A DNA stretch of 64,000 bases, taken from positions 1 to 64,000 of the forward strand of contig CALAJH010000029.1 of NCBI GenBank assembly GCA_937922655.1, given 5' to 3'. Source of the stretch: an uncultured Bacteroidia bacterium (GTDB lineage: Bacteria > Bacteroidota > Bacteroidia > J057 > CALAJH01). Under the pieces are notes generated by a model. The model was not told where the DNA came from and did not search any database. It was given only the letters and a program-made list of their open reading frames with translations. Shown in pieces: positions 1-64,000 of the stretch (within the stretch, counting starts at the first letter, position 1; each line of letters begins with the position of its first letter). Made by a program: the position numbers and the translations under genes.

Positions 1-252
1 GATTTGGATTTGCCCTACAAAAAACGCGGGCTTTTCGGTCAAACGACCATCGAGGTCATGGAAATCAAAGCCGCCCACGCCGCCAAAAGAGCCGCGGCGC
101 AAAACAAAGATTCGCAAAACAACGAAGCGCCGCCCGAAAACTTGAACGGCGGTTCAAACGACAACCCCGAAAAAAAACATGATTTCAAGTTGCAAGAAAC
201 TTCGTTGGCGGACGCCGAGTTCGGTTCGGAAAATTTCACGCCGCCTCCCTAA
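1..252 (+). CDS. C-terminal end of an unidentified protein (5' truncated by window edge)
   Basis: The frame is open from base 1 and ends at a TAA at 250-252, so the real start lies upstream of the window; the TTG at base 4 is not a credible start. The visible 83 residues begin with a basic stretch (PYKKRGLFGQ), continue through an Ala/Lys-rich helical segment (EIKAAHAAKRAAAQ) and end in a low-complexity acidic and Asn-rich tail with three prolines at the C-terminus. This looks like the disordered cytoplasmic tail of a larger protein. No domain is visible and I do not recognise the family. Confidence 0.6.
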   Translation, partial: DLDLPYKKRGLFGQTTIEVMEIKAAHAAKRAAAQNKDSQNNEAPPENLNGGSNDNPEKKHDFKLQETSLADAEFGSENFTPPP

Positions 253-262
253 GCCGGTTCTT

Positions 263-325
263 TAAATTACACAAGTAAATAAATAAATTACACAAACAAA
301 TAAAGTATACACAAACAAATAAAGT
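263..325. repeat. three imperfect tandem copies of an AT-rich ~20-22 bp unit
   Basis: Three adjacent copies of a TTACACAAACAAATAAAGT-like unit start near 265, 285 and 307. The second and third share an identical 17-base core (ACACAAACAAATAAAGT); the first has AAGTAAATAAAT instead. They fill most of the gap between the unknown gene and the convergent end of the membrane protein. No hairpin is obvious. Confidence 0.6.
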
Positions 326-410
326 TCCGTTGGAAAATCGCGCACGGCCGAACGTTTGTCGGGTACGCGTGCGCTTGTATTTGCGTTGTGTTCGTGAACG
401 GTGGTTATTG

Positions 411-1853
411 TTAGAGCGAGGGTTGTGGATTTTTTGGGTTAAAAACGACGGTTGTTCCTTTGGGGGCGTAAAACGAAAACGTCAGGTATTCGGCGTCGTT
501 GTCGGCGACGTAGACGCTTGTCTGCGTCATGGATTTGAATTTTTCGTAAGCCGCGATATCGGGTGCGTACCAATACCGAAAAACGGGTACGAACGCGACG
601 CTTGCCGCCGCCCAAAGCGCGGGGGCGAAACAACGCCATTGTCGAAAGCGGGCGAGGGCGAGGGCGGCGGGCGCCGTCCAAACGATGTACGCCTTGTCGG
701 GCGGTTGAACGACGGGAAGGAGCATCAATGCCAAAATCACAAGGGAAAAACGGGCGGCGGAGCGTTCCCATACTCCCGAACCGCGTGCGAACGCCGCCAA
801 CAACACCGCCCCCGCCCATGTGCCGAACGTCGCCACGGACGCCCAACGATATTCGGGCGGCAACCTCAAAGGACTCAAAAATTCGGCGACATAGGGTAGA
901 TAATCGGGCAAATGGGCCAGTTGTTGTGCGAGTGTGGACGGTGGGTAAAAGCCGGTGAGGTTGCCGCCGGCAATGAAAATCGGCATATAAAGGGCGGCGG
1001 CGCACGCAACGGCGACGACCATGCGCCAAGGCCGTCGGAAAACAAGCGCGGCCGCCGCGACGACGTACACAAAGACGGGCGCGGTCCATAAACCCAATGC
1101 GGCCGCCGTCACCGACAAGGTTTTTCGGTTTGTGGTTTCGGCGTAAAAGACGAGCAGGGAAAAAAACGCCAAAAAAGCATATCCTCGCCCCAACACTCCG
1201 TAAAGCGTAGGGCCGAAGGAGAAAAGAAACGTTCCCGCGGTCAAAAACGCGGCTTTTGCTCCCGAACGCCGTGCCGTCCACAAAAACAAAACGGCGCCCG
1301 TTGCGCCCGTCGCCGCCCACGCCGTTAATCGTACGGCCCACACCCCGTCCAAAAACACGTCCGTGGCCCAAACCGTCATTGTGTGGAAGACGTGATTGCT
1401 GGGAATGGGATAGTAGCAGGCGATGAGCGCCGGGCCGCGTCGGACAAACGTCGTATAGACGTTGGCCTCGTCCATCGTTATCGGAAAAAGGGAGACAAAA
1501 ACGGCGTTGCGTACGGCCCAAACGACCATTAATCCCGCAAACAACGTTCGTTGTGCCGGCGATAGGCCGCGCCACGTTTCTTGCGTTTTGGCGACAAGTT
1601 CGAAGGGGTAGCGAAGCGACGGCGCGGGTAACATCCAGGGCAAAACCATCGCCGCCGTGGCGCCGAGGCGCATCCAAAAAAATTTTTGGGGCGTGAAGGC
1701 GGCGGCCAAAATCGCGCTTTTTTCCCGGGGGTCGAGCGTGGCGTTCAAATGCGCCAGAACGGCGGAATGCTCCAAAGTCCAAAGCCACGCGACGAACGCC
1801 GCCCATACCGCCGTCGCCGTCCATCGAATGTTGCGGGCCGTTCGTCGGTTCAT
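411..1853 (-). CDS. polytopic membrane protein, GT-C/GT39-like glycosyltransferase candidate
   Basis: About 480 residues with roughly ten hydrophobic segments separated by short loops and a short hydrophilic C-terminus (ADNDAEYLTFSFYAPKG). The first large loop carries an acidic motif TMDEANVY near residue 130; a D/E pair in the first extracytoplasmic loop is typical of the GT-C fold glycosyltransferases (PMT/ArnT/GT39-like) that use lipid-phosphate sugar donors. A dolichol-phosphate-mannose-synthase-like gene at 10470-11201, which would make such a donor, is in the same window but not adjacent. The ATG at 1853 was preferred over a TTG three codons upstream because TAAATTG sits six bases before it, as at other starts here. 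It is divergent from the transglycosylase gene. The GT-C assignment is inference from topology and one motif. Confidence 0.6.
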   Translation of the reverse strand: MNRRTARNIRWTATAVWAAFVAWLWTLEHSAVLAHLNATLDPREKSAILAAAFTPQKFFWMRLGATAAMVLPWMLPAPSLRYPFELVAKTQETWRGLSPAQRTLFAGLMVVWAVRNAVFVSLFPITMDEANVYTTFVRRGPALIACYYPIPSNHVFHTMTVWATDVFLDGVWAVRLTAWAATGATGAVLFLWTARRSGAKAAFLTAGTFLFSFGPTLYGVLGRGYAFLAFFSLLVFYAETTNRKTLSVTAAALGLWTAPVFVYVVAAAALVFRRPWRMVVAVACAAALYMPIFIAGGNLTGFYPPSTLAQQLAHLPDYLPYVAEFLSPLRLPPEYRWASVATFGTWAGAVLLAAFARGSGVWERSAARFSLVILALMLLPVVQPPDKAYIVWTAPAALALARFRQWRCFAPALWAAASVAFVPVFRYWYAPDIAAYEKFKSMTQTSVYVADNDAEYLTFSFYAPKGTTVVFNPKNPQPSL

Positions 1854-1879
1854 GGTACGCAATTTAGGCGCTTTTTTTG

Positions 1880-1887
1880 TAGTTTTG
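1880..1887 (+). promoter_or_regulatory. -7 promoter element (TAGTTTTG) for the transglycosylase gene
   Basis: TAGTTTTG matches the Bacteroidota -7 consensus TAnnTTTG and lies ten bases before the ATG at 1898, giving a very short leader. No clear TTTG -33 element was found. On the opposite strand TAAATTG (1860-1866) sits six bases before the divergent start at 1853. Confidence 0.5.
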
Positions 1888-1897
1888 TAAGATAAAA

Positions 1898-3586
1898 ATG
1901 ACGACCGTCCCGTTGGATGTACGAAAACGTTTTTTGGCCGCCGCCGCGCGGACGGGAGCGGTGTGCGCTCACGCGGCGTTGTGGGTTGCGTTGGCGTGGG
2001 TTTTGAAAAACGACGCCCTCGAATACGCGCTCAACGGCCCCGTCGAACGCATGCTCAACGGCCATAAAGCCTCGGCGCGTTGGGAAAATCCCCGTTGGAC
2101 GGGTTGGGGAAAAATTGCGGCGGACAAAGTTCACTTGCGTTATCGTCGCGGCGAGGCGACGGCCACCCTAAACGGTTTCGCCGTGGCGTTTTCGACACAA
2201 GGAATGGATTCGGTCGCATGGCGCTCGGCACACGTCGTTTTTTACGAATCGAAGCGTAAAAAAAACGCGTTGAAATCTTCGGGTAAACGCCCGGTGCGTT
2301 TGCCCGCGGCGGTGGCCAACGCCTTGCCGCCCCGCCGTTCGGCCCAACTTCGCGCTTTGTGGGAGAAACTGCATTCGTTGCCGCCCGCCGGCGACGTTTA
2401 CGACACCCGGGTCTTTTTCGACTCCCCGCAAATCGAGGGCGAATTTTGGTTTCCTTACATCCGTTGGGGCCGTCGCGAAAACTTTGTCCACATCGAAGGG
2501 CGTGCGCAAAACGAATGTACGCGCATGGCCGCCGTCCACGTGCGCGATTTTGCCGTTCCTCCGATGGAATTTTCTTTTTGGGCGGCGGGACGCGAAGAGG
2601 GCTTCGAGATTTTGGAGGGTTCGCGGGTGCGCGTCGGCGAATGCGACTTTTTTCCGAGGCTCAGGTACGCCAAAGACAGTCTCGGCTTCGAGGTGCAAAT
2701 TCCCGAACAGCCGGTGGCGCGATGGTTTTCCGCCCTGCCCGAAGGCGCGTTCGACAAACTCAAAAAAATTCGGCTCACGGGCGAAATCGGTTACCGCATC
2801 ACGGGCGCGATGAACGTCAATCGTCTCGACCAAATCGCCGTCGACGCCGAGGTTAAAGCGAAAAAACTACGGCTTGACACCGGCTCGGTGTGGTGGATAA
2901 CGGAGGTCAACGGCGAATTTTCGTGGCAACCCTTCGGCGCACGGGCCTTTCGGCGCATCGACCCCGACGACCCGCGCTACGTCGAACTCCACGAAACCCC
3001 GGAATTTTTGCGCCAATGCCTGCTTTTGGCCGAAGACCCCGGATTTTACCGACACAAAGGCTTCGAACCCACGATGTTGCGCGAGGCCGCCGCCGACAAC
3101 CTTGCAACCGGACGCTTCCGACGCGGCGGAAGCACGCTGACCATGCAGTTGGTCAAAAATCTTTTTCTCACCCCCCAAAAAACCATTTTCCGCAAACTCG
3201 AAGAAGCGGGCATCGTTTGGTGCATCGAAAACCACGACCTCATTTCCAAAGACAAAATCCTCGAACTCTACCTCAATTGTGCGCAATGGGGGCCGTCGTC
3301 GTACGGCATACGCGAAGCGGCGGATTATTGGTTCGGCAAAAAGCCGCTTGAGCTTACGCCCGAGGAATGCGTGTTTTTAAGCCTGATTTTGCCCGCCCCC
3401 GCCCGGGCCCTGCGCCTTTTCGACGAAAACGGCGTACTCAACGACGAAGCCCAAACCCTCTTTGCAACCATGAGCCTGCTCCTCGACCGCCACGGAATCA
3501 TCGACGCCGAAGTCGTCGAGCTCGACGTCAAAAAAGTCTGCCTCGAAGGACGGGCTCTCGCCGACCTAATCCCCGTCGAGCGCTGA
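1898..3586 (+). CDS. stand-alone peptidoglycan glycosyltransferase (GT51) with a large N-terminal domain
   Basis: Polymerises lipid II into glycan strands at the outer face of the inner membrane. The first 40 residues contain one hydrophobic anchor. Residues about 45-340 form a periplasmic region without recognisable motifs. The GT51 domain covers about 360-515: the EDxxFxxHxG motif (AEDPGFYRHKG, catalytic Glu near 378), RGGSTLTMQLVKNL, and the ILELYLN motif are intact. No penicillin-binding transpeptidase domain follows; the protein ends about 45 residues after the GT51 core. At 562 aa it is more than twice the length of MtgA, so the N-terminal region is the unusual part. It is divergent from the GT-C-like gene with 44 bases between starts. 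Confidence 0.88.
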   Translation: MTTVPLDVRKRFLAAAARTGAVCAHAALWVALAWVLKNDALEYALNGPVERMLNGHKASARWENPRWTGWGKIAADKVHLRYRRGEATATLNGFAVAFSTQGMDSVAWRSAHVVFYESKRKKNALKSSGKRPVRLPAAVANALPPRRSAQLRALWEKLHSLPPAGDVYDTRVFFDSPQIEGEFWFPYIRWGRRENFVHIEGRAQNECTRMAAVHVRDFAVPPMEFSFWAAGREEGFEILEGSRVRVGECDFFPRLRYAKDSLGFEVQIPEQPVARWFSALPEGAFDKLKKIRLTGEIGYRITGAMNVNRLDQIAVDAEVKAKKLRLDTGSVWWITEVNGEFSWQPFGARAFRRIDPDDPRYVELHETPEFLRQCLLLAEDPGFYRHKGFEPTMLREAAADNLATGRFRRGGSTLTMQLVKNLFLTPQKTIFRKLEEAGIVWCIENHDLISKDKILELYLNCAQWGPSSYGIREAADYWFGKKPLELTPEECVFLSLILPAPARALRLFDENGVLNDEAQTLFATMSLLLDRHGIIDAEVVELDVKKVCLEGRALADLIPVER

Positions 3587-3744
3587 GTCCGCCAAGCGCC
3601 CGCGCAAGCTTATAACCCGGCGCCGAAAAAACAAAAAAACAAACGCCGCAAGACCAATCCCGCCGCATCCTTCCCAAAGCAAAGCCTTGCGTTTGTTTGT
3701 TGGTACGAATATTTTACGGGGGGACGACGGTCAAAAAAATTCAT

Positions 3745-3752
3745 TATATTTG
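3745..3752 (+). promoter_or_regulatory. -7 promoter element (TATATTTG)
   Basis: TATATTTG fits TAnnTTTG exactly and lies 25 bases upstream of the chosen ATG at 3778 of the cytochrome/copper protein. This supports 3778 over the in-frame start at 3697, which would lie upstream of the promoter. No good -33 TTTG is visible at the usual distance. Confidence 0.55.
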
Positions 3753-3777
3753 CATGTTGGATTTACATTTAAAAAAC

Positions 3778-5259
3778 ATGAAAAATTGGCTTGCCTTATT
3801 GTTTCTGACGGCGGTCGCGAATACGGCCGTGGGTCAAGGCGTTACTTTCAACAAGGACGTGGCGCCGATAATTTTTCAAAACTGTTCGGGCTGTCACCGT
3901 GCGGGGGAGGTGGGTCCGATGCCGCTGACCAATTATGGCGAGGTTTCGGCGTGGGGCGGCATGATAAAATATGTTACGGCCAACAAAATCATGCCGCCGT
4001 GGCGCCCCGACCCGCATTACAGCCGTTTCGCCGACGAACGCCGCCTTTCCGATAAAGAAATCGAACTCATCGGACGCTGGGTCGACGACGGCATGCCCGA
4101 AGGCGACCCGGCGCATTTGCCGCCGTTCCCCGACTTTCCCCCCGGCTCCCCTCTCGGCGAACCCGACGTCGTCTACACCATTCCCGCTTACACCGTTCCC
4201 AACAACGGCGACGTCTACCATCGCGTCACCATTCCCTCCGGTTTTACCACCGACAAATGGATTAACGGCGTCGAACTCGTACCCGACAACCGCGCCATCG
4301 TTCACCACATGTTGCTGTACGTCGGTCAATACATGCAAAACATGATTGGGGGTTGGGTGCCGGGCCAACGCGACCGCTTCCTGCCCGACAACATGGCCTA
4401 TAAAATCCCGGCGGGGAGCAACCTCATCCTCGAAATCCACTACGCCCCCGGAAGCATGGGTCAGGTCGACCAAAGTCAAGTCAAACTTCATTTTTGTCCC
4501 AACCAAACCAATCCGCGCCAAGTGTTCATCCAGCCTTACATCAACTGGGTGATGGGGCTTCAAAACGGGCCTTTGCGCATTCAAGCCAACGAGGTCAAGA
4601 CGTTTTACAACTCCTTCAACCTCAACAGCAATATTTCCGTGTTAGGCCTTGCGCCGCATATGCACCTCATCGGCCGGAGTATGGAAGTGTTTTCCGTTCA
4701 TGGAAGCGACACCACCAAGCTCATCAAGATTCCCGATTGGAACTTTGCGTGGCAAGGGTTCTATATGCCGCAAAAATTGATTAAAATTCCGGCGGGCAGC
4801 GCCATCAAAGCCGTTTCCACCTACGACAACACGCCCAACAACCCCTTCAATCCGTCGAATCCGCCGCAGTTGGTACAGTCGGGCGAATCCACTTACGACG
4901 AAATGTTGCTTTGTTATTTCATTTACGTCAATTACCAGGCGGGTGACGAAAATATTTGGCTGACGGACACCACCCGAAACGCCTTGACCGTCTATCCCGG
5001 CGACGCTAACAACGACGGTACGGTAACGACAAGCGACTTTTTCTTGACGGCGGCGGGTTACGGCAAAACGGGTCCGATGCGCGAGCCTTTGCATCAAAGC
5101 ACGGTTTTCCGGGCACAGAAAGCGTCGTATTGGCCCGGGACTACCAATTACCGCGGCACGCCCGTCAACGACGCGTTCCTCGACGCCAACGGCGACGGCG
5201 TCCTCAGCCTTTTCGACGTCGCCGTTGCCGTCTTGCACCGAGGCCAAACACGACCGTAA
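3778..5259 (+). CDS. secreted cytochrome c / copper type II monooxygenase-like / dockerin-like fusion
   Basis: A 493-residue exported protein. The ATG at 3778 gives a clean signal peptide ([19 protein letters not shown]). Residues about 25-115 form a cytochrome c domain with CSGCH at 36-40 and a likely Met ligand in IMPPW (72). Residues about 130-430 resemble the peptidylglycine alpha-hydroxylating (copper type II, ascorbate-dependent) monooxygenase fold: an adjacent His pair in IVHHMLLY (176-177), LEIHYAPG (His 221) and the HxH motif APHMHLIG (294-296) are the expected copper ligands. The end carries two Asp-rich calcium-loop repeats ([14 protein letters not shown] and [14 protein letters not shown]), dockerin-like. 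The heme domain could feed electrons to the copper centre in place of ascorbate; that and the substrate are inference. No T9SS sorting domain is visible. It stands alone between the transglycosylase and cysS. Confidence 0.8.
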
Positions 5260-5440
5260 GCCAAAACGCCGACCCCGCCGTCCCGCTTTGCGCAAACCCT
5301 TTCAGGGACGAACGAGCGGCCGCCCTTCCGTTTTTTTCGACGGCGGCGGAAAAGTGGGACGGCGGCGGCTTTGATTTTTTTCTTGGTTTTGCCGACGAAC
5401 CCTCATCGCGCCAAAATTCCGGACCAAGGGAATTTTCGGC

Positions 5441-5448
5441 TAATTTTG
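5441..5448 (+). promoter_or_regulatory. -7 promoter element (TAATTTTG) five bases before cysS ATG
   Basis: TAATTTTG matches TAnnTTTG and is followed by CGTCC and then the ATG at 5454. In Bacteroidota transcription starts about five to eight bases after this element, so the mRNA would begin at or next to the start codon (leaderless). Confidence 0.6.
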
Positions 5449-5453
5449 CGTCC

Positions 5454-6935
5454 ATGAACGAACTCCATTTGTACAATTCGCTCAGCCGGAAAAAAGAGCG
5501 TTTCGAGCCGGTTCATCCGCCGTTTGTGGGCATGTACGTTTGTGGGCCGACGGTCTACGGCGACGGACATTTGGGCCATGCCCGCCCCGCCGTAACCTTC
5601 GACGTACTCTTTCGCTACCTCAAACATTTGGGTTACAAGGTGCGTTACGTGCGCAACGTTACCGACGTCGGCCACCTGGAAAACGACGCCGACGAAGGCG
5701 AGGACAAAATCGCCAAAAAAGCGCGGCTCGAGCAGGTTGAACCGATGGAGATTGCCCAGTTCTATACCGACCGTTACCACGCCGTCATGGACCGGCTCAA
5801 TTGTTTGCGCCCGTCCATCGAACCCCGGGCCACGGGCCATATCCCCGAACAAATCGAAATGATTAAAACGATTTTGGCCAACGGTTTCGCTTACGAAATC
5901 AACGGTTCGGTGTATTTCGATGTTCGGGCCTACGCCCAAAACTACCGTTACGGCGAACTTTCGGGACGCGAAAACATTGAGGAACTGCTGGCCGGTTCTC
6001 GGGAATTGGAGGGACAAAGCGAAAAAAAGCATCCGTCGGACTTTGCGCTTTGGAAAAAAGCGGGCCCCGAACACATCATGCAGTGGGATTCGCCGTGGGG
6101 CAGGGGATTTCCGGGCTGGCACATCGAATGTTCGGCCATGAGCGTGAAGTATTTGGGCGAATGGTGCGACATCCACGGCGGCGGCATGGACCTCAAATTT
6201 CCGCACCACGAGGCCGAAATCGCGCAAACCAACGCCTGCCTGCACCCCAAACCCGCCCTCAATGAAGCCAAATACTGGTTGCACAACAACATGGTAACCA
6301 TCAACGGCCAAAAAATGGGCAAATCCCTTGGTAATTTCATCACCCTCGACGAATTTTTCACCGGCAAACACCCACTCTTGGAACGCGCTTATTCGCCGAT
6401 GACCATTCGTTTTTTTATATTGCAATCGCACTACCGGAGTACGCTCGATTTTTCCAACGAGGCCTTGCAGGCGGCGGAAAAAGGTTTTCGGCGGCTGATG
6501 CACGCCGTGGCGCTGGCGCAAAGTCTTAGACCCGCACCCGTTTCAACGTTTGGCGTCCAAGACCTCAAACGCCGGCTTTACCACGCCCTCAACGACGACC
6601 TCAATACGGCGGTGTGTGTCGCCGAACTCTTTGAGGCCGCACGGCTTGTTCACGCCCTTGACCAAAAAACCGAAAAACTCAACGAAGAAGACCTTAACGA
6701 CTTCGTCGCCGTCCTGCGAACTTTTGTTTTCGACGTGCTTGGCCTCCAAAACGAAAACGCCGAAGACAAAAGCCGTTTGGACGCGGCGGTCAAAATTCTC
6801 ATCGACCTGCGCCACGCCGCCCGCAAAAACAAAGACTTCGCCACCTCCGACGCCATCCGCGACCGCCTCAAAAACGAGGCCCGCGTCGTTTTGCGGGACA
6901 CGCCCGAAGCCACCGTCTGGACCGACGCCGAATAG
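5454..6935 (+). CDS. cysS: cysteinyl-tRNA synthetase
   Basis: Cytoplasmic class I aminoacyl-tRNA synthetase that charges tRNA-Cys; 493 residues, normal for the family. The N-terminal zinc Cys is in [18 protein letters not shown] (Cys 30), with HLGH at 39-42 as the HIGH signature. The remaining zinc ligands are in GWHIECSAM and in HHEAE. The second signature is KMGKSLGN near residue 286 (KMSKS variant). The C-terminal anticodon-binding helical region ends in [20 protein letters not shown], typical of CysRS. The frame is open 324 bases upstream, but family alignment and the -7 element put the start at 5454. Confidence 0.97.
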
Positions 6936-7006
6936 TCGGGCCGGCATAAGTCCGGGCCCAAACCCTGCCTGTTTTTGAGCAAAGGCGGCCGTCCCGAACC
7001 CATCCA

Positions 7007-8284
7007 ATGTCATCGTCGAAAGAAACTTACACGCCGTCCCCACGCCCCGAGACGCTTTCGCGCCCGTTTCGCGTGGCCATGCTCAACCGCTACGACCGAC
7101 AAGGCGGGGCGGCTATCGCGGGCTTTCGTTTGGCCGAAGCTTTGTTGCAAGCCGGCGCCGACGTACGTTTATATGTACGCGGAAAAACCGTTGCCGACGA
7201 TTTTGTGCGCGACGTCGGCGGTTTTTCCGAAAAACTCGACCTTTTGCTCGAAAAAGTCGTCGTCGGATTGCACGACCGAAAGCCCGCGTGGAACTTCGGC
7301 TTCGGACTCATGAGCCGAGGCGTAAAATTTAACATCGAACCCGCCGACGTGGTTCACGTTCATTGGCCGCATCACGGTTTGTTGTCTTTGGAAGGATTAA
7401 GGCGTTTGCCGGGGCCCGTTGTATGGACGTTGCACGACATGTGGGCGCTTACGGGGGGGTGTCATTACGCGGGCGCCTGCGAGAAGTATCTTGTCCGTTG
7501 CGACGCCTGTCCCCAACTTCGTTCGCGTGCCGGCGATTTGGCCGCCCGTCAGTGGGAAAAAAAACGTCGGCTTTTTGAGGACAAACGCATAACGTTTGTT
7601 GCGTGTTCGCGGTGGTTGGCGGCCGAGGCGCGGCGTTCGGCGCTGTTGGCCGGGGCCGACGTTCGCTCCGTTGCGAACGCCATCGACGTCGACGTATTTT
7701 GTCCGGGCGACAAGGCCGCCGCTCGAAAAAAATTCGGTTTGCCGCCCGAGGCCTACGTGGCGCTTTTTGCCTCGGCCCGCACCGACGACCCCCGCAAAGG
7801 CTTTCATTATTTGGCCAAGGCGGCACGGGGCAAAGATTGCGTCGTGGCGTTGATGGGAGAAAACAAGTCCGCCCCGCCGCCCGGAACCGTTGCGTTGGGA
7901 AAAATATCGGGGGACGCGGCGCTTGCCGAAGCTTATCGCGCGGCCGACGTTCTCGTTGCCCCGTCGCTCGAAGACAATCTGCCCAACACCGTCATGGAAG
8001 CGGCGGCGTGCGGCGTAGCGTCGGTGGGTTTCGACGTTGGCGGCGTTCCCGAACTCATCGACGACGGAAAAACCGGCTTCGTCGTCGCGCCCGGAAGCGT
8101 CGAGGGCATTGCCGCCGCCTTGGACCGATTTTCCAACCCCGATTTGCGTCGTAGTTTTGGCGAAAACGCCCGAAAAAAAGTTCTCGACGAATTCGCCTAT
8201 GCCGTCGTTGCGGAAAAATACATGGACGTTTACCGTCACGCGGTGGAAAAACATCGGCGCTTGCCCGACAAACGGGACGATTGA
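7007..8284 (+). CDS. glycosyltransferase family 4 (WcaC-like)
   Basis: A 425-residue cytoplasmic retaining GT-B glycosyltransferase, likely for exopolysaccharide or surface glycan assembly. The N-terminal Rossmann half has VAMLNRYDRQGGAAIAGFRLAEAL and the acceptor-side motif DVVHVHWPHH, followed by VWTLHDMWALTGGCHYAG and a Cys-rich insertion (four Cys between about residues 150 and 170) common in the WcaC-type subgroup. The C-terminal GT4 half has the donor motif SLEDNLPNTVMEAAACG near 325, with the two Glu of the E-X7-E signature, and GGVPELIDDGKTGFVV. It follows cysS by 71 bases and precedes metG by 134. Acceptor and sugar cannot be read from sequence. Confidence 0.85.
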   Translation: MSSSKETYTPSPRPETLSRPFRVAMLNRYDRQGGAAIAGFRLAEALLQAGADVRLYVRGKTVADDFVRDVGGFSEKLDLLLEKVVVGLHDRKPAWNFGFGLMSRGVKFNIEPADVVHVHWPHHGLLSLEGLRRLPGPVVWTLHDMWALTGGCHYAGACEKYLVRCDACPQLRSRAGDLAARQWEKKRRLFEDKRITFVACSRWLAAEARRSALLAGADVRSVANAIDVDVFCPGDKAAARKKFGLPPEAYVALFASARTDDPRKGFHYLAKAARGKDCVVALMGENKSAPPPGTVALGKISGDAALAEAYRAADVLVAPSLEDNLPNTVMEAAACGVASVGFDVGGVPELIDDGKTGFVVAPGSVEGIAAALDRFSNPDLRRSFGENARKKVLDEFAYAVVAEKYMDVYRHAVEKHRRLPDKRDD

Positions 8285-8405
8285 CAAACGTATCGCGGGA
8301 CGGGCGCCGCAATCGGTTTGCGAGGACGTTGATTTCCGCGGCTTGGACTTGCGTTCGGGGACGATATTTTTGGGGTCTTTGGATGCGTCAAGGCGGGTAA
8401 AGGCG

Positions 8406-8413
8406 TAAATTTG
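8406..8413 (+). promoter_or_regulatory. -7 promoter element (TAAATTTG) five bases before metG ATG
   Basis: TAAATTTG-CGGCC-ATG (ATG at 8419). A TTTG 24 bases further upstream (within GTCTTTGGATG) is a possible -33 element with long spacing. The geometry predicts a leaderless or nearly leaderless transcript. Confidence 0.6.
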
Positions 8414-8418
8414 CGGCC

Positions 8419-10473
8419 ATGCGATATATGATTACGGCGGCCTTGCCCTACGCCAACGGCCCGTTGCACATCGGTCATTTGGCGGGCGCTTTTTTGCCCG
8501 CCGACATTTACGCCCGTTATCGGCGGCTGGTCGGCGACGACGTGCTTTTCGTTTGCGGTTCGGACGAACACGGCGTGGCCGTCGCCATTCAGGCTCGAAA
8601 AGAAGGCGTTACCCCCCGACAACTCGTCGACCGTTATCATCCGTTGTTTGAACGTTTGTTTCGGGAATTCGACCTTTCGACCGACATTTATTATCGTACT
8701 TCGGAGGCGTTGCACCACCAAACGGCGCAAGAGTTCTTTTTGCGTTTTTACGAAACGGGACAATTGATTGAACAGACGACCGAACAGTTCTACGACCCCG
8801 AGGCCGAACTTTTTTTGCCCGACCGTTACGTTGTCGGCACGTGTCCGCATTGCGGCAACGACCGTGCGTACGGCGACCAATGCGAAAAATGCGGTTCTTC
8901 GCTTACGCCGCAGGAGTTGATTTCGCCGCGTTCGGCGCTGACGGGCAAAGTCCCCGAACTTCGCCCGACCACCCACTTTTTTCTGCCCTTGGACCGTTGG
9001 CAGGAGCGCATGGAAAAATACATTCTTGAAGAGCATCGGGATTGGAAACCGAACGTTTTGGGACAATGCCGTTCGTGGTTGCAACAAGGGCTTGCGCCCC
9101 GCGCCATCACCCGGGATATGGATTGGGGGGTTGCCGTTCCGTTGGATTCGGCCCGAGGCAAAGTGCTTTACGTATGGTTCGACGCGCCCATCGGCTATAT
9201 TTCCGCCAGCAAGGCGTGGGCGCAACGCCGCGCCCAAACCCGTCCCGACGCCTCGCCCGACGACTGGAAAGCCTATTGGACGGATTCGACCATCGTTCAT
9301 TTTATTGGTAAGGACAACATCGTTTTCCACTGCGTGGTTTTTCCCGCCATGCTCATGGGTCACGGGGAATTTCGCGCCCCCGACTACGTCCCGGCCAACG
9401 AATTTCTCAATCTCGAAGGCGAAAAAATTTCCACCTCGCGCAACCGCGCCGTTTGGTTGCACGAATACCTGCAAGATTTTCCGGGCAAATCGGACGTTCT
9501 TCGTTACGTGCTCACGGCCATCATGCCGGAAACCAAAGACGCGGACTTTTCATGGAAAGACTTTCAAGCCCGCAACAACAACGAACTCGTCGCCATCGTC
9601 GGCAACTTTGTGCATCGGGTACTGACGCTGATACAAAAATATTACGGGGGCAGGGTTCCGTCGCCGGGCGTATTGGAGCCGGGGGACGAAAAAATATTGG
9701 CGGCCGTGGGTGAATCGGCGCGGGGGATAGGGGAGGCGTTGGAAAAGTTCAGGTTCAAGGACGCGTTGGCCGCCGCCGTCCAACTTGCCCGCGACGGCAA
9801 TAAATATTTGACCGAAAACGAGCCGTGGCATCGAATCAAAACCGACCCCGAACGGGTCAAGACCGTGTTGTTTTCGGGGCTTCAGGCGGTGGCGGGCTTG
9901 GGGGTGGTATTGGAACCGTTTTTGCCGCAAAGCGCGGCTAAAATCCGTCGTCTTGTCGGCATGGAAAGCGTTGCGTGGGCGACGGCGCAACAAACGCCGC
10001 TCGTCGGCGCCGGTACGCAACTGCCCGAGCCCGAACTGCTTTTTGAAAAAATCGAGGATGCGGCCGTCGAGGCGCAAATCGCCAAACTCCCTTTGGCCGT
10101 TGGCGTTGCGTCGGAGGCTTTGGCGCCCGCGGCCGAGGCCCCGAAGCCCGACGTCGCTTTCGAACAGTTTGCATTGACCGACTTGCGCGTCGGGCGTATT
10201 CTCAAGGCCGAGCGCGTTAAGGGTGCGGACAAACTTTTGCGTTTGGAGGTGGATTTTGGTTTTGAACGGCGAACGATAGTTTCGGGCATTGCGGCGTACC
10301 ATACGCCCGAGGAGCTGACGAACAAAAACGCGGCGTTCGTCGTCAATTTGCCGGCGCGCAAGCTTCGCGGCGTTGAAAGCCGGGGCATGCTATTGACGGT
10401 CGAAGGCGCCGACGGTACGCTTCGGGCGCTGTGGGCGCCGGACGAAGCGCCGCCGGGCGCCAAAATCGCCTAA
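8419..10473 (+). CDS. metG: methionyl-tRNA synthetase with C-terminal tRNA-binding domain
   Basis: Charges initiator and elongator tRNA-Met; 684 residues, the long form. HIGH is at 17-20 (PLHIGHLAG). The zinc knuckle is CPHCGNDRAYGDQCEKCG near 140-160. The KMSKS region reads GEKISTSRNRAVW (KISTS near 336-340), an accepted variant. Residues about 580-684 are an EMAPII/Trbp111-type OB-fold tRNA-binding domain (DLRVGRILKAERV...RGMLL), which dimerises and helps bind tRNA. The linker is Ala/Pro-rich. The stop codon overlaps the last codon of the convergent GT2 gene (10470-10473). Confidence 0.97.
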   Translation: MRYMITAALPYANGPLHIGHLAGAFLPADIYARYRRLVGDDVLFVCGSDEHGVAVAIQARKEGVTPRQLVDRYHPLFERLFREFDLSTDIYYRTSEALHHQTAQEFFLRFYETGQLIEQTTEQFYDPEAELFLPDRYVVGTCPHCGNDRAYGDQCEKCGSSLTPQELISPRSALTGKVPELRPTTHFFLPLDRWQERMEKYILEEHRDWKPNVLGQCRSWLQQGLAPRAITRDMDWGVAVPLDSARGKVLYVWFDAPIGYISASKAWAQRRAQTRPDASPDDWKAYWTDSTIVHFIGKDNIVFHCVVFPAMLMGHGEFRAPDYVPANEFLNLEGEKISTSRNRAVWLHEYLQDFPGKSDVLRYVLTAIMPETKDADFSWKDFQARNNNELVAIVGNFVHRVLTLIQKYYGGRVPSPGVLEPGDEKILAAVGESARGIGEALEKFRFKDALAAAVQLARDGNKYLTENEPWHRIKTDPERVKTVLFSGLQAVAGLGVVLEPFLPQSAAKIRRLVGMESVAWATAQQTPLVGAGTQLPEPELLFEKIEDAAVEAQIAKLPLAVGVASEALAPAAEAPKPDVAFEQFALTDLRVGRILKAERVKGADKLLRLEVDFGFERRTIVSGIAAYHTPEELTNKNAAFVVNLPARKLRGVESRGMLLTVEGADGTLRALWAPDEAPPGAKIA

Positions 10474-11201
10474 CGCCGCCAATCGGCGAACCACGACGAT
10501 ATTTTGAGGTTCAAGACCCCAAAAACGGCTTCGCGTACGATTTTTCCCGACATTTTCGACGTACCGCGCGTACGGTCGGTGAATATTATCGGCACCTCCT
10601 TGATTTTAAAGCCGTATTTCCACGCCTTGAACTTCATTTCGATTTGAAAGGCGTAACCGACGAACTTGACGGGTTTTTTAAGCAGGGTTTGGAGGGTTTG
10701 GGCGCGGTAGCATTTGAACCCCGCCGTTGCGTCGCGAACGCCCATGCCCGTAATCAAGCGCACGTAAGCGGAGGCGAACCAACTGAGCAAAACCCGGCTC
10801 ATGGGCCAATTGACGACGTTTACGCCGTTGATGTACCTTGAACCGATGGCGAGGTCGTAATTTTCGTCTTTGCAGGCGGCTAAAAGCCGGGGCAAATCGG
10901 CGGGATTGTGGCTGAAATCCGCGTCCATCTCAAAGATGTATTGATATCCGCGTTCCAAGCCCCAACGAAAGCCGTGCAAATACGCCGTTCCCAACCCCAA
11001 TTTTCCCGAACGCTCCTCGATAAACAAACGGCCGGGGTATTGTTCAAAATGTTCTTTGACGATTTGGGCGGTGCCGTCGGGCGAGCCGTCGTCGATGACC
11101 AACAAGTGGAGGTTGCCCGGTTGGGCCATGACCGCCGTTATCATGTCGGCAATATTTTCGCGTTCGTTGTAGGTCGGTATTAAAACCAAACTTTCGGGCA
11201 T
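10470..11201 (-). CDS. polyprenol-phosphate mannosyltransferase (dolichol-P-mannose synthase-like, GT2)
   Basis: A 243-residue GT-A family 2 enzyme with no C-terminal membrane segments, like bacterial Dpm1/Ppm1 catalytic domains. Motifs: LVLIPTYNERENI at the start, LLVIDDGSPDGTA, and FEMDADFSHNP (DxD-type metal site near residue 95). IGSRYINGV and the acceptor loop around FTDRTRGTSKMS are also typical. It would transfer mannose or glucose from a nucleotide sugar to polyprenyl phosphate for use by GT-C enzymes such as the candidate at 411-1853. The ATG at 11201 was chosen because it starts the conserved domain; an upstream TTG in frame adds 42 unconserved residues. Confidence 0.9.
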   Translation of the reverse strand: MPESLVLIPTYNERENIADMITAVMAQPGNLHLLVIDDGSPDGTAQIVKEHFEQYPGRLFIEERSGKLGLGTAYLHGFRWGLERGYQYIFEMDADFSHNPADLPRLLAACKDENYDLAIGSRYINGVNVVNWPMSRVLLSWFASAYVRLITGMGVRDATAGFKCYRAQTLQTLLKKPVKFVGYAFQIEMKFKAWKYGFKIKEVPIIFTDRTRGTSKMSGKIVREAVFGVLNLKISSWFADWRR

Positions 11202-11226
11202 GAGTAGGGCGTAGGGTGGCAGCGCG

Positions 11227-11234
11227 CAAATATA
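11227..11234 (-). promoter_or_regulatory. -7 promoter element (TATATTTG) for the GT2 gene
   Basis: Read on the minus strand, TATATTTG fits TAnnTTTG and lies 25 bases before the ATG at 11201. Confidence 0.45.
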
Positions 11235-11416
11235 AAGCAAATGCACCAAAAACACGACGCGTCGCGCAAATTGGCGCGTTTTGTTTAGGGAAGCTTCGTC
11301 GTTTTGCGTTGTCGAGGTTTCCGACAAATTTTGAAACGAACGTTTTTTTTCGTTTTATGCTCAAAAGATCGGGATAGAAGCGTTCGCCGGGCGGCCCGCC
11401 GCCGGAAAGCCGCCGA

Positions 11417-13342
11417 CTACCGAATTAAAAGGCGGTGGTGGTATTTTCGGGTGGGGGTGGAAACTTCGGCAATGTACATGCCGGGAGGAAGGTGGGCGTC
11501 GCCGGCGTTTTCGGTGTGTTGCCAAACGCCGGCGTTGCGAACGGAATGGCGCGTTTGTCCGACGATTTCTCCCGTGGTCGCGATGTAACGGATGTTTACC
11601 CAGCCCGGCGTTTCGACAAAAGTGCGGAAGGTGAATCGTCCGTCGGTCGTCGGGTTGGGGTATACCATACTCCAACCGGGTTCGTCGGCAATGAACACCT
11701 CCACGACGGGGGAATAAGCAACTTTTCCGTTGAAGTCCACGATTTTAAGACGGTAGCGGGCGGCGCCGATAAGGGGGGTAGGGTCGAATTTGGCGTATTG
11801 GCTTTCTTTTTCGTATTCGTTGTTGGGTGCGGTTCTGGCGGTTTCGACAAAGCGTTCGGAGTCGTCGGCGCGTTCGAGGATGTAAACGGCCAAATTCTTT
11901 TCGCGACAGGTCGTCCATTGGACGTGTACGGCGTTGTTTTCGGTGCGCGTGGCGGAAAAGGCGCGGATTTCGCAACCCATCGGCACGTCGCCTTCAAAGA
12001 GGGCGACGGTTTTGAGGCCGGTTAAGTCTGTGATGCGGAAAGCGCAAAGACCGCCCGTGCGCCGTTCTCCCGCCGTACCGACGCGTCCGTTTTCGCATTC
12101 CAAAAGAGCGGAAAATTCGGGCAGGGCCGAGGGCAGGTAGGCGGTCAATTCGCATGCCTCGCTTGTTTGAATTTCGTAGGCTCCCGAAACGGACGGACGC
12201 GAATAATACACGCCGCCCACGAAGAGGTCGCCGGAGCAGGTTTTGTCGCCGTATTTGACGCCAACGTTTGCGCCGGCTTTTTTTACATGTACCTCGCAAA
12301 ATCGGTTTTCGTCCGCCGTACCGACGGGAAAAGCCAGCGTCATATCGTCGTGGGGGAAAATGCGGTTCAACGTTCCGACGACACGTCCCCATTGGTTGGG
12401 TTCCGTGGGTTCGTTCGGGCTTTTTTCCGCAACCGTCAAATCGGCGTAGAGCACCGATTCTTTGGATAAGGAGAATTCTTTTGTACGAACGGGGTATAAC
12501 AAGGTTACATGGTCTTTTCGAGCGACGGAAAGCCGGGCGAGCGGGTTTTCGGCGACGATGGGAAGGTTGGGGCGGGAAATGTCGATGTGTCCCAAGGTTG
12601 GGGAAAGCAGCGCGGAGCCGCCGCGCCGCGGTACGTCGGTAACGATGGAGGTTCCGCGTACGCCGCCGACCGCGACTTGGGCTTCGGGTCCGGAAAGGGT
12701 AATTTTTTCGTCGCCGTTGCGGTGCAGGCCGCCGTTGAAGGTCAAGATTGTTTTTACGCTCAAATCGCCGCCGTTGAGGTGCAACACGCCGTTAATCGCG
12801 ACGCCGTCAAAATGGACGTCGGCGTTTTCGAGCGTCAGATGCCAAAAATGAAAATTGCCGGAGGGGAAAACGACGGGGCCGTTTCCGTAGAAACGCACTT
12901 CGCCGCGCCACGCGGTCGGGACGGCGGGAAGGGCGGGGTTTTGGAGGCTGAGCGTGCCGCAGCGGCCTTGGGCGTCGGCTACGATTTCGCCGAATTGCGG
13001 AAGTTTATAGGGGGAAAAGACGTTTTTGAGGTCTACGCTTCCGGCCAAGACGGTCGTTTTTGCGGAAAAGGACGCGGCGGCGGCAAATTCGAGGCTTGCG
13101 CCGGGCGCCACTTCGCATCGTTCGACCTCGACCGCGCCGCCGTACACCGTCACTTTACCCCCCGTCGCGACGGTCAGCGTTTCCGCCGAAAGCGTACCCG
13201 CCTCCAGCTTAAGCGTGGACGTTACCGTGATTTGCGGGGCGCTTAGGTTCGTTGAAACCCGCGTCGGTTGGGAGACGGTAAGGTTTTGCGCCCGGACAAC
13301 GGAAAATGTTGTCGCAACGGCAAGCAGACTTCGCAGGACCAT
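11417..13342 (-). CDS. large secreted beta-rich protein with T9SS type A sorting domain
   Basis: About 641 residues. The ATG at 13342 gives a signal peptide (MVLRSLLAVATTFSVVRAQ). The body is beta-rich: repeated LEAGTLSAETLTV, LHLNGGDLSV and similar short strands suggest a right-handed beta-helix or repetitive beta-solenoid. The last ~90 residues are a type A T9SS C-terminal domain beginning WSMVYPNPTTDGRFTF and ending MYIAEVSTPTRKYHHRLLIR, preceded by a fibronectin-like module (VHVQWTTCREKNLAVYILER). It should be exported by Sec, moved across the outer membrane by the T9SS and attached or released. No enzymatic motif is seen. The TTG three codons upstream is rejected. Confidence 0.8.
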   Translation of the reverse strand: MVLRSLLAVATTFSVVRAQNLTVSQPTRVSTNLSAPQITVTSTLKLEAGTLSAETLTVATGGKVTVYGGAVEVERCEVAPGASLEFAAAASFSAKTTVLAGSVDLKNVFSPYKLPQFGEIVADAQGRCGTLSLQNPALPAVPTAWRGEVRFYGNGPVVFPSGNFHFWHLTLENADVHFDGVAINGVLHLNGGDLSVKTILTFNGGLHRNGDEKITLSGPEAQVAVGGVRGTSIVTDVPRRGGSALLSPTLGHIDISRPNLPIVAENPLARLSVARKDHVTLLYPVRTKEFSLSKESVLYADLTVAEKSPNEPTEPNQWGRVVGTLNRIFPHDDMTLAFPVGTADENRFCEVHVKKAGANVGVKYGDKTCSGDLFVGGVYYSRPSVSGAYEIQTSEACELTAYLPSALPEFSALLECENGRVGTAGERRTGGLCAFRITDLTGLKTVALFEGDVPMGCEIRAFSATRTENNAVHVQWTTCREKNLAVYILERADDSERFVETARTAPNNEYEKESQYAKFDPTPLIGAARYRLKIVDFNGKVAYSPVVEVFIADEPGWSMVYPNPTTDGRFTFRTFVETPGWVNIRYIATTGEIVGQTRHSVRNAGVWQHTENAGDAHLPPGMYIAEVSTPTRKYHHRLLIR

Positions 13343-13614
13343 AAAATGCAATTAGGGTTCGGCGCAAAATTAAACATTTTTCCCCGGTATACAAACAATT
13401 CGGTTGAAAAAAGTATTTGCGGACGCAAAGCAAGCGTCAAAAATAAGTTTAATCTCGGGGCGGTGGTTTTACCGACGTCTAGGGTCGAAAAAAATACGTA
13501 GGCATGCGGGTTGGTGCGAATTTGTGCGGCCTTTTTAAATAACGAAAATTTAAGGAGGGGCGTGCAACCTTTGCGGCAAAATTTCGTATCATTGCGCAAA
13601 ATTTGGATACGAAT

Positions 13615-14334
13615 ATGGAAAATCAATTTGGAGTTCCCGTACAACGGGGGAGTGCGTTGGAGGCGCATTTGACGTCGTTCGTACAAAAGGTGTTCGTCAT
13701 CATGGGTGCGGGCCTTGCGATAACGGGGCTTGCCGCCTATCTGCTGGGAACCTATTTTTTAGGCAACGAGGAAGCTTTGCGTTCGGTGTTGATGTCGCCG
13801 GTGCGGTGGGTGCTTGTGTTTTTGCCGTTTGTATTCGTTTTGGTGTTGGGCGCGGGCATCAATCGTTTGAGTTACGCCGCCGCCACACTGATATTCGGGG
13901 CTTACTCCCTGACGATGGGTATTAGTTTGTCGTTTATTTTCGTCGCTTTTACGACCACGTCAATATTTTCGACGTTCGTCGTTACCTCGGGGATGTTTAT
14001 CGCCACGGGAGTCTACGGCATGGTTACCAAACGCGACCTGAGCCGTTTGGGAAGCATTTTGATGATGGCCCTTTTCGGCTTGATTATCGCCACGTTGGTC
14101 AATATTTTCTTGGCTTCGAACGCCATGTCGCTCATCATCACTTTGGGCGGCGTAATTATTTTTTGCGGGCTGACGGCGTGGGATATGCAACGCATCAAAG
14201 AAATGGGCTTGCAGGTCGGCGCCGACGACAGCGAGGAGGTCAAAAAAATGGCCGTCATCGGGGCTTTGAATCTTTACCTTAATTTTATCAACCTCTTTCT
14301 TTTCTTGTTGCGTTTGCTGGGCGACCGTCGCTAA
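13615..14334 (+). CDS. Bax inhibitor-1 / YccA (UPF0005) family membrane protein
   Basis: A 239-residue inner-membrane protein with about seven hydrophobic segments, matching the TMBIM/YbhL/YccA family of pH-sensitive calcium-leak channels. Family marks include MGAGLAITGLAAYLLG, TLIFGAYSLTMGISLSFIF and, near the C-terminus, FCGLTAWDMQRIKEMG, followed by ALNLYLNFINLFLFLLRLLG, a strong signature. The ATG at 13615 is chosen over a TTG four codons upstream. Downstream is a strong hairpin (14408-14443). It is monocistronic. Confidence 0.92.
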   Translation: MENQFGVPVQRGSALEAHLTSFVQKVFVIMGAGLAITGLAAYLLGTYFLGNEEALRSVLMSPVRWVLVFLPFVFVLVLGAGINRLSYAAATLIFGAYSLTMGISLSFIFVAFTTTSIFSTFVVTSGMFIATGVYGMVTKRDLSRLGSILMMALFGLIIATLVNIFLASNAMSLIITLGGVIIFCGLTAWDMQRIKEMGLQVGADDSEEVKKMAVIGALNLYLNFINLFLFLLRLLGDRR

Positions 14335-14407
14335 ACGCTTTTGCAACGGATTTTACGAGGGGCCGCCGTTCCCTCGCGGTGGCGCCCGTTTTGGGGGCTC
14401 GCCGTGC

Positions 14408-14443
14408 AACCCGTTGGTCCTTCCGACAAAGGACCAACGGGTT
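14408..14443 (+). terminator. 15-bp-stem hairpin downstream of the Bax inhibitor gene
   Basis: AACCCGTTGGTCCTT (14408-14422) pairs perfectly with 14429-14443 across a six-base loop and is followed by TTGATTTTGT. It sits 74 bases after the stop. Good terminator geometry, with an interrupted T-tract. Confidence 0.7.
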
Positions 14444-14461
14444 TTGATTTTGTGGGCTTTT

Positions 14462-14486
14462 GCTTTCCGGCCAACGGCCGGAAAGC
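14462..14486. repeat. perfect 11-bp inverted repeat with 3-base loop
   Basis: GCTTTCCGGCC-AAC-GGCCGGAAAGC. It lies 18 bases after the first hairpin and has no T-tract. It may be a second stabilising hairpin or part of a processed 3' end. Confidence 0.55.
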
Positions 14487-14600
14487 CTTGGGCCGCGTCC
14501 AATTTGGATGGCGCCGCTTTTGGGTCTTTGGGACGCCCGGCCGAACGATGCAACGGTCAAGCAATATATGCGTTTTCTGCGGACTTCACGATTTTCGACG

Positions 14601-14608
14601 TATCTTTG
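14601..14608 (+). promoter_or_regulatory. -7 promoter element (TATCTTTG) upstream of hslV
   Basis: Exact TAnnTTTG match, 60 bases before the hslV ATG, so unlike cysS and metG this gene would have a normal leader. Confidence 0.45.
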
Positions 14609-14668
14609 CGCGCCGGAACGGGCGTGGCCGATTGATTTTTTTCACGTCCGACGGCGAAAGTTATTCAT

Positions 14669-15223
14669 ATGTCAAAACCGATATTTCATTCGACGACGGT
14701 CGTGGGGGTGATACACAACGGGGTTGCGGCCATGGGCGCGGACGGCCAAGCGACGTTGGGTTCGACGGTCATGAAAAGCAACGTGCGCAAAATCCGCAAG
14801 GTGGGCGGCGGCAAAGTGTTGGCGGGCTTTGCGGGCGCTACCGCCGACGCTTTCACCCTCCTTGAACGTTTCGACGAAAAATTAAACCAATACGGCCAAA
14901 ACATGAAACGCGCCGCCGTCGAACTGGCCCGCGATTGGCGTACCGACCGCTTTCTCCGCCGGCTCGAAGCCATGCTTGTGGTCATGAACGAGACCGACGG
15001 CATGGTGATTTCAGGTACGGGCGACGTCCTCGAACCCGACCACAAACTTTTGTGTATCGGTTCGGGGGGAATGTACGCCCAAGCCGCCGCCCTCACCCTG
15101 CTCAAACACGCCCCCCATCTGACGGCCGAACAAATCGTACGCGAAGCCCTCGGCGTCGCCGCCGACATCTGCATCTACACCAACCACAACTTCGATATCC
15201 AAACCCTCGGCAATCCCGCATGA
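14669..15223 (+). CDS. hslV: ATP-dependent protease peptidase subunit HslV
   Basis: Proteasome-like Ntn-hydrolase subunit that forms the double-hexamer core of HslUV; 184 residues. The N-terminus MSKPIFHSTTVVGV carries the threonine that becomes the nucleophile after removal of the first eight residues (TTVVGV), and GVAAMGADGQATLG and KVGGGKVLAGFAGATADAF are family signatures. The C-terminus ends ICIYTNHNFDIQTL. hslU is not adjacent; the next gene is a thioesterase whose ATG overlaps the hslV stop (ATGA at 15220-15223). Confidence 0.96.
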   Translation: MSKPIFHSTTVVGVIHNGVAAMGADGQATLGSTVMKSNVRKIRKVGGGKVLAGFAGATADAFTLLERFDEKLNQYGQNMKRAAVELARDWRTDRFLRRLEAMLVVMNETDGMVISGTGDVLEPDHKLLCIGSGGMYAQAAALTLLKHAPHLTAEQIVREALGVAADICIYTNHNFDIQTLGNPA

Positions 15224-15660
15224 ACGAACCCGTTTTCAAGCATTACACGCCTATCAAGGTGCGTTACGCCGACCTCGACACCATGCGCCACGTCAACAAC
15301 GCCGCCTACATGTCCTATACCGAGGAAGCACGCATCGCCTACTGTCGCGAGGTCTTGGGTTGGGACGGCGACCTCGAACGCCTCGACATGCTCTTGGCAC
15401 GTTTTGAAATCGACTACCTGACCCCCGTTTTTCTCTTCGACGCGATAGGCATTTACACCCGGTGTTCGCGCTTGGGCAACAAAAGTTTCGACTTTGAATA
15501 CCGTTTCGTCAGGCACGAAGCCGACGGCAAAGAAACCTTGGTCGCGCGGGGAAAAACCGTACTGGTGGCCTTCAGCATGCGAGAAAACCGCCCCATCCCC
15601 TTGCCCGACGCCTTTCGCAAAGCTTTCAACGACTACGAACCCTCGCCGATAATCCAATAA
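15220..15660 (+). CDS. acyl-CoA thioesterase, 4-hydroxybenzoyl-CoA thioesterase-like hotdog family
   Basis: A 146-residue single hotdog domain. The signature VRYADLDTMRHVNNAAYMSYTEEAR (Asp near 18 and 20, followed by HVNN) is that of the YbgC/4HBT subgroup, which hydrolyses acyl-CoA or acyl-ACP thioesters. The start overlaps the hslV stop by four bases, so the two are translationally coupled. The in-frame extension further upstream runs through hslV and is a shadow. Substrate unknown. Confidence 0.9.
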   Translation: MNEPVFKHYTPIKVRYADLDTMRHVNNAAYMSYTEEARIAYCREVLGWDGDLERLDMLLARFEIDYLTPVFLFDAIGIYTRCSRLGNKSFDFEYRFVRHEADGKETLVARGKTVLVAFSMRENRPIPLPDAFRKAFNDYEPSPIIQ

Positions 15661-15801
15661 GCGCCCACGCTCGCACGGGCCGACGAATCGTCGGAAAATA
15701 TCCGTCAAGCCGACAACGACGCGGCGCCGTTGCACGGTAAAGTCTCGGCGTAACTTTTCCGTGCTTGGTTTTTATTTTTCCGGAAAAAAATAAATTTTTT
15801 T

Positions 15802-15809
15802 TATTTTTG
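15802..15809 (+). promoter_or_regulatory. -7 promoter element (TATTTTTG) for the NERD/TPR-CSD operon
   Basis: Exact TAnnTTTG match in a very AT-rich stretch, 48 bases before the ATG at 15858. An ATG at 15811 immediately follows but opens only an out-of-frame 78-codon ORF. Confidence 0.5.
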
Positions 15810-15857
15810 CATGCTAATATTTCAACCGATAATCCATTATTTTAATTATTTTTTTCC

Positions 15858-17258
15858 ATGGCATTTCGCGCATATTTGGCCCACAAAGCCGAACACACCC
15901 ATGAAAACACCTATTTCCAAGAATTTTACCGCAACCTCAAAGCTTATTACGAAGACCGCGACGAAGACGCGGTTATCGTCGCCAATCCCATTATCGACGG
16001 CGCCCGTCCCGACGCCCTGTTCATCAAAAACGAGGCTATATGCGTAATCGATTTTAAAGATTATTCCGGAGAGTTTCATTTTGACGCCAACGACGTTTGG
16101 AGACTTAAAAACACCCATCCCCCCGTGATTATCAAGGGGGGAAGCAAGAAAAATCCTTACGACCAGATTGACCTTTTTCGTAAAAAAATGGAAGCGTCTT
16201 TGAAGTCCGTTTTTCCGGCCCGTAAAAGTTTGTTGGTCAATGGAATGGTGCTTTTTCATGGCGGAAAGATTAAGGTAACCAATACGCTTCCCAAACATTT
16301 GAAGTGGTTTCACATTACGGACAAGTTCGATATGGTGAATAGGCTCGCGGCCTTGTCCACGCCGGACTTATATCTTACCGAGGATGATATAAACGGTTTT
16401 TTGAAAAAACACGGCATTCGCGAAGTATATAAGCTTCCCAGCGAGATGATTGCGGAAAAGGAGGCTCAAAAAACGCTTCCCAAAGACGCAACCGTTTGCG
16501 AACCCCAACGGGAGGCGTCGGCATCGAAAGCCGTTTTCGCGCCCGGTTTGAAAACGGCGCTTGCCAAAGACGAGGATGCCATCGCACAAGCCAAAATCAA
16601 CCTCAAAACCTACATAGACCCGGCGGCCCAATTGACGTTTTGGAACGAGGGTTCGGCCAAGTTTTCCGAGTATGCCGACGAACCGATTTATTATCCCCAA
16701 GACGTTGAAATTCCGTCGGAAAAATTTGGTTACGGACCTTTCAACACCGACAAACGCCCCGAGTTATTGATGTTTTATTACGCGGTGCGTTCGGTGGTAC
16801 CCGCAAACGTGGATATCGACGTGGTTTCGGGTCAATACGTCGAAAGATACCGTTTTACCGATGCCACAAACGGAGAAAGCGTTGTCATCGCTTTTCATTA
16901 CAACAAAGATTACAAGTTTTTTCGCAACAAGGCGCAATGTTCGAATCCGGCTTCGGCGTTGGCCCAAGACGTTTTAACGTTGTTGTCGGGTTACGGACCG
17001 CAAAAAATCAAGAGTTTTGTGGGTTTTTCTTTGCGTCCGTGGCTGGAGTTGGTGTCGGAAAACATGGAAAAACATTACGGCGCCGGGGTGGTGGAGGCCA
17101 AAGCCATTCATTTTGGCGCGAATTTTAAACTGGCACGGGGCAAAGAGTCGTTGACCTGCCAAGCTTATCACAACGGACGCTTGAAAATTACCTCGGTGCT
17201 GATACAAGAATATACATCCCATGCGTTGTTTAACGATTTTAAGAAACTACTGGTATGA
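15858..17258 (+). CDS. NERD-domain (nuclease-related) protein, first gene of a two-gene cassette
   Basis: 466 residues. The N-terminal ~170 residues match the NERD fold (Nuclease-Related Domain, PD-(D/E)XK-like): ANTYF-type N-terminal helix, DAVIVANPIIDGARPDALFI (Asp 52), AICVIDFKDYSG (Asp 65, Lys 67) and a downstream W plus NPYDQIDLFRKKM. A linker rich in Lys/Glu/Ala (about 200-250) separates it from a C-terminal region of about 210 residues (AKINLKTYIDPAAQL... to ...YTSHALFNDFKKLLV) that I do not recognise. No helicase or kinase motif is seen. It overlaps the TPR-CSD gene by four bases (ATGA, 17255-17258), so the two products are probably made together. Nuclease activity is inference from the fold. 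Confidence 0.8.
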   Translation: MAFRAYLAHKAEHTHENTYFQEFYRNLKAYYEDRDEDAVIVANPIIDGARPDALFIKNEAICVIDFKDYSGEFHFDANDVWRLKNTHPPVIIKGGSKKNPYDQIDLFRKKMEASLKSVFPARKSLLVNGMVLFHGGKIKVTNTLPKHLKWFHITDKFDMVNRLAALSTPDLYLTEDDINGFLKKHGIREVYKLPSEMIAEKEAQKTLPKDATVCEPQREASASKAVFAPGLKTALAKDEDAIAQAKINLKTYIDPAAQLTFWNEGSAKFSEYADEPIYYPQDVEIPSEKFGYGPFNTDKRPELLMFYYAVRSVVPANVDIDVVSGQYVERYRFTDATNGESVVIAFHYNKDYKFFRNKAQCSNPASALAQDVLTLLSGYGPQKIKSFVGFSLRPWLELVSENMEKHYGAGVVEAKAIHFGANFKLARGKESLTCQAYHNGRLKITSVLIQEYTSHALFNDFKKLLV

Positions 17259-18631
17259 ACGACGACACGAAAACCCCTGCGGAGCCTTTGCCGCCCAACG
17301 GCGACGAACGCAAACAAGCCGACGAACTCAGAAAATCCCAACAATGGGCCGCCGCCGCCGAACTTTACCGCAAATTATGGGAGGCAAAGGAACAGGCGTG
17401 GGACGGTTATTTTTGGGCGCATTGTTTGCGCAAAAGCGGCGATTCCGCCGCGTCGCTCGACGCCACGCGCGTCGTTTTTGCCAAACACCGCGACCACAAA
17501 CCTTTGCGCAACCATTACGCCCTTTGCATCTACGACCTCGAAATCAAACAACTGAATCAAATCAGGAACGAAGACCGCGTCTTCAAAGCCCTAAGCGCCA
17601 TCAAGGAACTTTCCGAACCGCCCGAAAAAATCGGTGATTTCAACCTCGTCAATGTCGCCGTTTGGAAGGTCGTTAAAATTTACAAGGAAAGGATAAACTT
17701 TGCCGCCGAGGCCATGCTCAAATTGACCGACCTGCTCGACCCCGACGCCCAAGACAACGATTGTTACGTTACCGAAGACGAAGACGGCAAAAAAGTCGAG
17801 CTGGCCTCCAAACGCGAAGAGTATTACATGCTCCGCAGCAAGGCTCTCTACGAACTCAAACGCTACGAAGAATGCGTCGAATGTTGCAATCAAGCGCTGT
17901 CGAAATTGGACAAATTCCATTACGACAACGACGTATGGTTCAAGATGCGCATCGCAAGGGTGAACGCCGAGTCCGGCGACGTCGCCCAAGCCATCCAACA
18001 ACTCGAAACGCTTTTAAGCAAACGCCGCGAATGGTTCCTTCAACGCGACCTCGCCGAATGGCATCTCAAAACGGGAAACGACGACAAAGCCTTGAAATAC
18101 ATCCTCGACGCCGTCCTCAACCACGGCGACCCCGACAAAAAAATCAGCGTTTACAAAGCCGCCGTCAACATTTTTTCCCGGCTTGAACGCGAGGACGACG
18201 CCAAACGCATCGTTGAGTTCATCGCCGCCGTTTACAACGACGTCGGCAAAAAATTCGACGCCGAAACCGCCGAACTTCTGCAAAAATACGACGTGTCCCA
18301 AGACCGAAACGCAGACCTCAAAAAAGAATTCAAAGCCCTCAAACGTCGATGCGAAGAGATGCTTGCCGAACTCGTTCCCCGCTTTTCGGGTACGATTAAA
18401 AGAATCAACCCCGACGGTTTCGCCGGTTTCATCGAAACCGGCGACAAAAAATCTTATTTTTTCAAACTCAAAGACGTCAATGGAAAAAAAGAAGACGTCG
18501 TTCCGGGGGCCGAAGTCACCTTTGTCGCCGAAAAAGGATTCGACAAAAAGAAAAACAAGGAATCGGACGTGGCGGTAAAAATACAATTGAAAAACAACGC
18601 CCCCCAAGCCAAACCTCCCCCCAAAAAGTGA
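17255..18631 (+). CDS. TPR protein with C-terminal cold-shock/OB-fold RNA-binding domain
   Basis: 458 residues, no signal peptide. Residues 15-330 are helical with TPR-like units (ADELRKSQQWAAAAELYRKLWEAKEQAW, LRSKALYELKRYEECVECCNQAL, RDLAEWHLKTGNDDKALKYILDAV). A short coiled coil (about 345-370) leads to a cold-shock-like domain at about 372-445: GTIKRINPDGFAGFIE, then SYFFKLKDV, then VVPGAEVTFVAEKG, which keep the spacing of RNP-type motifs with FAGFI and YFF aromatics. It ends in a basic Pro/Lys tail. Translationally coupled to the NERD gene. The likely role is nucleic-acid binding plus protein scaffolding; the pathway is unknown. Confidence 0.75.
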   Translation: MNDDTKTPAEPLPPNGDERKQADELRKSQQWAAAAELYRKLWEAKEQAWDGYFWAHCLRKSGDSAASLDATRVVFAKHRDHKPLRNHYALCIYDLEIKQLNQIRNEDRVFKALSAIKELSEPPEKIGDFNLVNVAVWKVVKIYKERINFAAEAMLKLTDLLDPDAQDNDCYVTEDEDGKKVELASKREEYYMLRSKALYELKRYEECVECCNQALSKLDKFHYDNDVWFKMRIARVNAESGDVAQAIQQLETLLSKRREWFLQRDLAEWHLKTGNDDKALKYILDAVLNHGDPDKKISVYKAAVNIFSRLEREDDAKRIVEFIAAVYNDVGKKFDAETAELLQKYDVSQDRNADLKKEFKALKRRCEEMLAELVPRFSGTIKRINPDGFAGFIETGDKKSYFFKLKDVNGKKEDVVPGAEVTFVAEKGFDKKKNKESDVAVKIQLKNNAPQAKPPPKK

Positions 18632-18695
18632 AAATTTTGACCAAAAGTAAATTCAAGCAAAGAATGGGTCGTTGTCCGTTTCCGGGAAAAGTTTT

Positions 18696-18703
18696 TATCT
18701 TCG
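18696..18703 (+). promoter_or_regulatory. probable -7 element (TATCTTCG) with -33 TTG
   Basis: TATCTTCG differs from TAnnTTTG at one base. A GTTG at 18671-18674 lies 21 bases upstream. The ATG of the lipoprotein is at 18716. Confidence 0.35.
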
Positions 18704-18715
18704 CGTAAAAAAATC

Positions 18716-19438
18716 ATGAAGGGATATTGGGTTGGAGCGGCGGCGTTTTTGGCCTTGGGCATGTGGGCGTGCAAGCCCCGAGAGACTCCCCAACCCGTCG
18801 CTTATGGAATCTTTGAAATCAACGTCCGTCCGTCCTTTAACGGCACGGCCCTGCAAACCGGCGTCTACTATTCGTTCGACTCGTTTCGCGTTCGCATAGA
18901 CACGCTCCAAATCCTGACGACGGGGCCGAAACTCGACGGCGGCGCCTCTCATTACGACCGTCCTTTTTTGTTTTTTTTCACCTCGCAGGCGAACAAAACC
19001 ACGCACGGCGCCGGAGTCTTTTACGTCTTTGAAACCGAAGCGAAAAAATACGCGGGAGCCCGGGTGCGATGCGGTTTGCCCGACGGCGTTTCCGACCGCG
19101 CCCGTCCTTCCGATTTTGCCCGCGACCACCCCCTCGGCGTCTCAACCGGTCTTTTCGAAGGCGAAAAATACGTCCATCTTAAAGTCACGGGGCAAACCGT
19201 TGCCAACGGCGACACCCTCCCCTTCCGTTGGCTCTTGACCCAAAACCCGTTTGAATGGATTTACCCCCAAGCCTTCGAAGTTCGCAAGGGAAGAGAAACC
19301 CAATGGATTTTTGAACCCGAAATGTCGTTGCTGTTTTTCAAGTTTTCGCCCCGAAGCCGGCCCCAAATCGGCGATTCGACCTCAAAGTTCGTCTCCGCTT
19401 TTCTTGCATCCACTTATTCTTATCTCAACGAATACTAA
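18716..19438 (+). CDS. lipoprotein, possibly MbnP-like
   Basis: 240 residues with a lipoprotein signal peptide (MKGYWVGAAAFLALGMWACK; Cys at position 19). The mature part begins YGIFEINVRPSFNGTALQTGVYYSFDSFRVRIDTLQILTT, which resembles the start of MbnP-family proteins (beta-rich, found near copper-acquisition genes and widespread in Bacteroidota). The rest is beta-rich with no catalytic motif. It lies downstream of the NERD/TPR-CSD cassette with its own promoter, and is followed by a strong hairpin at 19458-19492. The family call is tentative. Confidence 0.6.
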   Translation: MKGYWVGAAAFLALGMWACKPRETPQPVAYGIFEINVRPSFNGTALQTGVYYSFDSFRVRIDTLQILTTGPKLDGGASHYDRPFLFFFTSQANKTTHGAGVFYVFETEAKKYAGARVRCGLPDGVSDRARPSDFARDHPLGVSTGLFEGEKYVHLKVTGQTVANGDTLPFRWLLTQNPFEWIYPQAFEVRKGRETQWIFEPEMSLLFFKFSPRSRPQIGDSTSKFVSAFLASTYSYLNEY

Positions 19439-19457
19439 TTTGTCGGCGAATCCGTCG

Positions 19458-19492
19458 TTTCGGTCGGTTTGGGTCAACCAAACCGACCGAAA
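19458..19492 (+). terminator. perfect 15-bp-stem hairpin downstream of the lipoprotein gene
   Basis: TTTCGGTCGGTTTGG (19458-19472) pairs with 19478-19492 across a GTCAA loop, 19 bases after the stop codon. It is followed by A residues rather than T, so it is a strong structure but not a canonical rho-independent terminator. Confidence 0.55.
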
Positions 19493-19609
19493 AAACAACC
19501 CGCTCGATGTTCGACGACGTTGTTAATCAAAAGTCGTTCAAAAACGTCGTGGGTTTGCGCCGTGCAATTCCTTTTCCAATGCAAGCGATAAATTTTGTAA
19601 ATTGGCGGA

Positions 19610-22219
19610 ATGTTGGCGACAATTCTTGCGATAGCGTTGGGTTGGACGGCGCTGTGGGCGCAATGGGAAAGCCGTAGGGTGCATCCCGACGGCTTTGGGT
19701 CGGGCGCGTATCCCGAAATGATTGCCGGGGCCGACGGCGCCTTGCATTTGACGTATTGGGACGAAATCAACGACCGGCTTTTCTACCGCCGCAAACCGCT
19801 CAACGGTGGCTGGTTGCCCGCCGAAGACGTGGCTTCGGGGGGATATCGTTCGGCCCTCGCCGCCGGCGAAAACGGAATCGTCGCCGTCGCTTTTTTTCAA
19901 AACGTCGGCGGACAAATGCGCCTGCGCTACGCCACCCGTACCCTCGACGGTACATGGACCCGTCAAAACGTTTCCGAACAAGACTACGGTCCTTACGGCC
20001 CCGTTCACCGAAACCAAACCGGATTTTTGCAGGCTTCGCTCGCCATTCAATTCATGGACGACGGCAATCCGTTCATCACTTTTTTTGACGCGAAATACAA
20101 AGCCGGCAGTACCAACTACGCCGATTTTGAATTGCGCATGAAGTATGCCTATCTCCAAGGCGACGACCCCGTTTGGCGCGTTCGTTCTTTTCCCAACCTC
20201 CCGTATGTTTACGACTACGTTGTCGATATCGCTATTGGTACGGAAATACGCCGGGGTGCAAGAACGGGCGAATTTTGTCAAATTTTACCTCCCGTCGGCG
20301 GCGACGCGGACGTTTGGACGGTCGGCGCTTACAACGGCCACATTTACCGTTTTCGCCGCCCGTGGACGACCCACAACCCCGACGCTTGGGTCGTCGATAC
20401 GATAGACACCATAGCCCGGCGCATTCCTTTGCCCAACTACGACGTCAATCGTCTGGCGCGTTTTCTGACCTTTCACACCTTCGAGGGTTTGAGCGTCGTG
20501 CGTACGCCCGATTTGAACGTGCATTATACCGTCGGCACGTCCGAACAATACGGTCACAATACGGGCGCAATAAACGCCGGCGACATGCGCATGCGCTTGA
20601 TTTACGGCAAAGTGGCGCCCGACGGCACGAAAACCGTCGCTTTTCTAGCCCCCCAAGACAATCAGTACCGTTCGTATACGTGTTTGGCGGCCCGGGACGA
20701 CTCCCGTCTCTTCGTCAGCTACGCCCAGCGCGACACCCATTATTACAAATTGGCTTACAGTGTCGACGGTGGACAAAGTTGGACGACGCGATTGTTGGCG
20801 CCCGCCGCCGCGCCCGACATGAAGGCGCCGCTCGTTGTCGTCGGCGATACTTTGTACTGCGTGTACTACAACGCCGGGGCGGGTTCGCTGTATTACGGAC
20901 GGCGGCACGTTGGTTCGCCCGGCGGTTCTTTTGATTTTCAAGCTTTGACGAGTTCGTCGCGCATCGGGTATCAATCCGTCGCCGTTTTGCCGAAAATTTC
21001 CGGTTTTTTCATGCCCCACGTCGCCTATACCGAGGAAATGCAACGCAGGTTGTGGCTGGCTTACGAATTCAACGGGTGGACGCGGGTCGAGGCGCCGTAC
21101 AAAGGTCGTTTCGGGCCCTTGTCTTTGCACGTTTCCTCCAACGGCGACGCCTCCGTCGTTACCCGCCACTTTGAAAACAACCGCATCAACCGTTACGTCT
21201 ACGGTTCGAACGTTTGGAGCGAAACGTTTTTGGCTACCGCGCCTCCGGGCTGGAACCATTTGGCCATCGTTCAATCGAGCACGGGCGACGTCGTGCATCT
21301 GTTTTACCAAGAAAACAACGTATTGCGCTACACGCGCGTTACCGCGCAGGGCGTGCAAACGGCAAACGTGGATTCTCTTGACGGCGGACGTACGGGTATG
21401 GACGCCGCCGCCGCTTTGGACCCCGACGGCCGGCCCGTCGTCGTTTACCGGCAAACCAAGGGCGACGAACGGCGTTGGAAGTTCGCCCGGCAAACCGTCG
21501 CCAACACTTGGATTGTCGAGACGATTCGCGAATCGAATGCGCAGACGGTGGGAACGAACGCCGAGGTTAAATTGCGTTCGGACGGCACGCCCGTCGCCGC
21601 CTCTCGCAACGAAACGCTCAATCGTATTGTTTTGGCCTACAAATCCGGCGGCGCGTGGCAGTACACGGAGTTTGACGAAAATCCGGGCGGGGAAGTGGGG
21701 GTTCCGGTGCGTCTGCTTCTCGACGACGACGGCCACGCCCTTGTTTTTTACGGTTTTTACAACCTTAATTACGATTTTCGCGCCGTATACAAAAATTTGG
21801 ATACGGGCGAAGAGTTTACGGTGATTTTGCCCGACAATCCGGAGGGCTTCGGAGCGGATTTTTGCGCCGGGATGTACGAAAACACGCCGTATCTCTTCGG
21901 ACGCACGCACACGCCGGGCGCCACGGGACTGACGATGATAAGCGGCGAAAATTGGCGCGAAACGTTGATAAGCGGGTTGGTTTTAGGGCCGGCGGCGCCG
22001 GCGGTGCGTTTTTATCCCAATCCCGTGACGGACGTTGCAACCTTGTCGGTACGCGGTTCGTTCGTCGCCGACGTTTTCGACGTTCACGGACGACACAAAA
22101 TGAAATTTTCGGGTACGGACACAATCGAGGCGGAGATGTCGGAACTGCCGCCGGGGATGTATCTTTGCGTTGTGGAGTCGGGCGGACGAAGGGCGGTCGT
22201 TCGTTTCGTCAAGCGATAA
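19610..22219 (+). CDS. secreted beta-propeller-like protein with T9SS type A sorting domain
   Basis: 869 residues. The signal peptide is MLATILAIALGWTALWAQ. The body has repeated short strands and Asp-box-like motifs (for example YSVDGGQSWTTRLL), as in BNR/sialidase-type propellers, over about residues 20-780. The last ~80 residues are a type A T9SS domain (AVRFYPNPVTDVATLSV ... ELPPGMYLCVVESGGRRAVVRFVKR). No sialidase Arg triad can be assigned. The ATG is five bases after TAAATTG, which again suggests a very short leader. Confidence 0.8.
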   Translation: MLATILAIALGWTALWAQWESRRVHPDGFGSGAYPEMIAGADGALHLTYWDEINDRLFYRRKPLNGGWLPAEDVASGGYRSALAAGENGIVAVAFFQNVGGQMRLRYATRTLDGTWTRQNVSEQDYGPYGPVHRNQTGFLQASLAIQFMDDGNPFITFFDAKYKAGSTNYADFELRMKYAYLQGDDPVWRVRSFPNLPYVYDYVVDIAIGTEIRRGARTGEFCQILPPVGGDADVWTVGAYNGHIYRFRRPWTTHNPDAWVVDTIDTIARRIPLPNYDVNRLARFLTFHTFEGLSVVRTPDLNVHYTVGTSEQYGHNTGAINAGDMRMRLIYGKVAPDGTKTVAFLAPQDNQYRSYTCLAARDDSRLFVSYAQRDTHYYKLAYSVDGGQSWTTRLLAPAAAPDMKAPLVVVGDTLYCVYYNAGAGSLYYGRRHVGSPGGSFDFQALTSSSRIGYQSVAVLPKISGFFMPHVAYTEEMQRRLWLAYEFNGWTRVEAPYKGRFGPLSLHVSSNGDASVVTRHFENNRINRYVYGSNVWSETFLATAPPGWNHLAIVQSSTGDVVHLFYQENNVLRYTRVTAQGVQTANVDSLDGGRTGMDAAAALDPDGRPVVVYRQTKGDERRWKFARQTVANTWIVETIRESNAQTVGTNAEVKLRSDGTPVAASRNETLNRIVLAYKSGGAWQYTEFDENPGGEVGVPVRLLLDDDGHALVFYGFYNLNYDFRAVYKNLDTGEEFTVILPDNPEGFGADFCAGMYENTPYLFGRTHTPGATGLTMISGENWRETLISGLVLGPAAPAVRFYPNPVTDVATLSVRGSFVADVFDVHGRHKMKFSGTDTIEAEMSELPPGMYLCVVESGGRRAVVRFVKR

Positions 22220-22364
22220 CGCTTTGATACGGTTGGGGTTTCAAAGACGCGTCGAATACGTCGGTTCGCCGCCCCGCGAATCGTTTTAGGTTGCCGAAAA
22301 CGTTTGGCGAAACGGCGTTGGCAACGGACGGGCCGTCGGAGAGGCGGGTGGAAATTAACGTAAA

Positions 22365-22886
22365 ATGCGCAAGTTGGAGACGTGGGAGTTGGGTCGTCCC
22401 GATGCACAAACGGCCCGCAAACTTCCGAAAACGGGCGCCGCGGCTTTGTTGGAAAACGTACGCAGTTTGATGAACGTTGGCTCGGTGTTTCGTTCGGCGG
22501 ACGCCTTCGGCTTGGAGAAATTGTATTTGGCGGGTTTCACGGGGACTCCGCCGCATCGTGAAATCCAAAAGACGGCCTTGGGCGCGACCGAATCCGTTGC
22601 ATGGGAGCACGCGCGGGATTCGGTCGCGTTGGCCGAACGTTTGTTGTCCGAAGGCCGGACGCTCGTGGCCGTCGAACACACCGACGAAAGCGTGCCGATA
22701 TACGATTTGCGTTCGTTGGGCGTGGGGGCGCCGGTGTTCGTTTTCGGCAACGAGTTGGACGGCGTAAGCATCGATTTGCTGGCGCGATGCGCGTTGGCGG
22801 TGGAAATTCCGCAGTTTGGGGCCAAGCACAGTCTCAACGTCGCCGTTGCGGCGGGCATCGTGTTTTATGAATTTTCCCGTCCGTAG
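22365..22886 (+). CDS. SpoU/TrmH-family RNA 2'-O-methyltransferase
   Basis: 173 residues, a minimal SPOUT methyltransferase without an N-terminal substrate-binding domain. Motif 1 is NVRSLMNVGSVFRSADAFG, motif 2 FVFGNELDGVS and motif 3 IPQFGAKHSLNVAVAAGIVFYEF. These form the knotted AdoMet site and carry the catalytic Arg (in FRSAD) and the Asn in motif 3. It methylates ribose in a tRNA or rRNA; the target nucleotide cannot be read. The stop TAG at 22884-22886 directly abuts the convergent stop of the DUF4286 gene. Confidence 0.92.
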   Translation: MRKLETWELGRPDAQTARKLPKTGAAALLENVRSLMNVGSVFRSADAFGLEKLYLAGFTGTPPHREIQKTALGATESVAWEHARDSVALAERLLSEGRTLVAVEHTDESVPIYDLRSLGVGAPVFVFGNELDGVSIDLLARCALAVEIPQFGAKHSLNVAVAAGIVFYEFSRP

Positions 22887-23195
22887 TCAGCGCTTTTCCA
22901 AAACGGTTCGAAAAGCGACGAACTTGCCTTCGTAGCGTTGGGAATGCTCTTCGCGCAATTGGTCGGCAAAATTTTCGAGATAGTCGTCGAGGGCGGCGCG
23001 GTTGGCGCAAACGTATTGGACGTTGAAGGTTTCGAGTCCGGGTTCGGAAGGGGGGTCGAGAAGTTTGAGTAAACGGAAGTCCAAAAAACATCCGGTGGCC
23101 ATGACGTCGGGGATGTGTCGGGCCAGCATCCACGCCTCCCAGTCTTGGGCGTAGGCCTCGTCTATGGCGATGGTTACGCTGTAAATGACGTTCAT
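22887..23195 (-). CDS. DUF4286 family protein
   Basis: A 102-residue cytoplasmic protein starting MNVIYSVTIAIDEAYAQDWEAWML, a typical DUF4286 opening; the pattern of one alpha+beta ferredoxin-like domain (strand, helix WMLARHIPDVMATGCF, strand FRLLKLL, strand NVQYVC, helix ALDDYLENFADQL) resembles the Dabb/ABM fold. Function unknown. The start codon lies directly after the T-tract of the terminator that ends the upstream peroxiredoxin gene, so expression may depend on read-through or a cryptic promoter. Confidence 0.85.
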   Translation of the reverse strand: MNVIYSVTIAIDEAYAQDWEAWMLARHIPDVMATGCFLDFRLLKLLDPPSEPGLETFNVQYVCANRAALDDYLENFADQLREEHSQRYEGKFVAFRTVLEKR

Positions 23196-23201
23196 AAAAA
23201 A

Positions 23202-23219
23202 ACCCGCCCGAGGGCGGGT
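23202..23219 (-). terminator. rho-independent terminator of the peroxiredoxin gene
   Basis: On the minus strand a CCCGCCC/GGGCGGG stem is followed by seven T (23196-23202). It is 21 bases after the peroxiredoxin stop. The T-tract runs straight into the ATG (23195-23193) of the DUF4286 gene. Confidence 0.9.
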
Positions 23220-23240
23220 GCAACGGGCTTAAATATTTTT

Positions 23241-23885
23241 TTAATGGGTGGCTAAGTATTGGGCGACACCTTCGTGCGTGGCTTTCATGGCGTCCTTGCC
23301 TTCGTCCCAGTTGGCGGGACATACTTCGCCGTGTTTTTCGACGTGTTGTAAGGATTTGACCATACGCAGGGTTTCGTCGATGTTGCGGCCAAGGGGGAAG
23401 TCGTTGACGACCATATGCCGCACGACGCCCTCTCTGTCGATGAGGAAGGTGCCGCGGTAGGCGATGGGTGCGCCGTTGAAGGCCATGACCTCGCGTTCGT
23501 TGTCGTCGAGGATGAATTCGTAGTCGCCGCCGAGTACGCCGTAGGCGCGGGAAATGGTTTTGGAAAGGTCGGCGACGATGGGATAGGTAACGCCTTCGAT
23601 GCCGCCCTTGTCGCGCGGGGTGTTGAGCCACGCCCAATGGGACTGTTCGGAATCGACGGACACGCCTATGACTTGGGTGTTCAAGGCTTCGAACTCTTTG
23701 AGTTTGTCTTGGAAAGCAATGATTTCCGTGGGGCAAACGAAGGTGAAGTCAAGCGGATAGAAAAACAATACCACGTATTTTTGGCCTTTGAATTGGCCGA
23801 GGGTAAAGTTTTCGACGATTTCATCGCCGTTGATGACGGCTTTCGCGCTGAAATCGGGCGCGGGTTTTCCAACGAGTACGCTCAT
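23241..23885 (-). CDS. 2-Cys peroxiredoxin (AhpC/Prx1 type)
   Basis: A 214-residue thiol peroxidase that reduces hydrogen peroxide and alkyl hydroperoxides. The peroxidatic Cys is at 51 in DFTFVCPTE and the resolving Cys at 189 in HGEVCPANW, both intact; GGDYEFILD and the C-terminal helix place it in the typical 2-Cys Prx1 group. Own terminator downstream. A weak -7-like TATATTTT lies just upstream of the ATG. Confidence 0.95.
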
Positions 23886-23945
23886 AAAATGAAAAAATAT
23901 AGAATTGTGCTAAGACTTAAACGGTGGGCACGGCAAAAAAATTCC

Positions 23946-24416
23946 TTATCCATCGCCTCCTCTTGCCAAACTTCGGGTAACGTCCCGTTCTTTAATGGTC
24001 TCGCGTTTGTCGGGGGCTTTTTTGCCTTTGGCCACGGCGATTTCCATTTTGGCGAAATTGCGTTCGTTGAAATAAATCGAAACGGGAATGACGGTCGTGC
24101 CGGTTTCTTTCAATTTCGACTCAATGCGCCGAAGTTCTTTTCGGGTCAAGAGCAGTTTGCGGACGCGCTTGGGGTCGTGATTGACATAACCGCCGCGCTC
24201 GTAGGGACTGATGAGTAAATTACGAACGACGGCTTCACCGTTTTCGATTCGGCAAAAGGCGTCTTGCATGTTCACTTTTCCCGCCCTTATGGATTTGACT
24301 TCCGTTCCCGTCAAGACCATACCCGCCTGATATTTCTCCAAGAAAAAGTACTCGAAGCCGGCTCGGCGGTTGTGGACGACAACCGATTTTTTTTCTTTTT
24401 CCTTGTTATTTGCCAA
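23946..24416 (-). CDS. smpB: SsrA-binding protein SmpB
   Basis: Binds tmRNA for trans-translation ribosome rescue; about 156 residues. Motifs: NRRAGFEYFFLEKYQAGMVLTGTEVKSIRAGKVNMQDAFC, then the RKLLLTRKELRRIESKLKETGTTVIP block and the basic C-terminal tail GKKAPDKRETIKERD. No ATG fits the conserved start; the TTG at 24416-24414 (LANNKEKEKK...) gives the normal length and overlaps the end of rpsT by eleven bases in another frame. The longer frame upstream is a shadow of rpsT. Confidence 0.93.
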   Translation of the reverse strand: MANNKEKEKKSVVVHNRRAGFEYFFLEKYQAGMVLTGTEVKSIRAGKVNMQDAFCRIENGEAVVRNLLISPYERGGYVNHDPKRVRKLLLTRKELRRIESKLKETGTTVIPVSIYFNERNFAKMEIAVAKGKKAPDKRETIKERDVTRSLARGGDG

Positions 24417-24663
24417 GCGAATGGACGTACTTGTCCAACGCCGATTTTTTGTTGGCGGCGTTGTTTTTATGGATGATGTTGCGTTGGGCAAGTTTGTCCA
24501 ACATCGACGACACCTTTCTGCGCAAAACCTCGGCCTCGGTTTTGTCCGTGGTTCTTTGCAGGCGCTTTATCATGTTGCGCGTGGCAACCAAGCGCGTGCG
24601 GTTGCGCAGCCGACGTTTTTCCGATTGCAAGAGCCGTTTTTTGGCCGACTTTATGTTTGGCAT
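24406..24663 (-). CDS. rpsT: 30S ribosomal protein S20
   Basis: 85 residues, MPNIKSAKKRLLQSEKRRLRN at the start and the three-helix basic pattern of bS20, including the MDKLAQRNIIHKNNAANKKSALDK block. Start chosen at the ATG at 24663; an in-frame TTG seven codons upstream would fall inside the promoter. Its last codons overlap the smpB start. Confidence 0.97.
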   Translation of the reverse strand: MPNIKSAKKRLLQSEKRRLRNRTRLVATRNMIKRLQRTTDKTEAEVLRRKVSSMLDKLAQRNIIHKNNAANKKSALDKYVHSLGK

Positions 24664-24681
24664 ATCTACGAAATGAGGCCG

Positions 24682-24689
24682 CAAATTTA
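24682..24689 (-). promoter_or_regulatory. rpsT promoter: -7 TAAATTTG with -33 TTTG
   Basis: On the minus strand TTTG, 20 bases, TAAATTTG, CGGCC, then 13 more bases to the ATG. This is the best complete Bacteroidota promoter in the window. The TAAATTTGCGGCC string is identical to that in front of metG. Confidence 0.7.
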
Positions 24690-24957
24690 GGGTTTGGCAA
24701 CGGTTTTTCCAAAAAAAAAATTATTCGCCGTACCGCGCGGCACGGGGTGTTTGTCGGATGCCGCTATCGTGATTCGCCCCCCATAGCCCGAACGTGCGGC
24801 GTCGTCTTCTTTGAAAACCTTTGCCGTTCGTAGGCTTTCATACGTTTGATTTTGGTTTTTTGTCGGTCGGCGGCGAAATCTTGGGACAAGGGGGGCGAAT
24901 TTAAATGCTTCGGGGGCGGTGAACGCTTGCCGATTTTGCGTAAATTGCGCCCCGAAA

Positions 24958-25407
24958 ATGCGTTGGGCTATCGTGATTTGGGCGACGTTTTTCGCCGTCG
25001 GCTGTTCGGACTCCGGACGATTGGACGTCGTCAAAGATTTTGACGACGAGCAATGGGTTTACGCCGATTCCATAAGCATAAATTACTCGCCGTCGTCCTC
25101 GCAACCCCGCAACATGATTTTATGTTACGGCCTTACGGATGAATATCCGTTCCGCAACCTGACGCTCAAAACCCGGACGTTGGCGCCCAACGGGGCCGTT
25201 GCCCGTTCGATGCCCATTTTCGTCGTTTCCGACGCGCAGGGACGTTGGAAATCCGAACAACAATGGGACGGAACTTACGTTTTTTGCGACACCGTATTGA
25301 AAAGCGTGGTTTTCGACTCGACTGGACCATACGTTTTCGACTTCAAACAATACCATCGAACGGATACGTTGAAAGGGGTCAAATTTTTTCGGGTAATCAT
25401 CGAATGA
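24958..25407 (+). CDS. gldH: gliding motility lipoprotein GldH
   Basis: 149 residues. Lipoprotein signal peptide with Cys at 16 (FAVGC). Mature region shows the GldH pattern: W.Y.D...I.Y (EQWVYADSISINY), then YPFRNLTLKTRTLAPNG, VSDAQGRWKSEQQWDGTY and, at the end, GPYVFDFKQYHRTDTLKGVKFFRVIIE. GldH is a membrane lipoprotein required for gliding in Flavobacterium. TAAATTG lies ten bases before the ATG. It starts a likely operon with the GNAT (ATGA overlap) and the cytochrome-like gene; gldG and gldF are 1.7 kb away on the other strand. Confidence 0.85.
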   Translation: MRWAIVIWATFFAVGCSDSGRLDVVKDFDDEQWVYADSISINYSPSSSQPRNMILCYGLTDEYPFRNLTLKTRTLAPNGAVARSMPIFVVSDAQGRWKSEQQWDGTYVFCDTVLKSVVFDSTGPYVFDFKQYHRTDTLKGVKFFRVIIE

Positions 25408-25835
25408 TACGGTTGTCGGCTTTGGACCGGTTCAACTGGGAGGAGGTGGCGGCCTTGAAGGTTGCCGAAGGGCAGGAAGCATTTATTCCGCCCAACGTCT
25501 ATTCAATAGCGCAGTCGCGCTTCGAGCCTTCGGAGTTGTACGGCGTTTACGACGACGAGAGGCCCGTCGGTTTTTTGATGATTTGTGTTTGGGCCAAAAT
25601 TCATTGGATTACGCGCATCATGATCGCCGCCGACCAACAAGGCAAGGGTTACGGCGCCCGCGCGATTGACGAGACGATAAAGATGCTCAAACGTCGCGCC
25701 GACTGTCGTGAAATCCGTGCCTCGATTCATCATAAGAACGTTCGCGCGCGGCATCTTTTTGAGTCGGCGGGTTTTACCTTCATGGGCGATTCCGACCCAA
25801 TCGAACTTTTTTTTCACCTTGTCGTTAAAAGGTAA
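25404..25835 (+). CDS. GNAT family N-acetyltransferase
   Basis: 143 residues, whole GNAT fold. The acetyl-CoA pyrophosphate loop is QQGKGYG (Q/RxxGxG) after the strand ITRIMIAAD; the C-terminal part has EIRASIHHKNVRARHLFESAGFTFMGD, with the usual N..A..LYE..GF pattern, similar to polyamine (SpeG/BltD-type) acetyltransferases. The ATG overlaps the gldH stop by four bases. Substrate unknown. Confidence 0.85.
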   Translation: MIRLSALDRFNWEEVAALKVAEGQEAFIPPNVYSIAQSRFEPSELYGVYDDERPVGFLMICVWAKIHWITRIMIAADQQGKGYGARAIDETIKMLKRRADCREIRASIHHKNVRARHLFESAGFTFMGDSDPIELFFHLVVKR

Positions 25836-25842
25836 TAAATCA

Positions 25843-26355
25843 ATGAAACTTTCCAAAGGTCTTGTGGCATTGGCTCTGGCGATAGCGGCTTTTGCGTTGT
25901 CGGCTCTTGCGCTTTTGTCCTTTTATATCAAATCGGCGCCTGCGCCCGCCGAAACGTCCAAAAAAGTCGAAATCGAAGACGAGGATGAAGACGTGGAATT
26001 GGGCATAGTTATGTCCCACATACAGCGTTACGCGGAAAAACTGTATTTTGCGGGCAAAGCGGGCAACACGCCTTTGGCCGGCTTTTACCTTCACGAACTC
26101 GAGGAAACGGTCGAGGATTTGGAGCAAAAAAAGGTGGTGGACGACGGTATTCCCGTTGGTGAAATGGCGGGTGCGATGCTTAAACCCGTCTTCCAACGTT
26201 TGCGCGCTCTTGACCTCAAAGACCCCGCCGCATTTGAAAAAGAATACCTTGCGCTCGTCGAAACCTGCAACACCTGCCACGTCGCCTCCAAGCACGGTTT
26301 CGTCAAAATCATCGTTCCTCGGTCTCCTACGTATCAAAATCAGTCGTTTGAATAG
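25843..26355 (+). CDS. exported c-type cytochrome with C-terminal heme motif (cytochrome c'-like)
   Basis: 170 residues. N-terminal hydrophobic segment (KGLVALALAIAAFALSALALLSFY) is a signal peptide or anchor, followed by an acidic stretch (EIEDEDEDVELG). The remainder is helical (SHIQRYAEKLYFAG, FYLHELEETVEDLEQ) and ends with CNTCH at residues 142-146, then FVKIIVPRSPTYQNQSFE. A single CXXCH close to the C-terminus of a four-helix protein is the arrangement of class II cytochromes. It follows the GNAT by seven bases in the gldH operon. Confidence 0.75.
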   Translation: MKLSKGLVALALAIAAFALSALALLSFYIKSAPAPAETSKKVEIEDEDEDVELGIVMSHIQRYAEKLYFAGKAGNTPLAGFYLHELEETVEDLEQKKVVDDGIPVGEMAGAMLKPVFQRLRALDLKDPAAFEKEYLALVETCNTCHVASKHGFVKIIVPRSPTYQNQSFE

Positions 26356-26408
26356 CGTTTTTCACAACGCGGCTCTCGCTTTGTGGACGCATGCGTGCAA
26401 AAAAAGCC

Positions 26409-26416
26409 TATTTTTG
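26409..26416 (+). promoter_or_regulatory. -7 promoter element (TATTTTTG) five bases before the XRE-like gene
   Basis: TATTTTTG-TAAAA-ATG (ATG at 26422), the same five-base spacing as cysS and metG. A TTTG 25 bases upstream is a weak -33 candidate. Confidence 0.55.
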
Positions 26417-26421
26417 TAAAA

Positions 26422-27075
26422 ATGGGCAAAAAAATGGGCGAAACGATACACGTGGGCCGTCGGATAAAGGAAAGGGTGGCCCAAATGCCGGAATTGACGG
26501 CCAAAGCATTGGCCTCAAAAATGAATATGCACGAGCAGACGTTGTACGACGTTTACCGCCGCTCGTCCGTGGATACCGACAAACTCTTGATGTTCTCGGA
26601 GATATTGAAAGTTCCGTTGACGTACTTTTTTTCGCCTTACGACGACGGCAAAGACAACAAAACGCCGCCGGTCAAAACCGAAACGTCCGCCGCTTCCACT
26701 TCGGGCGCCTCGTCAATATACGCGTCCGCGTCGCCGCGTTCGGCGTCGTCCGCTGCGCCGGTACGCACGGTTTCGGAACCGGTTTCGTCCGGTGCGTTTG
26801 CACCCGTTCCGCCTTTAAAATCCGAAGAGGCGGCGCTTTTGCGCCAAGAATTGGAAAAATTGACGTTGGCGTTCAACGAGTTTTGCCGAACGGTGGAAAC
26901 AAAAATTTCCGATTTGCAGCGCCAAATGGACGAACTCAAAACCCGTTTCGGGGGCGAAGAAAATCAAACGGACGAAAAATTGCGGGCCGTCCAAGAACAA
27001 CGGATTCGCGAGCTTGAGGCGCTCAACGAGGAACGGTCTTTGCTTCTTCAAGCGCTTTTAAAGCGCCACCTTTAA
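26422..27075 (+). CDS. XRE-like helix-turn-helix protein with coiled-coil C-terminus
   Basis: 217 residues. Residues 10-70 resemble a Cro/C1 HTH (VGRRIKERVAQM, TAKALASKMNMHEQTLYDVYRRSSVDTDKLLMFSEILKVPLTYFF). A Ser/Ala/Pro-rich linker (about 75-135) precedes a coiled coil (about 140-215: LLRQELEKLTLAFNEF, ISDLQRQMDELKTRF, QEQRIRELEALNEERSLLLQALL). Probably a DNA-binding regulator that oligomerises. An alternative ATG lies four codons in. Its 3' end overlaps the convergent gldG end by 18 bases. Confidence 0.75.
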   Translation: MGKKMGETIHVGRRIKERVAQMPELTAKALASKMNMHEQTLYDVYRRSSVDTDKLLMFSEILKVPLTYFFSPYDDGKDNKTPPVKTETSAASTSGASSIYASASPRSASSAAPVRTVSEPVSSGAFAPVPPLKSEEAALLRQELEKLTLAFNEFCRTVETKISDLQRQMDELKTRFGGEENQTDEKLRAVQEQRIRELEALNEERSLLLQALLKRHL

Positions 27076-28779
27076 TCGTCTGTTTTTACGTTCGCGTAAG
27101 AATTTGCGCAACAATCCAAATCCAATCACGACGGCTATCGGCGCCAAAATCACCCATGCCCGGATGACGGCCTCGTTGTCCTTGACTTTTTTGTAATCCA
27201 AGCGTCGAATGACGACGTCTCGGGCGCGAATGTCGTTGAGCGATTCGTCGCCGACGAGGTATTCGACGGCGTTCATGAGCAGGGTTTTGTTGTCGGCGAG
27301 CATGGCGCCTTTGGCGCCGGGCGAATGGTCTTTAACGACGACGTCGCCATCGGAAACGACGACCATTTTGGTCGGCAAAGGGGCGCGGGGAAAAAATTTG
27401 GCCGTCGGGGGATTGGGGGCGAATGCATCGGTCGGGGCCTCGCGTCCCTCGTACGCCGACGCGAACTTACCGCTTAACGCCAAAGCCATGATTTTGCGGC
27501 CCTTGCCTTGATACACCTGCGGCGGTGGGGGATTGGCAATCATTTCCGCGAAGTCGATTACGATTTGTCCGCCCACGGCCCGGCTCAACGGCGAGGAGGA
27601 AAAAACGACTTCTTTGGTAACGCCGGGAGCGGGGACGGTGTCGATGGTGCAGGCGTAACGTAATATTACGTCGTCCAAGTTGCGGGTGATGGCGTGTTTG
27701 CCGAAAAACGACACCCGCGGATAAAACACCCACTTGAACTTTTGCATCACGGGTCGGTTTTCGTGCATAAACGTAACGTCGATAAGACCGGCAAAGTCGT
27801 CTTGGACGAGGTCGGTGTTGATTTTGAAGCCGTATTTGAGAAAAAGCTCGTTGAGGTTGACGTCTCTTGGACGGGACATGGTGGCGGCGTTGGGAGTACG
27901 GAAGTCGTTTTCATCTACACGGACCATGTCCATGAGCCAAAGCACCCTTCCGCCGCGCATGATGAATTGGTCGAGTTCGTACTTTTCACGGGCGGTGAAA
28001 AGGGTGTCGGGTTGGGCGACGATAAGCACGTCTATACCGTCCTCTTTAATGAGTCGTTTGAGCGAATCGGGTAAAAAGTGCTTGGAATTTCTGAGGGCCG
28101 AACCGTCGCGCACCGAAATTTCCGTGACTTCGTAAAATTTTTGGAGTTCGTTGACGAAGTCGGTCATGTAGTTAAGCGGCCATTCTTTGTGTCCGGTCAA
28201 AAAAGCGACGATGCGGCGTTGTTTTCGGAAAAGACGACGCATTTGGGCCACGAGTTTATATTCGATTTCGGCCTCGGCCTTGGCGTAGTCGCAAAAAACG
28301 CCGTTGGGAAAGAATTCGCAGTCGGATTTGAAGAGGTCGACGACTTCTTCTTTGCCGTCGTAATGAATGACGGCGGCGGGAAAAACGACTTTTTTCGACA
28401 CTTCGCCCTTGCCCTTGATGGTCAGGGGTACGGGTTCGACGCCTTTTTCGCGCAGTTCGTTTTGGAGCGCGCCGTTGTCGGAGGGGTCGATGAAACGGTA
28501 TTGGAGGTTGGCGCCGGCGCGGGCCTTCATTTCGACCAAAAAAGTAAGCACGGCGTCGCGGTAACGTTTGACCGCCGGCGGAAGGTCTCCTTCCAGATAC
28601 ACTTTGACGGTCATGATGCGGTCGAGGGTGTCGGCCGTGCGTTTGGAAACGTCGGAAAGGGTGTAGCGTCGGTCTTGGGTGAGGTCCCAACGAAAAAAAT
28701 AATCGTAAGCCAAAAGATTGGTTACAAAAAGCAAGGCCCCGACGATAAAGGCTTGGGTGAGCAGAGGGGATTTTTTCAT
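27058..28779 (-). CDS. gldG: gliding motility-associated ABC transporter substrate-binding protein GldG
   Basis: 573 residues. One N-terminal membrane segment (LLTQAFIVGALLFVTNLLAYDYFF), then the GldG/ABC-2-associated extracytoplasmic domain: RWDLTQDRRYTLSDVSKRTADTLD, VKVYLEGDLPP, VEMKARAG, a DUF4350-like GATase-type core (FLTGHKEWPL, IDVLIVAQPDTLFTAREKYELDQFIMRGGRVLWLMD) and a C-terminal membrane segment (RAWVILAPIAVVIGFGLLRKF). Works with GldF and the ATPase GldA, which is not in this window. Its start overlaps the gldF stop by four bases. Confidence 0.93.
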   Translation of the reverse strand: MKKSPLLTQAFIVGALLFVTNLLAYDYFFRWDLTQDRRYTLSDVSKRTADTLDRIMTVKVYLEGDLPPAVKRYRDAVLTFLVEMKARAGANLQYRFIDPSDNGALQNELREKGVEPVPLTIKGKGEVSKKVVFPAAVIHYDGKEEVVDLFKSDCEFFPNGVFCDYAKAEAEIEYKLVAQMRRLFRKQRRIVAFLTGHKEWPLNYMTDFVNELQKFYEVTEISVRDGSALRNSKHFLPDSLKRLIKEDGIDVLIVAQPDTLFTAREKYELDQFIMRGGRVLWLMDMVRVDENDFRTPNAATMSRPRDVNLNELFLKYGFKINTDLVQDDFAGLIDVTFMHENRPVMQKFKWVFYPRVSFFGKHAITRNLDDVILRYACTIDTVPAPGVTKEVVFSSSPLSRAVGGQIVIDFAEMIANPPPPQVYQGKGRKIMALALSGKFASAYEGREAPTDAFAPNPPTAKFFPRAPLPTKMVVVSDGDVVVKDHSPGAKGAMLADNKTLLMNAVEYLVGDESLNDIRARDVVIRRLDYKKVKDNEAVIRAWVILAPIAVVIGFGLLRKFLRERKNRRLKVAL

Positions 28780-29507
28780 CGGCGGCGTTCGAGCATGGCT
28801 TGGGTTAAAAGCAGAAAAAAGGCGATGAGCGATAAAAAATAGAGGACGTCGCGCGAATCCACCACGCCCCGACTAATGCTTCGGTAATGTTCCTGTAAGC
28901 CAAGAAGCAGGATGAAGTGGTTGTAGTCGGCGAAAAACGGTAGTTCGGCCAAGAGGTCGAAGGCGGCGTAGACGAAAAAACAAAGAAAGGCCGCAAGGAT
29001 GAAGGCCACGATTTGGTTGTCGGTGAGCGAGGAGCAGAAGAGGCCGATGGCGGCGAAGACCGCGCCCACCCCTAAAAGACCTAAATAGGCGCCGCCGATG
29101 CCGCCAAGGTCGATGCTTCCGACGGGGTCGGCCAGCCCATAAATGGCTCCGATATAAACGAGCGTCGGCAAGATGGAAAAGAATATCAACGCAACGGCGG
29201 CCAAATATTTGCCCAAAACGAGCCGCCGGTCGTCGAGCGGTTTGGTGGCCAAGAGTTCGTACGTGCCGGTTTTGAATTCTTCGGCAAAGGCACGCATGGT
29301 GATGGCGGGCGCCAAAAACAAAAACAGCCACGGCGCCATGGCGAAAAGCACGTCCGCCTGTGCCGCGCCCGTTTCCAGTATGTTGTCGGGGAATATCCAA
29401 AAAAACAGCCCGTTGCCCGCCAAAAAGACGGCCACGACGATATAGGCTATAAGCGAGTTGAAAAACGCCGAAACCTCTTTATGAAATATCCAATAAACGA
29501 CGGCCAT
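28776..29507 (-). CDS. gldF: gliding motility-associated ABC transporter permease GldF
   Basis: 243 residues with six hydrophobic segments, ABC-2 permease type. Motifs: YWIFHKEVSAFFNSLIAYIV at the start and the conserved cytoplasmic loop MRAFAEEFKTGTYELLATKPLDDRRLVLGKYLAA. First gene of a gldF-gldG operon with ATGA overlap. Located in inner membrane. Confidence 0.93.
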   Translation of the reverse strand: MAVVYWIFHKEVSAFFNSLIAYIVVAVFLAGNGLFFWIFPDNILETGAAQADVLFAMAPWLFLFLAPAITMRAFAEEFKTGTYELLATKPLDDRRLVLGKYLAAVALIFFSILPTLVYIGAIYGLADPVGSIDLGGIGGAYLGLLGVGAVFAAIGLFCSSLTDNQIVAFILAAFLCFFVYAAFDLLAELPFFADYNHFILLLGLQEHYRSISRGVVDSRDVLYFLSLIAFFLLLTQAMLERRR

Positions 29508-29884
29508 AGCGTTTAGGCTTCGGACCCGCGGCCCGATTGCACGGCAAAATTACGCCAAATTATTTTATCTATGGCGGAAAACGCACGGGGGAATTTGTCG
29601 GCCAATGAACGACAATCCTATGTTGCGAAGGCTCACGGGCCACGATCGAAATTTTTTTTCCCACCGATGAAAAATTTTGGGTTTATGTTTTGGTTGCGGA
29701 TAATCTATTTGCTTATTTTGCACCGGGATTACGATGGGGTAGGCAACGCTATGCTTATCACGTGGAAAATCTCATAAAATTTATCAAGCAGCGTAACATT
29801 ATTCACCGGACAACTCCAAACTACTAGATTAGCCGTCCGGCCGGTCAGAGAAAAATTGGTTTTGAACGCCTCTTAACATATAGG
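29508..29884. other. 377-base divergent intergenic region between gldF and the SprB-like gene
   Basis: Holds the gldF -7 element at 29545-29552. An open frame of 68 codons at 29571-29777 has no recognisable domain and atypical composition, so I do not call it. Several AT-rich stretches (for example around 29700-29715) could carry the promoter of the giant gene, but no exact TAnnTTTG is found close to its start. No RNA gene recognised. Confidence 0.5.
29545..29552 (-). promoter_or_regulatory. -7 promoter element (TAATTTTG) for gldFG
   Basis: Minus-strand TAATTTTG followed by CC, 37 bases before the gldF ATG at 29507. Confidence 0.45.
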
Positions 29885-32800
29885 ATGTTTAGATTTGGTT
29901 TTACAAAAAGCAGGATGCCGAACAAAGGCTTTCGAGCGCTCTTCTTGTTATGCGCGATGTTTTTACTCGCGCGAACGGGTTGGAGCCAGTGCGACGTAAC
30001 GGCGAACAACTTGAACGTCGAAACCGAACCCCTTGTCGTCAATGGGTGTACGGGTGCGACGTCGGGGGGACGTATTGACGTTTCCGCACAAATTTCAGGC
30101 GGATTGCCGCCGTTTTATTTCGTGCTTTCGGGTGGCGGTTTGACCGAACCGCTTAGCACCGAGGCCCTCACGCCCAACACTTTTGGGGTGGTTGCGGCTT
30201 CGTTTACGGGCTTGTCCGCCGGAACGTACACCATCCAGGTGCGCGGAAGCGACATTAGCTGCCCGCCTCAGTTGGTGAGCAACAACATCGCACTGAGTTC
30301 TTCGACTATCCCGCCGGCCAATATCGTTTTGGCTTACCCGGTGGTGCGCGGGTTGTCTTGCGGTCTGACGGGGCAAAGCGGCTACCTTATCAACGACGGC
30401 GCTTTGACCTTCCAATCCGACCCTATCGGCGGTGCGTTTCCCTACCGTTATTATTGGTATTACGACGTCAATCCGGGCAACCCGCTTCCGGGGACGCCTG
30501 TCGCCGAAGGCGTACTGACTTCGGGTTCGCCGTTCGCGCTCAATCTTTCAAATCTGCGTCCGGGATATTACCAACTTATTCTCCGCGACGCCAACGATTG
30601 CGAGTTTAGCGCCGTCTATCAAATCGACGCACCCGCCGCTTTGGCCTCCAACGTTACGTCTTTCGCCTCGAATTGCGTCGGTCAAACGGGCGGCGTTTCC
30701 GTCGTTGTTACGGGCGGTCTTTCCACGGGCAAATTCTTGCGTCTTTCCAACGGCGAAACCTATTTTGTCGGTAACGCCAACGCCAACAACGAATTTGTTT
30801 TCAACGTTCAAGGATTGCTTGCGGGCGTGTATTCCTACACCGTTAACGAAAGCGTGAACGACGGTTGCGTCGTCAACGGAACGTTTAGCGTTTTGGAGCC
30901 TTCGGGATTAACCGCTTCGGCTTCCGTCAGCCGCGCGACTTGCAACGGCGGCGCCGACGGCGCCATAGACCTTTCGGTTGCGGGCGGTACTCCCTTTGCG
31001 CCCCTTCCCGGCGGTTTGCCCTACTATAACTACGATTGGCTCGACCTGCCGGGTACCAACAATCCCCAAGACCGCTCGGGTTTGAGCGCCGGCATTTATT
31101 CCGTTGTTATTTCCGACGCCAACGGTTGTGAAATTACTCGCACCTTCGAGGTTGGCCAAGCGTCCGCCATCGTTTCGACGTTTTCGACCGACCCCGCCGT
31201 TTGCTTTAACGCCGCCTCGGGACGCGCGTATATCGAAGTTTCGGGGGGTACGCCGCCGTATCGTTTGCAGTGGTCGAACGGCACGGTTAACAACCGAAAC
31301 GCCAACGCTTCGGGGGTCGCCCACGACACGCTTTTCAATCTTGTGGGGGGCGACTATTCCGTTACCGTGACCGACGCCGCGGGCTGTACGCACGTACGTT
31401 CGTTCGCTGTCGGCCAAATCGCCGAATCGTTTACGATATCGGAAGTGGTAACCACCGACGTTTACTGCACCGCCGACCAAGCGGTGGGAGGCGCCGAACG
31501 CAACGGTACCATTACCGTATATACGCAAGGTCCGTCGCAAACGTATACTTATTTTGCTTCCAACGGCTCGCAACAATTTACGATTGTGGCCGACAATCCG
31601 GGGGTTTTCATCGGACTTCCCGTGGGTAATTATACGGTATGGGCGCGCGACATATACGGCTGCGTGGCTTCTTATCCTTTTGTGGTGCGCATCGGGGTTC
31701 CGACGCCTTTGGAAATCCAAAACATCGCCCGCACCAACGTTTCTTGCTTTGGTCAAAACGACGGTCGTGCATCGGTTTCCGTGATTGGCGGCACGCCTTT
31801 TGCCTCCGGCGCCCCTTATCGCTACGAATGGTCGAGCCTTTACGACCCGTTTTATCAAGACTTTGGCGCAAGCGTTTCCGGCTTGGCTCCGGGGCTCTAC
31901 CGTGTAACCGTTTATGATTCTTATGGTTGTTTCACCGTTAGCTCGTATTTTGAGGTCGGCCAGCCCTCCGCTCCCCTGAGCCTTTCGTTGCAAGTGACGG
32001 ATTTGGTATGTTCGGAAAACAACGACGGCCGTATCCGCGCCGTTGTCGCAGGCGGTACCCAACCCTACACTTATTACTGGGCCAGCTCGGGCGCTCCTTT
32101 CTTGGATTTGTCCGAAAACAGCCCGGAAATAACCAACCTCCCTCCCGGCAATTACAGCGTCGTTGTCGTAGACGCCAACGACTGTTTTGTTACCGCCGCG
32201 GCTTCGATTTCCAACCCGATTTCGTTTTCCGCCTCGGTCGTCGATGTGGTGCAAACCACGGTTTGCGATTTGCCCCCGTTCGTCGACCCCTTGACGGGTG
32301 AAACGATTTATCCGCGCGGCAACGGCTCGATTACCGTTCAATTAAACAACGCCGCCAATCCCCCTTATACTTTTGAGATTATACCGACGCCTTACGGATT
32401 TTCGCAATCGTTCGTGCAAAATCTCGGCGGCAATCAATATCGCATTAATTACCTTGCGTCGGGACAATATCAAATCCGCGTTCGCGACAACTTGGGTTGT
32501 TTGGGTACGACGGTCAATGCCCTTGTGGCGACGGTGCCTTCGCCCAACGGCATTGCCGGTTTGGTGGGCGGAAACAACGTTTCCGTTTCCTGCCCCGGCG
32601 GCAGCGACGGTTCGCAATCCTACCTCGTTCCCATTGGAGGCAATCCCAATTCTTTGTACTCTTACTTCCTCAACAACAACCTGATTTACAACACCATTCC
32701 CGCAGGCCCCGTATCGTTTGACAACCTCACGGCCGGCACCTATTTCCTGCGCGTATTGGAATCGACGACGGGTTGCGATTTCAACACTTCTTTTGTCATT

Positions 32801-35800
32801 GGTCAGCCCGAAGTCATCACCGCCACGGCCACCATCGATACCGCTTTCTGTTTCCCGTCGTTGAACGGCGGCGACGTTACGGGAGGGATTGCTTTGAACG
32901 TTTCCGGCGGCACGGCCCCCTATTCTTATTTGTGGTCCAACGGCGCGACGACGCAAGACTTGGTTAACGTACCCGCCGGATTGTATTCGGTGCAAATCCG
33001 CGACGCCAAAAACTGTACCTCCGAATTTTCGTTTACCATTCACCAAGTGCCGGCGCTTCAAGTAACCAACGCCCTTGTGTCGGGCATCACTTGCAACGGT
33101 TTCAACAACGCGTCGATAACCATTAACGCCGAAGGCGGCACGCGCAACGCTCTTGGTCAGTATACTTATATCCTGCGTCGTTTTGATGCGCAAGGCAACG
33201 AAATTTTCCCGCAACTTATCCAAGCCAACTCCAACGTCTTTTCCGGCTTGAGCGCCGCGACCTATCGTATTTCGCTTATCGACGACAAAGGTTGCACCTA
33301 CGATTATCCCACCGACGTCAATATCGAAGAACCTGCTCCTCTGCAAATCACGGCAACGACGGTGTTCAATCCTACGCAATGCAACACGGCCAACGGACGC
33401 ATTCGCGTGGACGTCAATCCCGCATTGCCCGGGCCCTACAATTTCTATTTGCACCGAGTCATCAACGGTCAAGTGGAAACGGCCGTTTACGTGGCATCCG
33501 GTCAAAGCGTAAATCCGACCTTTTTCTTTGAAAACGTCGAAGGACAAGACAATCTTTTCGGCAGCGTGCAATTGCCCAACTACGTTGTTCGCGTTACCAG
33601 AGGTTCCGACGCCTGTGTAACGTTGAGCGGACTTTTGACCGTCAGCCAACCCGAGCGTCCTTTGATTAACAGCGCCGCAATTCAAGCAAGCGTGCAAAAC
33701 GTTACCTGCGCGACCGTTGCGAACGGTTCGATGTCCGCCGCCGGCGCGGTGCAAACTACCGCATCCGCCGCCAACTTGCAATATTCGTGGTTCCGCTTGC
33801 TTTCCAACGACGAACTTCCCGAAGGTACGGCCTATCGACTGGGGGTTACGGCTTCGAATTTGCCCGGCGGTCGGTATCGTTTGATTGTAACGAACTTGGC
33901 GACGGGTTGCCGTTCGATTTCCGAGCCGATTCAAGTGGTTGAACCCTTGCCGTTGCAAGCCTCTTTTGAACAAGTTACCAACCCTTCCTGCAACCAAAAC
34001 ACCGGCGCCATTACGGTGCGTGGTATTGGCGGCAATCCTCCTTACAACTTCGTTTGGTCGACTACGGCGCAAACCGCCGGCGCTTTGACCTCGTCGCTTT
34101 CCAACCTTGGTCCGGGCATCTACGGTGTGACCATTACCGACGCTTTGGGCTGTTCCACTACCGGGCAAATTCAGTTGGTTCAACCGCCGCTTTTCGGCAC
34201 GTTTGTTTCCGTTGATACCGTTACGTGTATCGGCACGCCTACCGGCGGCATCAACCTAACCGTTTCCAACGGCGATGGTCCGTTCAACGTCGTGTTTAGC
34301 GAAGTGGCTGAAAACGGCTCGCTCGTTGTAATAAGCGAACAAACCTTTGGGGCCATCAACGGCGGGATGCAAACCTCTTACACCGGCCTTGAAACGGGGA
34401 CTTATCAATTGACCGTTACCGACGTCGGCCGCAGATGTACCGAGTTTGTTCCGGTCATCGTTCCGACGCGCGATTCTTTGCGTGCCGTATTCTTTTCCGG
34501 TGGACAAACGGGCACGACTTTCGCCGTCAATTGCCAAACCGGTCTTAGCGCCGCGATATCTACTTTGGTTACGGGTGGCAAAGCTCCGTACAACGTCCAG
34601 TGGATTAGCAACAGCGGTCAAGCGATTGTCGGCACGACCTTGCCCGGCGGTCAAGCTCCGGGCAACTGGACGTTCGTCATCCGCGACGCCAACAACTGTA
34701 CCCGTGCCTACAACGTTCAGCTCGTCAATATTCCGCTCTTGACGACGGCTACGGGAGCGAACGTACAATGTACGGGCGACAACAACGGACGCATCGACAT
34801 TTCTTCGACGGGCTTCAACGGTTCGGTTACTTACCAAATTACGGGCAACAACGGTTTCAGCAACACCTTGATTACTCAAACGGGAACGGCGGTACAAACG
34901 GGCTTGGCGCCGGGCGTGTATACCGTACGAGCCTCCGACCAAGCCGGTTGCCAAGGCAACCCTGTAACGGTAACGATTTTGCAAGCCAACACTTTATTGA
35001 CCGTTGGCGCAACGGGTACCAACCCGCCCTGTCGCAACGAGGCTACGGGTTCGGCTACCGCCGTGGTAACGGGTGGACAAGCTCCGTACAGTTTCTTGTG
35101 GGCCGCCACCCCGGGCAATCCCGCCAACGGCGCCACCACACCCTCGGTGCAAGGACTTGCCGCAGGTTCGTATTCCGTTACCGTTATCGATGCCAACGGC
35201 TGCCAACGCACCGCCACCATTCTTATCGAACAACCTGCCACCGTACTTACCGTTACGGCGCAAGTTACCGACGCGATTTGCGAAGGCCCCAACGGCGCCA
35301 TTAACTTGACCGTTACCGGCGGCGCCGAACCTTACGTCTACAACTGGTCCAACGGTTCGACCCAGCAAGACATATTCAATTTGTTGCCCGGTGTTTATAC
35401 CGGTACCGTTACCGACGCCAATGGCTGTACCCGCATCGCGGAATTAACCGTGGGCGGCGTTCCGAATCCGGCTATCGATGCGGCGATTAGCCAACCTTCC
35501 TGCTTTGGTTCCAACAATGGAACGATTGCCGTAAACATAACCGGCGGTACGGCTCCGTTTGCTTATCAATGGAGTACGGGTCAAACGGGAGCGACGGCGA
35601 CGGGATTGTTTGCCGGCGTGTACGAAGTCACGGTAACGGACGCGAACGGATGTACCTCTTCGCGTACGTTCGAACTCGGCCAACCCGAACCTATTGGCAT
35701 CGTTTCCTTAGACCTTACTCCTTCCGCTTGTCAAGAACCGACGGGCGCCATTCAAATCGAAGTTGAAGGCGGTACGCCTCCCTATACCTACAATTGGACG

Positions 35801-37363
35801 GGACCCGGTGGTACATACACGACCGAAGACCTGTTCAATGTGCCTGCGGGTAGCTACCTCGGTGTTATCACCGACGCCAACGGCTGTATTTTGGCCGCAA
35901 CGGTCGAGCTTGAACAAGATACGGATTTGAATCTCGAACCTCAAGTGAGCGCTATCAGCTGCTTCGGCGCCAACGACGCCCGCGTGTCGCTTAATATCTC
36001 CGGAGGTACGGGTGAAATCACGGTATCTTGGACGGGCCCGAACGGCTTTACCTCCAATTCCGACGTCGTGGACAATCTTGGTCCGGGTACCTATACCGCC
36101 GTGGTTACCGACGAATTGACTTGCTCTCGCGTATTCCAAATCACGTTTGTCAATCCCGCGCCTTTGGCCGTCAGTGTTGTTTCGATTATTGACGCGGAAG
36201 CGGGTGCGAGCAACGGTTCGGTGGATATCAGCGTTTCCGGTGGTACGCCTCCTTACACTTACATCTGGTCCAACGGCGCGACGACCCAAGACCTTGTAGG
36301 CATTCCCGCAGGTACTTATACCGGTTCGATTACCGACGCCAACGGTTGCAACGTTACCGCGACCGTAACCGTTGGTTCGCTTCCGCAGTTGGCCGTGAAC
36401 GGACAAGTTACCGACGCCGGTTGCGGTGTGACGCAAGGCGGTGCGATTAACATCACCGTTTCGGGAGGCAAACCCCCGTACGCTTTCCAATGGTCTACGG
36501 GCGCGACGACCGAAGATTTGGTCAACCTCGAAGCAGGGGAATATACCGTCGTGGTTACCGACGCCAATGGACGCACGGCAACCCGTACCTTTGAAGTCAA
36601 ATCCCAGCTCGAAAGCATCAAACCTTTGATTGTTGCGGATGGAAATACGACGATTTGCGAAGGTGGAACGGTACTTTTGACGGCTCGTCATCCCAATCCC
36701 GAATTGCAAAGCCAATACATCGGTTATTTCTGGTCGAACGGTACGGCGATTCTTGGAACCACGCAAGGCATAACCATCCAACAAGCGGGAACGTATTTCT
36801 GTACGGTGCAAACCGTATGCGGCGATATCAATTCCGACCCTGTTACGATTACCGTCAATCCGCGTCCGACTCGTCCCTCGATTGTGGCGGACACTTTGCC
36901 GAACGGCGCCGACCGTTTGCGCGTGGCCGCTCCCGTTACCGGCGCCACGTATCGTTGGTATCGCAACGGTGCGGTTTTGACCGGCCAAAACGCTTTCCAA
37001 GTTCTGCCCGACGTCGACGGTCTTTATACCGTTTCGGTGTTGTTGAACGGTTGCGAATCCGACCAATCGCTTCCCTACGACTACAAAAGCTCGGTGGGTC
37101 GTTTCGACGTCGTCAACGTCGCACCGCTCACGCTCTACCCCAATCCCACCAACGGTACGCTCAATCTTGGCGCCGACTTTAAGGGCGCAACGCAAGCGCG
37201 GGTCGAGGTGTACAATCAATTGGGTCAAGCGGTGGCTAAATTTGAACGTACCCCCGAAAACGGAACGATTAGCGTTTCTTTGGACAATCTTTCCGCCGGT
37301 GTTTACACGCTTCGCGTTGTAGCGGGCAAATCCTACTGGACGGGCCAAGTCGTTAAGCAATAA
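29885..37363 (+). CDS. giant SprB-like repeat surface protein with T9SS type A sorting domain
   Basis: 2492 residues. The signal peptide is near residues 11-35 (KGFRALFLLCAMFLLARTGWSQ). The body is about twenty tandem beta-sandwich units of roughly 75-110 residues with the SprB-repeat pattern: VSGGTPPYTYxWSNGATTQDL ... AGxYTVTVTDANGC. Early units are diverged and late ones (from about residue 1700) are closer to consensus. A final module has an Ig/PKD-like segment (ICEGGTVLLTARH...) and the last ~80 residues are a type A sorting domain (LTLYPNPTNGTLNL ... LSAGVYTLRVVAGKSYWTGQVVKQ). SprB is the mobile gliding adhesin in Flavobacterium; here the gene is divergent from gldF-gldG, which supports a motility or attachment role. 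Several Cys per repeat suggest disulfides. A strong terminator follows. Confidence 0.88.
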   Translation: MFRFGFTKSRMPNKGFRALFLLCAMFLLARTGWSQCDVTANNLNVETEPLVVNGCTGATSGGRIDVSAQISGGLPPFYFVLSGGGLTEPLSTEALTPNTFGVVAASFTGLSAGTYTIQVRGSDISCPPQLVSNNIALSSSTIPPANIVLAYPVVRGLSCGLTGQSGYLINDGALTFQSDPIGGAFPYRYYWYYDVNPGNPLPGTPVAEGVLTSGSPFALNLSNLRPGYYQLILRDANDCEFSAVYQIDAPAALASNVTSFASNCVGQTGGVSVVVTGGLSTGKFLRLSNGETYFVGNANANNEFVFNVQGLLAGVYSYTVNESVNDGCVVNGTFSVLEPSGLTASASVSRATCNGGADGAIDLSVAGGTPFAPLPGGLPYYNYDWLDLPGTNNPQDRSGLSAGIYSVVISDANGCEITRTFEVGQASAIVSTFSTDPAVCFNAASGRAYIEVSGGTPPYRLQWSNGTVNNRNANASGVAHDTLFNLVGGDYSVTVTDAAGCTHVRSFAVGQIAESFTISEVVTTDVYCTADQAVGGAERNGTITVYTQGPSQTYTYFASNGSQQFTIVADNPGVFIGLPVGNYTVWARDIYGCVASYPFVVRIGVPTPLEIQNIARTNVSCFGQNDGRASVSVIGGTPFASGAPYRYEWSSLYDPFYQDFGASVSGLAPGLYRVTVYDSYGCFTVSSYFEVGQPSAPLSLSLQVTDLVCSENNDGRIRAVVAGGTQPYTYYWASSGAPFLDLSENSPEITNLPPGNYSVVVVDANDCFVTAAASISNPISFSASVVDVVQTTVCDLPPFVDPLTGETIYPRGNGSITVQLNNAANPPYTFEIIPTPYGFSQSFVQNLGGNQYRINYLASGQYQIRVRDNLGCLGTTVNALVATVPSPNGIAGLVGGNNVSVSCPGGSDGSQSYLVPIGGNPNSLYSYFLNNNLIYNTIPAGPVSFDNLTAGTYFLRVLESTTGCDFNTSFVIGQPEVITATATIDTAFCFPSLNGGDVTGGIALNVSGGTAPYSYLWSNGATTQDLVNVPAGLYSVQIRDAKNCTSEFSFTIHQVPALQVTNALVSGITCNGFNNASITINAEGGTRNALGQYTYILRRFDAQGNEIFPQLIQANSNVFSGLSAATYRISLIDDKGCTYDYPTDVNIEEPAPLQITATTVFNPTQCNTANGRIRVDVNPALPGPYNFYLHRVINGQVETAVYVASGQSVNPTFFFENVEGQDNLFGSVQLPNYVVRVTRGSDACVTLSGLLTVSQPERPLINSAAIQASVQNVTCATVANGSMSAAGAVQTTASAANLQYSWFRLLSNDELPEGTAYRLGVTASNLPGGRYRLIVTNLATGCRSISEPIQVVEPLPLQASFEQVTNPSCNQNTGAITVRGIGGNPPYNFVWSTTAQTAGALTSSLSNLGPGIYGVTITDALGCSTTGQIQLVQPPLFGTFVSVDTVTCIGTPTGGINLTVSNGDGPFNVVFSEVAENGSLVVISEQTFGAINGGMQTSYTGLETGTYQLTVTDVGRRCTEFVPVIVPTRDSLRAVFFSGGQTGTTFAVNCQTGLSAAISTLVTGGKAPYNVQWISNSGQAIVGTTLPGGQAPGNWTFVIRDANNCTRAYNVQLVNIPLLTTATGANVQCTGDNNGRIDISSTGFNGSVTYQITGNNGFSNTLITQTGTAVQTGLAPGVYTVRASDQAGCQGNPVTVTILQANTLLTVGATGTNPPCRNEATGSATAVVTGGQAPYSFLWAATPGNPANGATTPSVQGLAAGSYSVTVIDANGCQRTATILIEQPATVLTVTAQVTDAICEGPNGAINLTVTGGAEPYVYNWSNGSTQQDIFNLLPGVYTGTVTDANGCTRIAELTVGGVPNPAIDAAISQPSCFGSNNGTIAVNITGGTAPFAYQWSTGQTGATATGLFAGVYEVTVTDANGCTSSRTFELGQPEPIGIVSLDLTPSACQEPTGAIQIEVEGGTPPYTYNWTGPGGTYTTEDLFNVPAGSYLGVITDANGCILAATVELEQDTDLNLEPQVSAISCFGANDARVSLNISGGTGEITVSWTGPNGFTSNSDVVDNLGPGTYTAVVTDELTCSRVFQITFVNPAPLAVSVVSIIDAEAGASNGSVDISVSGGTPPYTYIWSNGATTQDLVGIPAGTYTGSITDANGCNVTATVTVGSLPQLAVNGQVTDAGCGVTQGGAINITVSGGKPPYAFQWSTGATTEDLVNLEAGEYTVVVTDANGRTATRTFEVKSQLESIKPLIVADGNTTICEGGTVLLTARHPNPELQSQYIGYFWSNGTAILGTTQGITIQQAGTYFCTVQTVCGDINSDPVTITVNPRPTRPSIVADTLPNGADRLRVAAPVTGATYRWYRNGAVLTGQNAFQVLPDVDGLYTVSVLLNGCESDQSLPYDYKSSVGRFDVVNVAPLTLYPNPTNGTLNLGADFKGATQARVEVYNQLGQAVAKFERTPENGTISVSLDNLSAGVYTLRVVAGKSYWTGQVVKQ
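30900..36600 (+). repeat. SprB-type protein repeat array at DNA level
   Basis: Recurring codon blocks encode 'GGT..PP/APY', 'WSNG', 'AGxYxVxVTDANGC'. For example near-identical blocks at about 32930-33010, 35340-35430 and 36260-36350 all encode YxWSNG(A/S)T(T)Q(D/Q)(L/D)... The DNA is diverged enough to avoid long perfect repeats, but recombination between units is plausible. Confidence 0.75.
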
Positions 37364-37384
37364 TCGTTGATTCGATTAATTCCA

Positions 37385-37412
37385 AAAGGGCGGGCCGAAA
37401 GGCTCGCCCTTT
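37385..37412 (+). terminator. rho-independent terminator of the SprB-like gene
   Basis: AAAGGGCGGGCC (37385-37396), GAAA tetraloop, GGCTCGCCCTTT (37401-37412), one G-U pair, then ACATTTTT. It ends 22 bases after the stop codon and 37 before panB. Confidence 0.92.
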
Positions 37413-37448
37413 ACATTTTTCGTAACTTTACGACAAATTCACGCCGCT

Positions 37449-38276
37449 ATGTCTACGCAAGTTTCTTCGATTTCGCCCAAGCGGGTAACCACCCATACGC
37501 TTTTAGCCATGAAAGCCGAGGGGCAAAAAATATCCATGCTGACGGCTTACGATTTTTCATTTGCCAAAATTTTGGACGAGGCGGGCATTGACGTGTTGTT
37601 GGTAGGAGATTCGGCGTCGAACGTCGTTGCGGGACACGAAACCACTTTGCCCATCACCCTTGACCAAATGATATATCATGCTTCGGCGGTGGTGCGGGCG
37701 GCGCGACGGGCATTAGTGATTGTGGATATGCCTTTCGGAACTTATCAAGGCGATTCCAAAACCGCCTTACAATCGGCGATACGGATTATGAAGGAATCGG
37801 GAGCACACGCCGTCAAGTTGGAAGGCGGCGAATTTGTCGTCGAATCGGTCAAACGCATTATTTCCGCAGGGATTCCCGTCATGGGGCATTTGGGTTTGAT
37901 ACCCCAATCGATTTACAAATTTGGAACCTATACCGTTCGTGCGAAAGCCGAAGCCGAAGCCGGCCAACTGATAAAAGACGCCAAACTTCTCGAAGACGCG
38001 GGTTGTTTTGGTTTGGTGTTGGAAAAAATACCCGCCGAGCTTGCCGGAAAAGTAACGAATATTCTCAAAATACCGACCATCGGCATCGGTGCGGGCCCGT
38101 TGTGTTCGGGGCAGGTGTTGGTTACGCACGATATGTTGGGTATTACCAAAGATTTTTCCCCCCGGTTTTTACGCCGTTACGCCAATTTGTACGAAACGAT
38201 GTCGGACGCATTCAAGCGCTACGCGGCGGACGTGAAATCGGGTTCGTTTCCCGACTACGAAAAAGAATCCTACTGA
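37449..38276 (+). CDS. panB: 3-methyl-2-oxobutanoate hydroxymethyltransferase
   Basis: First step of pantothenate synthesis: transfers a hydroxymethyl from methylene-THF to alpha-ketoisovalerate. 275 residues, the usual size. Signatures: [45 protein letters not shown] (metal Asp), [20 protein letters not shown], and [35 protein letters not shown]. tilS starts one base after the stop. Confidence 0.97.
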
Positions 38277-38277
38277 C

Positions 38278-39549
38278 GTGCGCATTGAATGCAAAGCGGG
38301 ACGATATTTGGTAGGTTGGAGCGGCGGGCCGGATTCGACGGCGCTCGTCCATTTGATGCTTGACGCCTCCTGCCAAATCGCGGCGGCCCACATCAATTAC
38401 GGTCTTCGCGGCGCCGAAAGCGACGAAGACGAAAATTTTGTTCGCCGCATGGCCGAGAAATGGGGAATTTCCCTTTACGTTCATCACGCCGATATCTCCG
38501 AACATAAAGGCCTTTGTTTGCAGGCGGCGGCGAGAAAAATTCGCTACGATTTTTTCCGTCGCTTGGTTGCATCGGAAGGTTACGATTACATAGCGTTGGG
38601 ACACACGGCGGACGACGATGTCGAAACCCGTATTTATTCTTTGTTGCGTTCGAAACATTTTAATCCATTGGCGGGTATTCCGCCGCGACGTTCGTTAATC
38701 ATACGTCCGTTGATTAAGTTTTCCAGAGCGGAAGTCATACATTATTTAACGAACCGCCGCATTCCCTATCGAACGGACTCCTCTAACTTCAAAACCGAAT
38801 ATTTGCGCAACAAAATACGTCTTGACGTTTTACCTAAGTTGGCGGAAATCAATCCGTCGTACGCCAAACAAATATCGACCGCAGGCGCTTTGGCGGATGC
38901 ACAGTTCCGGTTGTTGCGGCGAATTTTCGTGCGTTCGGGTATTATAAAAAATGATTTTTTGGACTTGGAAAAATTGTTTCGTTACGAAAATAAATACGGC
39001 GCGGATTTTCGTCGTTTGTTTTTTTTTCAGCGTTTAAAAGAGCTTTACGGGTTCAATGCCTCGGAATTGGAAACGGCTTTGCGTTTGGTTGACGCGCAGA
39101 CGGGCAAGACCGCGCGACTTGGCGCAATGCGTTTGGTACGGGAACGCAGCGGTATGGTGTTCTTGCGTTCGGAAATCGACGCGCCCGAGCCCTTGTCGAT
39201 AAAAGACGGGGGAGGGGAGGGGAGATTTGGAAAATGGTACCTTTGTTGGGGCGCGAACAATATTCCGGGAGAAGGTTTTACGGCCGATTTGGAACGCTTG
39301 AAATTTCCATTGACCGTTCGCGTCGGACTGGCGGGAGACGCTTTTGTGCCGTTGGGAATGCAAGGACGCAAAAAAGTTTCCGATGTTTTGACGGAAATGA
39401 AGGTTCCCGCCGCCGAAAAAAAACAATGGTTTGTGGTCGAAGACGCCGAAGGAATAATTTACGTGCAAGGTTACCGTCCGGCGGAACGGGTGAAAACGAC
39501 GGCATCGACTCGTTCCGTGTTTTATTTTCGGTTTAGCGAACAAGCGTAA
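38278..39549 (+). CDS. tilS: tRNA(Ile)-lysidine synthase
   Basis: 423 residues. Converts C34 of tRNA-Ile(CAU) to lysidine. The PP-loop is SGGPDSTA (residues 15-20; SGGxDS). HINYGLRGAESDEDENFV, LGHTADDDVETRIYSLLR and RPLIKFSRAEVIHYL are typical TilS core motifs; the C-terminal domain follows (VRVGLAGDAFVPLGMQGRKKVSDVLTEMKVP ... VVEDAEGIIYVQGYRPAERVK). GTG start directly after panB. Its 3' end overlaps the convergent CHU_C gene by 17 bases. Confidence 0.95.
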   Translation: MRIECKAGRYLVGWSGGPDSTALVHLMLDASCQIAAAHINYGLRGAESDEDENFVRRMAEKWGISLYVHHADISEHKGLCLQAAARKIRYDFFRRLVASEGYDYIALGHTADDDVETRIYSLLRSKHFNPLAGIPPRRSLIIRPLIKFSRAEVIHYLTNRRIPYRTDSSNFKTEYLRNKIRLDVLPKLAEINPSYAKQISTAGALADAQFRLLRRIFVRSGIIKNDFLDLEKLFRYENKYGADFRRLFFFQRLKELYGFNASELETALRLVDAQTGKTARLGAMRLVRERSGMVFLRSEIDAPEPLSIKDGGGEGRFGKWYLCWGANNIPGEGFTADLERLKFPLTVRVGLAGDAFVPLGMQGRKKVSDVLTEMKVPAAEKKQWFVVEDAEGIIYVQGYRPAERVKTTASTRSVFYFRFSEQA

Positions 39550-42544
39550 CGGTTCCGGTGCGGTTGAAGGCGCGCCCGTTGTAGGCGGCGGCGTTGATAC
39601 GGTAGGTGTACACGCCTTCGGGGCAGGGCTGACCGTTGTAGGAGCCGTCCCAAAACGGGGCGTTTGGACGGTTTGCAAAATAAACCCGCGTTCCCCAACG
39701 GTTGTAAATTTCCATTTCAAAAGTTTTCAATCCCCGACTGAAAACGGTAAAGGTTTCATTGACGGCGGGGCCTTCTTGGTTGGGGGTGAAAACATCGGGA
39801 ATCCATAGATACGTGCTGTCGTCGATTTCCACGCGGCCTTTGACCTCCCAACGACAACCGTCGCGGGTCAAGTAAACGAGCGTGGGATAATAGACGCCCG
39901 TACCGGGATAAACGTGGGCGGGGAAACGATTGAGACTGCGAAGGGTGTCGCCGTCGCCGAAAATCCAGATGCGTTGCAAGGGTTCGGTTTCGTAGCGGGT
40001 GGTGTCGCGAAATTGAATGGTCGAACCGTAGGGTTGGACGTCGGGGGCGCCGTCGTAGGTGAAGCCCAACGACGGCGGGCGTTGAATCACGTCAATATTA
40101 ACGGCCTTCGAGGTGTCGGTGAGGTTGGGACAAAGGCGGGAAACGGCGACGACGGCGTAACGCCCCGGTGTTTCGACGGCGATGCGTACGCGGTCTCGTC
40201 CTTCGGGATAGCGTTCCCCGTCTTTGAGCCAAAAATAGTCTATGCCGTCTTGGGGTTCGTAGGAGAGTTCGGCGTATCCTCTCCCCTGACAAAATATCGC
40301 GTCTTTTCCAACGAGCTCGGCCTCGGGTTTTGTCGGAAAACTTACGTTGATAACACGGGTTTGGGTAACGCATTCGGGATTTGCGGTCAAGGTAACGACG
40401 GTATAATAGTTTCCCGGGACGTCGGTTGTCAGCGTGGGGGTGGTTGCAAGCGGGGTGTTTCCTCGAAACCATTGATAGCGATAGCCGGGTGAATCGGGGT
40501 TAATTTTGAGGGTGGCGACGCCGTTGCAAAACGGGGGTGTCGGGTCGGCGACGATGTCTACTCCGGGAAAAGGATCGGCGCCGATGTTGATGGACGTTCC
40601 CAACGTCGCTTGACAGCCCGTCGTCGGGTCGGTAACGACGAGGGTTGCGGTTGTTGGAAGGCTGAGCGTCAAACGTTGGGAGTGGACGTTGAAAAAGTTG
40701 GTTCCGTCGTGGGTAAAATTCCATCGGTAGTTGAGGCCGTCGGGCCGGGCCTCGAGCGTAACCGACCCGCCTTCGCAAAATTGCAACGAGCCGTCGATTA
40801 CGGCATAACTCGGAACGGGCGCGGCGTGAACGGTTATAATTTTTTCCACCGAATCGGTACAATATCGTCCCGTGTTGCCCAATTTTACCCCGTATTTGAA
40901 TCCAAGAGTATATGTTCCGGGGGGATAAAGGGAGGGGTTGAAGGTCGCGTTTTCAATAAGGGTGCGTTGGCCTTCGGCGTTTACGATATAATATTCGACA
41001 AGGGGGTTGTTTGCGGCCGGTGTTCCCGTTCCTTCGAGAGCTAGGGGAGGATGGTTGGAACAAAATTTTACGGGCGGGGAAAAAGCGGCGTTTACTTGCG
41101 GCCCGCGAAAAACGCTCATGGTTGTTTCGGCGTCGCACTTGCTGCGTGGGTCGACGACCCTGAGTATAATCGATTCCGAACGATGAAGGGTAATGAACGC
41201 GGCACCGTCAATGGTTTGTCCGTTGCCGAGCGTCCAAACGTATTCATAGCCTTCGGGACGAGCCAAAAGCGTTACGCTTTCTCCAAAACAAAACGTGTCC
41301 GACCCCACAATTTCTATGCTTGGGATGGGGAGGGAATCGATTTGGATGGATTGGCCGGCGGAAGTGGAACAGACGTGGCCGGCGTCGTCGGCAAGAGTAT
41401 AAGTAAAAACCAAGTTGTAGACGCCGGGGGGATAGAGTGCGGGATTAAACGCGCCGCCGGGCAGTGAGTAGGTTTGTCCTTCGTTTCCTATGAGCGTAAA
41501 CATGCCGGTACCGTCGTTGGGTGAGCCTTGAGCGGAAAAAACGAGGACGGGGTCGTCGGCACAAAAACGCTTGTCTTCAAGGAGGGGAAAGGTAACGAAT
41601 GCGGCGTCGCCGAAGTGAAGGGTTTGCGTTTGGGGGTGTTGCCATGCGGTGCGTCGATAACTCGAAAGCGTTTGGGAAACGGGCACGCTCGGGGTTGTCG
41701 GCCCTGCGGCGGTGGAAAACGTTTCCCATGCCGCGCCGTTCCAACGCGCCCAACGTTCGTGATAAAGGTCCTCGCCGGGGGCGTAGAAACCGGTTAGGTT
41801 GGCCGTCGTCGAACCCCATAGTCGATGAAAATATCTCGGGCCGATTCGGCACAAGGGCGCCACGGTTTGGGAACGGTCGTATCCCGCCGTCGTTGCGTCG
41901 CCCAAGGCCATGCGTGCAACGAAAACGCCCGTGGCGTTTGGTTCTACGGCCAGCGGACGATACAGCCATTGACCGTTCGCAACGTCTCCGACGGGAAAAA
42001 GATACGTTCCCGTACCGGTGGTTTGTCGGGACAACGCACCCGTTTCGTCCGAGCGCACCATGCCCGAATCGGCCCGAAGTACGGCTTCCGGCGCCCGTTT
42101 GAGGACGAAAACCGTATCCGTACGGGTATCGAGCAGGCGGTTGTGCAAATCGAGCGTGTCGTTGATATAGGTGGGTAAAAGCGTGGTTTTCACGCCCGTG
42201 CCGCGCAGGCGAAGTATGGGGATGCGCACGGCGCTTCCGGGGACGTTGGTGGAAAGGGATTGATTGGCGCCGGCTAAAATCAGAGCTCCCGGAGCTATCT
42301 GCACACCGTTCATCACCGCCGAAAACAACGAGTCGGGGTCGTCGTTGACGACGTCCCCAAAAACGACCAAAGAGTCCGACGAATGGTATACTCTTCCGGC
42401 TTGGTTCCACCAGCCGCCGCGAACGCTGACCAAACACCCCGCTTGGATGCGTATTTCTTCGCCGCGATTGACGGCGACGATTTGTCCCAACGCCGGCGCC
42501 AACATCCCAAACGCCAAAGCCGAAGTTATCGCCCACTTTATCAT
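39533..42544 (-). CDS. large cell-surface protein with PKD-like modules and T9SS type B (CHU_C) sorting domain
   Basis: 1003 residues; ATG at 42544 gives MIKWAITSALAFGMLAPALGQ. The N-terminal half contains a beta-rich domain; the middle has four or five repeated Ig/PKD-like modules marked by 'FCEGGSVTLEARPDGLNYRW'-type and 'SPPVKFCSNHPPLALEGTG'-type openings; a PKD domain (QFRDTTRYETEPLQRIWIFGDGDTL, with the FGDG signature) precedes the last ~90 residues, which are the gliding motility-associated C-terminal domain (DVFTPNQEGPAVNETF ... FEMEIYNRWGTRVYF ... WDGSYNGQPCPEGVYTYRI). It is the only type B cargo in the window. TAAATTG lies six bases before the ATG. Confidence 0.88.
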   Translation of the reverse strand: MIKWAITSALAFGMLAPALGQIVAVNRGEEIRIQAGCLVSVRGGWWNQAGRVYHSSDSLVVFGDVVNDDPDSLFSAVMNGVQIAPGALILAGANQSLSTNVPGSAVRIPILRLRGTGVKTTLLPTYINDTLDLHNRLLDTRTDTVFVLKRAPEAVLRADSGMVRSDETGALSRQTTGTGTYLFPVGDVANGQWLYRPLAVEPNATGVFVARMALGDATTAGYDRSQTVAPLCRIGPRYFHRLWGSTTANLTGFYAPGEDLYHERWARWNGAAWETFSTAAGPTTPSVPVSQTLSSYRRTAWQHPQTQTLHFGDAAFVTFPLLEDKRFCADDPVLVFSAQGSPNDGTGMFTLIGNEGQTYSLPGGAFNPALYPPGVYNLVFTYTLADDAGHVCSTSAGQSIQIDSLPIPSIEIVGSDTFCFGESVTLLARPEGYEYVWTLGNGQTIDGAAFITLHRSESIILRVVDPRSKCDAETTMSVFRGPQVNAAFSPPVKFCSNHPPLALEGTGTPAANNPLVEYYIVNAEGQRTLIENATFNPSLYPPGTYTLGFKYGVKLGNTGRYCTDSVEKIITVHAAPVPSYAVIDGSLQFCEGGSVTLEARPDGLNYRWNFTHDGTNFFNVHSQRLTLSLPTTATLVVTDPTTGCQATLGTSINIGADPFPGVDIVADPTPPFCNGVATLKINPDSPGYRYQWFRGNTPLATTPTLTTDVPGNYYTVVTLTANPECVTQTRVINVSFPTKPEAELVGKDAIFCQGRGYAELSYEPQDGIDYFWLKDGERYPEGRDRVRIAVETPGRYAVVAVSRLCPNLTDTSKAVNIDVIQRPPSLGFTYDGAPDVQPYGSTIQFRDTTRYETEPLQRIWIFGDGDTLRSLNRFPAHVYPGTGVYYPTLVYLTRDGCRWEVKGRVEIDDSTYLWIPDVFTPNQEGPAVNETFTVFSRGLKTFEMEIYNRWGTRVYFANRPNAPFWDGSYNGQPCPEGVYTYRINAAAYNGRAFNRTGTVTLVR

Positions 42545-42614
42545 TAACGGCAATTTACGAAAAATTGCGCAACCGGCAATGAACTAATTTTTCGATTCAA
42601 GTATTAACGTAAAA

Positions 42615-43163
42615 GTGAAATCACTGTATATCGTTTCGGTTCACGCTTCGCCCAATCCGAACGCGTGCAAAATGGCTTTGTCCGGCGAATTGGCGGAATG
42701 GGGCGCTTACGAATGGACGCACGACGATTACCCGACGGGCATGCCGTTGGCGGATTTACCTTTGTCCGTCGAAGGCGTGGAACGCATTTATTTGGCGGGC
42801 GACTTCGTTACCGTCGTAAAAAGCGATGCGGCAAGCTGGGATACGCTTTTTCCGCAGGTGCGCGAAGCGGTGCGGGCGGCGTTGAAACGACCTTTGCCCT
42901 CCCTTGAAAGTTTGAGAAATTACGCCATCGCGATGCCGCACGACGAACGCGGTTTTGCCGAGTGGATGGCCGCAAAAGTATTGCCCGCCACCGAACGCGA
43001 CGGTGGGGGGATTTTTTTTATCGGCATGGACTCGGAAAACGTGCCCTTGCTTAAAGCCGCCGGCGCCTGCAAAGGTTGCCCTTATTTGTCCGAAACCGTG
43101 CAAAAAGGAATTTTAATTCCATTGATTCAACAAAAAAACGTCGTCGACGTACGCGTTGTTTAG
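42615..43163 (+). CDS. Nfu/NifU-type iron-sulfur scaffold protein
   Basis: 182 residues, GTG start. The N-terminus has the NFU N-domain motif HASPNPNACKMAL (compare TPNPxxxKF) and strands GMPLADLPLSVEGVERIYLAGDFVTVVKSD. The C-terminal NifU-like domain has the cluster-binding CxxC in GACKGCPYLSETVQKGI (near 153-158). It would bind and pass on [4Fe-4S] clusters in the cytoplasm. No isc/suf genes are nearby. The stop overlaps the convergent lipoprotein stop by four bases. Confidence 0.85.
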   Translation: MKSLYIVSVHASPNPNACKMALSGELAEWGAYEWTHDDYPTGMPLADLPLSVEGVERIYLAGDFVTVVKSDAASWDTLFPQVREAVRAALKRPLPSLESLRNYAIAMPHDERGFAEWMAAKVLPATERDGGGIFFIGMDSENVPLLKAAGACKGCPYLSETVQKGILIPLIQQKNVVDVRVV

Positions 43164-44389
43164 TCGGTCGAGTACATGTTTTTGTAGCCCGAACCCGAAT
43201 CGAGCGTGTAACCGACAACGGAACGCTGCGGATTGACAAACAGTTTGAGGATGGCGGGTTTGCCAACGGGGTCGTACGACGTAAAACGCATGTATTTGCC
43301 CGACGGTTCTTCGCCCAACTTTTTTAGTTTTCGAAGCGTATAGCTTCGATAACCCGCCGTTCGGGACATATCGAAAGTGTGTACCGTGCGCTTGCGAAAA
43401 TCGTAAAAACCGACGAGGCTCATTTCAAAGATGTGGTCGTACTCGGCCCAATAACCCTCGCCGTAGTCGGTAAAACCCGAGAATTGGAAGGCCGCCATCG
43501 TGTCGCCGTTGACGTGCATGATGAAGGCGTTCTGGCTGAGAGTGTCGTAGATGGCGACACGATCGGCGTAACGAAGCGTATCCGTTCCCCAATAAATAAC
43601 GGTGTCGCAGAGCGTCGAGTCCTTAACGAACGAATAAATAATGCTGTAAAGGGTGTCGTTGATGAATTTGGTCATGACCACGCTTCCGGGATGGCGTATG
43701 ATTTTCTTCGACGGAAAATGCGCGATTTCCGAACACGTTAAAAGGTAATCTTGGCTTCTGGAAAGCGAAATTGGGTTTTGACAATGATGCGGGAAATCCA
43801 CCAAGCCTTTCATCGCCACTTTTCCGTCCATACCCACCGTTGCATAAGCTTGGGCGAACCATGAAGTCCCCCCCGGCGCCTCCGCGAACGAAAAACGGAA
43901 TATCGCCTGACGGTGCTTGTAATTGTAACCGAAAAAATCGGCGCCGACCATAACGTTGTTGCGCAAATAGTCTTTGGTTAATACCGCCTCGAACTCGTCT
44001 TTATAAAACGTTTTGGAAAAAAAAGGCTTTTTATTGAGATAACCGTCGATTTTGACGGCGTAGTTGTTTACGTAGTTTTCTTGCACTTTGAACCTGCAAC
44101 GGCCTTCGAGATACAATGTGGGGACGACTTGCGGACGATGAGTGTTGAAATAATTGAAAGTAAAACGGAGGGTATCGGCGCCGACGACGACGCTCGTATC
44201 CGTGACGCGCTCAAACGAGTCGCATATGGCCGAATAATAGGGCAGAGAATCTTCGAGTTCAAAAGTCTCGCTAAGGCCGCGTTTGGCTTCGCGGTCCCAA
44301 GCGTAATACTCGGGGTAATATCCGTAACTCCCGGCGTATTCCCGCCGACAACCCGCCAACACCAAGCCTAACAATAATAGCCTCCTCAT
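43160..44389 (-). CDS. predicted lipoprotein of unknown function
   Basis: 409 residues. Signal peptide MRRLLLLGLVLAGCRRE with the lipobox LAGC (Cys 14). The mature part is beta-rich with many Tyr and Phe and no recognised domain; it contains several short DT/DTL-containing strands (VVVGADTLRFTFNYF, CDTVIYWGTDTLRYAD). The in-frame start at 44593 is rejected because it lies upstream of the lipobox signal. Possibly a surface or periplasmic beta-barrel-associated lipoprotein; no function assigned. Confidence 0.75.
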   Translation of the reverse strand: MRRLLLLGLVLAGCRREYAGSYGYYPEYYAWDREAKRGLSETFELEDSLPYYSAICDSFERVTDTSVVVGADTLRFTFNYFNTHRPQVVPTLYLEGRCRFKVQENYVNNYAVKIDGYLNKKPFFSKTFYKDEFEAVLTKDYLRNNVMVGADFFGYNYKHRQAIFRFSFAEAPGGTSWFAQAYATVGMDGKVAMKGLVDFPHHCQNPISLSRSQDYLLTCSEIAHFPSKKIIRHPGSVVMTKFINDTLYSIIYSFVKDSTLCDTVIYWGTDTLRYADRVAIYDTLSQNAFIMHVNGDTMAAFQFSGFTDYGEGYWAEYDHIFEMSLVGFYDFRKRTVHTFDMSRTAGYRSYTLRKLKKLGEEPSGKYMRFTSYDPVGKPAILKLFVNPQRSVVGYTLDSGSGYKNMYSTD

Positions 44390-44743
44390 TGCCCCAATAT
44401 TACGAAAAATTACCCTAACGCCGCAAATATTTTCGCCGAAACAAGAAAATTCAATGCCGGAAAACTTGTACGCGGGCATTGGCCGGCTTTCCGCAAACCG
44501 CCGGAATCTTAAATTATCGTCTCTCCTTGATTTTACTCTTTTCCCGTTTCTTTCTTGCCTTAACCCGCTACGGGGAAAATCGACGGATTTCAAAAAATTT
44601 TGGCGTTAGAAGACGGACGCCTTCGCAAAGGCGGCGGTTGTTTATAACATCCCGTCGGGGGCGCGTCCGGCCCAACGTTTATTCTTGGAGGGGCATAAGA
44701 GTTTCGATTGATATTTATAACGTTGATGGGAGGGTAATGCCGG
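44390..44743. other. 354-base intergenic region between the lipoprotein and coaD
   Basis: Contains a six-base-stem hairpin near 44617-44632 (CGCCTT-CGCA-AAGGCG), followed by GGCGGTTGTTT on the plus strand, and the promoter region of the lipoprotein (AATATTTG near 44430 on the minus strand). Open frames here have no recognisable domain. No RNA gene recognised. Confidence 0.5.
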
Positions 44744-45217
44744 TTACTGCACGCTTCTAATATCTTCGACAATGTGCGGAGGGGCAAGCCCGTCCAATAT
44801 TCCTCCAAAACGAATAACCTCGCGCACCAGCGTCGAAGAGATGTGCGCCGTTTCGGGAAAGGCGATGAGGTAAACGGTTTGTACCCCGGGAAAAAGGTGG
44901 TTGTTGAGCAGATCTATGTTTTTTTCGTACTCGAAGTCGGGGGCGGCACGCAATCCGCGCAATATGAATTCCGCGCCGCATTCGCGGGCAAAATGTACCG
45001 TTAATCCCGAATACGTCTTTACCTCGACCCGTCCGTCGCCTTCAAAACATTTTTCTATCCATTCGACGCGTTTTTCCACAGAGAACGTCGGGCTTTTTGA
45101 AGTATTGACGCCTACGCCGACGATGATGCGGTCGAATATTTTCAGGCCCCGGCGAACGATTTCAAGATGTCCGCAGGTGATGGGGTCGAAAGAGCCGGGA
45201 AAAAGGGCGGTACGCAT
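44744..45217 (-). CDS. coaD: phosphopantetheine adenylyltransferase
   Basis: 157 residues. Fourth step of coenzyme A synthesis: ATP plus 4'-phosphopantetheine to dephospho-CoA. Signatures ALFPGSFDPITCGHLEIVRRGLKIFD (T/HxGH site), GLTVHFARECGAEFILRGLRAAPDFEYE and ISSTLVREVI. It is downstream of the AlkB-like gene with an eight-base gap, so probably co-transcribed. Confidence 0.97.
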   Translation of the reverse strand: MRTALFPGSFDPITCGHLEIVRRGLKIFDRIIVGVGVNTSKSPTFSVEKRVEWIEKCFEGDGRVEVKTYSGLTVHFARECGAEFILRGLRAAPDFEYEKNIDLLNNHLFPGVQTVYLIAFPETAHISSTLVREVIRFGGILDGLAPPHIVEDIRSVQ

Positions 45218-45225
45218 GAAAAAAA

Positions 45226-46290
45226 TTAGACCAAAGCGGGGTTAAGGGTTTGCAGGCGTTTGATGCGCGGGTGCATGACGGCGAAAAACAACGGCGGAAT
45301 CAACGCCAAAAGCATCATGCCCGGATAGCCCGTAGGAAGTTGCGGGCTGTCGTCGAAATGACGCAACACTTGGTATTTGCGCCCGGCGTGAAAATGATGG
45401 TCGGAGTGGCGCGTGAGTTCGAAAAGCATGATGCGGCCTACGACGTGGTCGGAGTTCCACGAGTGGACGGGCATGACTTTTTCGTAATAGTTTTCTCCCA
45501 ATTTTTTACGGCTCAGACCGTAATGTTCGATGTAATTGACGGTTTCCAAAAGCAGGACGCCACCGCATGCCGCCGCCAAAAAACATACGCCCGTCATCCA
45601 TCCGTAAAATCCGAAAACGAACGCCACGAACGCCAATTGAATTAGGGTGAAGCGCACCATTTCGTTTTCCCATCCGAAGAGCGCCTTGCCCGTTTTACGG
45701 ACGCGCTCGTTTTCCAGACGCCACGCCGATAAATAACCTTGCGTTATCGAACGCCACCAAAAAGCGTAAAGCGATTCTCCGTAGCGCGCCGACGCCGGGT
45801 CTCGGTCGGTTGAAACCCAACGGTGATGGCCCCGGTTGTGTTCGATGAAAAAATGCATGTAAAGCGTTGAAAGAAGTAGGAGCTTGGCCATGAGTTTTTC
45901 GTACCACGTGTGCCGGTGGCCGAGTTCGTGGGCGACGTTGATGCCCAACACCCCGCAACTCAACCCCATGGCCAGTACACGCCCCACCCGTTCAAAAAGG
46001 GTCAGTTCGGGGTTGGCCATACCGCGGAAAAACAAAAACAAAAACGTGTATTGAATCGGTACCATGAGGTAGAGCAGCACGTCGTAACTGCGGTCTTTGC
46101 GTCGAATCTCCTCGACCTCTTTGCTTAAATTCGCGGGGTCGGGCGGAATGAACAGTTCCAGCAAAGGAATGAGCACAAAGGCGTAGACAAGCAGAAGGTA
46201 GGAAAAGGCCCCTCCCTGCGTCAACGACACGATGCCGACTATCGGTATCGTCAGCGTCGGCAAATATTTCAGTATCCCCAATCGCAACAT
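45226..46290 (-). CDS. alkane 1-monooxygenase-like integral-membrane di-iron enzyme (AlkB/fatty acid hydroxylase family)
   Basis: 354 residues. Several membrane segments and the full set of His boxes of the AlkB family: HELGHR (121-126), HNRGHHRWV (151-159), NYIEHYGL, HSWNSDH and RHSDHHFHAGRKYQVL near the C-terminus. The NYIEHYGL plus RHSDHHFHAGR pair is characteristic of alkane hydroxylase rather than of acyl desaturases. The enzyme would hydroxylate terminal methyl groups of alkanes or alkyl lipids using di-iron and O2. No rubredoxin or rubredoxin reductase gene is nearby. Start at the ATG at 46290 (MLRLGILKYL); the upstream extension is non-conserved. The next gene is coaD. Confidence 0.88.
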   Translation of the reverse strand: MLRLGILKYLPTLTIPIVGIVSLTQGGAFSYLLLVYAFVLIPLLELFIPPDPANLSKEVEEIRRKDRSYDVLLYLMVPIQYTFLFLFFRGMANPELTLFERVGRVLAMGLSCGVLGINVAHELGHRHTWYEKLMAKLLLLSTLYMHFFIEHNRGHHRWVSTDRDPASARYGESLYAFWWRSITQGYLSAWRLENERVRKTGKALFGWENEMVRFTLIQLAFVAFVFGFYGWMTGVCFLAAACGGVLLLETVNYIEHYGLSRKKLGENYYEKVMPVHSWNSDHVVGRIMLFELTRHSDHHFHAGRKYQVLRHFDDSPQLPTGYPGMMLLALIPPLFFAVMHPRIKRLQTLNPALV

Positions 46291-46479
46291 GGCTTCGGTC
46301 TTAAAATACACGACTAAAATACAAAAAATATTTTGTTTCGCATGCATGAAAGAGGAAAAAAAATTACGTTTGCACAACACTTGTTTTACATAAACGCCGG
46401 CTGTCGTAAATGACGGTTGCGGCAATGTAAAAGGGTAAACCCAAAAGGGACAAACCAAAAATTCATGGTTTGGGGATTT

Positions 46480-49400
46480 TCATTCAAAGCGAATGCCGAT
46501 GACCAGTATGTCGTCGATTTGTTCACGGCCCGCCTTCCACTCCTCCATCGTTTTGTCCAAAATTTCAAGTTGTTCGGCGGCGGGCCGTTGATGAATTTCA
46601 AAAAGCAGTTCTTTAAATTTTTTATACATGAACTTTCGTCCTTTGGGGCCGCCGAATTGGTCGGCGTAACCATCGGAAAAAAGGTAAATGGCCTCGCCCG
46701 AAGAATAGGCGAAGCTATGGCTGTGGAAAACGACGTTTTCGTATTGTCCGCCGCCAATGGGAAATTTGTCGGCTTTATGCTCTTGGAGTTCGCCGCCGGT
46801 GATGTAATAGAGGGGGTTGTTGGCGGCGGCGAAACTGAACGTGCGGGCGTCCAAATCTATGGCCGCCAAACAAATGTCCATACCGTCTTTAGACGTTGAA
46901 CCGGGTTCGTTTTGGTGAAGATTGCGTTTGACCTTTTCGTTGAGAACGTTGAGAATTTGGGCGGGTTCGGTTACGCCTTGTTCATTAACGATTTGGTTGA
47001 GCAGACTACAACCCATCATGCTCATGAACGCGCCCGGAACGCCGTGGCCCGTACAGTCGGCGGCGGCGACGTGAACCACGTTCCCTTTTCGGGTGAACCA
47101 ATAAAAGTCGCCTGAAACAATGTCCTTCGGCTTAAAAAGCAGGAATGAATTTGGCAGCCACTCGCTTAGCAGTTGACTTTGAGGCATCGTCGCCTCTTGT
47201 ATGCGCTTTGCATACAATATGCTGTCGAGAATTTCGTGGTTTTTGTGGTCGATTTCCGCGTAAGCGGCGGAAAGACTTTCGTTGGCCGCGCGAATCTCCT
47301 CGAAGGCGTTTTCGAGTTGGGATTTTTGACGGGTGATTTCGACGTTGGCCTGTTCAAGGATGATGCTCTTTTGTTCGATGAGTTCTTTTTGTTGCACGAC
47401 TTCGGCCGTGCGTTCGGCGACTTTTTCTTCGAGAAGGCGTTTGTCCTCTTCGAGACTTCGTACGCGCCAACGCACCAAGCCGTATACCCCGCCCGCACCC
47501 AATACAACATAAAGCAGTATCGCCCACCATGACCTATACCACGGTGTGGGAATGACGAATTCAAAGCTTGCCACGTTGCTTTCGACGTGGTAGATGTTGC
47601 GGGCGCGCGCCATGAATTGGTAGCGGCCCTCGGAAAGGTTGGTGTATTCTTTGTAAGATTCTTTGGTCCAATTGGACCATGCGGTGTCGCGGGCGCTCCA
47701 CCAATTGCCTTCAAGTATCAGACGGTATTGGAATTCGTTGGCGGCGGCGTTGTCGTAACTGGTCGCCGCGCAAACGAAACGCAGTACGTTTTTGCCAAAT
47801 TCAATTACGGGAACCCAATCCGTGTTCTGTTCCAAACCCGCCGCGCCGAAGCGGTTGCGGAAGGCGCCCGCGAATATCGTCGAATCCTCGTTAAGCAGCA
47901 CTTTGCGAATGACGGCGTGGAACGGGTCTTGGTAGGTGGCGGCCATGCGCGTATCCAAGCGCACGATGCCGTCGTTGCCCCCGAGCCATACCACTCCATC
48001 GTTTTCGGCGAATATTTGATTGACGTGAAAGTTGCCTATCCTACGGAAGGGAAGGGGGTCGAGTTTGAAGGTGTTGAGTAAAGTATCGCGAACGACGGCA
48101 ACGGTCTCGAAGCGCGTGCCGCCGGCGATAGTCGTCGTCGTTATCCATATTTGGCCGTCCGCCCCTTCGACGATGCGATACACCCCCTTGCTTCCGTCGG
48201 CAAATTTGGCGCCGTACTTCGGTTCGGGAATGAATTTATCGTTTTCAAAGCGAAACAGTCCTTTGTTGTTGCCGACCAAAAATTGATTGCGTACGTAAAA
48301 GACGTAGTTGTCGGTGCCGGAGCGAAGGCCGTCGGCGGGGCCGAAGCGTTTGATTTCGGGTTTGCCCCGCCGTCCCGACGTAAAGCGTAGTCGTACCACG
48401 CCTTGCGACGTCGTTCCCAGCCACAGTTCCCCGTTTGGCATTTCGACCATGGAGCGTACCGTTTCATTGACCCCTACAACCCGGCCTTCGTCCAACCATG
48501 TTCCGTTTTGGTGGTAGAGGCTTGCCAAACCGTCTTCCAAACCCAAATACAAACGCTTCGGGTCCAAAGACGACGAGGCCATCGTATAAGCGATGTAGTC
48601 GTTGAGCAAGTAGGCGTTTTTTTCGCGTACGATGTAAACGCCGCCCGTCGTCGCCGCGAAAAGCGTGCCTTTCGTTTCCAAAAGCGACCAACAATGGCTG
48701 TTTACCCCCGCCACCGGTTCGTAGGGTTGTTTGTTGAAAATATTGACGTCCTTGTCGAAGTTGCGGTAGAGAATGCCGAGGCTCGTGCCGATGTAAAGAT
48801 GATTTTTGTAGCGTGTCAGACATTCGACGTTTTGTTTTTGGCCGACGAACGTCGTTTGGAACGAAAGAGGCGTGGCGACTTCGGCACGGGTTACGCCGTT
48901 GGAAAGCGCGAGCCACAATCCGTCCTGACCGTCGCAAAAAAGAAAATTGACCTCGTTGGATTGTAGGCCCGTTTTTTCATTGATGACGTGGCGCACTTCG
49001 CCCGTCTCGTCCAAAACGACCACTCCGCCCACCGACGTGCCGAAGGCGAAACTGCCGTCGCGCATGCGGATGGCGTGGTAAAAGTTGTTGTCCACCAAAT
49101 AATCCACGACCTCGTGTTTCCACGGCTCGAGTTTTGCGTGGTCGTAGACCATGAGCGCGCGGTCGCGCGCGCCCAACAACACCCGTGTATCGTCGTAGGG
49201 AATGAGAAAATAAATGCTTTCGTCGGCAAAACTTTCGCCCAAGGGCAACAATTTTAGTTCGTCGCCCACCAGTTCCTGCAACCCCACCCCGCGTTGGCGA
49301 ACGTACAGCCGTCCGTTGACGTAAAAAACGGTGTGAAATTCACGTTCTTGCGCCCCCGCCTCCCACACTTTAAGCGATGATTTTTGAATTTCGGCGGGAT

Positions 49401-49893
49401 TGCCCGACGCCGGAAGGGTTAAACGGAAAATGTAGGCCGAAGTATGAAAATAGATTTTGTCGTCGACGGCGTGGACGCTCCAAACGTCGCCGAAGTCGGT
49501 AGTTGGAAGTAGCGATGTTAACGAACGAAACCGCATGTAGCCCGTAGAATCGGGACTCAAATAACCGAGTTCCCGAATCGCTCCCACGAATACGTAGCCG
49601 TTGGCGTCAATGGCCAACGAACGTACGGCCACGCTCATACGTATCATGCGCCATTCGTAACCGTCGTATTCAAGCACCCCCGAATTGTTGCCCACGTACA
49701 CGATACCCCTGCCGTCTTGCACGACGGCCCAGTTTTGAGCCTCGGCGCCGTACTCGTCGGTCGTGAAGTTTTTAAGAAAAACCTGCGAGGCTTCTTGGTG
49801 GCGACTGCGCTTGCCTGCGTTTTGCGCCCACGAAAACAAGGCGCCAAACCAAAGCATCGCCGTTGCCGCGACTATCAGTATTCGATAAACCAT
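46480..49893 (-). CDS. two-component-type beta-propeller sensor with SpoIIE/PP2C serine phosphatase output
   Basis: 1137 residues. Signal peptide MVYRILIVAATAMLWFGALFSWAQ. The extracytoplasmic part (about 30-700) has the regulator-propeller (Reg_prop) pattern of repeated 'GxxYVGNNSGVLEYDG' blades. A Y_Y_Y domain (about 710-800: VPVIEFGKNVLRFVCAATSYDNAAANEFQYRL) leads to one transmembrane segment (WWAILLYVVLGAGGVYGLVRW) and a long coiled coil (about 830-935). The cytoplasmic domain is SpoIIE/PP2C: DIVSGDFYWF, AADCTGHGVPGAFMSMMG, LFSDGYADQFGG and DDILVIGI, keeping the metal-binding Asp residues. There is no histidine kinase or receiver domain. It probably controls a partner anti-sigma-type or STAS protein; target unknown. 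Confidence 0.9.
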   Translation of the reverse strand: MVYRILIVAATAMLWFGALFSWAQNAGKRSRHQEASQVFLKNFTTDEYGAEAQNWAVVQDGRGIVYVGNNSGVLEYDGYEWRMIRMSVAVRSLAIDANGYVFVGAIRELGYLSPDSTGYMRFRSLTSLLPTTDFGDVWSVHAVDDKIYFHTSAYIFRLTLPASGNPAEIQKSSLKVWEAGAQEREFHTVFYVNGRLYVRQRGVGLQELVGDELKLLPLGESFADESIYFLIPYDDTRVLLGARDRALMVYDHAKLEPWKHEVVDYLVDNNFYHAIRMRDGSFAFGTSVGGVVVLDETGEVRHVINEKTGLQSNEVNFLFCDGQDGLWLALSNGVTRAEVATPLSFQTTFVGQKQNVECLTRYKNHLYIGTSLGILYRNFDKDVNIFNKQPYEPVAGVNSHCWSLLETKGTLFAATTGGVYIVREKNAYLLNDYIAYTMASSSLDPKRLYLGLEDGLASLYHQNGTWLDEGRVVGVNETVRSMVEMPNGELWLGTTSQGVVRLRFTSGRRGKPEIKRFGPADGLRSGTDNYVFYVRNQFLVGNNKGLFRFENDKFIPEPKYGAKFADGSKGVYRIVEGADGQIWITTTTIAGGTRFETVAVVRDTLLNTFKLDPLPFRRIGNFHVNQIFAENDGVVWLGGNDGIVRLDTRMAATYQDPFHAVIRKVLLNEDSTIFAGAFRNRFGAAGLEQNTDWVPVIEFGKNVLRFVCAATSYDNAAANEFQYRLILEGNWWSARDTAWSNWTKESYKEYTNLSEGRYQFMARARNIYHVESNVASFEFVIPTPWYRSWWAILLYVVLGAGGVYGLVRWRVRSLEEDKRLLEEKVAERTAEVVQQKELIEQKSIILEQANVEITRQKSQLENAFEEIRAANESLSAAYAEIDHKNHEILDSILYAKRIQEATMPQSQLLSEWLPNSFLLFKPKDIVSGDFYWFTRKGNVVHVAAADCTGHGVPGAFMSMMGCSLLNQIVNEQGVTEPAQILNVLNEKVKRNLHQNEPGSTSKDGMDICLAAIDLDARTFSFAAANNPLYYITGGELQEHKADKFPIGGGQYENVVFHSHSFAYSSGEAIYLFSDGYADQFGGPKGRKFMYKKFKELLFEIHQRPAAEQLEILDKTMEEWKAGREQIDDILVIGIRFE

Positions 49894-50036
49894 CGGGGGT
49901 ATTCGTCGTGTTTTCTGCCGGTATACGCTAAAGCCTGCGCAAAGTTGCAAAAAATTTTGTCAATCCCTTGTTGAACGGAATTATTGGAAAGCAATAAGTT
50001 TTTCCGAACCCTTCAAGCCCAAGCCCTTAACGAGAA

Positions 50037-51503
50037 TCAATGCGGGGACTTCAAAAAAGCGTTAAGGGCGCGGCGGACGTCGGAGCGGGGGTCGGTGGGT
50101 GAGAATTCGGATTCGACGTTTCGCACGCCCGGATTTTCGCGCGTAAAAAAAGCCATGTTGCGTTCGCGTCCCGTTAAAAGGAATTCCGGGAACACGACCC
50201 GATAAAATTTTTCGGGAACGATTCGAGCGGTGTCGCCGTGCCAATGCAAATAACCACCCGTACCGCGATTTTTTTCCCCCGCCGTTTTGAGCTCGACGAG
50301 CGCCTTGCCTTCCACTTCGGCTTGAAGAATTTTTCCGCCAAAGGGCAGAATGCGAAAAAGGTCGTATTGTGTGAGCGTACCGCGAAGTTTGTCGTCGATG
50401 CGGATGCTTCCGGCATTGAAAAAGGCGATGTCGGGACGGTCGCCGGCGTGGAAAAAAGCGGTGGCGACGGTTTGGGTCAAGGTGTTGGAACGGTTGCGTA
50501 CCGCCGCCTCCGAACCGTCCCATTCGCCCTCGATGCGGCAAACGACGGCTTCGGGTTCGAATCCCAAAGCTCGGTAAGCCGTTCGTCCCTTTTCCATCCA
50601 CGCATCGACCACGCTTTGGACACGGGGGTCGGGGCGAATCCGGGGACCCAATTCGACGATTTTCGACTCCAACCTCGTTTTTTGGTTTTTCGGTTCAAAC
50701 GTCAAAACGTGAACGTAGGCCGAGCGGGCGTTGGCGTCGGCTTTGGCGATGACCGTGCCGAGGTCGGTGCGTCGGTAAATGCGTTCGTGTTCGTGGCCGC
50801 CCATGAACAACGCCCATTCGGGCCGGCATTGCGCCAACGCCGAATCCTCGTGATAATTTAGATGGGTCATCGCCACAAGTACGTCCGTGGAGTCTTTTAT
50901 CGTTCGGGCTACGCGGTCCAAGGCCTGTCCCGCGTTTCGGTATTCCGCGTATGGAGGAAGCGTAAAGTTCAGCGTAACGCCCGTCAATCCGATGCGAAAT
51001 TCATTTTTTTTCTTGCGAACCCTCAAAATTCGGTATTCGGGTAAAGGTTTTTCGTTTTGAACGAACGGTCGCGACGGCGGACGATGCAAAAGATTGGCGG
51101 AAATCCATTCGAATTTTGATTCGTTGATGCGGGCCAGTAGCTCGTTTTCCTGAACGTCGAACTCGTGGTTGCCAAAGGTGGCGAAGTCGAGTCCGGCGGC
51201 GTTGAGGCAGGCGACCATTTGCGCGCCCGCCAATTCCTTGCCGTCGATAAGCGCCTTACCCATCGCGGACGGACTTAAAAAGTCGCCCGCCAAACATAGA
51301 AACACCGTATCGACGCGGTTTTTCCATTGGTTTTTAAGCGCGGCGACGCGGGCAATTCCTCCCGAACGTCCGTCGTCGAGCGCGTCGATTTCGTATACGT
51401 CGTTGATTTGAATAAAGGCGACCCTGATTCTTTGGGCCCCAAGCGTCTTTAAGGACGGTATCGTCAATGCGGTTGCGACCGCGAGCGTTACAAGCCGTTT
51501 CAT
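50037..51503 (-). CDS. 5'-nucleotidase-family bifunctional metallophosphatase (UshA-like)
   Basis: 488 residues. Signal peptide MKRLVTLAVATALTIPSLKTLGAQ. Metal-binding motifs in order: FIQINDVYEID (canonical LLHTNDxHG is changed), LCLAGDFLSPS, FGNHEFDVQ, VAMTHLN and GGHEHE. The C-terminal nucleotide-binding half has FFNAGSIRIDD, where NxGxxR is the usual signature, and RILPFGG. Hydrolyses nucleotides or related phosphate esters in the periplasm. The start overlaps the stop of the permease gene by four bases. Confidence 0.93.
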   Translation of the reverse strand: MKRLVTLAVATALTIPSLKTLGAQRIRVAFIQINDVYEIDALDDGRSGGIARVAALKNQWKNRVDTVFLCLAGDFLSPSAMGKALIDGKELAGAQMVACLNAAGLDFATFGNHEFDVQENELLARINESKFEWISANLLHRPPSRPFVQNEKPLPEYRILRVRKKKNEFRIGLTGVTLNFTLPPYAEYRNAGQALDRVARTIKDSTDVLVAMTHLNYHEDSALAQCRPEWALFMGGHEHERIYRRTDLGTVIAKADANARSAYVHVLTFEPKNQKTRLESKIVELGPRIRPDPRVQSVVDAWMEKGRTAYRALGFEPEAVVCRIEGEWDGSEAAVRNRSNTLTQTVATAFFHAGDRPDIAFFNAGSIRIDDKLRGTLTQYDLFRILPFGGKILQAEVEGKALVELKTAGEKNRGTGGYLHWHGDTARIVPEKFYRVVFPEFLLTGRERNMAFFTRENPGVRNVESEFSPTDPRSDVRRALNAFLKSPH

Positions 51504-52735
51504 CCGATGTTTTCAACGATTTTGAATCCCGTGGCACGGTAGGCCGGATAAAAAGCCGAAAGCGACGACAAAACAACGACCAATGCCGCGATAAGTAAAA
51601 AGTCGGTCGGGCGCATTTCGACGGGATAAGCTTGAATGAGAAAGGCGCTGTCTTCGGAGACGCCGAGTTTCAGCAGGCCGAAGCGTTCTTGAAGGATGCA
51701 AAGCAGGGTTCCGAGAATCATGCCGCCGAGCGCCGCGCCGCCGCCGATAAGTATTCCCAAAGCCCAAAATACGCCGCCTATCAGGCTTCGCCGTCCCCCC
51801 AAGGTTTGTAATATTCCTACGTCCCGTCGTTTTTCCGCCGCCACCATCGAAAGACAAGCGACGATGTTGCAGGCGGTCAGCGCCAGCATGAGCGCCAAGA
51901 CCAAAAATGCCACGGCTTTTTCGTTGCGCATAACCTCGTACAACGTTTGGTGCTGTTCGTACCATGTTTCGACGCGATAGTCGGGTCCCAAAAGTTCTTG
52001 GAGTTTTTTTCGGAATTTGTCGGGCGAAACGCCGTCTTTAAGTTTGATTTCATAACCCGTACGCCGACCCTCGGCCTCGAAAAGTTTGTCGGCCACGGGC
52101 AAAGGGACGATGACCAATTTGTCGTCGTAGTCCTTTTGCAGGGCGAAAACGCCGCTGACCCCCAGTACGGCCGAACGTACGGCTTGGGCGGGGTCGGTGG
52201 TGAGCAGTTCTTTTTTTTCGGAAAGGGTGAGAATTTCGATTTTTTGAAACGGGTCGTTGACGGCGAGGCCGATATTTCCCGCGACGCCGATGCCGGCGAC
52301 AAGCGCCGGTTCGCCGAAGGTGTCTTTGAGGGCGTACCTGCCGAAACGCACGAGGCGTTCGACGTCGCTGACGGTCTCAAAATCGTCGTCGGCCCCCTTG
52401 ACCTTGACGATTTGCTCTTTGGAGCCGTTTCTAAGTACGGCACGGCCTTCAAGCACGGCGGCCACCGCCCGGGATTCGGGCATCTTGCGGGCCAATTCCC
52501 CGGCTTGTGGCTTGACGTAACGCCCCCGCGTCGCGCTCACCCGCACGTCGGCGTCGAAAGATTTAAACAAATCCCGTAAAACGGCCTGAAAGCCGTTGAA
52601 AACCGAAAACGTTACGACCAGCGCCGCCGTAATCAATCCCACGCCCACCGTCGTTATCGCCGTAATAATTTGTATGGCGCCGGGCATATTCGGGGAAAAC
52701 AAATACCGTCTTGCGATAAAAAACGCCGTTTTCAA
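51500..52735 (-). CDS. ABC transporter permease, MacB/FtsX (LolC/LolE-like)
   Basis: About 411 residues. It starts LKTAFFIARRYLFSPNMPGAIQIITAITTVGVG, the LolC/E opening, then a periplasmic MacB_PCD-like domain (RGRYVKPQAGELARKMPES ... ) and three C-terminal membrane segments (VAFLVLALMLALTACNIVACLSMV, GGVFWALGILIGGGAALGGMILG, DFLLIAALVVVLSSLSAFY). The loop MVAAEKRRDVGILQTLGGRRSLI is the FtsX hallmark. No ATG fits; the TTG at 52735 is chosen. The ATPase LolD is not adjacent. Coupled to the 5'-nucleotidase gene (ATGA). Confidence 0.88.
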   Translation of the reverse strand: MKTAFFIARRYLFSPNMPGAIQIITAITTVGVGLITAALVVTFSVFNGFQAVLRDLFKSFDADVRVSATRGRYVKPQAGELARKMPESRAVAAVLEGRAVLRNGSKEQIVKVKGADDDFETVSDVERLVRFGRYALKDTFGEPALVAGIGVAGNIGLAVNDPFQKIEILTLSEKKELLTTDPAQAVRSAVLGVSGVFALQKDYDDKLVIVPLPVADKLFEAEGRRTGYEIKLKDGVSPDKFRKKLQELLGPDYRVETWYEQHQTLYEVMRNEKAVAFLVLALMLALTACNIVACLSMVAAEKRRDVGILQTLGGRRSLIGGVFWALGILIGGGAALGGMILGTLLCILQERFGLLKLGVSEDSAFLIQAYPVEMRPTDFLLIAALVVVLSSLSAFYPAYRATGFKIVENIG

Positions 52736-52793
52736 ATCCGTTGCGCAATTGAACCACAAAATAGCGTATTTTCGCGTATTGTTTGAACGGACA

Positions 52794-53657
52794 ATGAAAT
52801 ATTTTTGGCGGCTTGCGGCGGCGACGCTGTTTTTTGAAGCTTTAGGTCTCAACGCCCAGCAACGATTGCTTTCGCTCGAAGAACTCAACAACACCCCCAA
52901 ATACGTGCGGGTCGAGCATGCTTTGCCCAACGCCCCTTTTGCCCTCAAACTCGACTTGACCTATCACGAGCTGACCAAGCTTCCACCTGAATTCGCGATG
53001 CTCCAACAGCTCCAATACCTTGATTTGAGCGAAAACTCTCTGAACTTTGCACCCGAAATTCTCGCAAAACCCCAAAATTTGCAATACCTTTACCTCAGGC
53101 GCAACGTCATTGAACGTCTTCACCCCGCCCTTTGCGAACTTTCCCATCTCAAAGAACTCGATTTGTCCGAAAACCGAATTACCCAACTGCCGCCCTGCGT
53201 GGACGGATGGACTTCTTTGGAAAAATTGATTTTGCGCCGCAACCGGCTCAAAACCGTTCCCGCAACCTTCGGAAACATGCCAAAACTCAAATACTTGGAC
53301 ATGGCCTTCAGCGGCGTGGCCGTCCTACCCCCCGAAATCGGCAACCTTTCCGCCCTCCAAGAACTATACCTCAACTCCAACCGACTCGAAAAATTACCCG
53401 CCGAAATTTCACGGCTCGATTCGCTCAAAATTCTCGACCTCTCCTACAACTACCTCAAAGAAATACCGAAGGAAATGACGAAAATGTCCGCCCTTCAAGA
53501 ACTCAACCTGCGCAACAACCCCCTTTTCCGGCTTCCCGAAGACCTTTCGGGTTGGGCCAACCTCAAAGTCATCAATCTCAAACAATGCCAAACGCTCAGC
53601 AAAGCGGAAATCATTCGTTTAAAAGAAAAATTACCCAACCTTAAAGTCGTTCATTGA
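52794..53657 (+). CDS. exported leucine-rich-repeat protein
   Basis: 287 residues. Signal peptide MKYFWRLAAATLFFEALGLNAQ. About nine 23-residue leucine-rich repeats of the bacterial Shoc-2/'LxxLPxxIxxLxxLxxLdLsxN' type (QLQYLDLSENSL, NLQYLYLRRNVIERL, HLKELDLSENRITQL, LEKLILRRNRLKTV, KLKYLDMAF, ALQELYLNSNRLEKLP, SLKILDLSYNYLKEIP, ALQELNLRNNPLFRLP). No transmembrane or T9SS sorting domain. It is divergent from the permease gene (58 bases) and six bases ahead of DUF2461. Likely a binding protein at the cell envelope. Confidence 0.88.
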   Translation: MKYFWRLAAATLFFEALGLNAQQRLLSLEELNNTPKYVRVEHALPNAPFALKLDLTYHELTKLPPEFAMLQQLQYLDLSENSLNFAPEILAKPQNLQYLYLRRNVIERLHPALCELSHLKELDLSENRITQLPPCVDGWTSLEKLILRRNRLKTVPATFGNMPKLKYLDMAFSGVAVLPPEIGNLSALQELYLNSNRLEKLPAEISRLDSLKILDLSYNYLKEIPKEMTKMSALQELNLRNNPLFRLPEDLSGWANLKVINLKQCQTLSKAEIIRLKEKLPNLKVVH

Positions 53658-53663
53658 CGGTGT

Positions 53664-54365
53664 ATGTTCGACCCCGATTTTTTGCAATTTTTTGAAGAAC
53701 TCTCGGAAAACAACGAAAAACCGTGGTTCGAGGCCAACAAAGCACGATACGAGCGCGTGGTCAAACGACCGTTTGAAGATTGGGTTATGGAATTCCAAGA
53801 ACGGGTTGTGCGTTTGGCGCCCGCCTATCCCCCCCGAAAACCCTCCGAACTCATCTTTCGCATCCATCGCGACGTGCGTTTTTCCAAAGACAAATCGCCG
53901 TACAAAACCCATGCGGCGGCTTATTTTGCGGCGGCCGGAAAAACGTCCGAAACGGCGGGCTTTTACATGCAGTTTGGAAAAGACGAAATTTGGTTCGGCG
54001 GCGGTGTTTGGAACCTTGATAAAAACAACCTTTACGCGGTGCGAAGGCGCGTCGTCGAACACGGAGACGAACTTCTCTCCCTCGCCGCAGACCCCGAATT
54101 CGTGCAAACTTATGGCGAAATCAAAGGTGAAAAAAACAAAAACGTTCCCAAAGAATTTGCCGACGCGCCCGAGCGTTTCCACGAACTTCTCAAACACAAA
54201 CAGTATTTGTATTGGGCCGTTTTATCCGCGCAAGAGTGCTTTTCGCCGCAAATCATGGACAAAGCCGAGCGTTTTTTCGTCGTCGCCGAAAATCTCAATC
54301 GCTTTTTCAATGCCGTGTTGTACCCCGCTCATTTTCGGCGGCTCGCCGATAGACAAACGTCGTGA
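53664..54365 (+). CDS. DUF2461 family protein
   Basis: 233 residues matching TIGR02453/DUF2461: FDPDFLQFFEELSENNEKPWFEANKARYE at the start, then LIFRIHRDVRFSKDKSPYKTHAAAYF, AGFYMQFGKDEIWFGGGVWNLDKNNLYAVRRRVVEH and LKHKQYLYWAVLSAQ. Function of the family is unknown. It directly follows the LRR gene with a six-base gap. Confidence 0.93.
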   Translation: MFDPDFLQFFEELSENNEKPWFEANKARYERVVKRPFEDWVMEFQERVVRLAPAYPPRKPSELIFRIHRDVRFSKDKSPYKTHAAAYFAAAGKTSETAGFYMQFGKDEIWFGGGVWNLDKNNLYAVRRRVVEHGDELLSLAADPEFVQTYGEIKGEKNKNVPKEFADAPERFHELLKHKQYLYWAVLSAQECFSPQIMDKAERFFVVAENLNRFFNAVLYPAHFRRLADRQTS

Positions 54366-54395
54366 ACCAAAGTTTTTCAATTCAACGATGTAACG

Positions 54396-54926
54396 GTGGG
54401 TAAAGTTTGTTTTCGTCGGGTGGCGATTTCTCCGCCCGGATGTACTCAATGGACGGCATGGGGAACCGGGGCGCGGACGTTGGGGGCGGAGGCGTTGATG
54501 ATACGGAACGCGGTGGACGTTGTACAAGCGCTGCGTTCGTTGTCGGATTTGGGATTGCCGCTTGTCTACAATGGGCTTGGGCGGCCACCCGAGGGGGTGG
54601 CCGCCGTGCATCATAAGTCGTCGGCGCGTCATGGACTTTGGCCCGGCGTGCTTAACGGCCGTTCCTGTCATACGTTTGAAGAGGCGGCGGTGGCTGTCGC
54701 GGCGGGCTACGATTATATTTTTTTTAGTCCCGTTTTCGCTACCCGTTCTCATCCCGACGTTGCGCCCGTCGGGTTGGAGGCATTGCGAAGGGTTTGTGAA
54801 ACCTTGCCGATTCCCGTGTTTGCTTTGGGAGGGGTAAATCGTAATAACGAACGCTTGTGTTTTGAGGCGGGAGCGTACGGCGTTGCGGGCATCGACGGTT
54901 ATTGGCAAACTATGACCAAACGCTAA
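54396..54926 (+). CDS. degenerate ThiE/TenI-like TIM-barrel protein
   Basis: 176 residues, shorter than ThiE (about 210). The C-terminal half matches: RSCHTFEEAAVAVAAGYDYIFFSPVFATRSHP, VGLEALRRVC, IPVFALGGVNRNNERLCFEAGAYGVAGI. The N-terminal half lacks the usual strand-plus-ND(R) diphosphate-site motifs, and the TxSKP loop reads TRSHP, so the phosphate-binding Lys is lost. It may be a TenI-type thiazole tautomerase or an inactive relative; no other thi gene is nearby. GTG start at 54396, since the nearest ATG (54388) is followed by a stop. Confidence 0.65.
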   Translation: MGKVCFRRVAISPPGCTQWTAWGTGARTLGAEALMIRNAVDVVQALRSLSDLGLPLVYNGLGRPPEGVAAVHHKSSARHGLWPGVLNGRSCHTFEEAAVAVAAGYDYIFFSPVFATRSHPDVAPVGLEALRRVCETLPIPVFALGGVNRNNERLCFEAGAYGVAGIDGYWQTMTKR

Positions 54927-55015
54927 CGGCCGTTGGGGCGCGCGGCGGCTTTTCGTCTTTGGTAAAGAGTAACGCGTCGGAACTTGCACAAAACCCATTC
55001 TTTTAATTTTGTTTG

Positions 55016-55023
55016 TAACTTTG
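55016..55023 (+). promoter_or_regulatory. -7 promoter element (TAACTTTG) for tamL
   Basis: Exact TAnnTTTG match, eight bases before the leader ORF ATG at 55032 and 42 before the tamL ATG at 55066. Confidence 0.5.
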
Positions 55024-55031
55024 GCCGGCGA

Positions 55032-55073
55032 ATGGAAAGCATGGAGCAATCGAATCCCGCCGCCGATGTGTAA
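55032..55073 (+). CDS. 13-codon leader ORF overlapping the tamL start
   Basis: ATG at 55032 with stop TAA at 55071-55073 encodes MESMEQSNPAADV. The tamL ATG lies inside it at 55066 in a different frame, so the stop of the leader is three bases past the tamL ATG. It could mediate translational coupling, or be chance. Low confidence as a real peptide. Confidence 0.35.
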   Translation: MESMEQSNPAADV

Positions 55074-57939
55074 CGCCGTCCAAAACCTTGGGCAAGCGGC
55101 GGTGGTGCGTTGGTGCGTCATTGCGGCGTTGGGGACGACGATGGCGTCGTGCAACGCCACGCGTTTTTTGGCCGACGACGAACTCCTCGTCAATCGGGCG
55201 CCGAAGTTTGTCGGCGCCAAGGCTTTGAGCATCGAAGTTTTAAGCGCCGCCGTGCGCGTCAAGCCCAACCGCGATGTATTCGGAAACCGTTTGTTTTTGC
55301 ACCTGTACAACGTCGGGAGGAGCATCGAACGCGATTCTTCTTTTTTCAAGCGGAAAATTTACGCCCGTATCGACCGCCAACGTTTTTACGAACGTTTGGT
55401 GGTGCGTTGGCTCAAAGAGGTGGCGGGCGAACCTCCCGCACTTGTGGACGAATATGCCCTCGTCGAAGATTGCAAAAACCTCGAAAACCTTTACTTTTCA
55501 CGCGGTCATTTGAACGCCCGCGTTCGTTACCAGCTCAAACCCCGTCCGCTCAATCCGAAAAAAATATCGGTGCGTTTCCGTATCGTCGAAGGCCCCGTAT
55601 TTTTGACGGCGGAATTGGTCTATGAATCGGGCGACAGCCTGCTCTTGCGGGCGGTGTACGAATCGGTCGAAGCGAGCGCCTTGAAACCCGGCGAGCCTTA
55701 CAACGAAGAGCGTTTGGCCGCCGAACGCGAACGCCTCGGCGAACTTTTGCGCAATCGCGGTTATTACGCCGTTGGGCCAAAGGACGTAAGCTATTGGGTG
55801 GACAGCACGTATTATCCCGTTCAAGGAATCGACCCTTTCACCGGGCTACCGCAAAGAGTGTTGTCCCCGCCGCGTTTGGCGCCGCGAAAAACGCCAATCC
55901 CCGTCGAATCCGTCGCCCCCCCAACTTCCGCGATAGACACCGCCCGTTGGAACGACGAGGATTTTTTTTCCCTCTTTTTCGAAGACGAACCCACGGCGCC
56001 GCCCAACGAGGATAATGTCCAAGACGACGAAACGGGTTATCGTATCGGCGACGACCGTCCGCGTTACCTTTTTACGCGTTTGTTGATTCCCGACAGCGCC
56101 TACGTTGAGCGGACGGTCAAATGGTTGTCGTTGCGAGGGGAGGGCGGGCGTAAAAAGACGCGGTTCAAACCGCCGGAAGAGGCGCGGTGGGTGGCGACGG
56201 TCGTACGTTTGCCCGATAGCGCCGAGGTCTATCGTGTCGGGCGGGTGGAGGTGGAACTTTCTTCGTCGGCTTCGGAGACCGAACCCTTACGCCTTTACCC
56301 GCCCGAACTTACCTTTGAGGACAGAAAACGTTTGCGTTTGCCCGAACGTCTGTTGCGTCCCGAGACGCCTTTTGTTTTTTACATAGACCCGACGCTCGTA
56401 CGTACGGTCAATCTCAACGCCGTCGCCGCACGGATTTCGATATTTCCCGATAGTATTTTTCGGGTGCGACACAGTTCCGAGACGCGGCGACGGCTTCAGG
56501 AAATGGGCGCCTTCCAAAATATGCGTATTGCCTATTTGCCCGATTCGGCCAACCGGGTGGTCGCCAAAATTTCTTTATCCCCGCAAAAACGCTTCAGTTT
56601 CAAGGCGGGCATGGAGGCTTTCCAAAACACCGACCGGGTGAACAACAACCTCCCCGGCGCGGGACTCAACCTTGTCGTCGGCAAACGCAACGCCTTCAAA
56701 CGAGGCGAACTGCTTAATTTTTCCGTCAACGCCAGTGTCAGTTTTTACCGTCCCAAGGACGTCGGTGAATTTACGACCTTTGTACAATACGGTGCGCGTT
56801 TGTCGCTTGGCGCGCCGCAATTTCCGTTTTTCGAACGTCTTGCTCAGCGTTTTTACCGTAAATGGGGTATGTACAACCGCCAAACGATTTTCTCCTTCAG
56901 TCAAAACCGTGAAAATCCCCGTGAATTTATCCGCACCACCACCGCTTTCGACTGTAAGGTGCAATGGTCGAAATACGCCGACAAAGACCGGGTCATGAAC
57001 GTTTTTACCCCTTTGAATCTTTCGGTGGTAACGACGCCGATAGATTTTGACGATTTCGCCCTCAGCCTCAACAACGTCGAAAAAGTCGAGGGGGCGGATG
57101 CGCGGCTGTTGCTCAACGCCCAACAGCTCAACACCGCGTTTTTGTTGTGGCGCGACATCCAGTCGCGTTTCAATTCCTACACGTCTTATTACCGCGTTTG
57201 GAACGACGAATACGGGCGGCTTAGGTACCGTCCGACGTTTTTTTGGCGGGCGGGCGCGGAAATGGGCGGCAACATCGCTTATTTGATTGACCATGTTACC
57301 AACCGGTTGGGACGGGGGGACGGCGACGAAGGCGACGGCTTCGTTTTCCCGGTGCAATACCGCTACGGACAATTCGTCAAGTTGGTTGCGGAATTCAAGA
57401 CGTATATGCCCTTGGACCAACGCAGCGAGTTGGTTGGGCGGGTGTTTGTCGGCTGGTCGCGCGGGATAAACAAAACGGGAACGATACCGTTGGAAAGCCG
57501 TTTTTTTTCGGGCGGGGTGAACGGGGTTCGGGGGTGGCAATCGGGAACGTTGGGACCGGGGCTTTTTTCCCAAAACTTCAATCGTGTTTTTCCCCCGGGC
57601 GGGGAATACAAGTTCGAGTTCAACGTCGAATACCGGGTGGACATAGTCAGTCCCTTGGAGGCCGCCGTTTTTTTGGACGCGGGCAACGTTTGGTATTCGC
57701 CCTTCAACCGCAGCGATTCGCGTCCGGGCGAAGAGTCGGTGCTTTCCCGGCGCACCCTGCAACTGGGCTATTCGGCGGGTTTGGGTTTGCGCATGGATTT
57801 ACAGTTTTTGGTTGTGCGTTTGGACGTGGGCCAGCAAATTTACGCCCCCGACTTGCGCGACTTCGTCGTCAAACGCTTCCCCCAAGACCTCGGCGGTTCG
57901 CGCATTCAGTACAATCTGGCCATCGGCTATCCGTTTTAG
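55066..57939 (+). CDS. tamL: outer-membrane assembly lipoprotein TamL (BamA/TamA family)
   Basis: 957 residues. The lipoprotein signal is MCNAVQNLGQAAVVRWCVIAALGTTMASC, with Cys at 29 (MASC). POTRA-like domains follow (LVNRAPKFVGAKALSIEVL, FRIVEGPVFLTAELVYESGDSLL). The C-terminal ~500 residues form an Omp85 (bacterial surface antigen) barrel: KISLSPQKRFSFKAGMEAFQNTD, then RGINKTGTIPLESRFFSGGVNGVRGWQSGTLGPG, which is the conserved lid-lock RGF/RGW loop motif, FRS...EYRVDI and the final strand YNLAIGYPF ending in Phe. In Bacteroidota such proteins are the lipoprotein TamL, paired with TamB. The AsmA-like gene downstream fits that envelope role. Confidence 0.88.
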   Translation: MCNAVQNLGQAAVVRWCVIAALGTTMASCNATRFLADDELLVNRAPKFVGAKALSIEVLSAAVRVKPNRDVFGNRLFLHLYNVGRSIERDSSFFKRKIYARIDRQRFYERLVVRWLKEVAGEPPALVDEYALVEDCKNLENLYFSRGHLNARVRYQLKPRPLNPKKISVRFRIVEGPVFLTAELVYESGDSLLLRAVYESVEASALKPGEPYNEERLAAERERLGELLRNRGYYAVGPKDVSYWVDSTYYPVQGIDPFTGLPQRVLSPPRLAPRKTPIPVESVAPPTSAIDTARWNDEDFFSLFFEDEPTAPPNEDNVQDDETGYRIGDDRPRYLFTRLLIPDSAYVERTVKWLSLRGEGGRKKTRFKPPEEARWVATVVRLPDSAEVYRVGRVEVELSSSASETEPLRLYPPELTFEDRKRLRLPERLLRPETPFVFYIDPTLVRTVNLNAVAARISIFPDSIFRVRHSSETRRRLQEMGAFQNMRIAYLPDSANRVVAKISLSPQKRFSFKAGMEAFQNTDRVNNNLPGAGLNLVVGKRNAFKRGELLNFSVNASVSFYRPKDVGEFTTFVQYGARLSLGAPQFPFFERLAQRFYRKWGMYNRQTIFSFSQNRENPREFIRTTTAFDCKVQWSKYADKDRVMNVFTPLNLSVVTTPIDFDDFALSLNNVEKVEGADARLLLNAQQLNTAFLLWRDIQSRFNSYTSYYRVWNDEYGRLRYRPTFFWRAGAEMGGNIAYLIDHVTNRLGRGDGDEGDGFVFPVQYRYGQFVKLVAEFKTYMPLDQRSELVGRVFVGWSRGINKTGTIPLESRFFSGGVNGVRGWQSGTLGPGLFSQNFNRVFPPGGEYKFEFNVEYRVDIVSPLEAAVFLDAGNVWYSPFNRSDSRPGEESVLSRRTLQLGYSAGLGLRMDLQFLVVRLDVGQQIYAPDLRDFVVKRFPQDLGGSRIQYNLAIGYPF

Positions 57940-58110
57940 CCCCTGCGATTCGAAGCAGGCCGTAACAACGTCTTTTATACGGCGCCGTCATGTTTTGCGT
58001 GCCGTTTCTCTACAAGTCTAACGGCGTTCGGGTGAAATTCTCATCGCATATTTGTCCGGCGACGTTTTTCGTTGCATATTTGTCGCTAAATTGGCGCTCA
58101 TACATTATAT

Positions 58111-61100
58111 ATGCATACGATGGCACAAAAGAAAAAAAACAAGCTCAAAATCGTAGTCGCCGTTTTCGGCGTGCTGTTTTTGCTTTTTGTCGTGGCGCTG
58201 GTCGTCGTCCCGCGTCTTTACAAAGACGAAATACACGCGAAAATCAAATCGGTCGTCAACGACCAAATCAACGCCAAAGTCGATTACCGGGACTTCGACG
58301 TTTCGCTTTTACGCAACTTTCCCTATTTGACTTTTTCATTGGAGGGTTTCCGGCTGACGGGCGTGGACGCTTTTGAAAAGGATACGCTTGCGCAAATCCA
58401 ACGCTTCGACTTTGCCGTCAATCTTATGAACGTTGTGCGCAAGGAAAAAATCAACATCCGTAAAATATCGTTGGATTCGCCCAAAATTTTTGCGCATGTA
58501 TTGGCCGACGGTCGCGCCAATTGGGATATCGCCAAAGCCGACACCACCCCCGAAATCGAAGATACCGTCAAAAAAGAACCTTCGGACTTTGCGCTCAAAC
58601 TCTCGAAAATCGAAATCAAAAACGGCGACGTCGTTTACCACGACCAAGCCGCAAAAATGCACGCCGAAGTGCGTAAACTCAACTTTTCGGGAGGCGGCGA
58701 CCTATCGGCCGACCAATACGATTTTTCCACCCAAACCCGAATCGAGGCCGTCAATTTTGTCATGGACGGCACGAAATACGTCCGAAACCTCAAATTCGAA
58801 TCGGACATCGACCTGTTTATCGATTCCAAAAACTCCAAGTACACCTTAAAAAACAATCGGGTCAAACTCAACGAACTCGAACTTCAATTCGACGGTTACG
58901 TGCAAACGCCCGATTCGACCGTGGCCATGGACATGAAATTCAAAGCCCTTGAAACGCGCTTCAAAGGGATATTGTCTTTGGTTCCGGGCGTGTATACCAA
59001 GGATTTCGCCGCGCTCAAAACCGACGGTACGCTGGCGCTCGACGGTTTCGTCAAAGGCGTTTACGCCGACAACGTTTATCCCGCGTTCAACGTTGATTTG
59101 AACGTGGCCAACGCCTTCGTTCAATATCCCGACCTGCCCGCGCCCATCAAAAACATCAACGTAAACGTCAACGCCGCCAATTCCACCTCCGATTTGAACA
59201 ACACCGTCGTCAAGGTCAAAAAATTTCATCTCGAACTCGAAGACAACCCCGTGGATTTGACGGCGGTAATCGCGGGTTTGGAAAATCCCGATTTGGATGC
59301 GGCCGTCAAGGCGAAAGTGGATTTGGCGAAAATTATGCGCGTGGTACCGATGGAGGGCTTGACGCTCAAGGGTTTGTTGGATTTGAATGCGACGGCCAAA
59401 GGAAAAATCGCCGAAAACGCTTTGCCCGCTCTCGACGCCACCGTCAATTTGACTCAAGGGTACGTCAAATCCGCCGAATTTCCTGCGGCCATTGAAAATT
59501 TGCGCATCGCCGCCGTCGCCAAAAACCCCACCGGAACCAACGCCGACCTTGACCTCGACGTTTCCGATTTCCACGCCGAAATCGACAAGGAACCCATCGA
59601 CGCCCGACTCAAACTCCGCAATCTCGACGACCCCGACTACAACCTCGTTCTCAAAGGCCGTCTTGATTTGGAAAAAATTCTCAAAATTTATCCCATCGAG
59701 GGTATGAGCATGAAGGGCGTGATGGTCGCCGATTTACAAACCGAGGGCCGTATGTCCGCCGTCGAGAATCAAAAATTCGAGTCCCTGCCCACCTCCGGAA
59801 AAGTAAACCTCAAAAATTTCGAGTATTCGGGCGCCGACGTGGCCAAGCCCGTCAAAATTGAAAACGCCGACCTCTCCTTCACCCCCCACCACATCCAACT
59901 TTCGGATTTTCGTTCCACGCTCGGCGCCAGCGACGTCGCCCTCGACGGTAGGGTCGAAAATTACATCGGTTATCTGTTTTCCGACAAAACCATCAAAGGC
60001 AGTCTGAACTTGCGTTCACAAAAGCTGGATTTGAACGAATGGATGAGCGACGAACCTTCCACGTCCGCCGAACCCCAACCCGAAGACGACAAGCCGCTCG
60101 AAGCCCCCGAAATCCCCAAAAACATAGATTTTACCCTCACCACCGCCGTCCAAAAAGTATTCTACGACAACCTAAAACTCGAAAATCTGCGGGGCAAGGT
60201 CGTCGTCCGCGACCAAGCGCTGGATTTGTCCGATTTGCGTTTTCGGCTTTTGGGTGCGGCCTTTTCGACGACGGGCAAATACATCGCCAAAGACCTCAAA
60301 CGCCCGTTGTACGAGTTTGGATTCAAAATCGACTCTCTGTCCTTCCAAGAGGCTTACAAAAGCTTTGCGACCATACAAAAGATGGCGCCGATTGCCAAAG
60401 ATATGACGGGCCTTTTTTCGACGTCGCTGGCGATTTCGGGCGCCTTGACCGCCGCCATGGACCCTGTCATGGAAAGCATCAACGCCAACGGCGCCGCCAC
60501 CGTCCTCGACGCAAAGCTCGCCGGTTTTCCCGCGCTCGAAAAAATCACCCAACTGACCAAACTCGACGACCTCAAAGAAATCAAACTCCGAGACACCCGA
60601 TTGAAATTTTCCATACGGGACGGACGGCTGTTCGTCGAACCTTTTGACGTCAAAACCGGGCCTTACACCCTCAATGTGGCCGGAAGCACGGGGCTCGACC
60701 AAACCATAGATTATAAGCTCAAATTGGATTTGCCTCCCGGGGCGGCGGGTTCGGCGGCGACAAGCGCCCTTTCCAACCTTACCGGAAAATCCTTCGACAA
60801 ACCCGAACGTATCGTCATCGACATGATTATGGGCGGTACGGTGCAAAAACCCACCCTCAAAGCCGCCGGTTCCAACGTCAAAGACGCCGTAAAAGACGCA
60901 ATCAAAGACGAATTGGACAAAAAGAAACAGCAGGCGCAGGAAGAACTCGAAAAACGCAAACGCGAAGCCGAAGAAAAAGCAAGGCAGGAAGCCGAAAAAG
61001 CCAAACAAGAGGCCGAGCGCCGCGCCAAAGAAGCGGCCGACAAAGCCAAACAAGAGGCGGAAAAGGCCAAACAAGAGGCCGAGCGCAAAAAACGCGAAGC

Positions 61101-61209
61101 CGAAGAAAAAGCAAGGCAGGAAGCCGAACGTAAAAAACGCGAAGCCGAAGAAAAAGCCAAAAAAGAAGCCGAAGAGAAGCTCAAAGACAAAATTAAATTT
61201 CCACGCTAA
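58111..61209 (+). CDS. AsmA-like inner-membrane/periplasmic protein with TolA-like charged tail
   Basis: 1032 residues. One N-terminal transmembrane anchor (LKIVVAVFGVLFLLFVVALVVVPRLY), then the AsmA/DUF748-type opening (RDFDVSLLRNFPYLTFSLEGFRLTG, RFDFAVNLMNVVRKEKINIRKISLDSPKI). The central ~700 residues are long parallel-beta repeats; similar FVxVDxNxAxA and KVNLKNFEYSG blocks recur, as in AsmA/TamB/VPS13-like lipid-transfer rods. The AsmA-like C-terminal region has FDVKTGPYTLNVAGSTGLDQTIDYKLKLDLP. The last ~90 residues are a Lys/Glu/Ala-rich coiled coil of EAEEKARQEAEKAKQEAE units. Start ambiguous between 58111 and the ATG three codons later. Confidence 0.88.
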   Translation: MHTMAQKKKNKLKIVVAVFGVLFLLFVVALVVVPRLYKDEIHAKIKSVVNDQINAKVDYRDFDVSLLRNFPYLTFSLEGFRLTGVDAFEKDTLAQIQRFDFAVNLMNVVRKEKINIRKISLDSPKIFAHVLADGRANWDIAKADTTPEIEDTVKKEPSDFALKLSKIEIKNGDVVYHDQAAKMHAEVRKLNFSGGGDLSADQYDFSTQTRIEAVNFVMDGTKYVRNLKFESDIDLFIDSKNSKYTLKNNRVKLNELELQFDGYVQTPDSTVAMDMKFKALETRFKGILSLVPGVYTKDFAALKTDGTLALDGFVKGVYADNVYPAFNVDLNVANAFVQYPDLPAPIKNINVNVNAANSTSDLNNTVVKVKKFHLELEDNPVDLTAVIAGLENPDLDAAVKAKVDLAKIMRVVPMEGLTLKGLLDLNATAKGKIAENALPALDATVNLTQGYVKSAEFPAAIENLRIAAVAKNPTGTNADLDLDVSDFHAEIDKEPIDARLKLRNLDDPDYNLVLKGRLDLEKILKIYPIEGMSMKGVMVADLQTEGRMSAVENQKFESLPTSGKVNLKNFEYSGADVAKPVKIENADLSFTPHHIQLSDFRSTLGASDVALDGRVENYIGYLFSDKTIKGSLNLRSQKLDLNEWMSDEPSTSAEPQPEDDKPLEAPEIPKNIDFTLTTAVQKVFYDNLKLENLRGKVVVRDQALDLSDLRFRLLGAAFSTTGKYIAKDLKRPLYEFGFKIDSLSFQEAYKSFATIQKMAPIAKDMTGLFSTSLAISGALTAAMDPVMESINANGAATVLDAKLAGFPALEKITQLTKLDDLKEIKLRDTRLKFSIRDGRLFVEPFDVKTGPYTLNVAGSTGLDQTIDYKLKLDLPPGAAGSAATSALSNLTGKSFDKPERIVIDMIMGGTVQKPTLKAAGSNVKDAVKDAIKDELDKKKQQAQEELEKRKREAEEKARQEAEKAKQEAERRAKEAADKAKQEAEKAKQEAERKKREAEEKARQEAERKKREAEEKAKKEAEEKLKDKIKFPR
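60930..61195 (+). repeat. degenerate direct repeats encoding the charged tail of the AsmA-like protein
   Basis: A run of GAAGCCGAAGAAAAAGCAAGG-like blocks repeats at least three times (near 60965, 61095 and 61140) and encodes alternating EAEEKARQEAE/KAKQEAER segments. At DNA level the copies are near-identical over 30-50 bases, so slippage could change tail length. Confidence 0.75.
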
Positions 61210-61266
61210 TATTTGCGCAATCTATTTTTTCTTATAATTGCGCCCAAATTCTAAAGCACCCTAACC

Positions 61267-61488
61267 ATGTATTGGACCCTCGAACTTGCGTCCCATTTGG
61301 AGGATGCGCCTTGGCCGGCGACGCGCGACGAACTCATTGACTATGCCCTGCGTACCGGCGCCCCTTTGGAGGTTGTCGAAAACTTGCAGGAATTGCCCGA
61401 AGACGACGCCCCTTACGAAAACATCGAAGAAATTTGGCCCGATTATCCCTCCAAAGAAGACTTCCTTTTTAACGAAGACGAATACTAA
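61267..61488 (+). CDS. DUF2795 small acidic protein
   Basis: 73 residues, starting MYWTLELASHLEDAPWPATRDELIDYA and ending EIWPDYPSKEDFLFNEDEY, which is the near-invariant form found across Bacteroidota. Cytoplasmic, acidic, function unknown. Terminator downstream at 61511-61537. Confidence 0.92.
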   Translation: MYWTLELASHLEDAPWPATRDELIDYALRTGAPLEVVENLQELPEDDAPYENIEEIWPDYPSKEDFLFNEDEY

Positions 61489-61510
61489 GGCGCTCAAAAA
61501 GCGGCGTTCC

Positions 61511-61537
61511 CAAGCGTTCCTTGTCAAGGGGCGCTTG
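61511..61537 (+). terminator. rho-independent terminator downstream of the DUF2795 gene
   Basis: CAAGCGTTCCTTG and CAAGGGGCGCTTG arms with two G-U pairs, followed by CTTTTTTCG. Confidence 0.82.
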
Positions 61538-61665
61538 CTTTTTTCGTTCGTGGCGAAGTTTGCAATTTACGCACAAGTTATCGGGGATAAAACTTTTGTG
61601 TAGTGTTTTGCGGAAAACACATTATTGCGTAATATTGCACTTTATAGCCGTCGGGGTACGGAAAA

Positions 61666-62190
61666 ATGATAGTAAGATATCAAAAGTTGGGGGAACTGGC
61701 GCCGCGGTTGTCGGAAATGGCATGGCGTGCGTATTCCGGCGGTACGTCCGCTCCGGGTGCATTGAGCCTAGACGAACTGTTTCGACGTTTGCAGTTCGTC
61801 AAAATGCTGGTTTCCCTGTGGTCGCACGCCTGTTTTGCCGACGGCGAGTTGGCTCCGCCCGAGGAAATGTCCGTCGGCGAACTCATGGAGTTGTTTTTCG
61901 GCGGCGAACGTTCGCTTTTTCCTCGCCAATTGGTGGATAGAGACGCGATTTTCGGCGAATTGACCGAGGCTTTCCTCGACCCCTATCCTTTGGACGACGT
62001 ATTGGCCTACGGCGCCGAATGCCCCGAAACCGCACAACTGTTTTTTGAGGAGGCCTGCTGTATTGTTGCTTCGGACGGCGTATGGCACGACGCCGAAGAT
62101 CGTTTTCTCGACCGTTTGGCCGCACGTCTGGGTATTTCCACCCCCCTTCGTTTTGAAATTCAGCAGCGTTATCGCCATCGTAAATTATGA
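61666..62190 (+). CDS. TerB-like / tellurite-resistance-family helical protein
   Basis: 174 residues, helical. Two acidic helix-turn motifs are TerB-like: ACFADGELAPPEEMSVGELMELFFG (near 60-85) and IVASDGVWHDAEDRFLDRLAARLGI (near 133-160); the D-G-x-x-x-x-x-E spacing suggests two metal-binding sites. Function of stand-alone TerB-like proteins is unclear. The next gene's ATG overlaps its stop by four bases. Confidence 0.65.
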   Translation: MIVRYQKLGELAPRLSEMAWRAYSGGTSAPGALSLDELFRRLQFVKMLVSLWSHACFADGELAPPEEMSVGELMELFFGGERSLFPRQLVDRDAIFGELTEAFLDPYPLDDVLAYGAECPETAQLFFEEACCIVASDGVWHDAEDRFLDRLAARLGISTPLRFEIQQRYRHRKL

Positions 62191-63086
62191 TGAAAATATT
62201 ATTGACGGTATTGACGCTGACGGCCGGCGCCCATGCCGTGATGGCACAATTTTATTCTTTGCAAACGCTTTCGGCCCCTTACCATCCACTCGAAAACCCC
62301 ACGCCCCTCCTCGACGAACAAGGCCGGCTTACGTCCGAAACCCGCCTCCCGATTTACGACTTCTTTTTTCCTCTCTTTGGCGACACCATGACCTTCATGA
62401 TGCTTACGCCCCATTACATCGGTTTTGAACGCCTATGGGAAATGGGCGCCGTCGCCCTCGCAATGGATGTTCAAATCTTGAACAACACGGAAATTTCCTA
62501 CGTCAAAGAAGGCCCGCAACGTGCCCAAACCCTTACCGTCCAATGGAAAAACGCCGGTTTTGGCAACGACATTTCCAAATCCGACTTTTTCGACGCGCAA
62601 CTGACGCTTGACGAGCAGACGGGCTGTATCGAAATTCATTTCGGAGCCAACCGCGTCTCCTACCCCGAACGATATCTGGGGCTCAACGTCTACCGCCATT
62701 CGAGTTTCGACGAAACGCCGACGCACGCCGCAGGCCTCTCGGGCGTTCCCGACGCCGCGTATTTGGCCGATGGCGGACATTTGTGGGGTGTGGCGCAGTC
62801 GGGTACCAAATATCAAATTTGTCCCTCGGGTTATTTGCGTCGTTCGCACGACCAAGAGCCGCAGGCCCGCGTCGCCGTCTACCCCAACCCCGCGACCGAC
62901 GTCTTGAACGTTCAAGCGCCCGACGGGCCGCTTGAATTTACTCTTTACGATGCGCAAGGAAGACGCGTCGTCCGAACCGAATCCCGCCAAATCGACCTCG
63001 CCCCGACTCCCCGGGGATTGTATTATTTGGTCGTTGAAGAGCACACGACGGGGCGGCGCTTTATCCAAAGCGTTATTAAGCAATGA
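62187..63086 (+). CDS. secreted protein with T9SS type A sorting domain
   Basis: 299 residues. Signal peptide MMKILLTVLTLTAGAHAVMAQ. A ~200-residue beta-rich domain (DFFFPLFGDTMTFMML, DAQLTLDEQTGCIEIHFGANRV) leads to the type A sorting domain at about 225-299 (VAVYPNPATDVLNVQAPDGPLEFTLYDAQGRRVVR ... RGLYYLVVEEHTTGRRFIQSVIKQ). Overlaps the TerB-like stop by four bases. No enzymatic motif. Confidence 0.85.
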   Translation: MMKILLTVLTLTAGAHAVMAQFYSLQTLSAPYHPLENPTPLLDEQGRLTSETRLPIYDFFFPLFGDTMTFMMLTPHYIGFERLWEMGAVALAMDVQILNNTEISYVKEGPQRAQTLTVQWKNAGFGNDISKSDFFDAQLTLDEQTGCIEIHFGANRVSYPERYLGLNVYRHSSFDETPTHAAGLSGVPDAAYLADGGHLWGVAQSGTKYQICPSGYLRRSHDQEPQARVAVYPNPATDVLNVQAPDGPLEFTLYDAQGRRVVRTESRQIDLAPTPRGLYYLVVEEHTTGRRFIQSVIKQ

Positions 63087-63103
63087 TTTGTATTTCCAAT
63101 CGA

Positions 63104-64000
63104 ATGAAATTTTTTACTCTCGTCTTATTTTTTTTCGTGGCATCGTCGGGGCTTTGGGCGCAATCCTCAACTTCCGCCCGTGTCGCGTACGAAAACTTCG
63201 TTCGGCAATATCTTCATCGTTCCGACAAAACGTCCGTCGACGGACAAAAATACATCATTCCCGTAGTCGTCCACGTCGTCTACTCCGAACCTGAAAATCG
63301 GGTGAGCGAGGCACAGGTGCGTTCGGAATTCGAACATTTACGTAAATTGTATCGTCGCATTCCGGGTACTTACGGTTTTGGCGCGGGCGCCGATACGCGC
63401 ATCGAATTTGAACTTGCGACCGTCGCGCCCGACGGCAGTCCCACCGAAGGCATTACCTATACTCAAAACGCCGAATACGCCGACCTTCAGGTGGGCCCCG
63501 ACCCCAATGCCGACTACCCCGCCTCCGAAAACGTCGCTTTAAAAACCCTCGTCGGTTGGGACAGAAACAAATATCTTAATATTTGGGTGGTGGAAAAAAT
63601 CACCGTGCTTTCCGATGCGGCCGAGCTGGCGGGTTACGCGCAGTTTCCGTGGGAGGAGGCGACGACGACCGACGGGGTCGTGATTGCCGCCGACCGTTTT
63701 GGAAGCAGCGCCGCGCCGGGCTCGAAAGCTTTGTATCGTTACGACTACACCACGGCTAAAAATCTTGGGCATTGGCTCGGCCTGCTCGACGTCTATACCT
63801 CCGGCGGATGCACCCCGGACGACTGCTCGCAAACCGGCGACCTCGTTTGTGATACGCCCCCGTCTTACAGTCGGCCCAAACGCACCGACGAACGCATCAA
63901 CAGTTGCAATCTCGAAGCCGGCGGCGACCGCCCCGATTTGGCCCGCAACATCATGGAAAACTGCTTCCAACCCATGGCCCCCAACCAATTCACCGCCGGT
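63104..64000 (+). CDS. M43 (pappalysin-like) metalloprotease-fold protein with destroyed active site, 3' truncated by window
   Basis: At least 299 residues; the end lies beyond the window. Signal peptide MKFFTLVLFFFVASSGLWAQ. Family marks: YIIPVVVHVVYSEPENRVSEAQV at the N-terminus, RIEFELATVAPDGSPTEGITYTQ, KYLNIWVVE, LAGYAQFPWEEATTTDGVVIAADRFG, LVCDTPP and the Met-turn NIMENCF near the end. The zinc motif, HEVGHWLGLYH in active members, reads KNLGHWLGLLD (219-229): first His to Lys 219, catalytic Glu to Asn 220, His 223 kept and third His to Asp 229. It therefore looks like a pseudoprotease with an intact fold, and a single-base sequencing error cannot explain three changes. It follows the T9SS cargo at 62187 by 17 bases, so may be part of the same transcript; a C-terminal T9SS domain is likely but not visible. 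Confidence 0.85.
   Translation, partial: MKFFTLVLFFFVASSGLWAQSSTSARVAYENFVRQYLHRSDKTSVDGQKYIIPVVVHVVYSEPENRVSEAQVRSEFEHLRKLYRRIPGTYGFGAGADTRIEFELATVAPDGSPTEGITYTQNAEYADLQVGPDPNADYPASENVALKTLVGWDRNKYLNIWVVEKITVLSDAAELAGYAQFPWEEATTTDGVVIAADRFGSSAAPGSKALYRYDYTTAKNLGHWLGLLDVYTSGGCTPDDCSQTGDLVCDTPPSYSRPKRTDERINSCNLEAGGDRPDLARNIMENCFQPMAPNQFTAG

Follow-up and report, generated by a model that had tools for sequence, protein, structure and literature searches.

The window, a stretch of 64,000 nucleotides of DNA analyzed as a whole, ends within a gene for a homolog of the M43 (pappalysin) metalloproteases that lacks the residues responsible for zinc binding and catalysis and retains the scaffold of the family. 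The product is probably a secreted, non-cutting M43 homolog that leaves the cell through the type IX secretion system and acts by binding, a role that, together with inactivity and surface location, we infer from sequence. The open reading frame, on the forward strand of contig G000:C29 (63083-65341), encodes 752 aa from the first ATG, with no internal stop. It crosses the end of the window, which holds the 63104-64000 part, and the remainder was read from the contig. The ATG at 63104 is the likely start, given that, judged by eye, it yields a better signal peptide than the ATG at 63083. The relevant features are as follows:

62187-63086, forward strand: 299-aa orphan protein with a signal-like N-terminus and a type IX sorting tail, upstream of the dead M43 gene
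63104-64000 in the window and on to 65341 (L009:3105-5342), forward strand: dead M43 (pappalysin) gene, with a second in-frame ATG at 63083
63104-63163, forward strand: signal peptide MKFFTLVLFFFVASSGLWAQ, cleavage site set by eye from the sequence
63164-63253, forward strand: short pro-region lacking the cysteine-switch Cys found in 55/55 homologs
63263-63283, forward strand: VVVHVVY, in frame in the M43 gene
63572-63589, forward strand: YLNIWV, in frame in the M43 gene
63629-63649, forward strand: AGYAQFP, in frame in the M43 gene
63671-63685, forward strand: DGVVI, in frame in the M43 gene
63758-63790, forward strand: former zinc motif KNLGHWLGLLD (residues 226-236), H230 retained
63947-63961, forward strand: Met-turn NIMEN (residues 289-293), Met retained, Tyr replaced by Asn

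The M43 fold signatures named in the initial annotation were all found, in one frame and on the forward strand. The Pfam profile Peptidase_M43 matches residues 159-315 (29.8 bits, or 32.8 in another run, against a cut-off of 23), and phmmer aligns ulilysin with the protein at 3.3e-25, ulilysin and mirolysin being the only PDB relatives at E <= 0.01. By these profile and sequence matches, the M43 domain is genuine, not a chance similarity. Residues 346-407 are PKD-like (23.3 bits, slightly below the PKD cut-off of 23.5), and residues 671-746 match Por_Secre_tail (PF18962; 35.6 bits, cut-off 27); the type IX sorting domain TIGR04183 (NCBIfam; C-terminal type A) is also recognized (30.1 bits, cut-off 23). 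A partial match to TIGR03952 (NCBIfam) at 48.9 bits is well below the cut-off of 208.1. The type IX sortase PorU belongs to the C25 peptidase family, and C25 peptidases are present in the same genome.

The replacement of HExxHxxGxxH by KNLGHWLGLLD, reported previously for this DNA, is borne out at the codon level (AAA AAT CTT GGG CAT TGG CTC GGC CTG CTC GAC), and the phmmer alignment places the query stretch aknlghwlglld on the ulilysin zinc motif. We aligned the protein with 55 distinct homologs, namely, the M43 domains found at loci in 60 relative genomes, in a search of the order and in one Flavobacteriales contig; duplicates and the query were removed before alignment, and the C45 paralog described below was included. 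Positions 226, 227, 230 and 236 are H, E, H and H in 55/55 homologs and K, N, H and D in the query; the earlier count of a lost catalytic Glu and two lost zinc His is correct, with one His (H230) remaining. The H236D change alone would not prove loss of zinc because Asp serves as the third ligand in other zincins, with the motif HExxHxxGxxD (PMC3890501, in part), and the damage to the site is attributable to H226K and E227N. Metal binding or hydrolase activity through a rebuilt site involving H230, D236, K226 or other residues is very unlikely: although one zinc His is kept, the Asp is of a kind tolerated elsewhere, and Lys226 and Asp236 might face each other at the former zinc place, the first ligand and the general base are gone, as is the counterpart of the Tyr that is suggested to stabilize the reaction intermediate in mirolysin, and the 752 aa contain no other metal motif, either HExxH or HxxEH.

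The losses extend beyond the motif. In the alignment, a single residue is shared by at least 90% of the 55 homologs at 37 columns; 32 of these are unchanged in the query, including Cys275, Asp253, Asp257 and the Met of the Met-turn, and five are lost, so that the proposal of a pseudoprotease, with catalytic residues lost and scaffold kept, is supported. The five are the pro-region Cys, H226, E227 and H236 (55/55 homologs each) and Y293 (53/55). Their counterparts in mirolysin, as given in the relevant part of PMC6949598 and matched here by the order of motifs, not by direct alignment to mirolysin, are Cys23, which binds zinc in the zymogen; His224 and His234 for H226 and H236; Glu225, the general base; and Tyr286, which is suggested to stabilize the reaction intermediate. 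Judged from these counterparts, all five losses belong to zinc binding, catalysis or latency. The Tyr two residues after the Met is present in 53/55 homologs and in 150/152 domains with the HEHH combination, compared to Asn293 in the query. The losses of the cysteine-switch Cys and the Met-turn Tyr, which the initial annotation did not include, strengthen the case for a probably inactive homolog.

Five losses are not extreme per se: the active homolog L077 differs at 5/38 columns in a leave-one-out comparison, with HExxH intact and its five changes scattered. What is unusual in the query is the location of the losses, not their number. The chance that all five would fall among the seven active-site and switch columns of the 37 is 21/435,897 by hand arithmetic, or 56/435,897 when the Met-turn Asn is included, for a seven-column set that was taken from part of PMC6949598 and chosen after the data had been seen. 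The position of mirolysin Asp289 (S1' specificity) is Gln296 in the query and Asn in the active C45 paralog; Gln296 is not tied to the dead state because the active paralog also lacks Asp there. With Asn for the S1' Asp of mirolysin, the C45 paralog may have a cleavage preference other than Arg/Lys.

AlphaFold2 modeling of the part within the window (280 aa; alignment of 54 rows from the window and related loci) yielded a pLDDT of 75.5 and a pTM of 0.80; model residues 194-205 form a helix that spans the former zinc helix. Foldseek ranks 1-11 are ulilysin and mirolysin, and the best PDB match is proulilysin (E 9.2e-18, TM 0.70, rmsd 5.3). The active-site helix and the metzincin fold are predicted to be intact in this model, which stops at the window end with the last helix incomplete and is poorly predicted at residues 244-254, ahead of the Met-turn.

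The closest relative of the protein is a paralog from the same genome (G000:C45:6627-8807, or 6711-8780 by its narrower coordinates), 48% identical over almost the full length, with the conserved blocks in the same order and with HEAGHWLGLIH, NIMDY and the CG switch intact. It is unlinked to the dead gene, being located on another contig with no shared neighborhood by inspection. The pro-region of the dead protein is shorter than that of the paralog, which carries the DACGTRDGAYFSPG stretch there. The paralog motif is encoded by CAC GAG GCG GGT CAT TGG CTG GGT TTG ATT CAT; compared to it, the altered motif codons in the query are CAC>AAA, GAG>AAT and CAT>GAC, and the Met-turn codon changed by one substitution, TAC>AAC. 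The two genes are separated by five or more substitutions in the three motif codons (six differing bases by plain count) and by at least six in the four codons. No assembly error is evident: these are multi-base, in-frame substitutions at separate sites within a clean 752-aa frame, with no stop and no frameshift, and the distance of at least five substitutions between the three codons and those of the paralog argues against a simple error. Although the genome is a draft in 84 contigs, it is given as 100% complete and 0.74% contaminated, and a sequencing or assembly error is the least probable of the explanations considered, close to negligible.

In a tree from which the motif and Met-turn columns were left out, the query groups with the C45 paralog as its sister (SH-aLRT 90), with branches of 0.69 for the query and 0.76 for the paralog. 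Relative-rate comparisons over the catalytic domain with five outgroups gave ratios of query-unique to paralog-unique changes of 33:23, 31:26, 31:24, 26:25 and 31:27; the query changes are slightly more numerous in all five comparisons, and none is significant (p 0.23 to 1.00). By the Nei-Gojobori method, dN/dS between the two amounts to 0.39 in the catalytic domain and 0.41 over the full gene, rough values that average both branches at a dS of ~1.2, near saturation. Taken together, the rates and dN/dS speak for continued constraint, as far as one genome can indicate; if inactivation was recent, little could be concluded from the preserved scaffold and the normal rate. We consider it quite unlikely that this is a recently inactivated gene heading for decay. 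The gene is known from a single genome, in which nine further M43 copies could compensate for it, and H226K, E227N, H236D, Y293N and the loss of the Cys could all have come after a single inactivating change. However, the 752-aa frame and sorting tail are intact, the other 32 conserved columns are kept and no acceleration is seen; furthermore, at least six substitutions in four codons along with the loss of the switch segment imply that the protein has been dead for some time, those columns being otherwise unchanged.

The genome contains ten M43 matches, on contigs C1, C8, C16, C29, C30, C33, C44, C45 and C66, by impression a rich set for 3.58 Mb. Eight of the other nine have an intact HExxH, and the ninth, on C44, reads HEFGHCMGLYH; further dead copies were suspected from pattern misses, and their sequences all show HExxH. 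No ortholog with the same replacement was found in the 60 relatives, the 22 genomes of the order or further genome contigs, and no relative closer than the in-genome paralog was found among the 22 genomes of the order. A degenerate non-HE pattern gave five matches in 395 genomes of the class, of which only the present gene is an M43; this pattern is narrow, requiring GHWLGL and missing first-position codons that start with C and second-position codons that start with G. The 201 loci yielded 162 distinct M43 domains, five of which were dropped for gaps; the 157 with all four positions readable comprise 152 HEHH, one HEHN (L192), the present gene and three others, in a sample biased to intact motifs (one scan pattern was HExGH) in which near-identical contigs may count separately. 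The HEHN domain, from the same order (G017:C253, about 24928-25794), reads HEVGHYLGLFN, with Asn for the third His and Asp for the Met-turn Tyr.

The 299-aa gene upstream ends 17 bp ahead of the ATG at 63104 and overlaps that at 63083, making it a possible operon partner of the dead M43 gene. Wide matches were obtained for its sorting tail only, with weak, partial ones elsewhere in the protein among the 22 genomes of the order. A single PDB match (E 0.13) was taken as chance.

We propose that the dead gene originated as one of the ten M43 copies in the genome. The active site probably was lost first and the cysteine switch afterwards, the Cys being pointless once there was no zinc for it to bind, and the metzincin scaffold has been retained. 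The type IX secretion system would export the protein, which would then be kept on the cell surface or released from it. There, it would not bind a catalytic zinc in the normal manner or activate water and, consequently, would not cut, and the M43 fold, together with the PKD-like domain and the C-terminal domain, could serve to bind a partner protein or peptide. Candidates for the target are a peptide resembling a substrate, a foreign protein and an active relative within M43.

A second dead lineage (L111, L123, L144 and, later, L203) was found on four IMG/VR contigs, which contain the following pairs of genes:

L200, 5001-11278: dead and active M43 pair
L201, 5001-11286: dead and active M43 pair
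L202, about 10001-15869: dead and active M43 pair
L203, about 10001-16059: dead and active M43 pair

Instead of HExxHxxGxxH, these dead proteins carry EAVATYLGLYQ, EAVGTYLGLYQ, EAVGSYLGLYQ and HIGSYLGLYQ (preceded by E), the L203 motif being read from an alignment by eye; zinc His, Glu and the Met-turn Tyr are replaced in 4/4, with NYMDD in place of MDY at the Met-turn. Pairwise identity among the four is 50-89% within the first 430 aa, and the M43 domain of the L200 dead gene is above the Pfam cut-off. In 4/4, the downstream neighbor, on the same strand and about 60-75 bp away, is an M43 gene with an intact HE[VI]GHF[LM]GL[YF]H motif; in the L200 pair, the sole one scanned with Pfam, both genes contain Fib_succ_major domains. 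The cysteine switch is uninformative for this lineage, in which the active partners seem to lack any pro-region. A DNA methyltransferase and a guanylate kinase of phage type (phrog_1815), encoded nearby, agree with a possible phage origin of the contigs. A comparison of L200 with L201 gave dN/dS values of 0.089 in the catalytic region of the dead gene, 0.148 across that gene as a whole and 0.085 in its active partner, which places the dead region under strong purifying selection. Thus, selection can maintain a dead M43 domain no less firmly than an active one, and the second lineage provides a precedent for such retention.

These pairs also bear on a different explanation, under which the present protein would be dedicated to an active M43, most naturally the C45 paralog, as its partner or regulator, binding enzyme, substrate or inhibitor and modulating cutting. 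Its closest relative is indeed an active copy of the same layout in the same genome, and the second lineage has the active gene directly after the dead one on all four contigs; nevertheless, the active copy lies apart, among different neighbors, and we regard this explanation as unlikely. It is conceivable, if doubtful, that pappalysins repeatedly yield non-cutting forms that are kept by selection as partners of active M43 proteases. If so, the present gene would be one case, from a bacterium, and the phage-like pairs would represent a two-protein protease system, of which we found no description for pappalysins in the open-licence PMC literature searched. The same literature contained no paper on an M43 pseudoprotease; inactive homologs of the M43 family may be listed in MEROPS, which is outside that scope. 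Animals are well known to have inactive metzincins, whereas the literature searched showed none among pappalysins. With residues for zinc binding, catalysis and latency lost jointly and the scaffold kept, the present gene, probably a secreted binding protein, is a clean case, handy for the question of what a protease fold does without cutting, and also a warning that the M43 profile alone would call the dead protein a protease. The dead and active pairs from phage-like contigs are a natural setting for asking whether dead M43s serve an active partner.

Among known systems, mirolysin and ulilysin (PDB 6r7u, 6r7v, 6r7w, 2cki and 8cdb; PMC6949598, in part) share with the dead protein the fold, the Met of the Met-turn, the Asp/Cys scaffold and secretion with a short pro-region. 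Unlike them, the dead protein lacks two of the three zinc His, the Glu, the Met-turn Tyr and the cysteine-switch Cys, and has an additional PKD-like domain and a type IX tail. By profile and fold, it is an M43 homolog; by the defining motif, it is not an M43 peptidase. The inactive M12 ADAM homologs (for example, unc-71 QSIGHLLGLEHD) likewise keep the scaffold and Met-turn with the zinc and general-base residues replaced and are described as acting through interactions (PMC11266112, in part), but they belong to another metzincin family and are membrane proteins of animals; neither M43 nor pappalysin occurs in the main text of that review. Both the second dead lineage and the present gene are M43 homologs with zinc His, Glu and the Met-turn Tyr replaced, whereas the replacements in the former are different (EA..T/S..Q and HI..S..Q), the tail is Fib_succ_major (L200), and an active M43 partner is adjacent in all four cases. 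Inactive homologs are already known in protease families, and the interest of the present findings is in the clean joint loss and in the paired second lineage.
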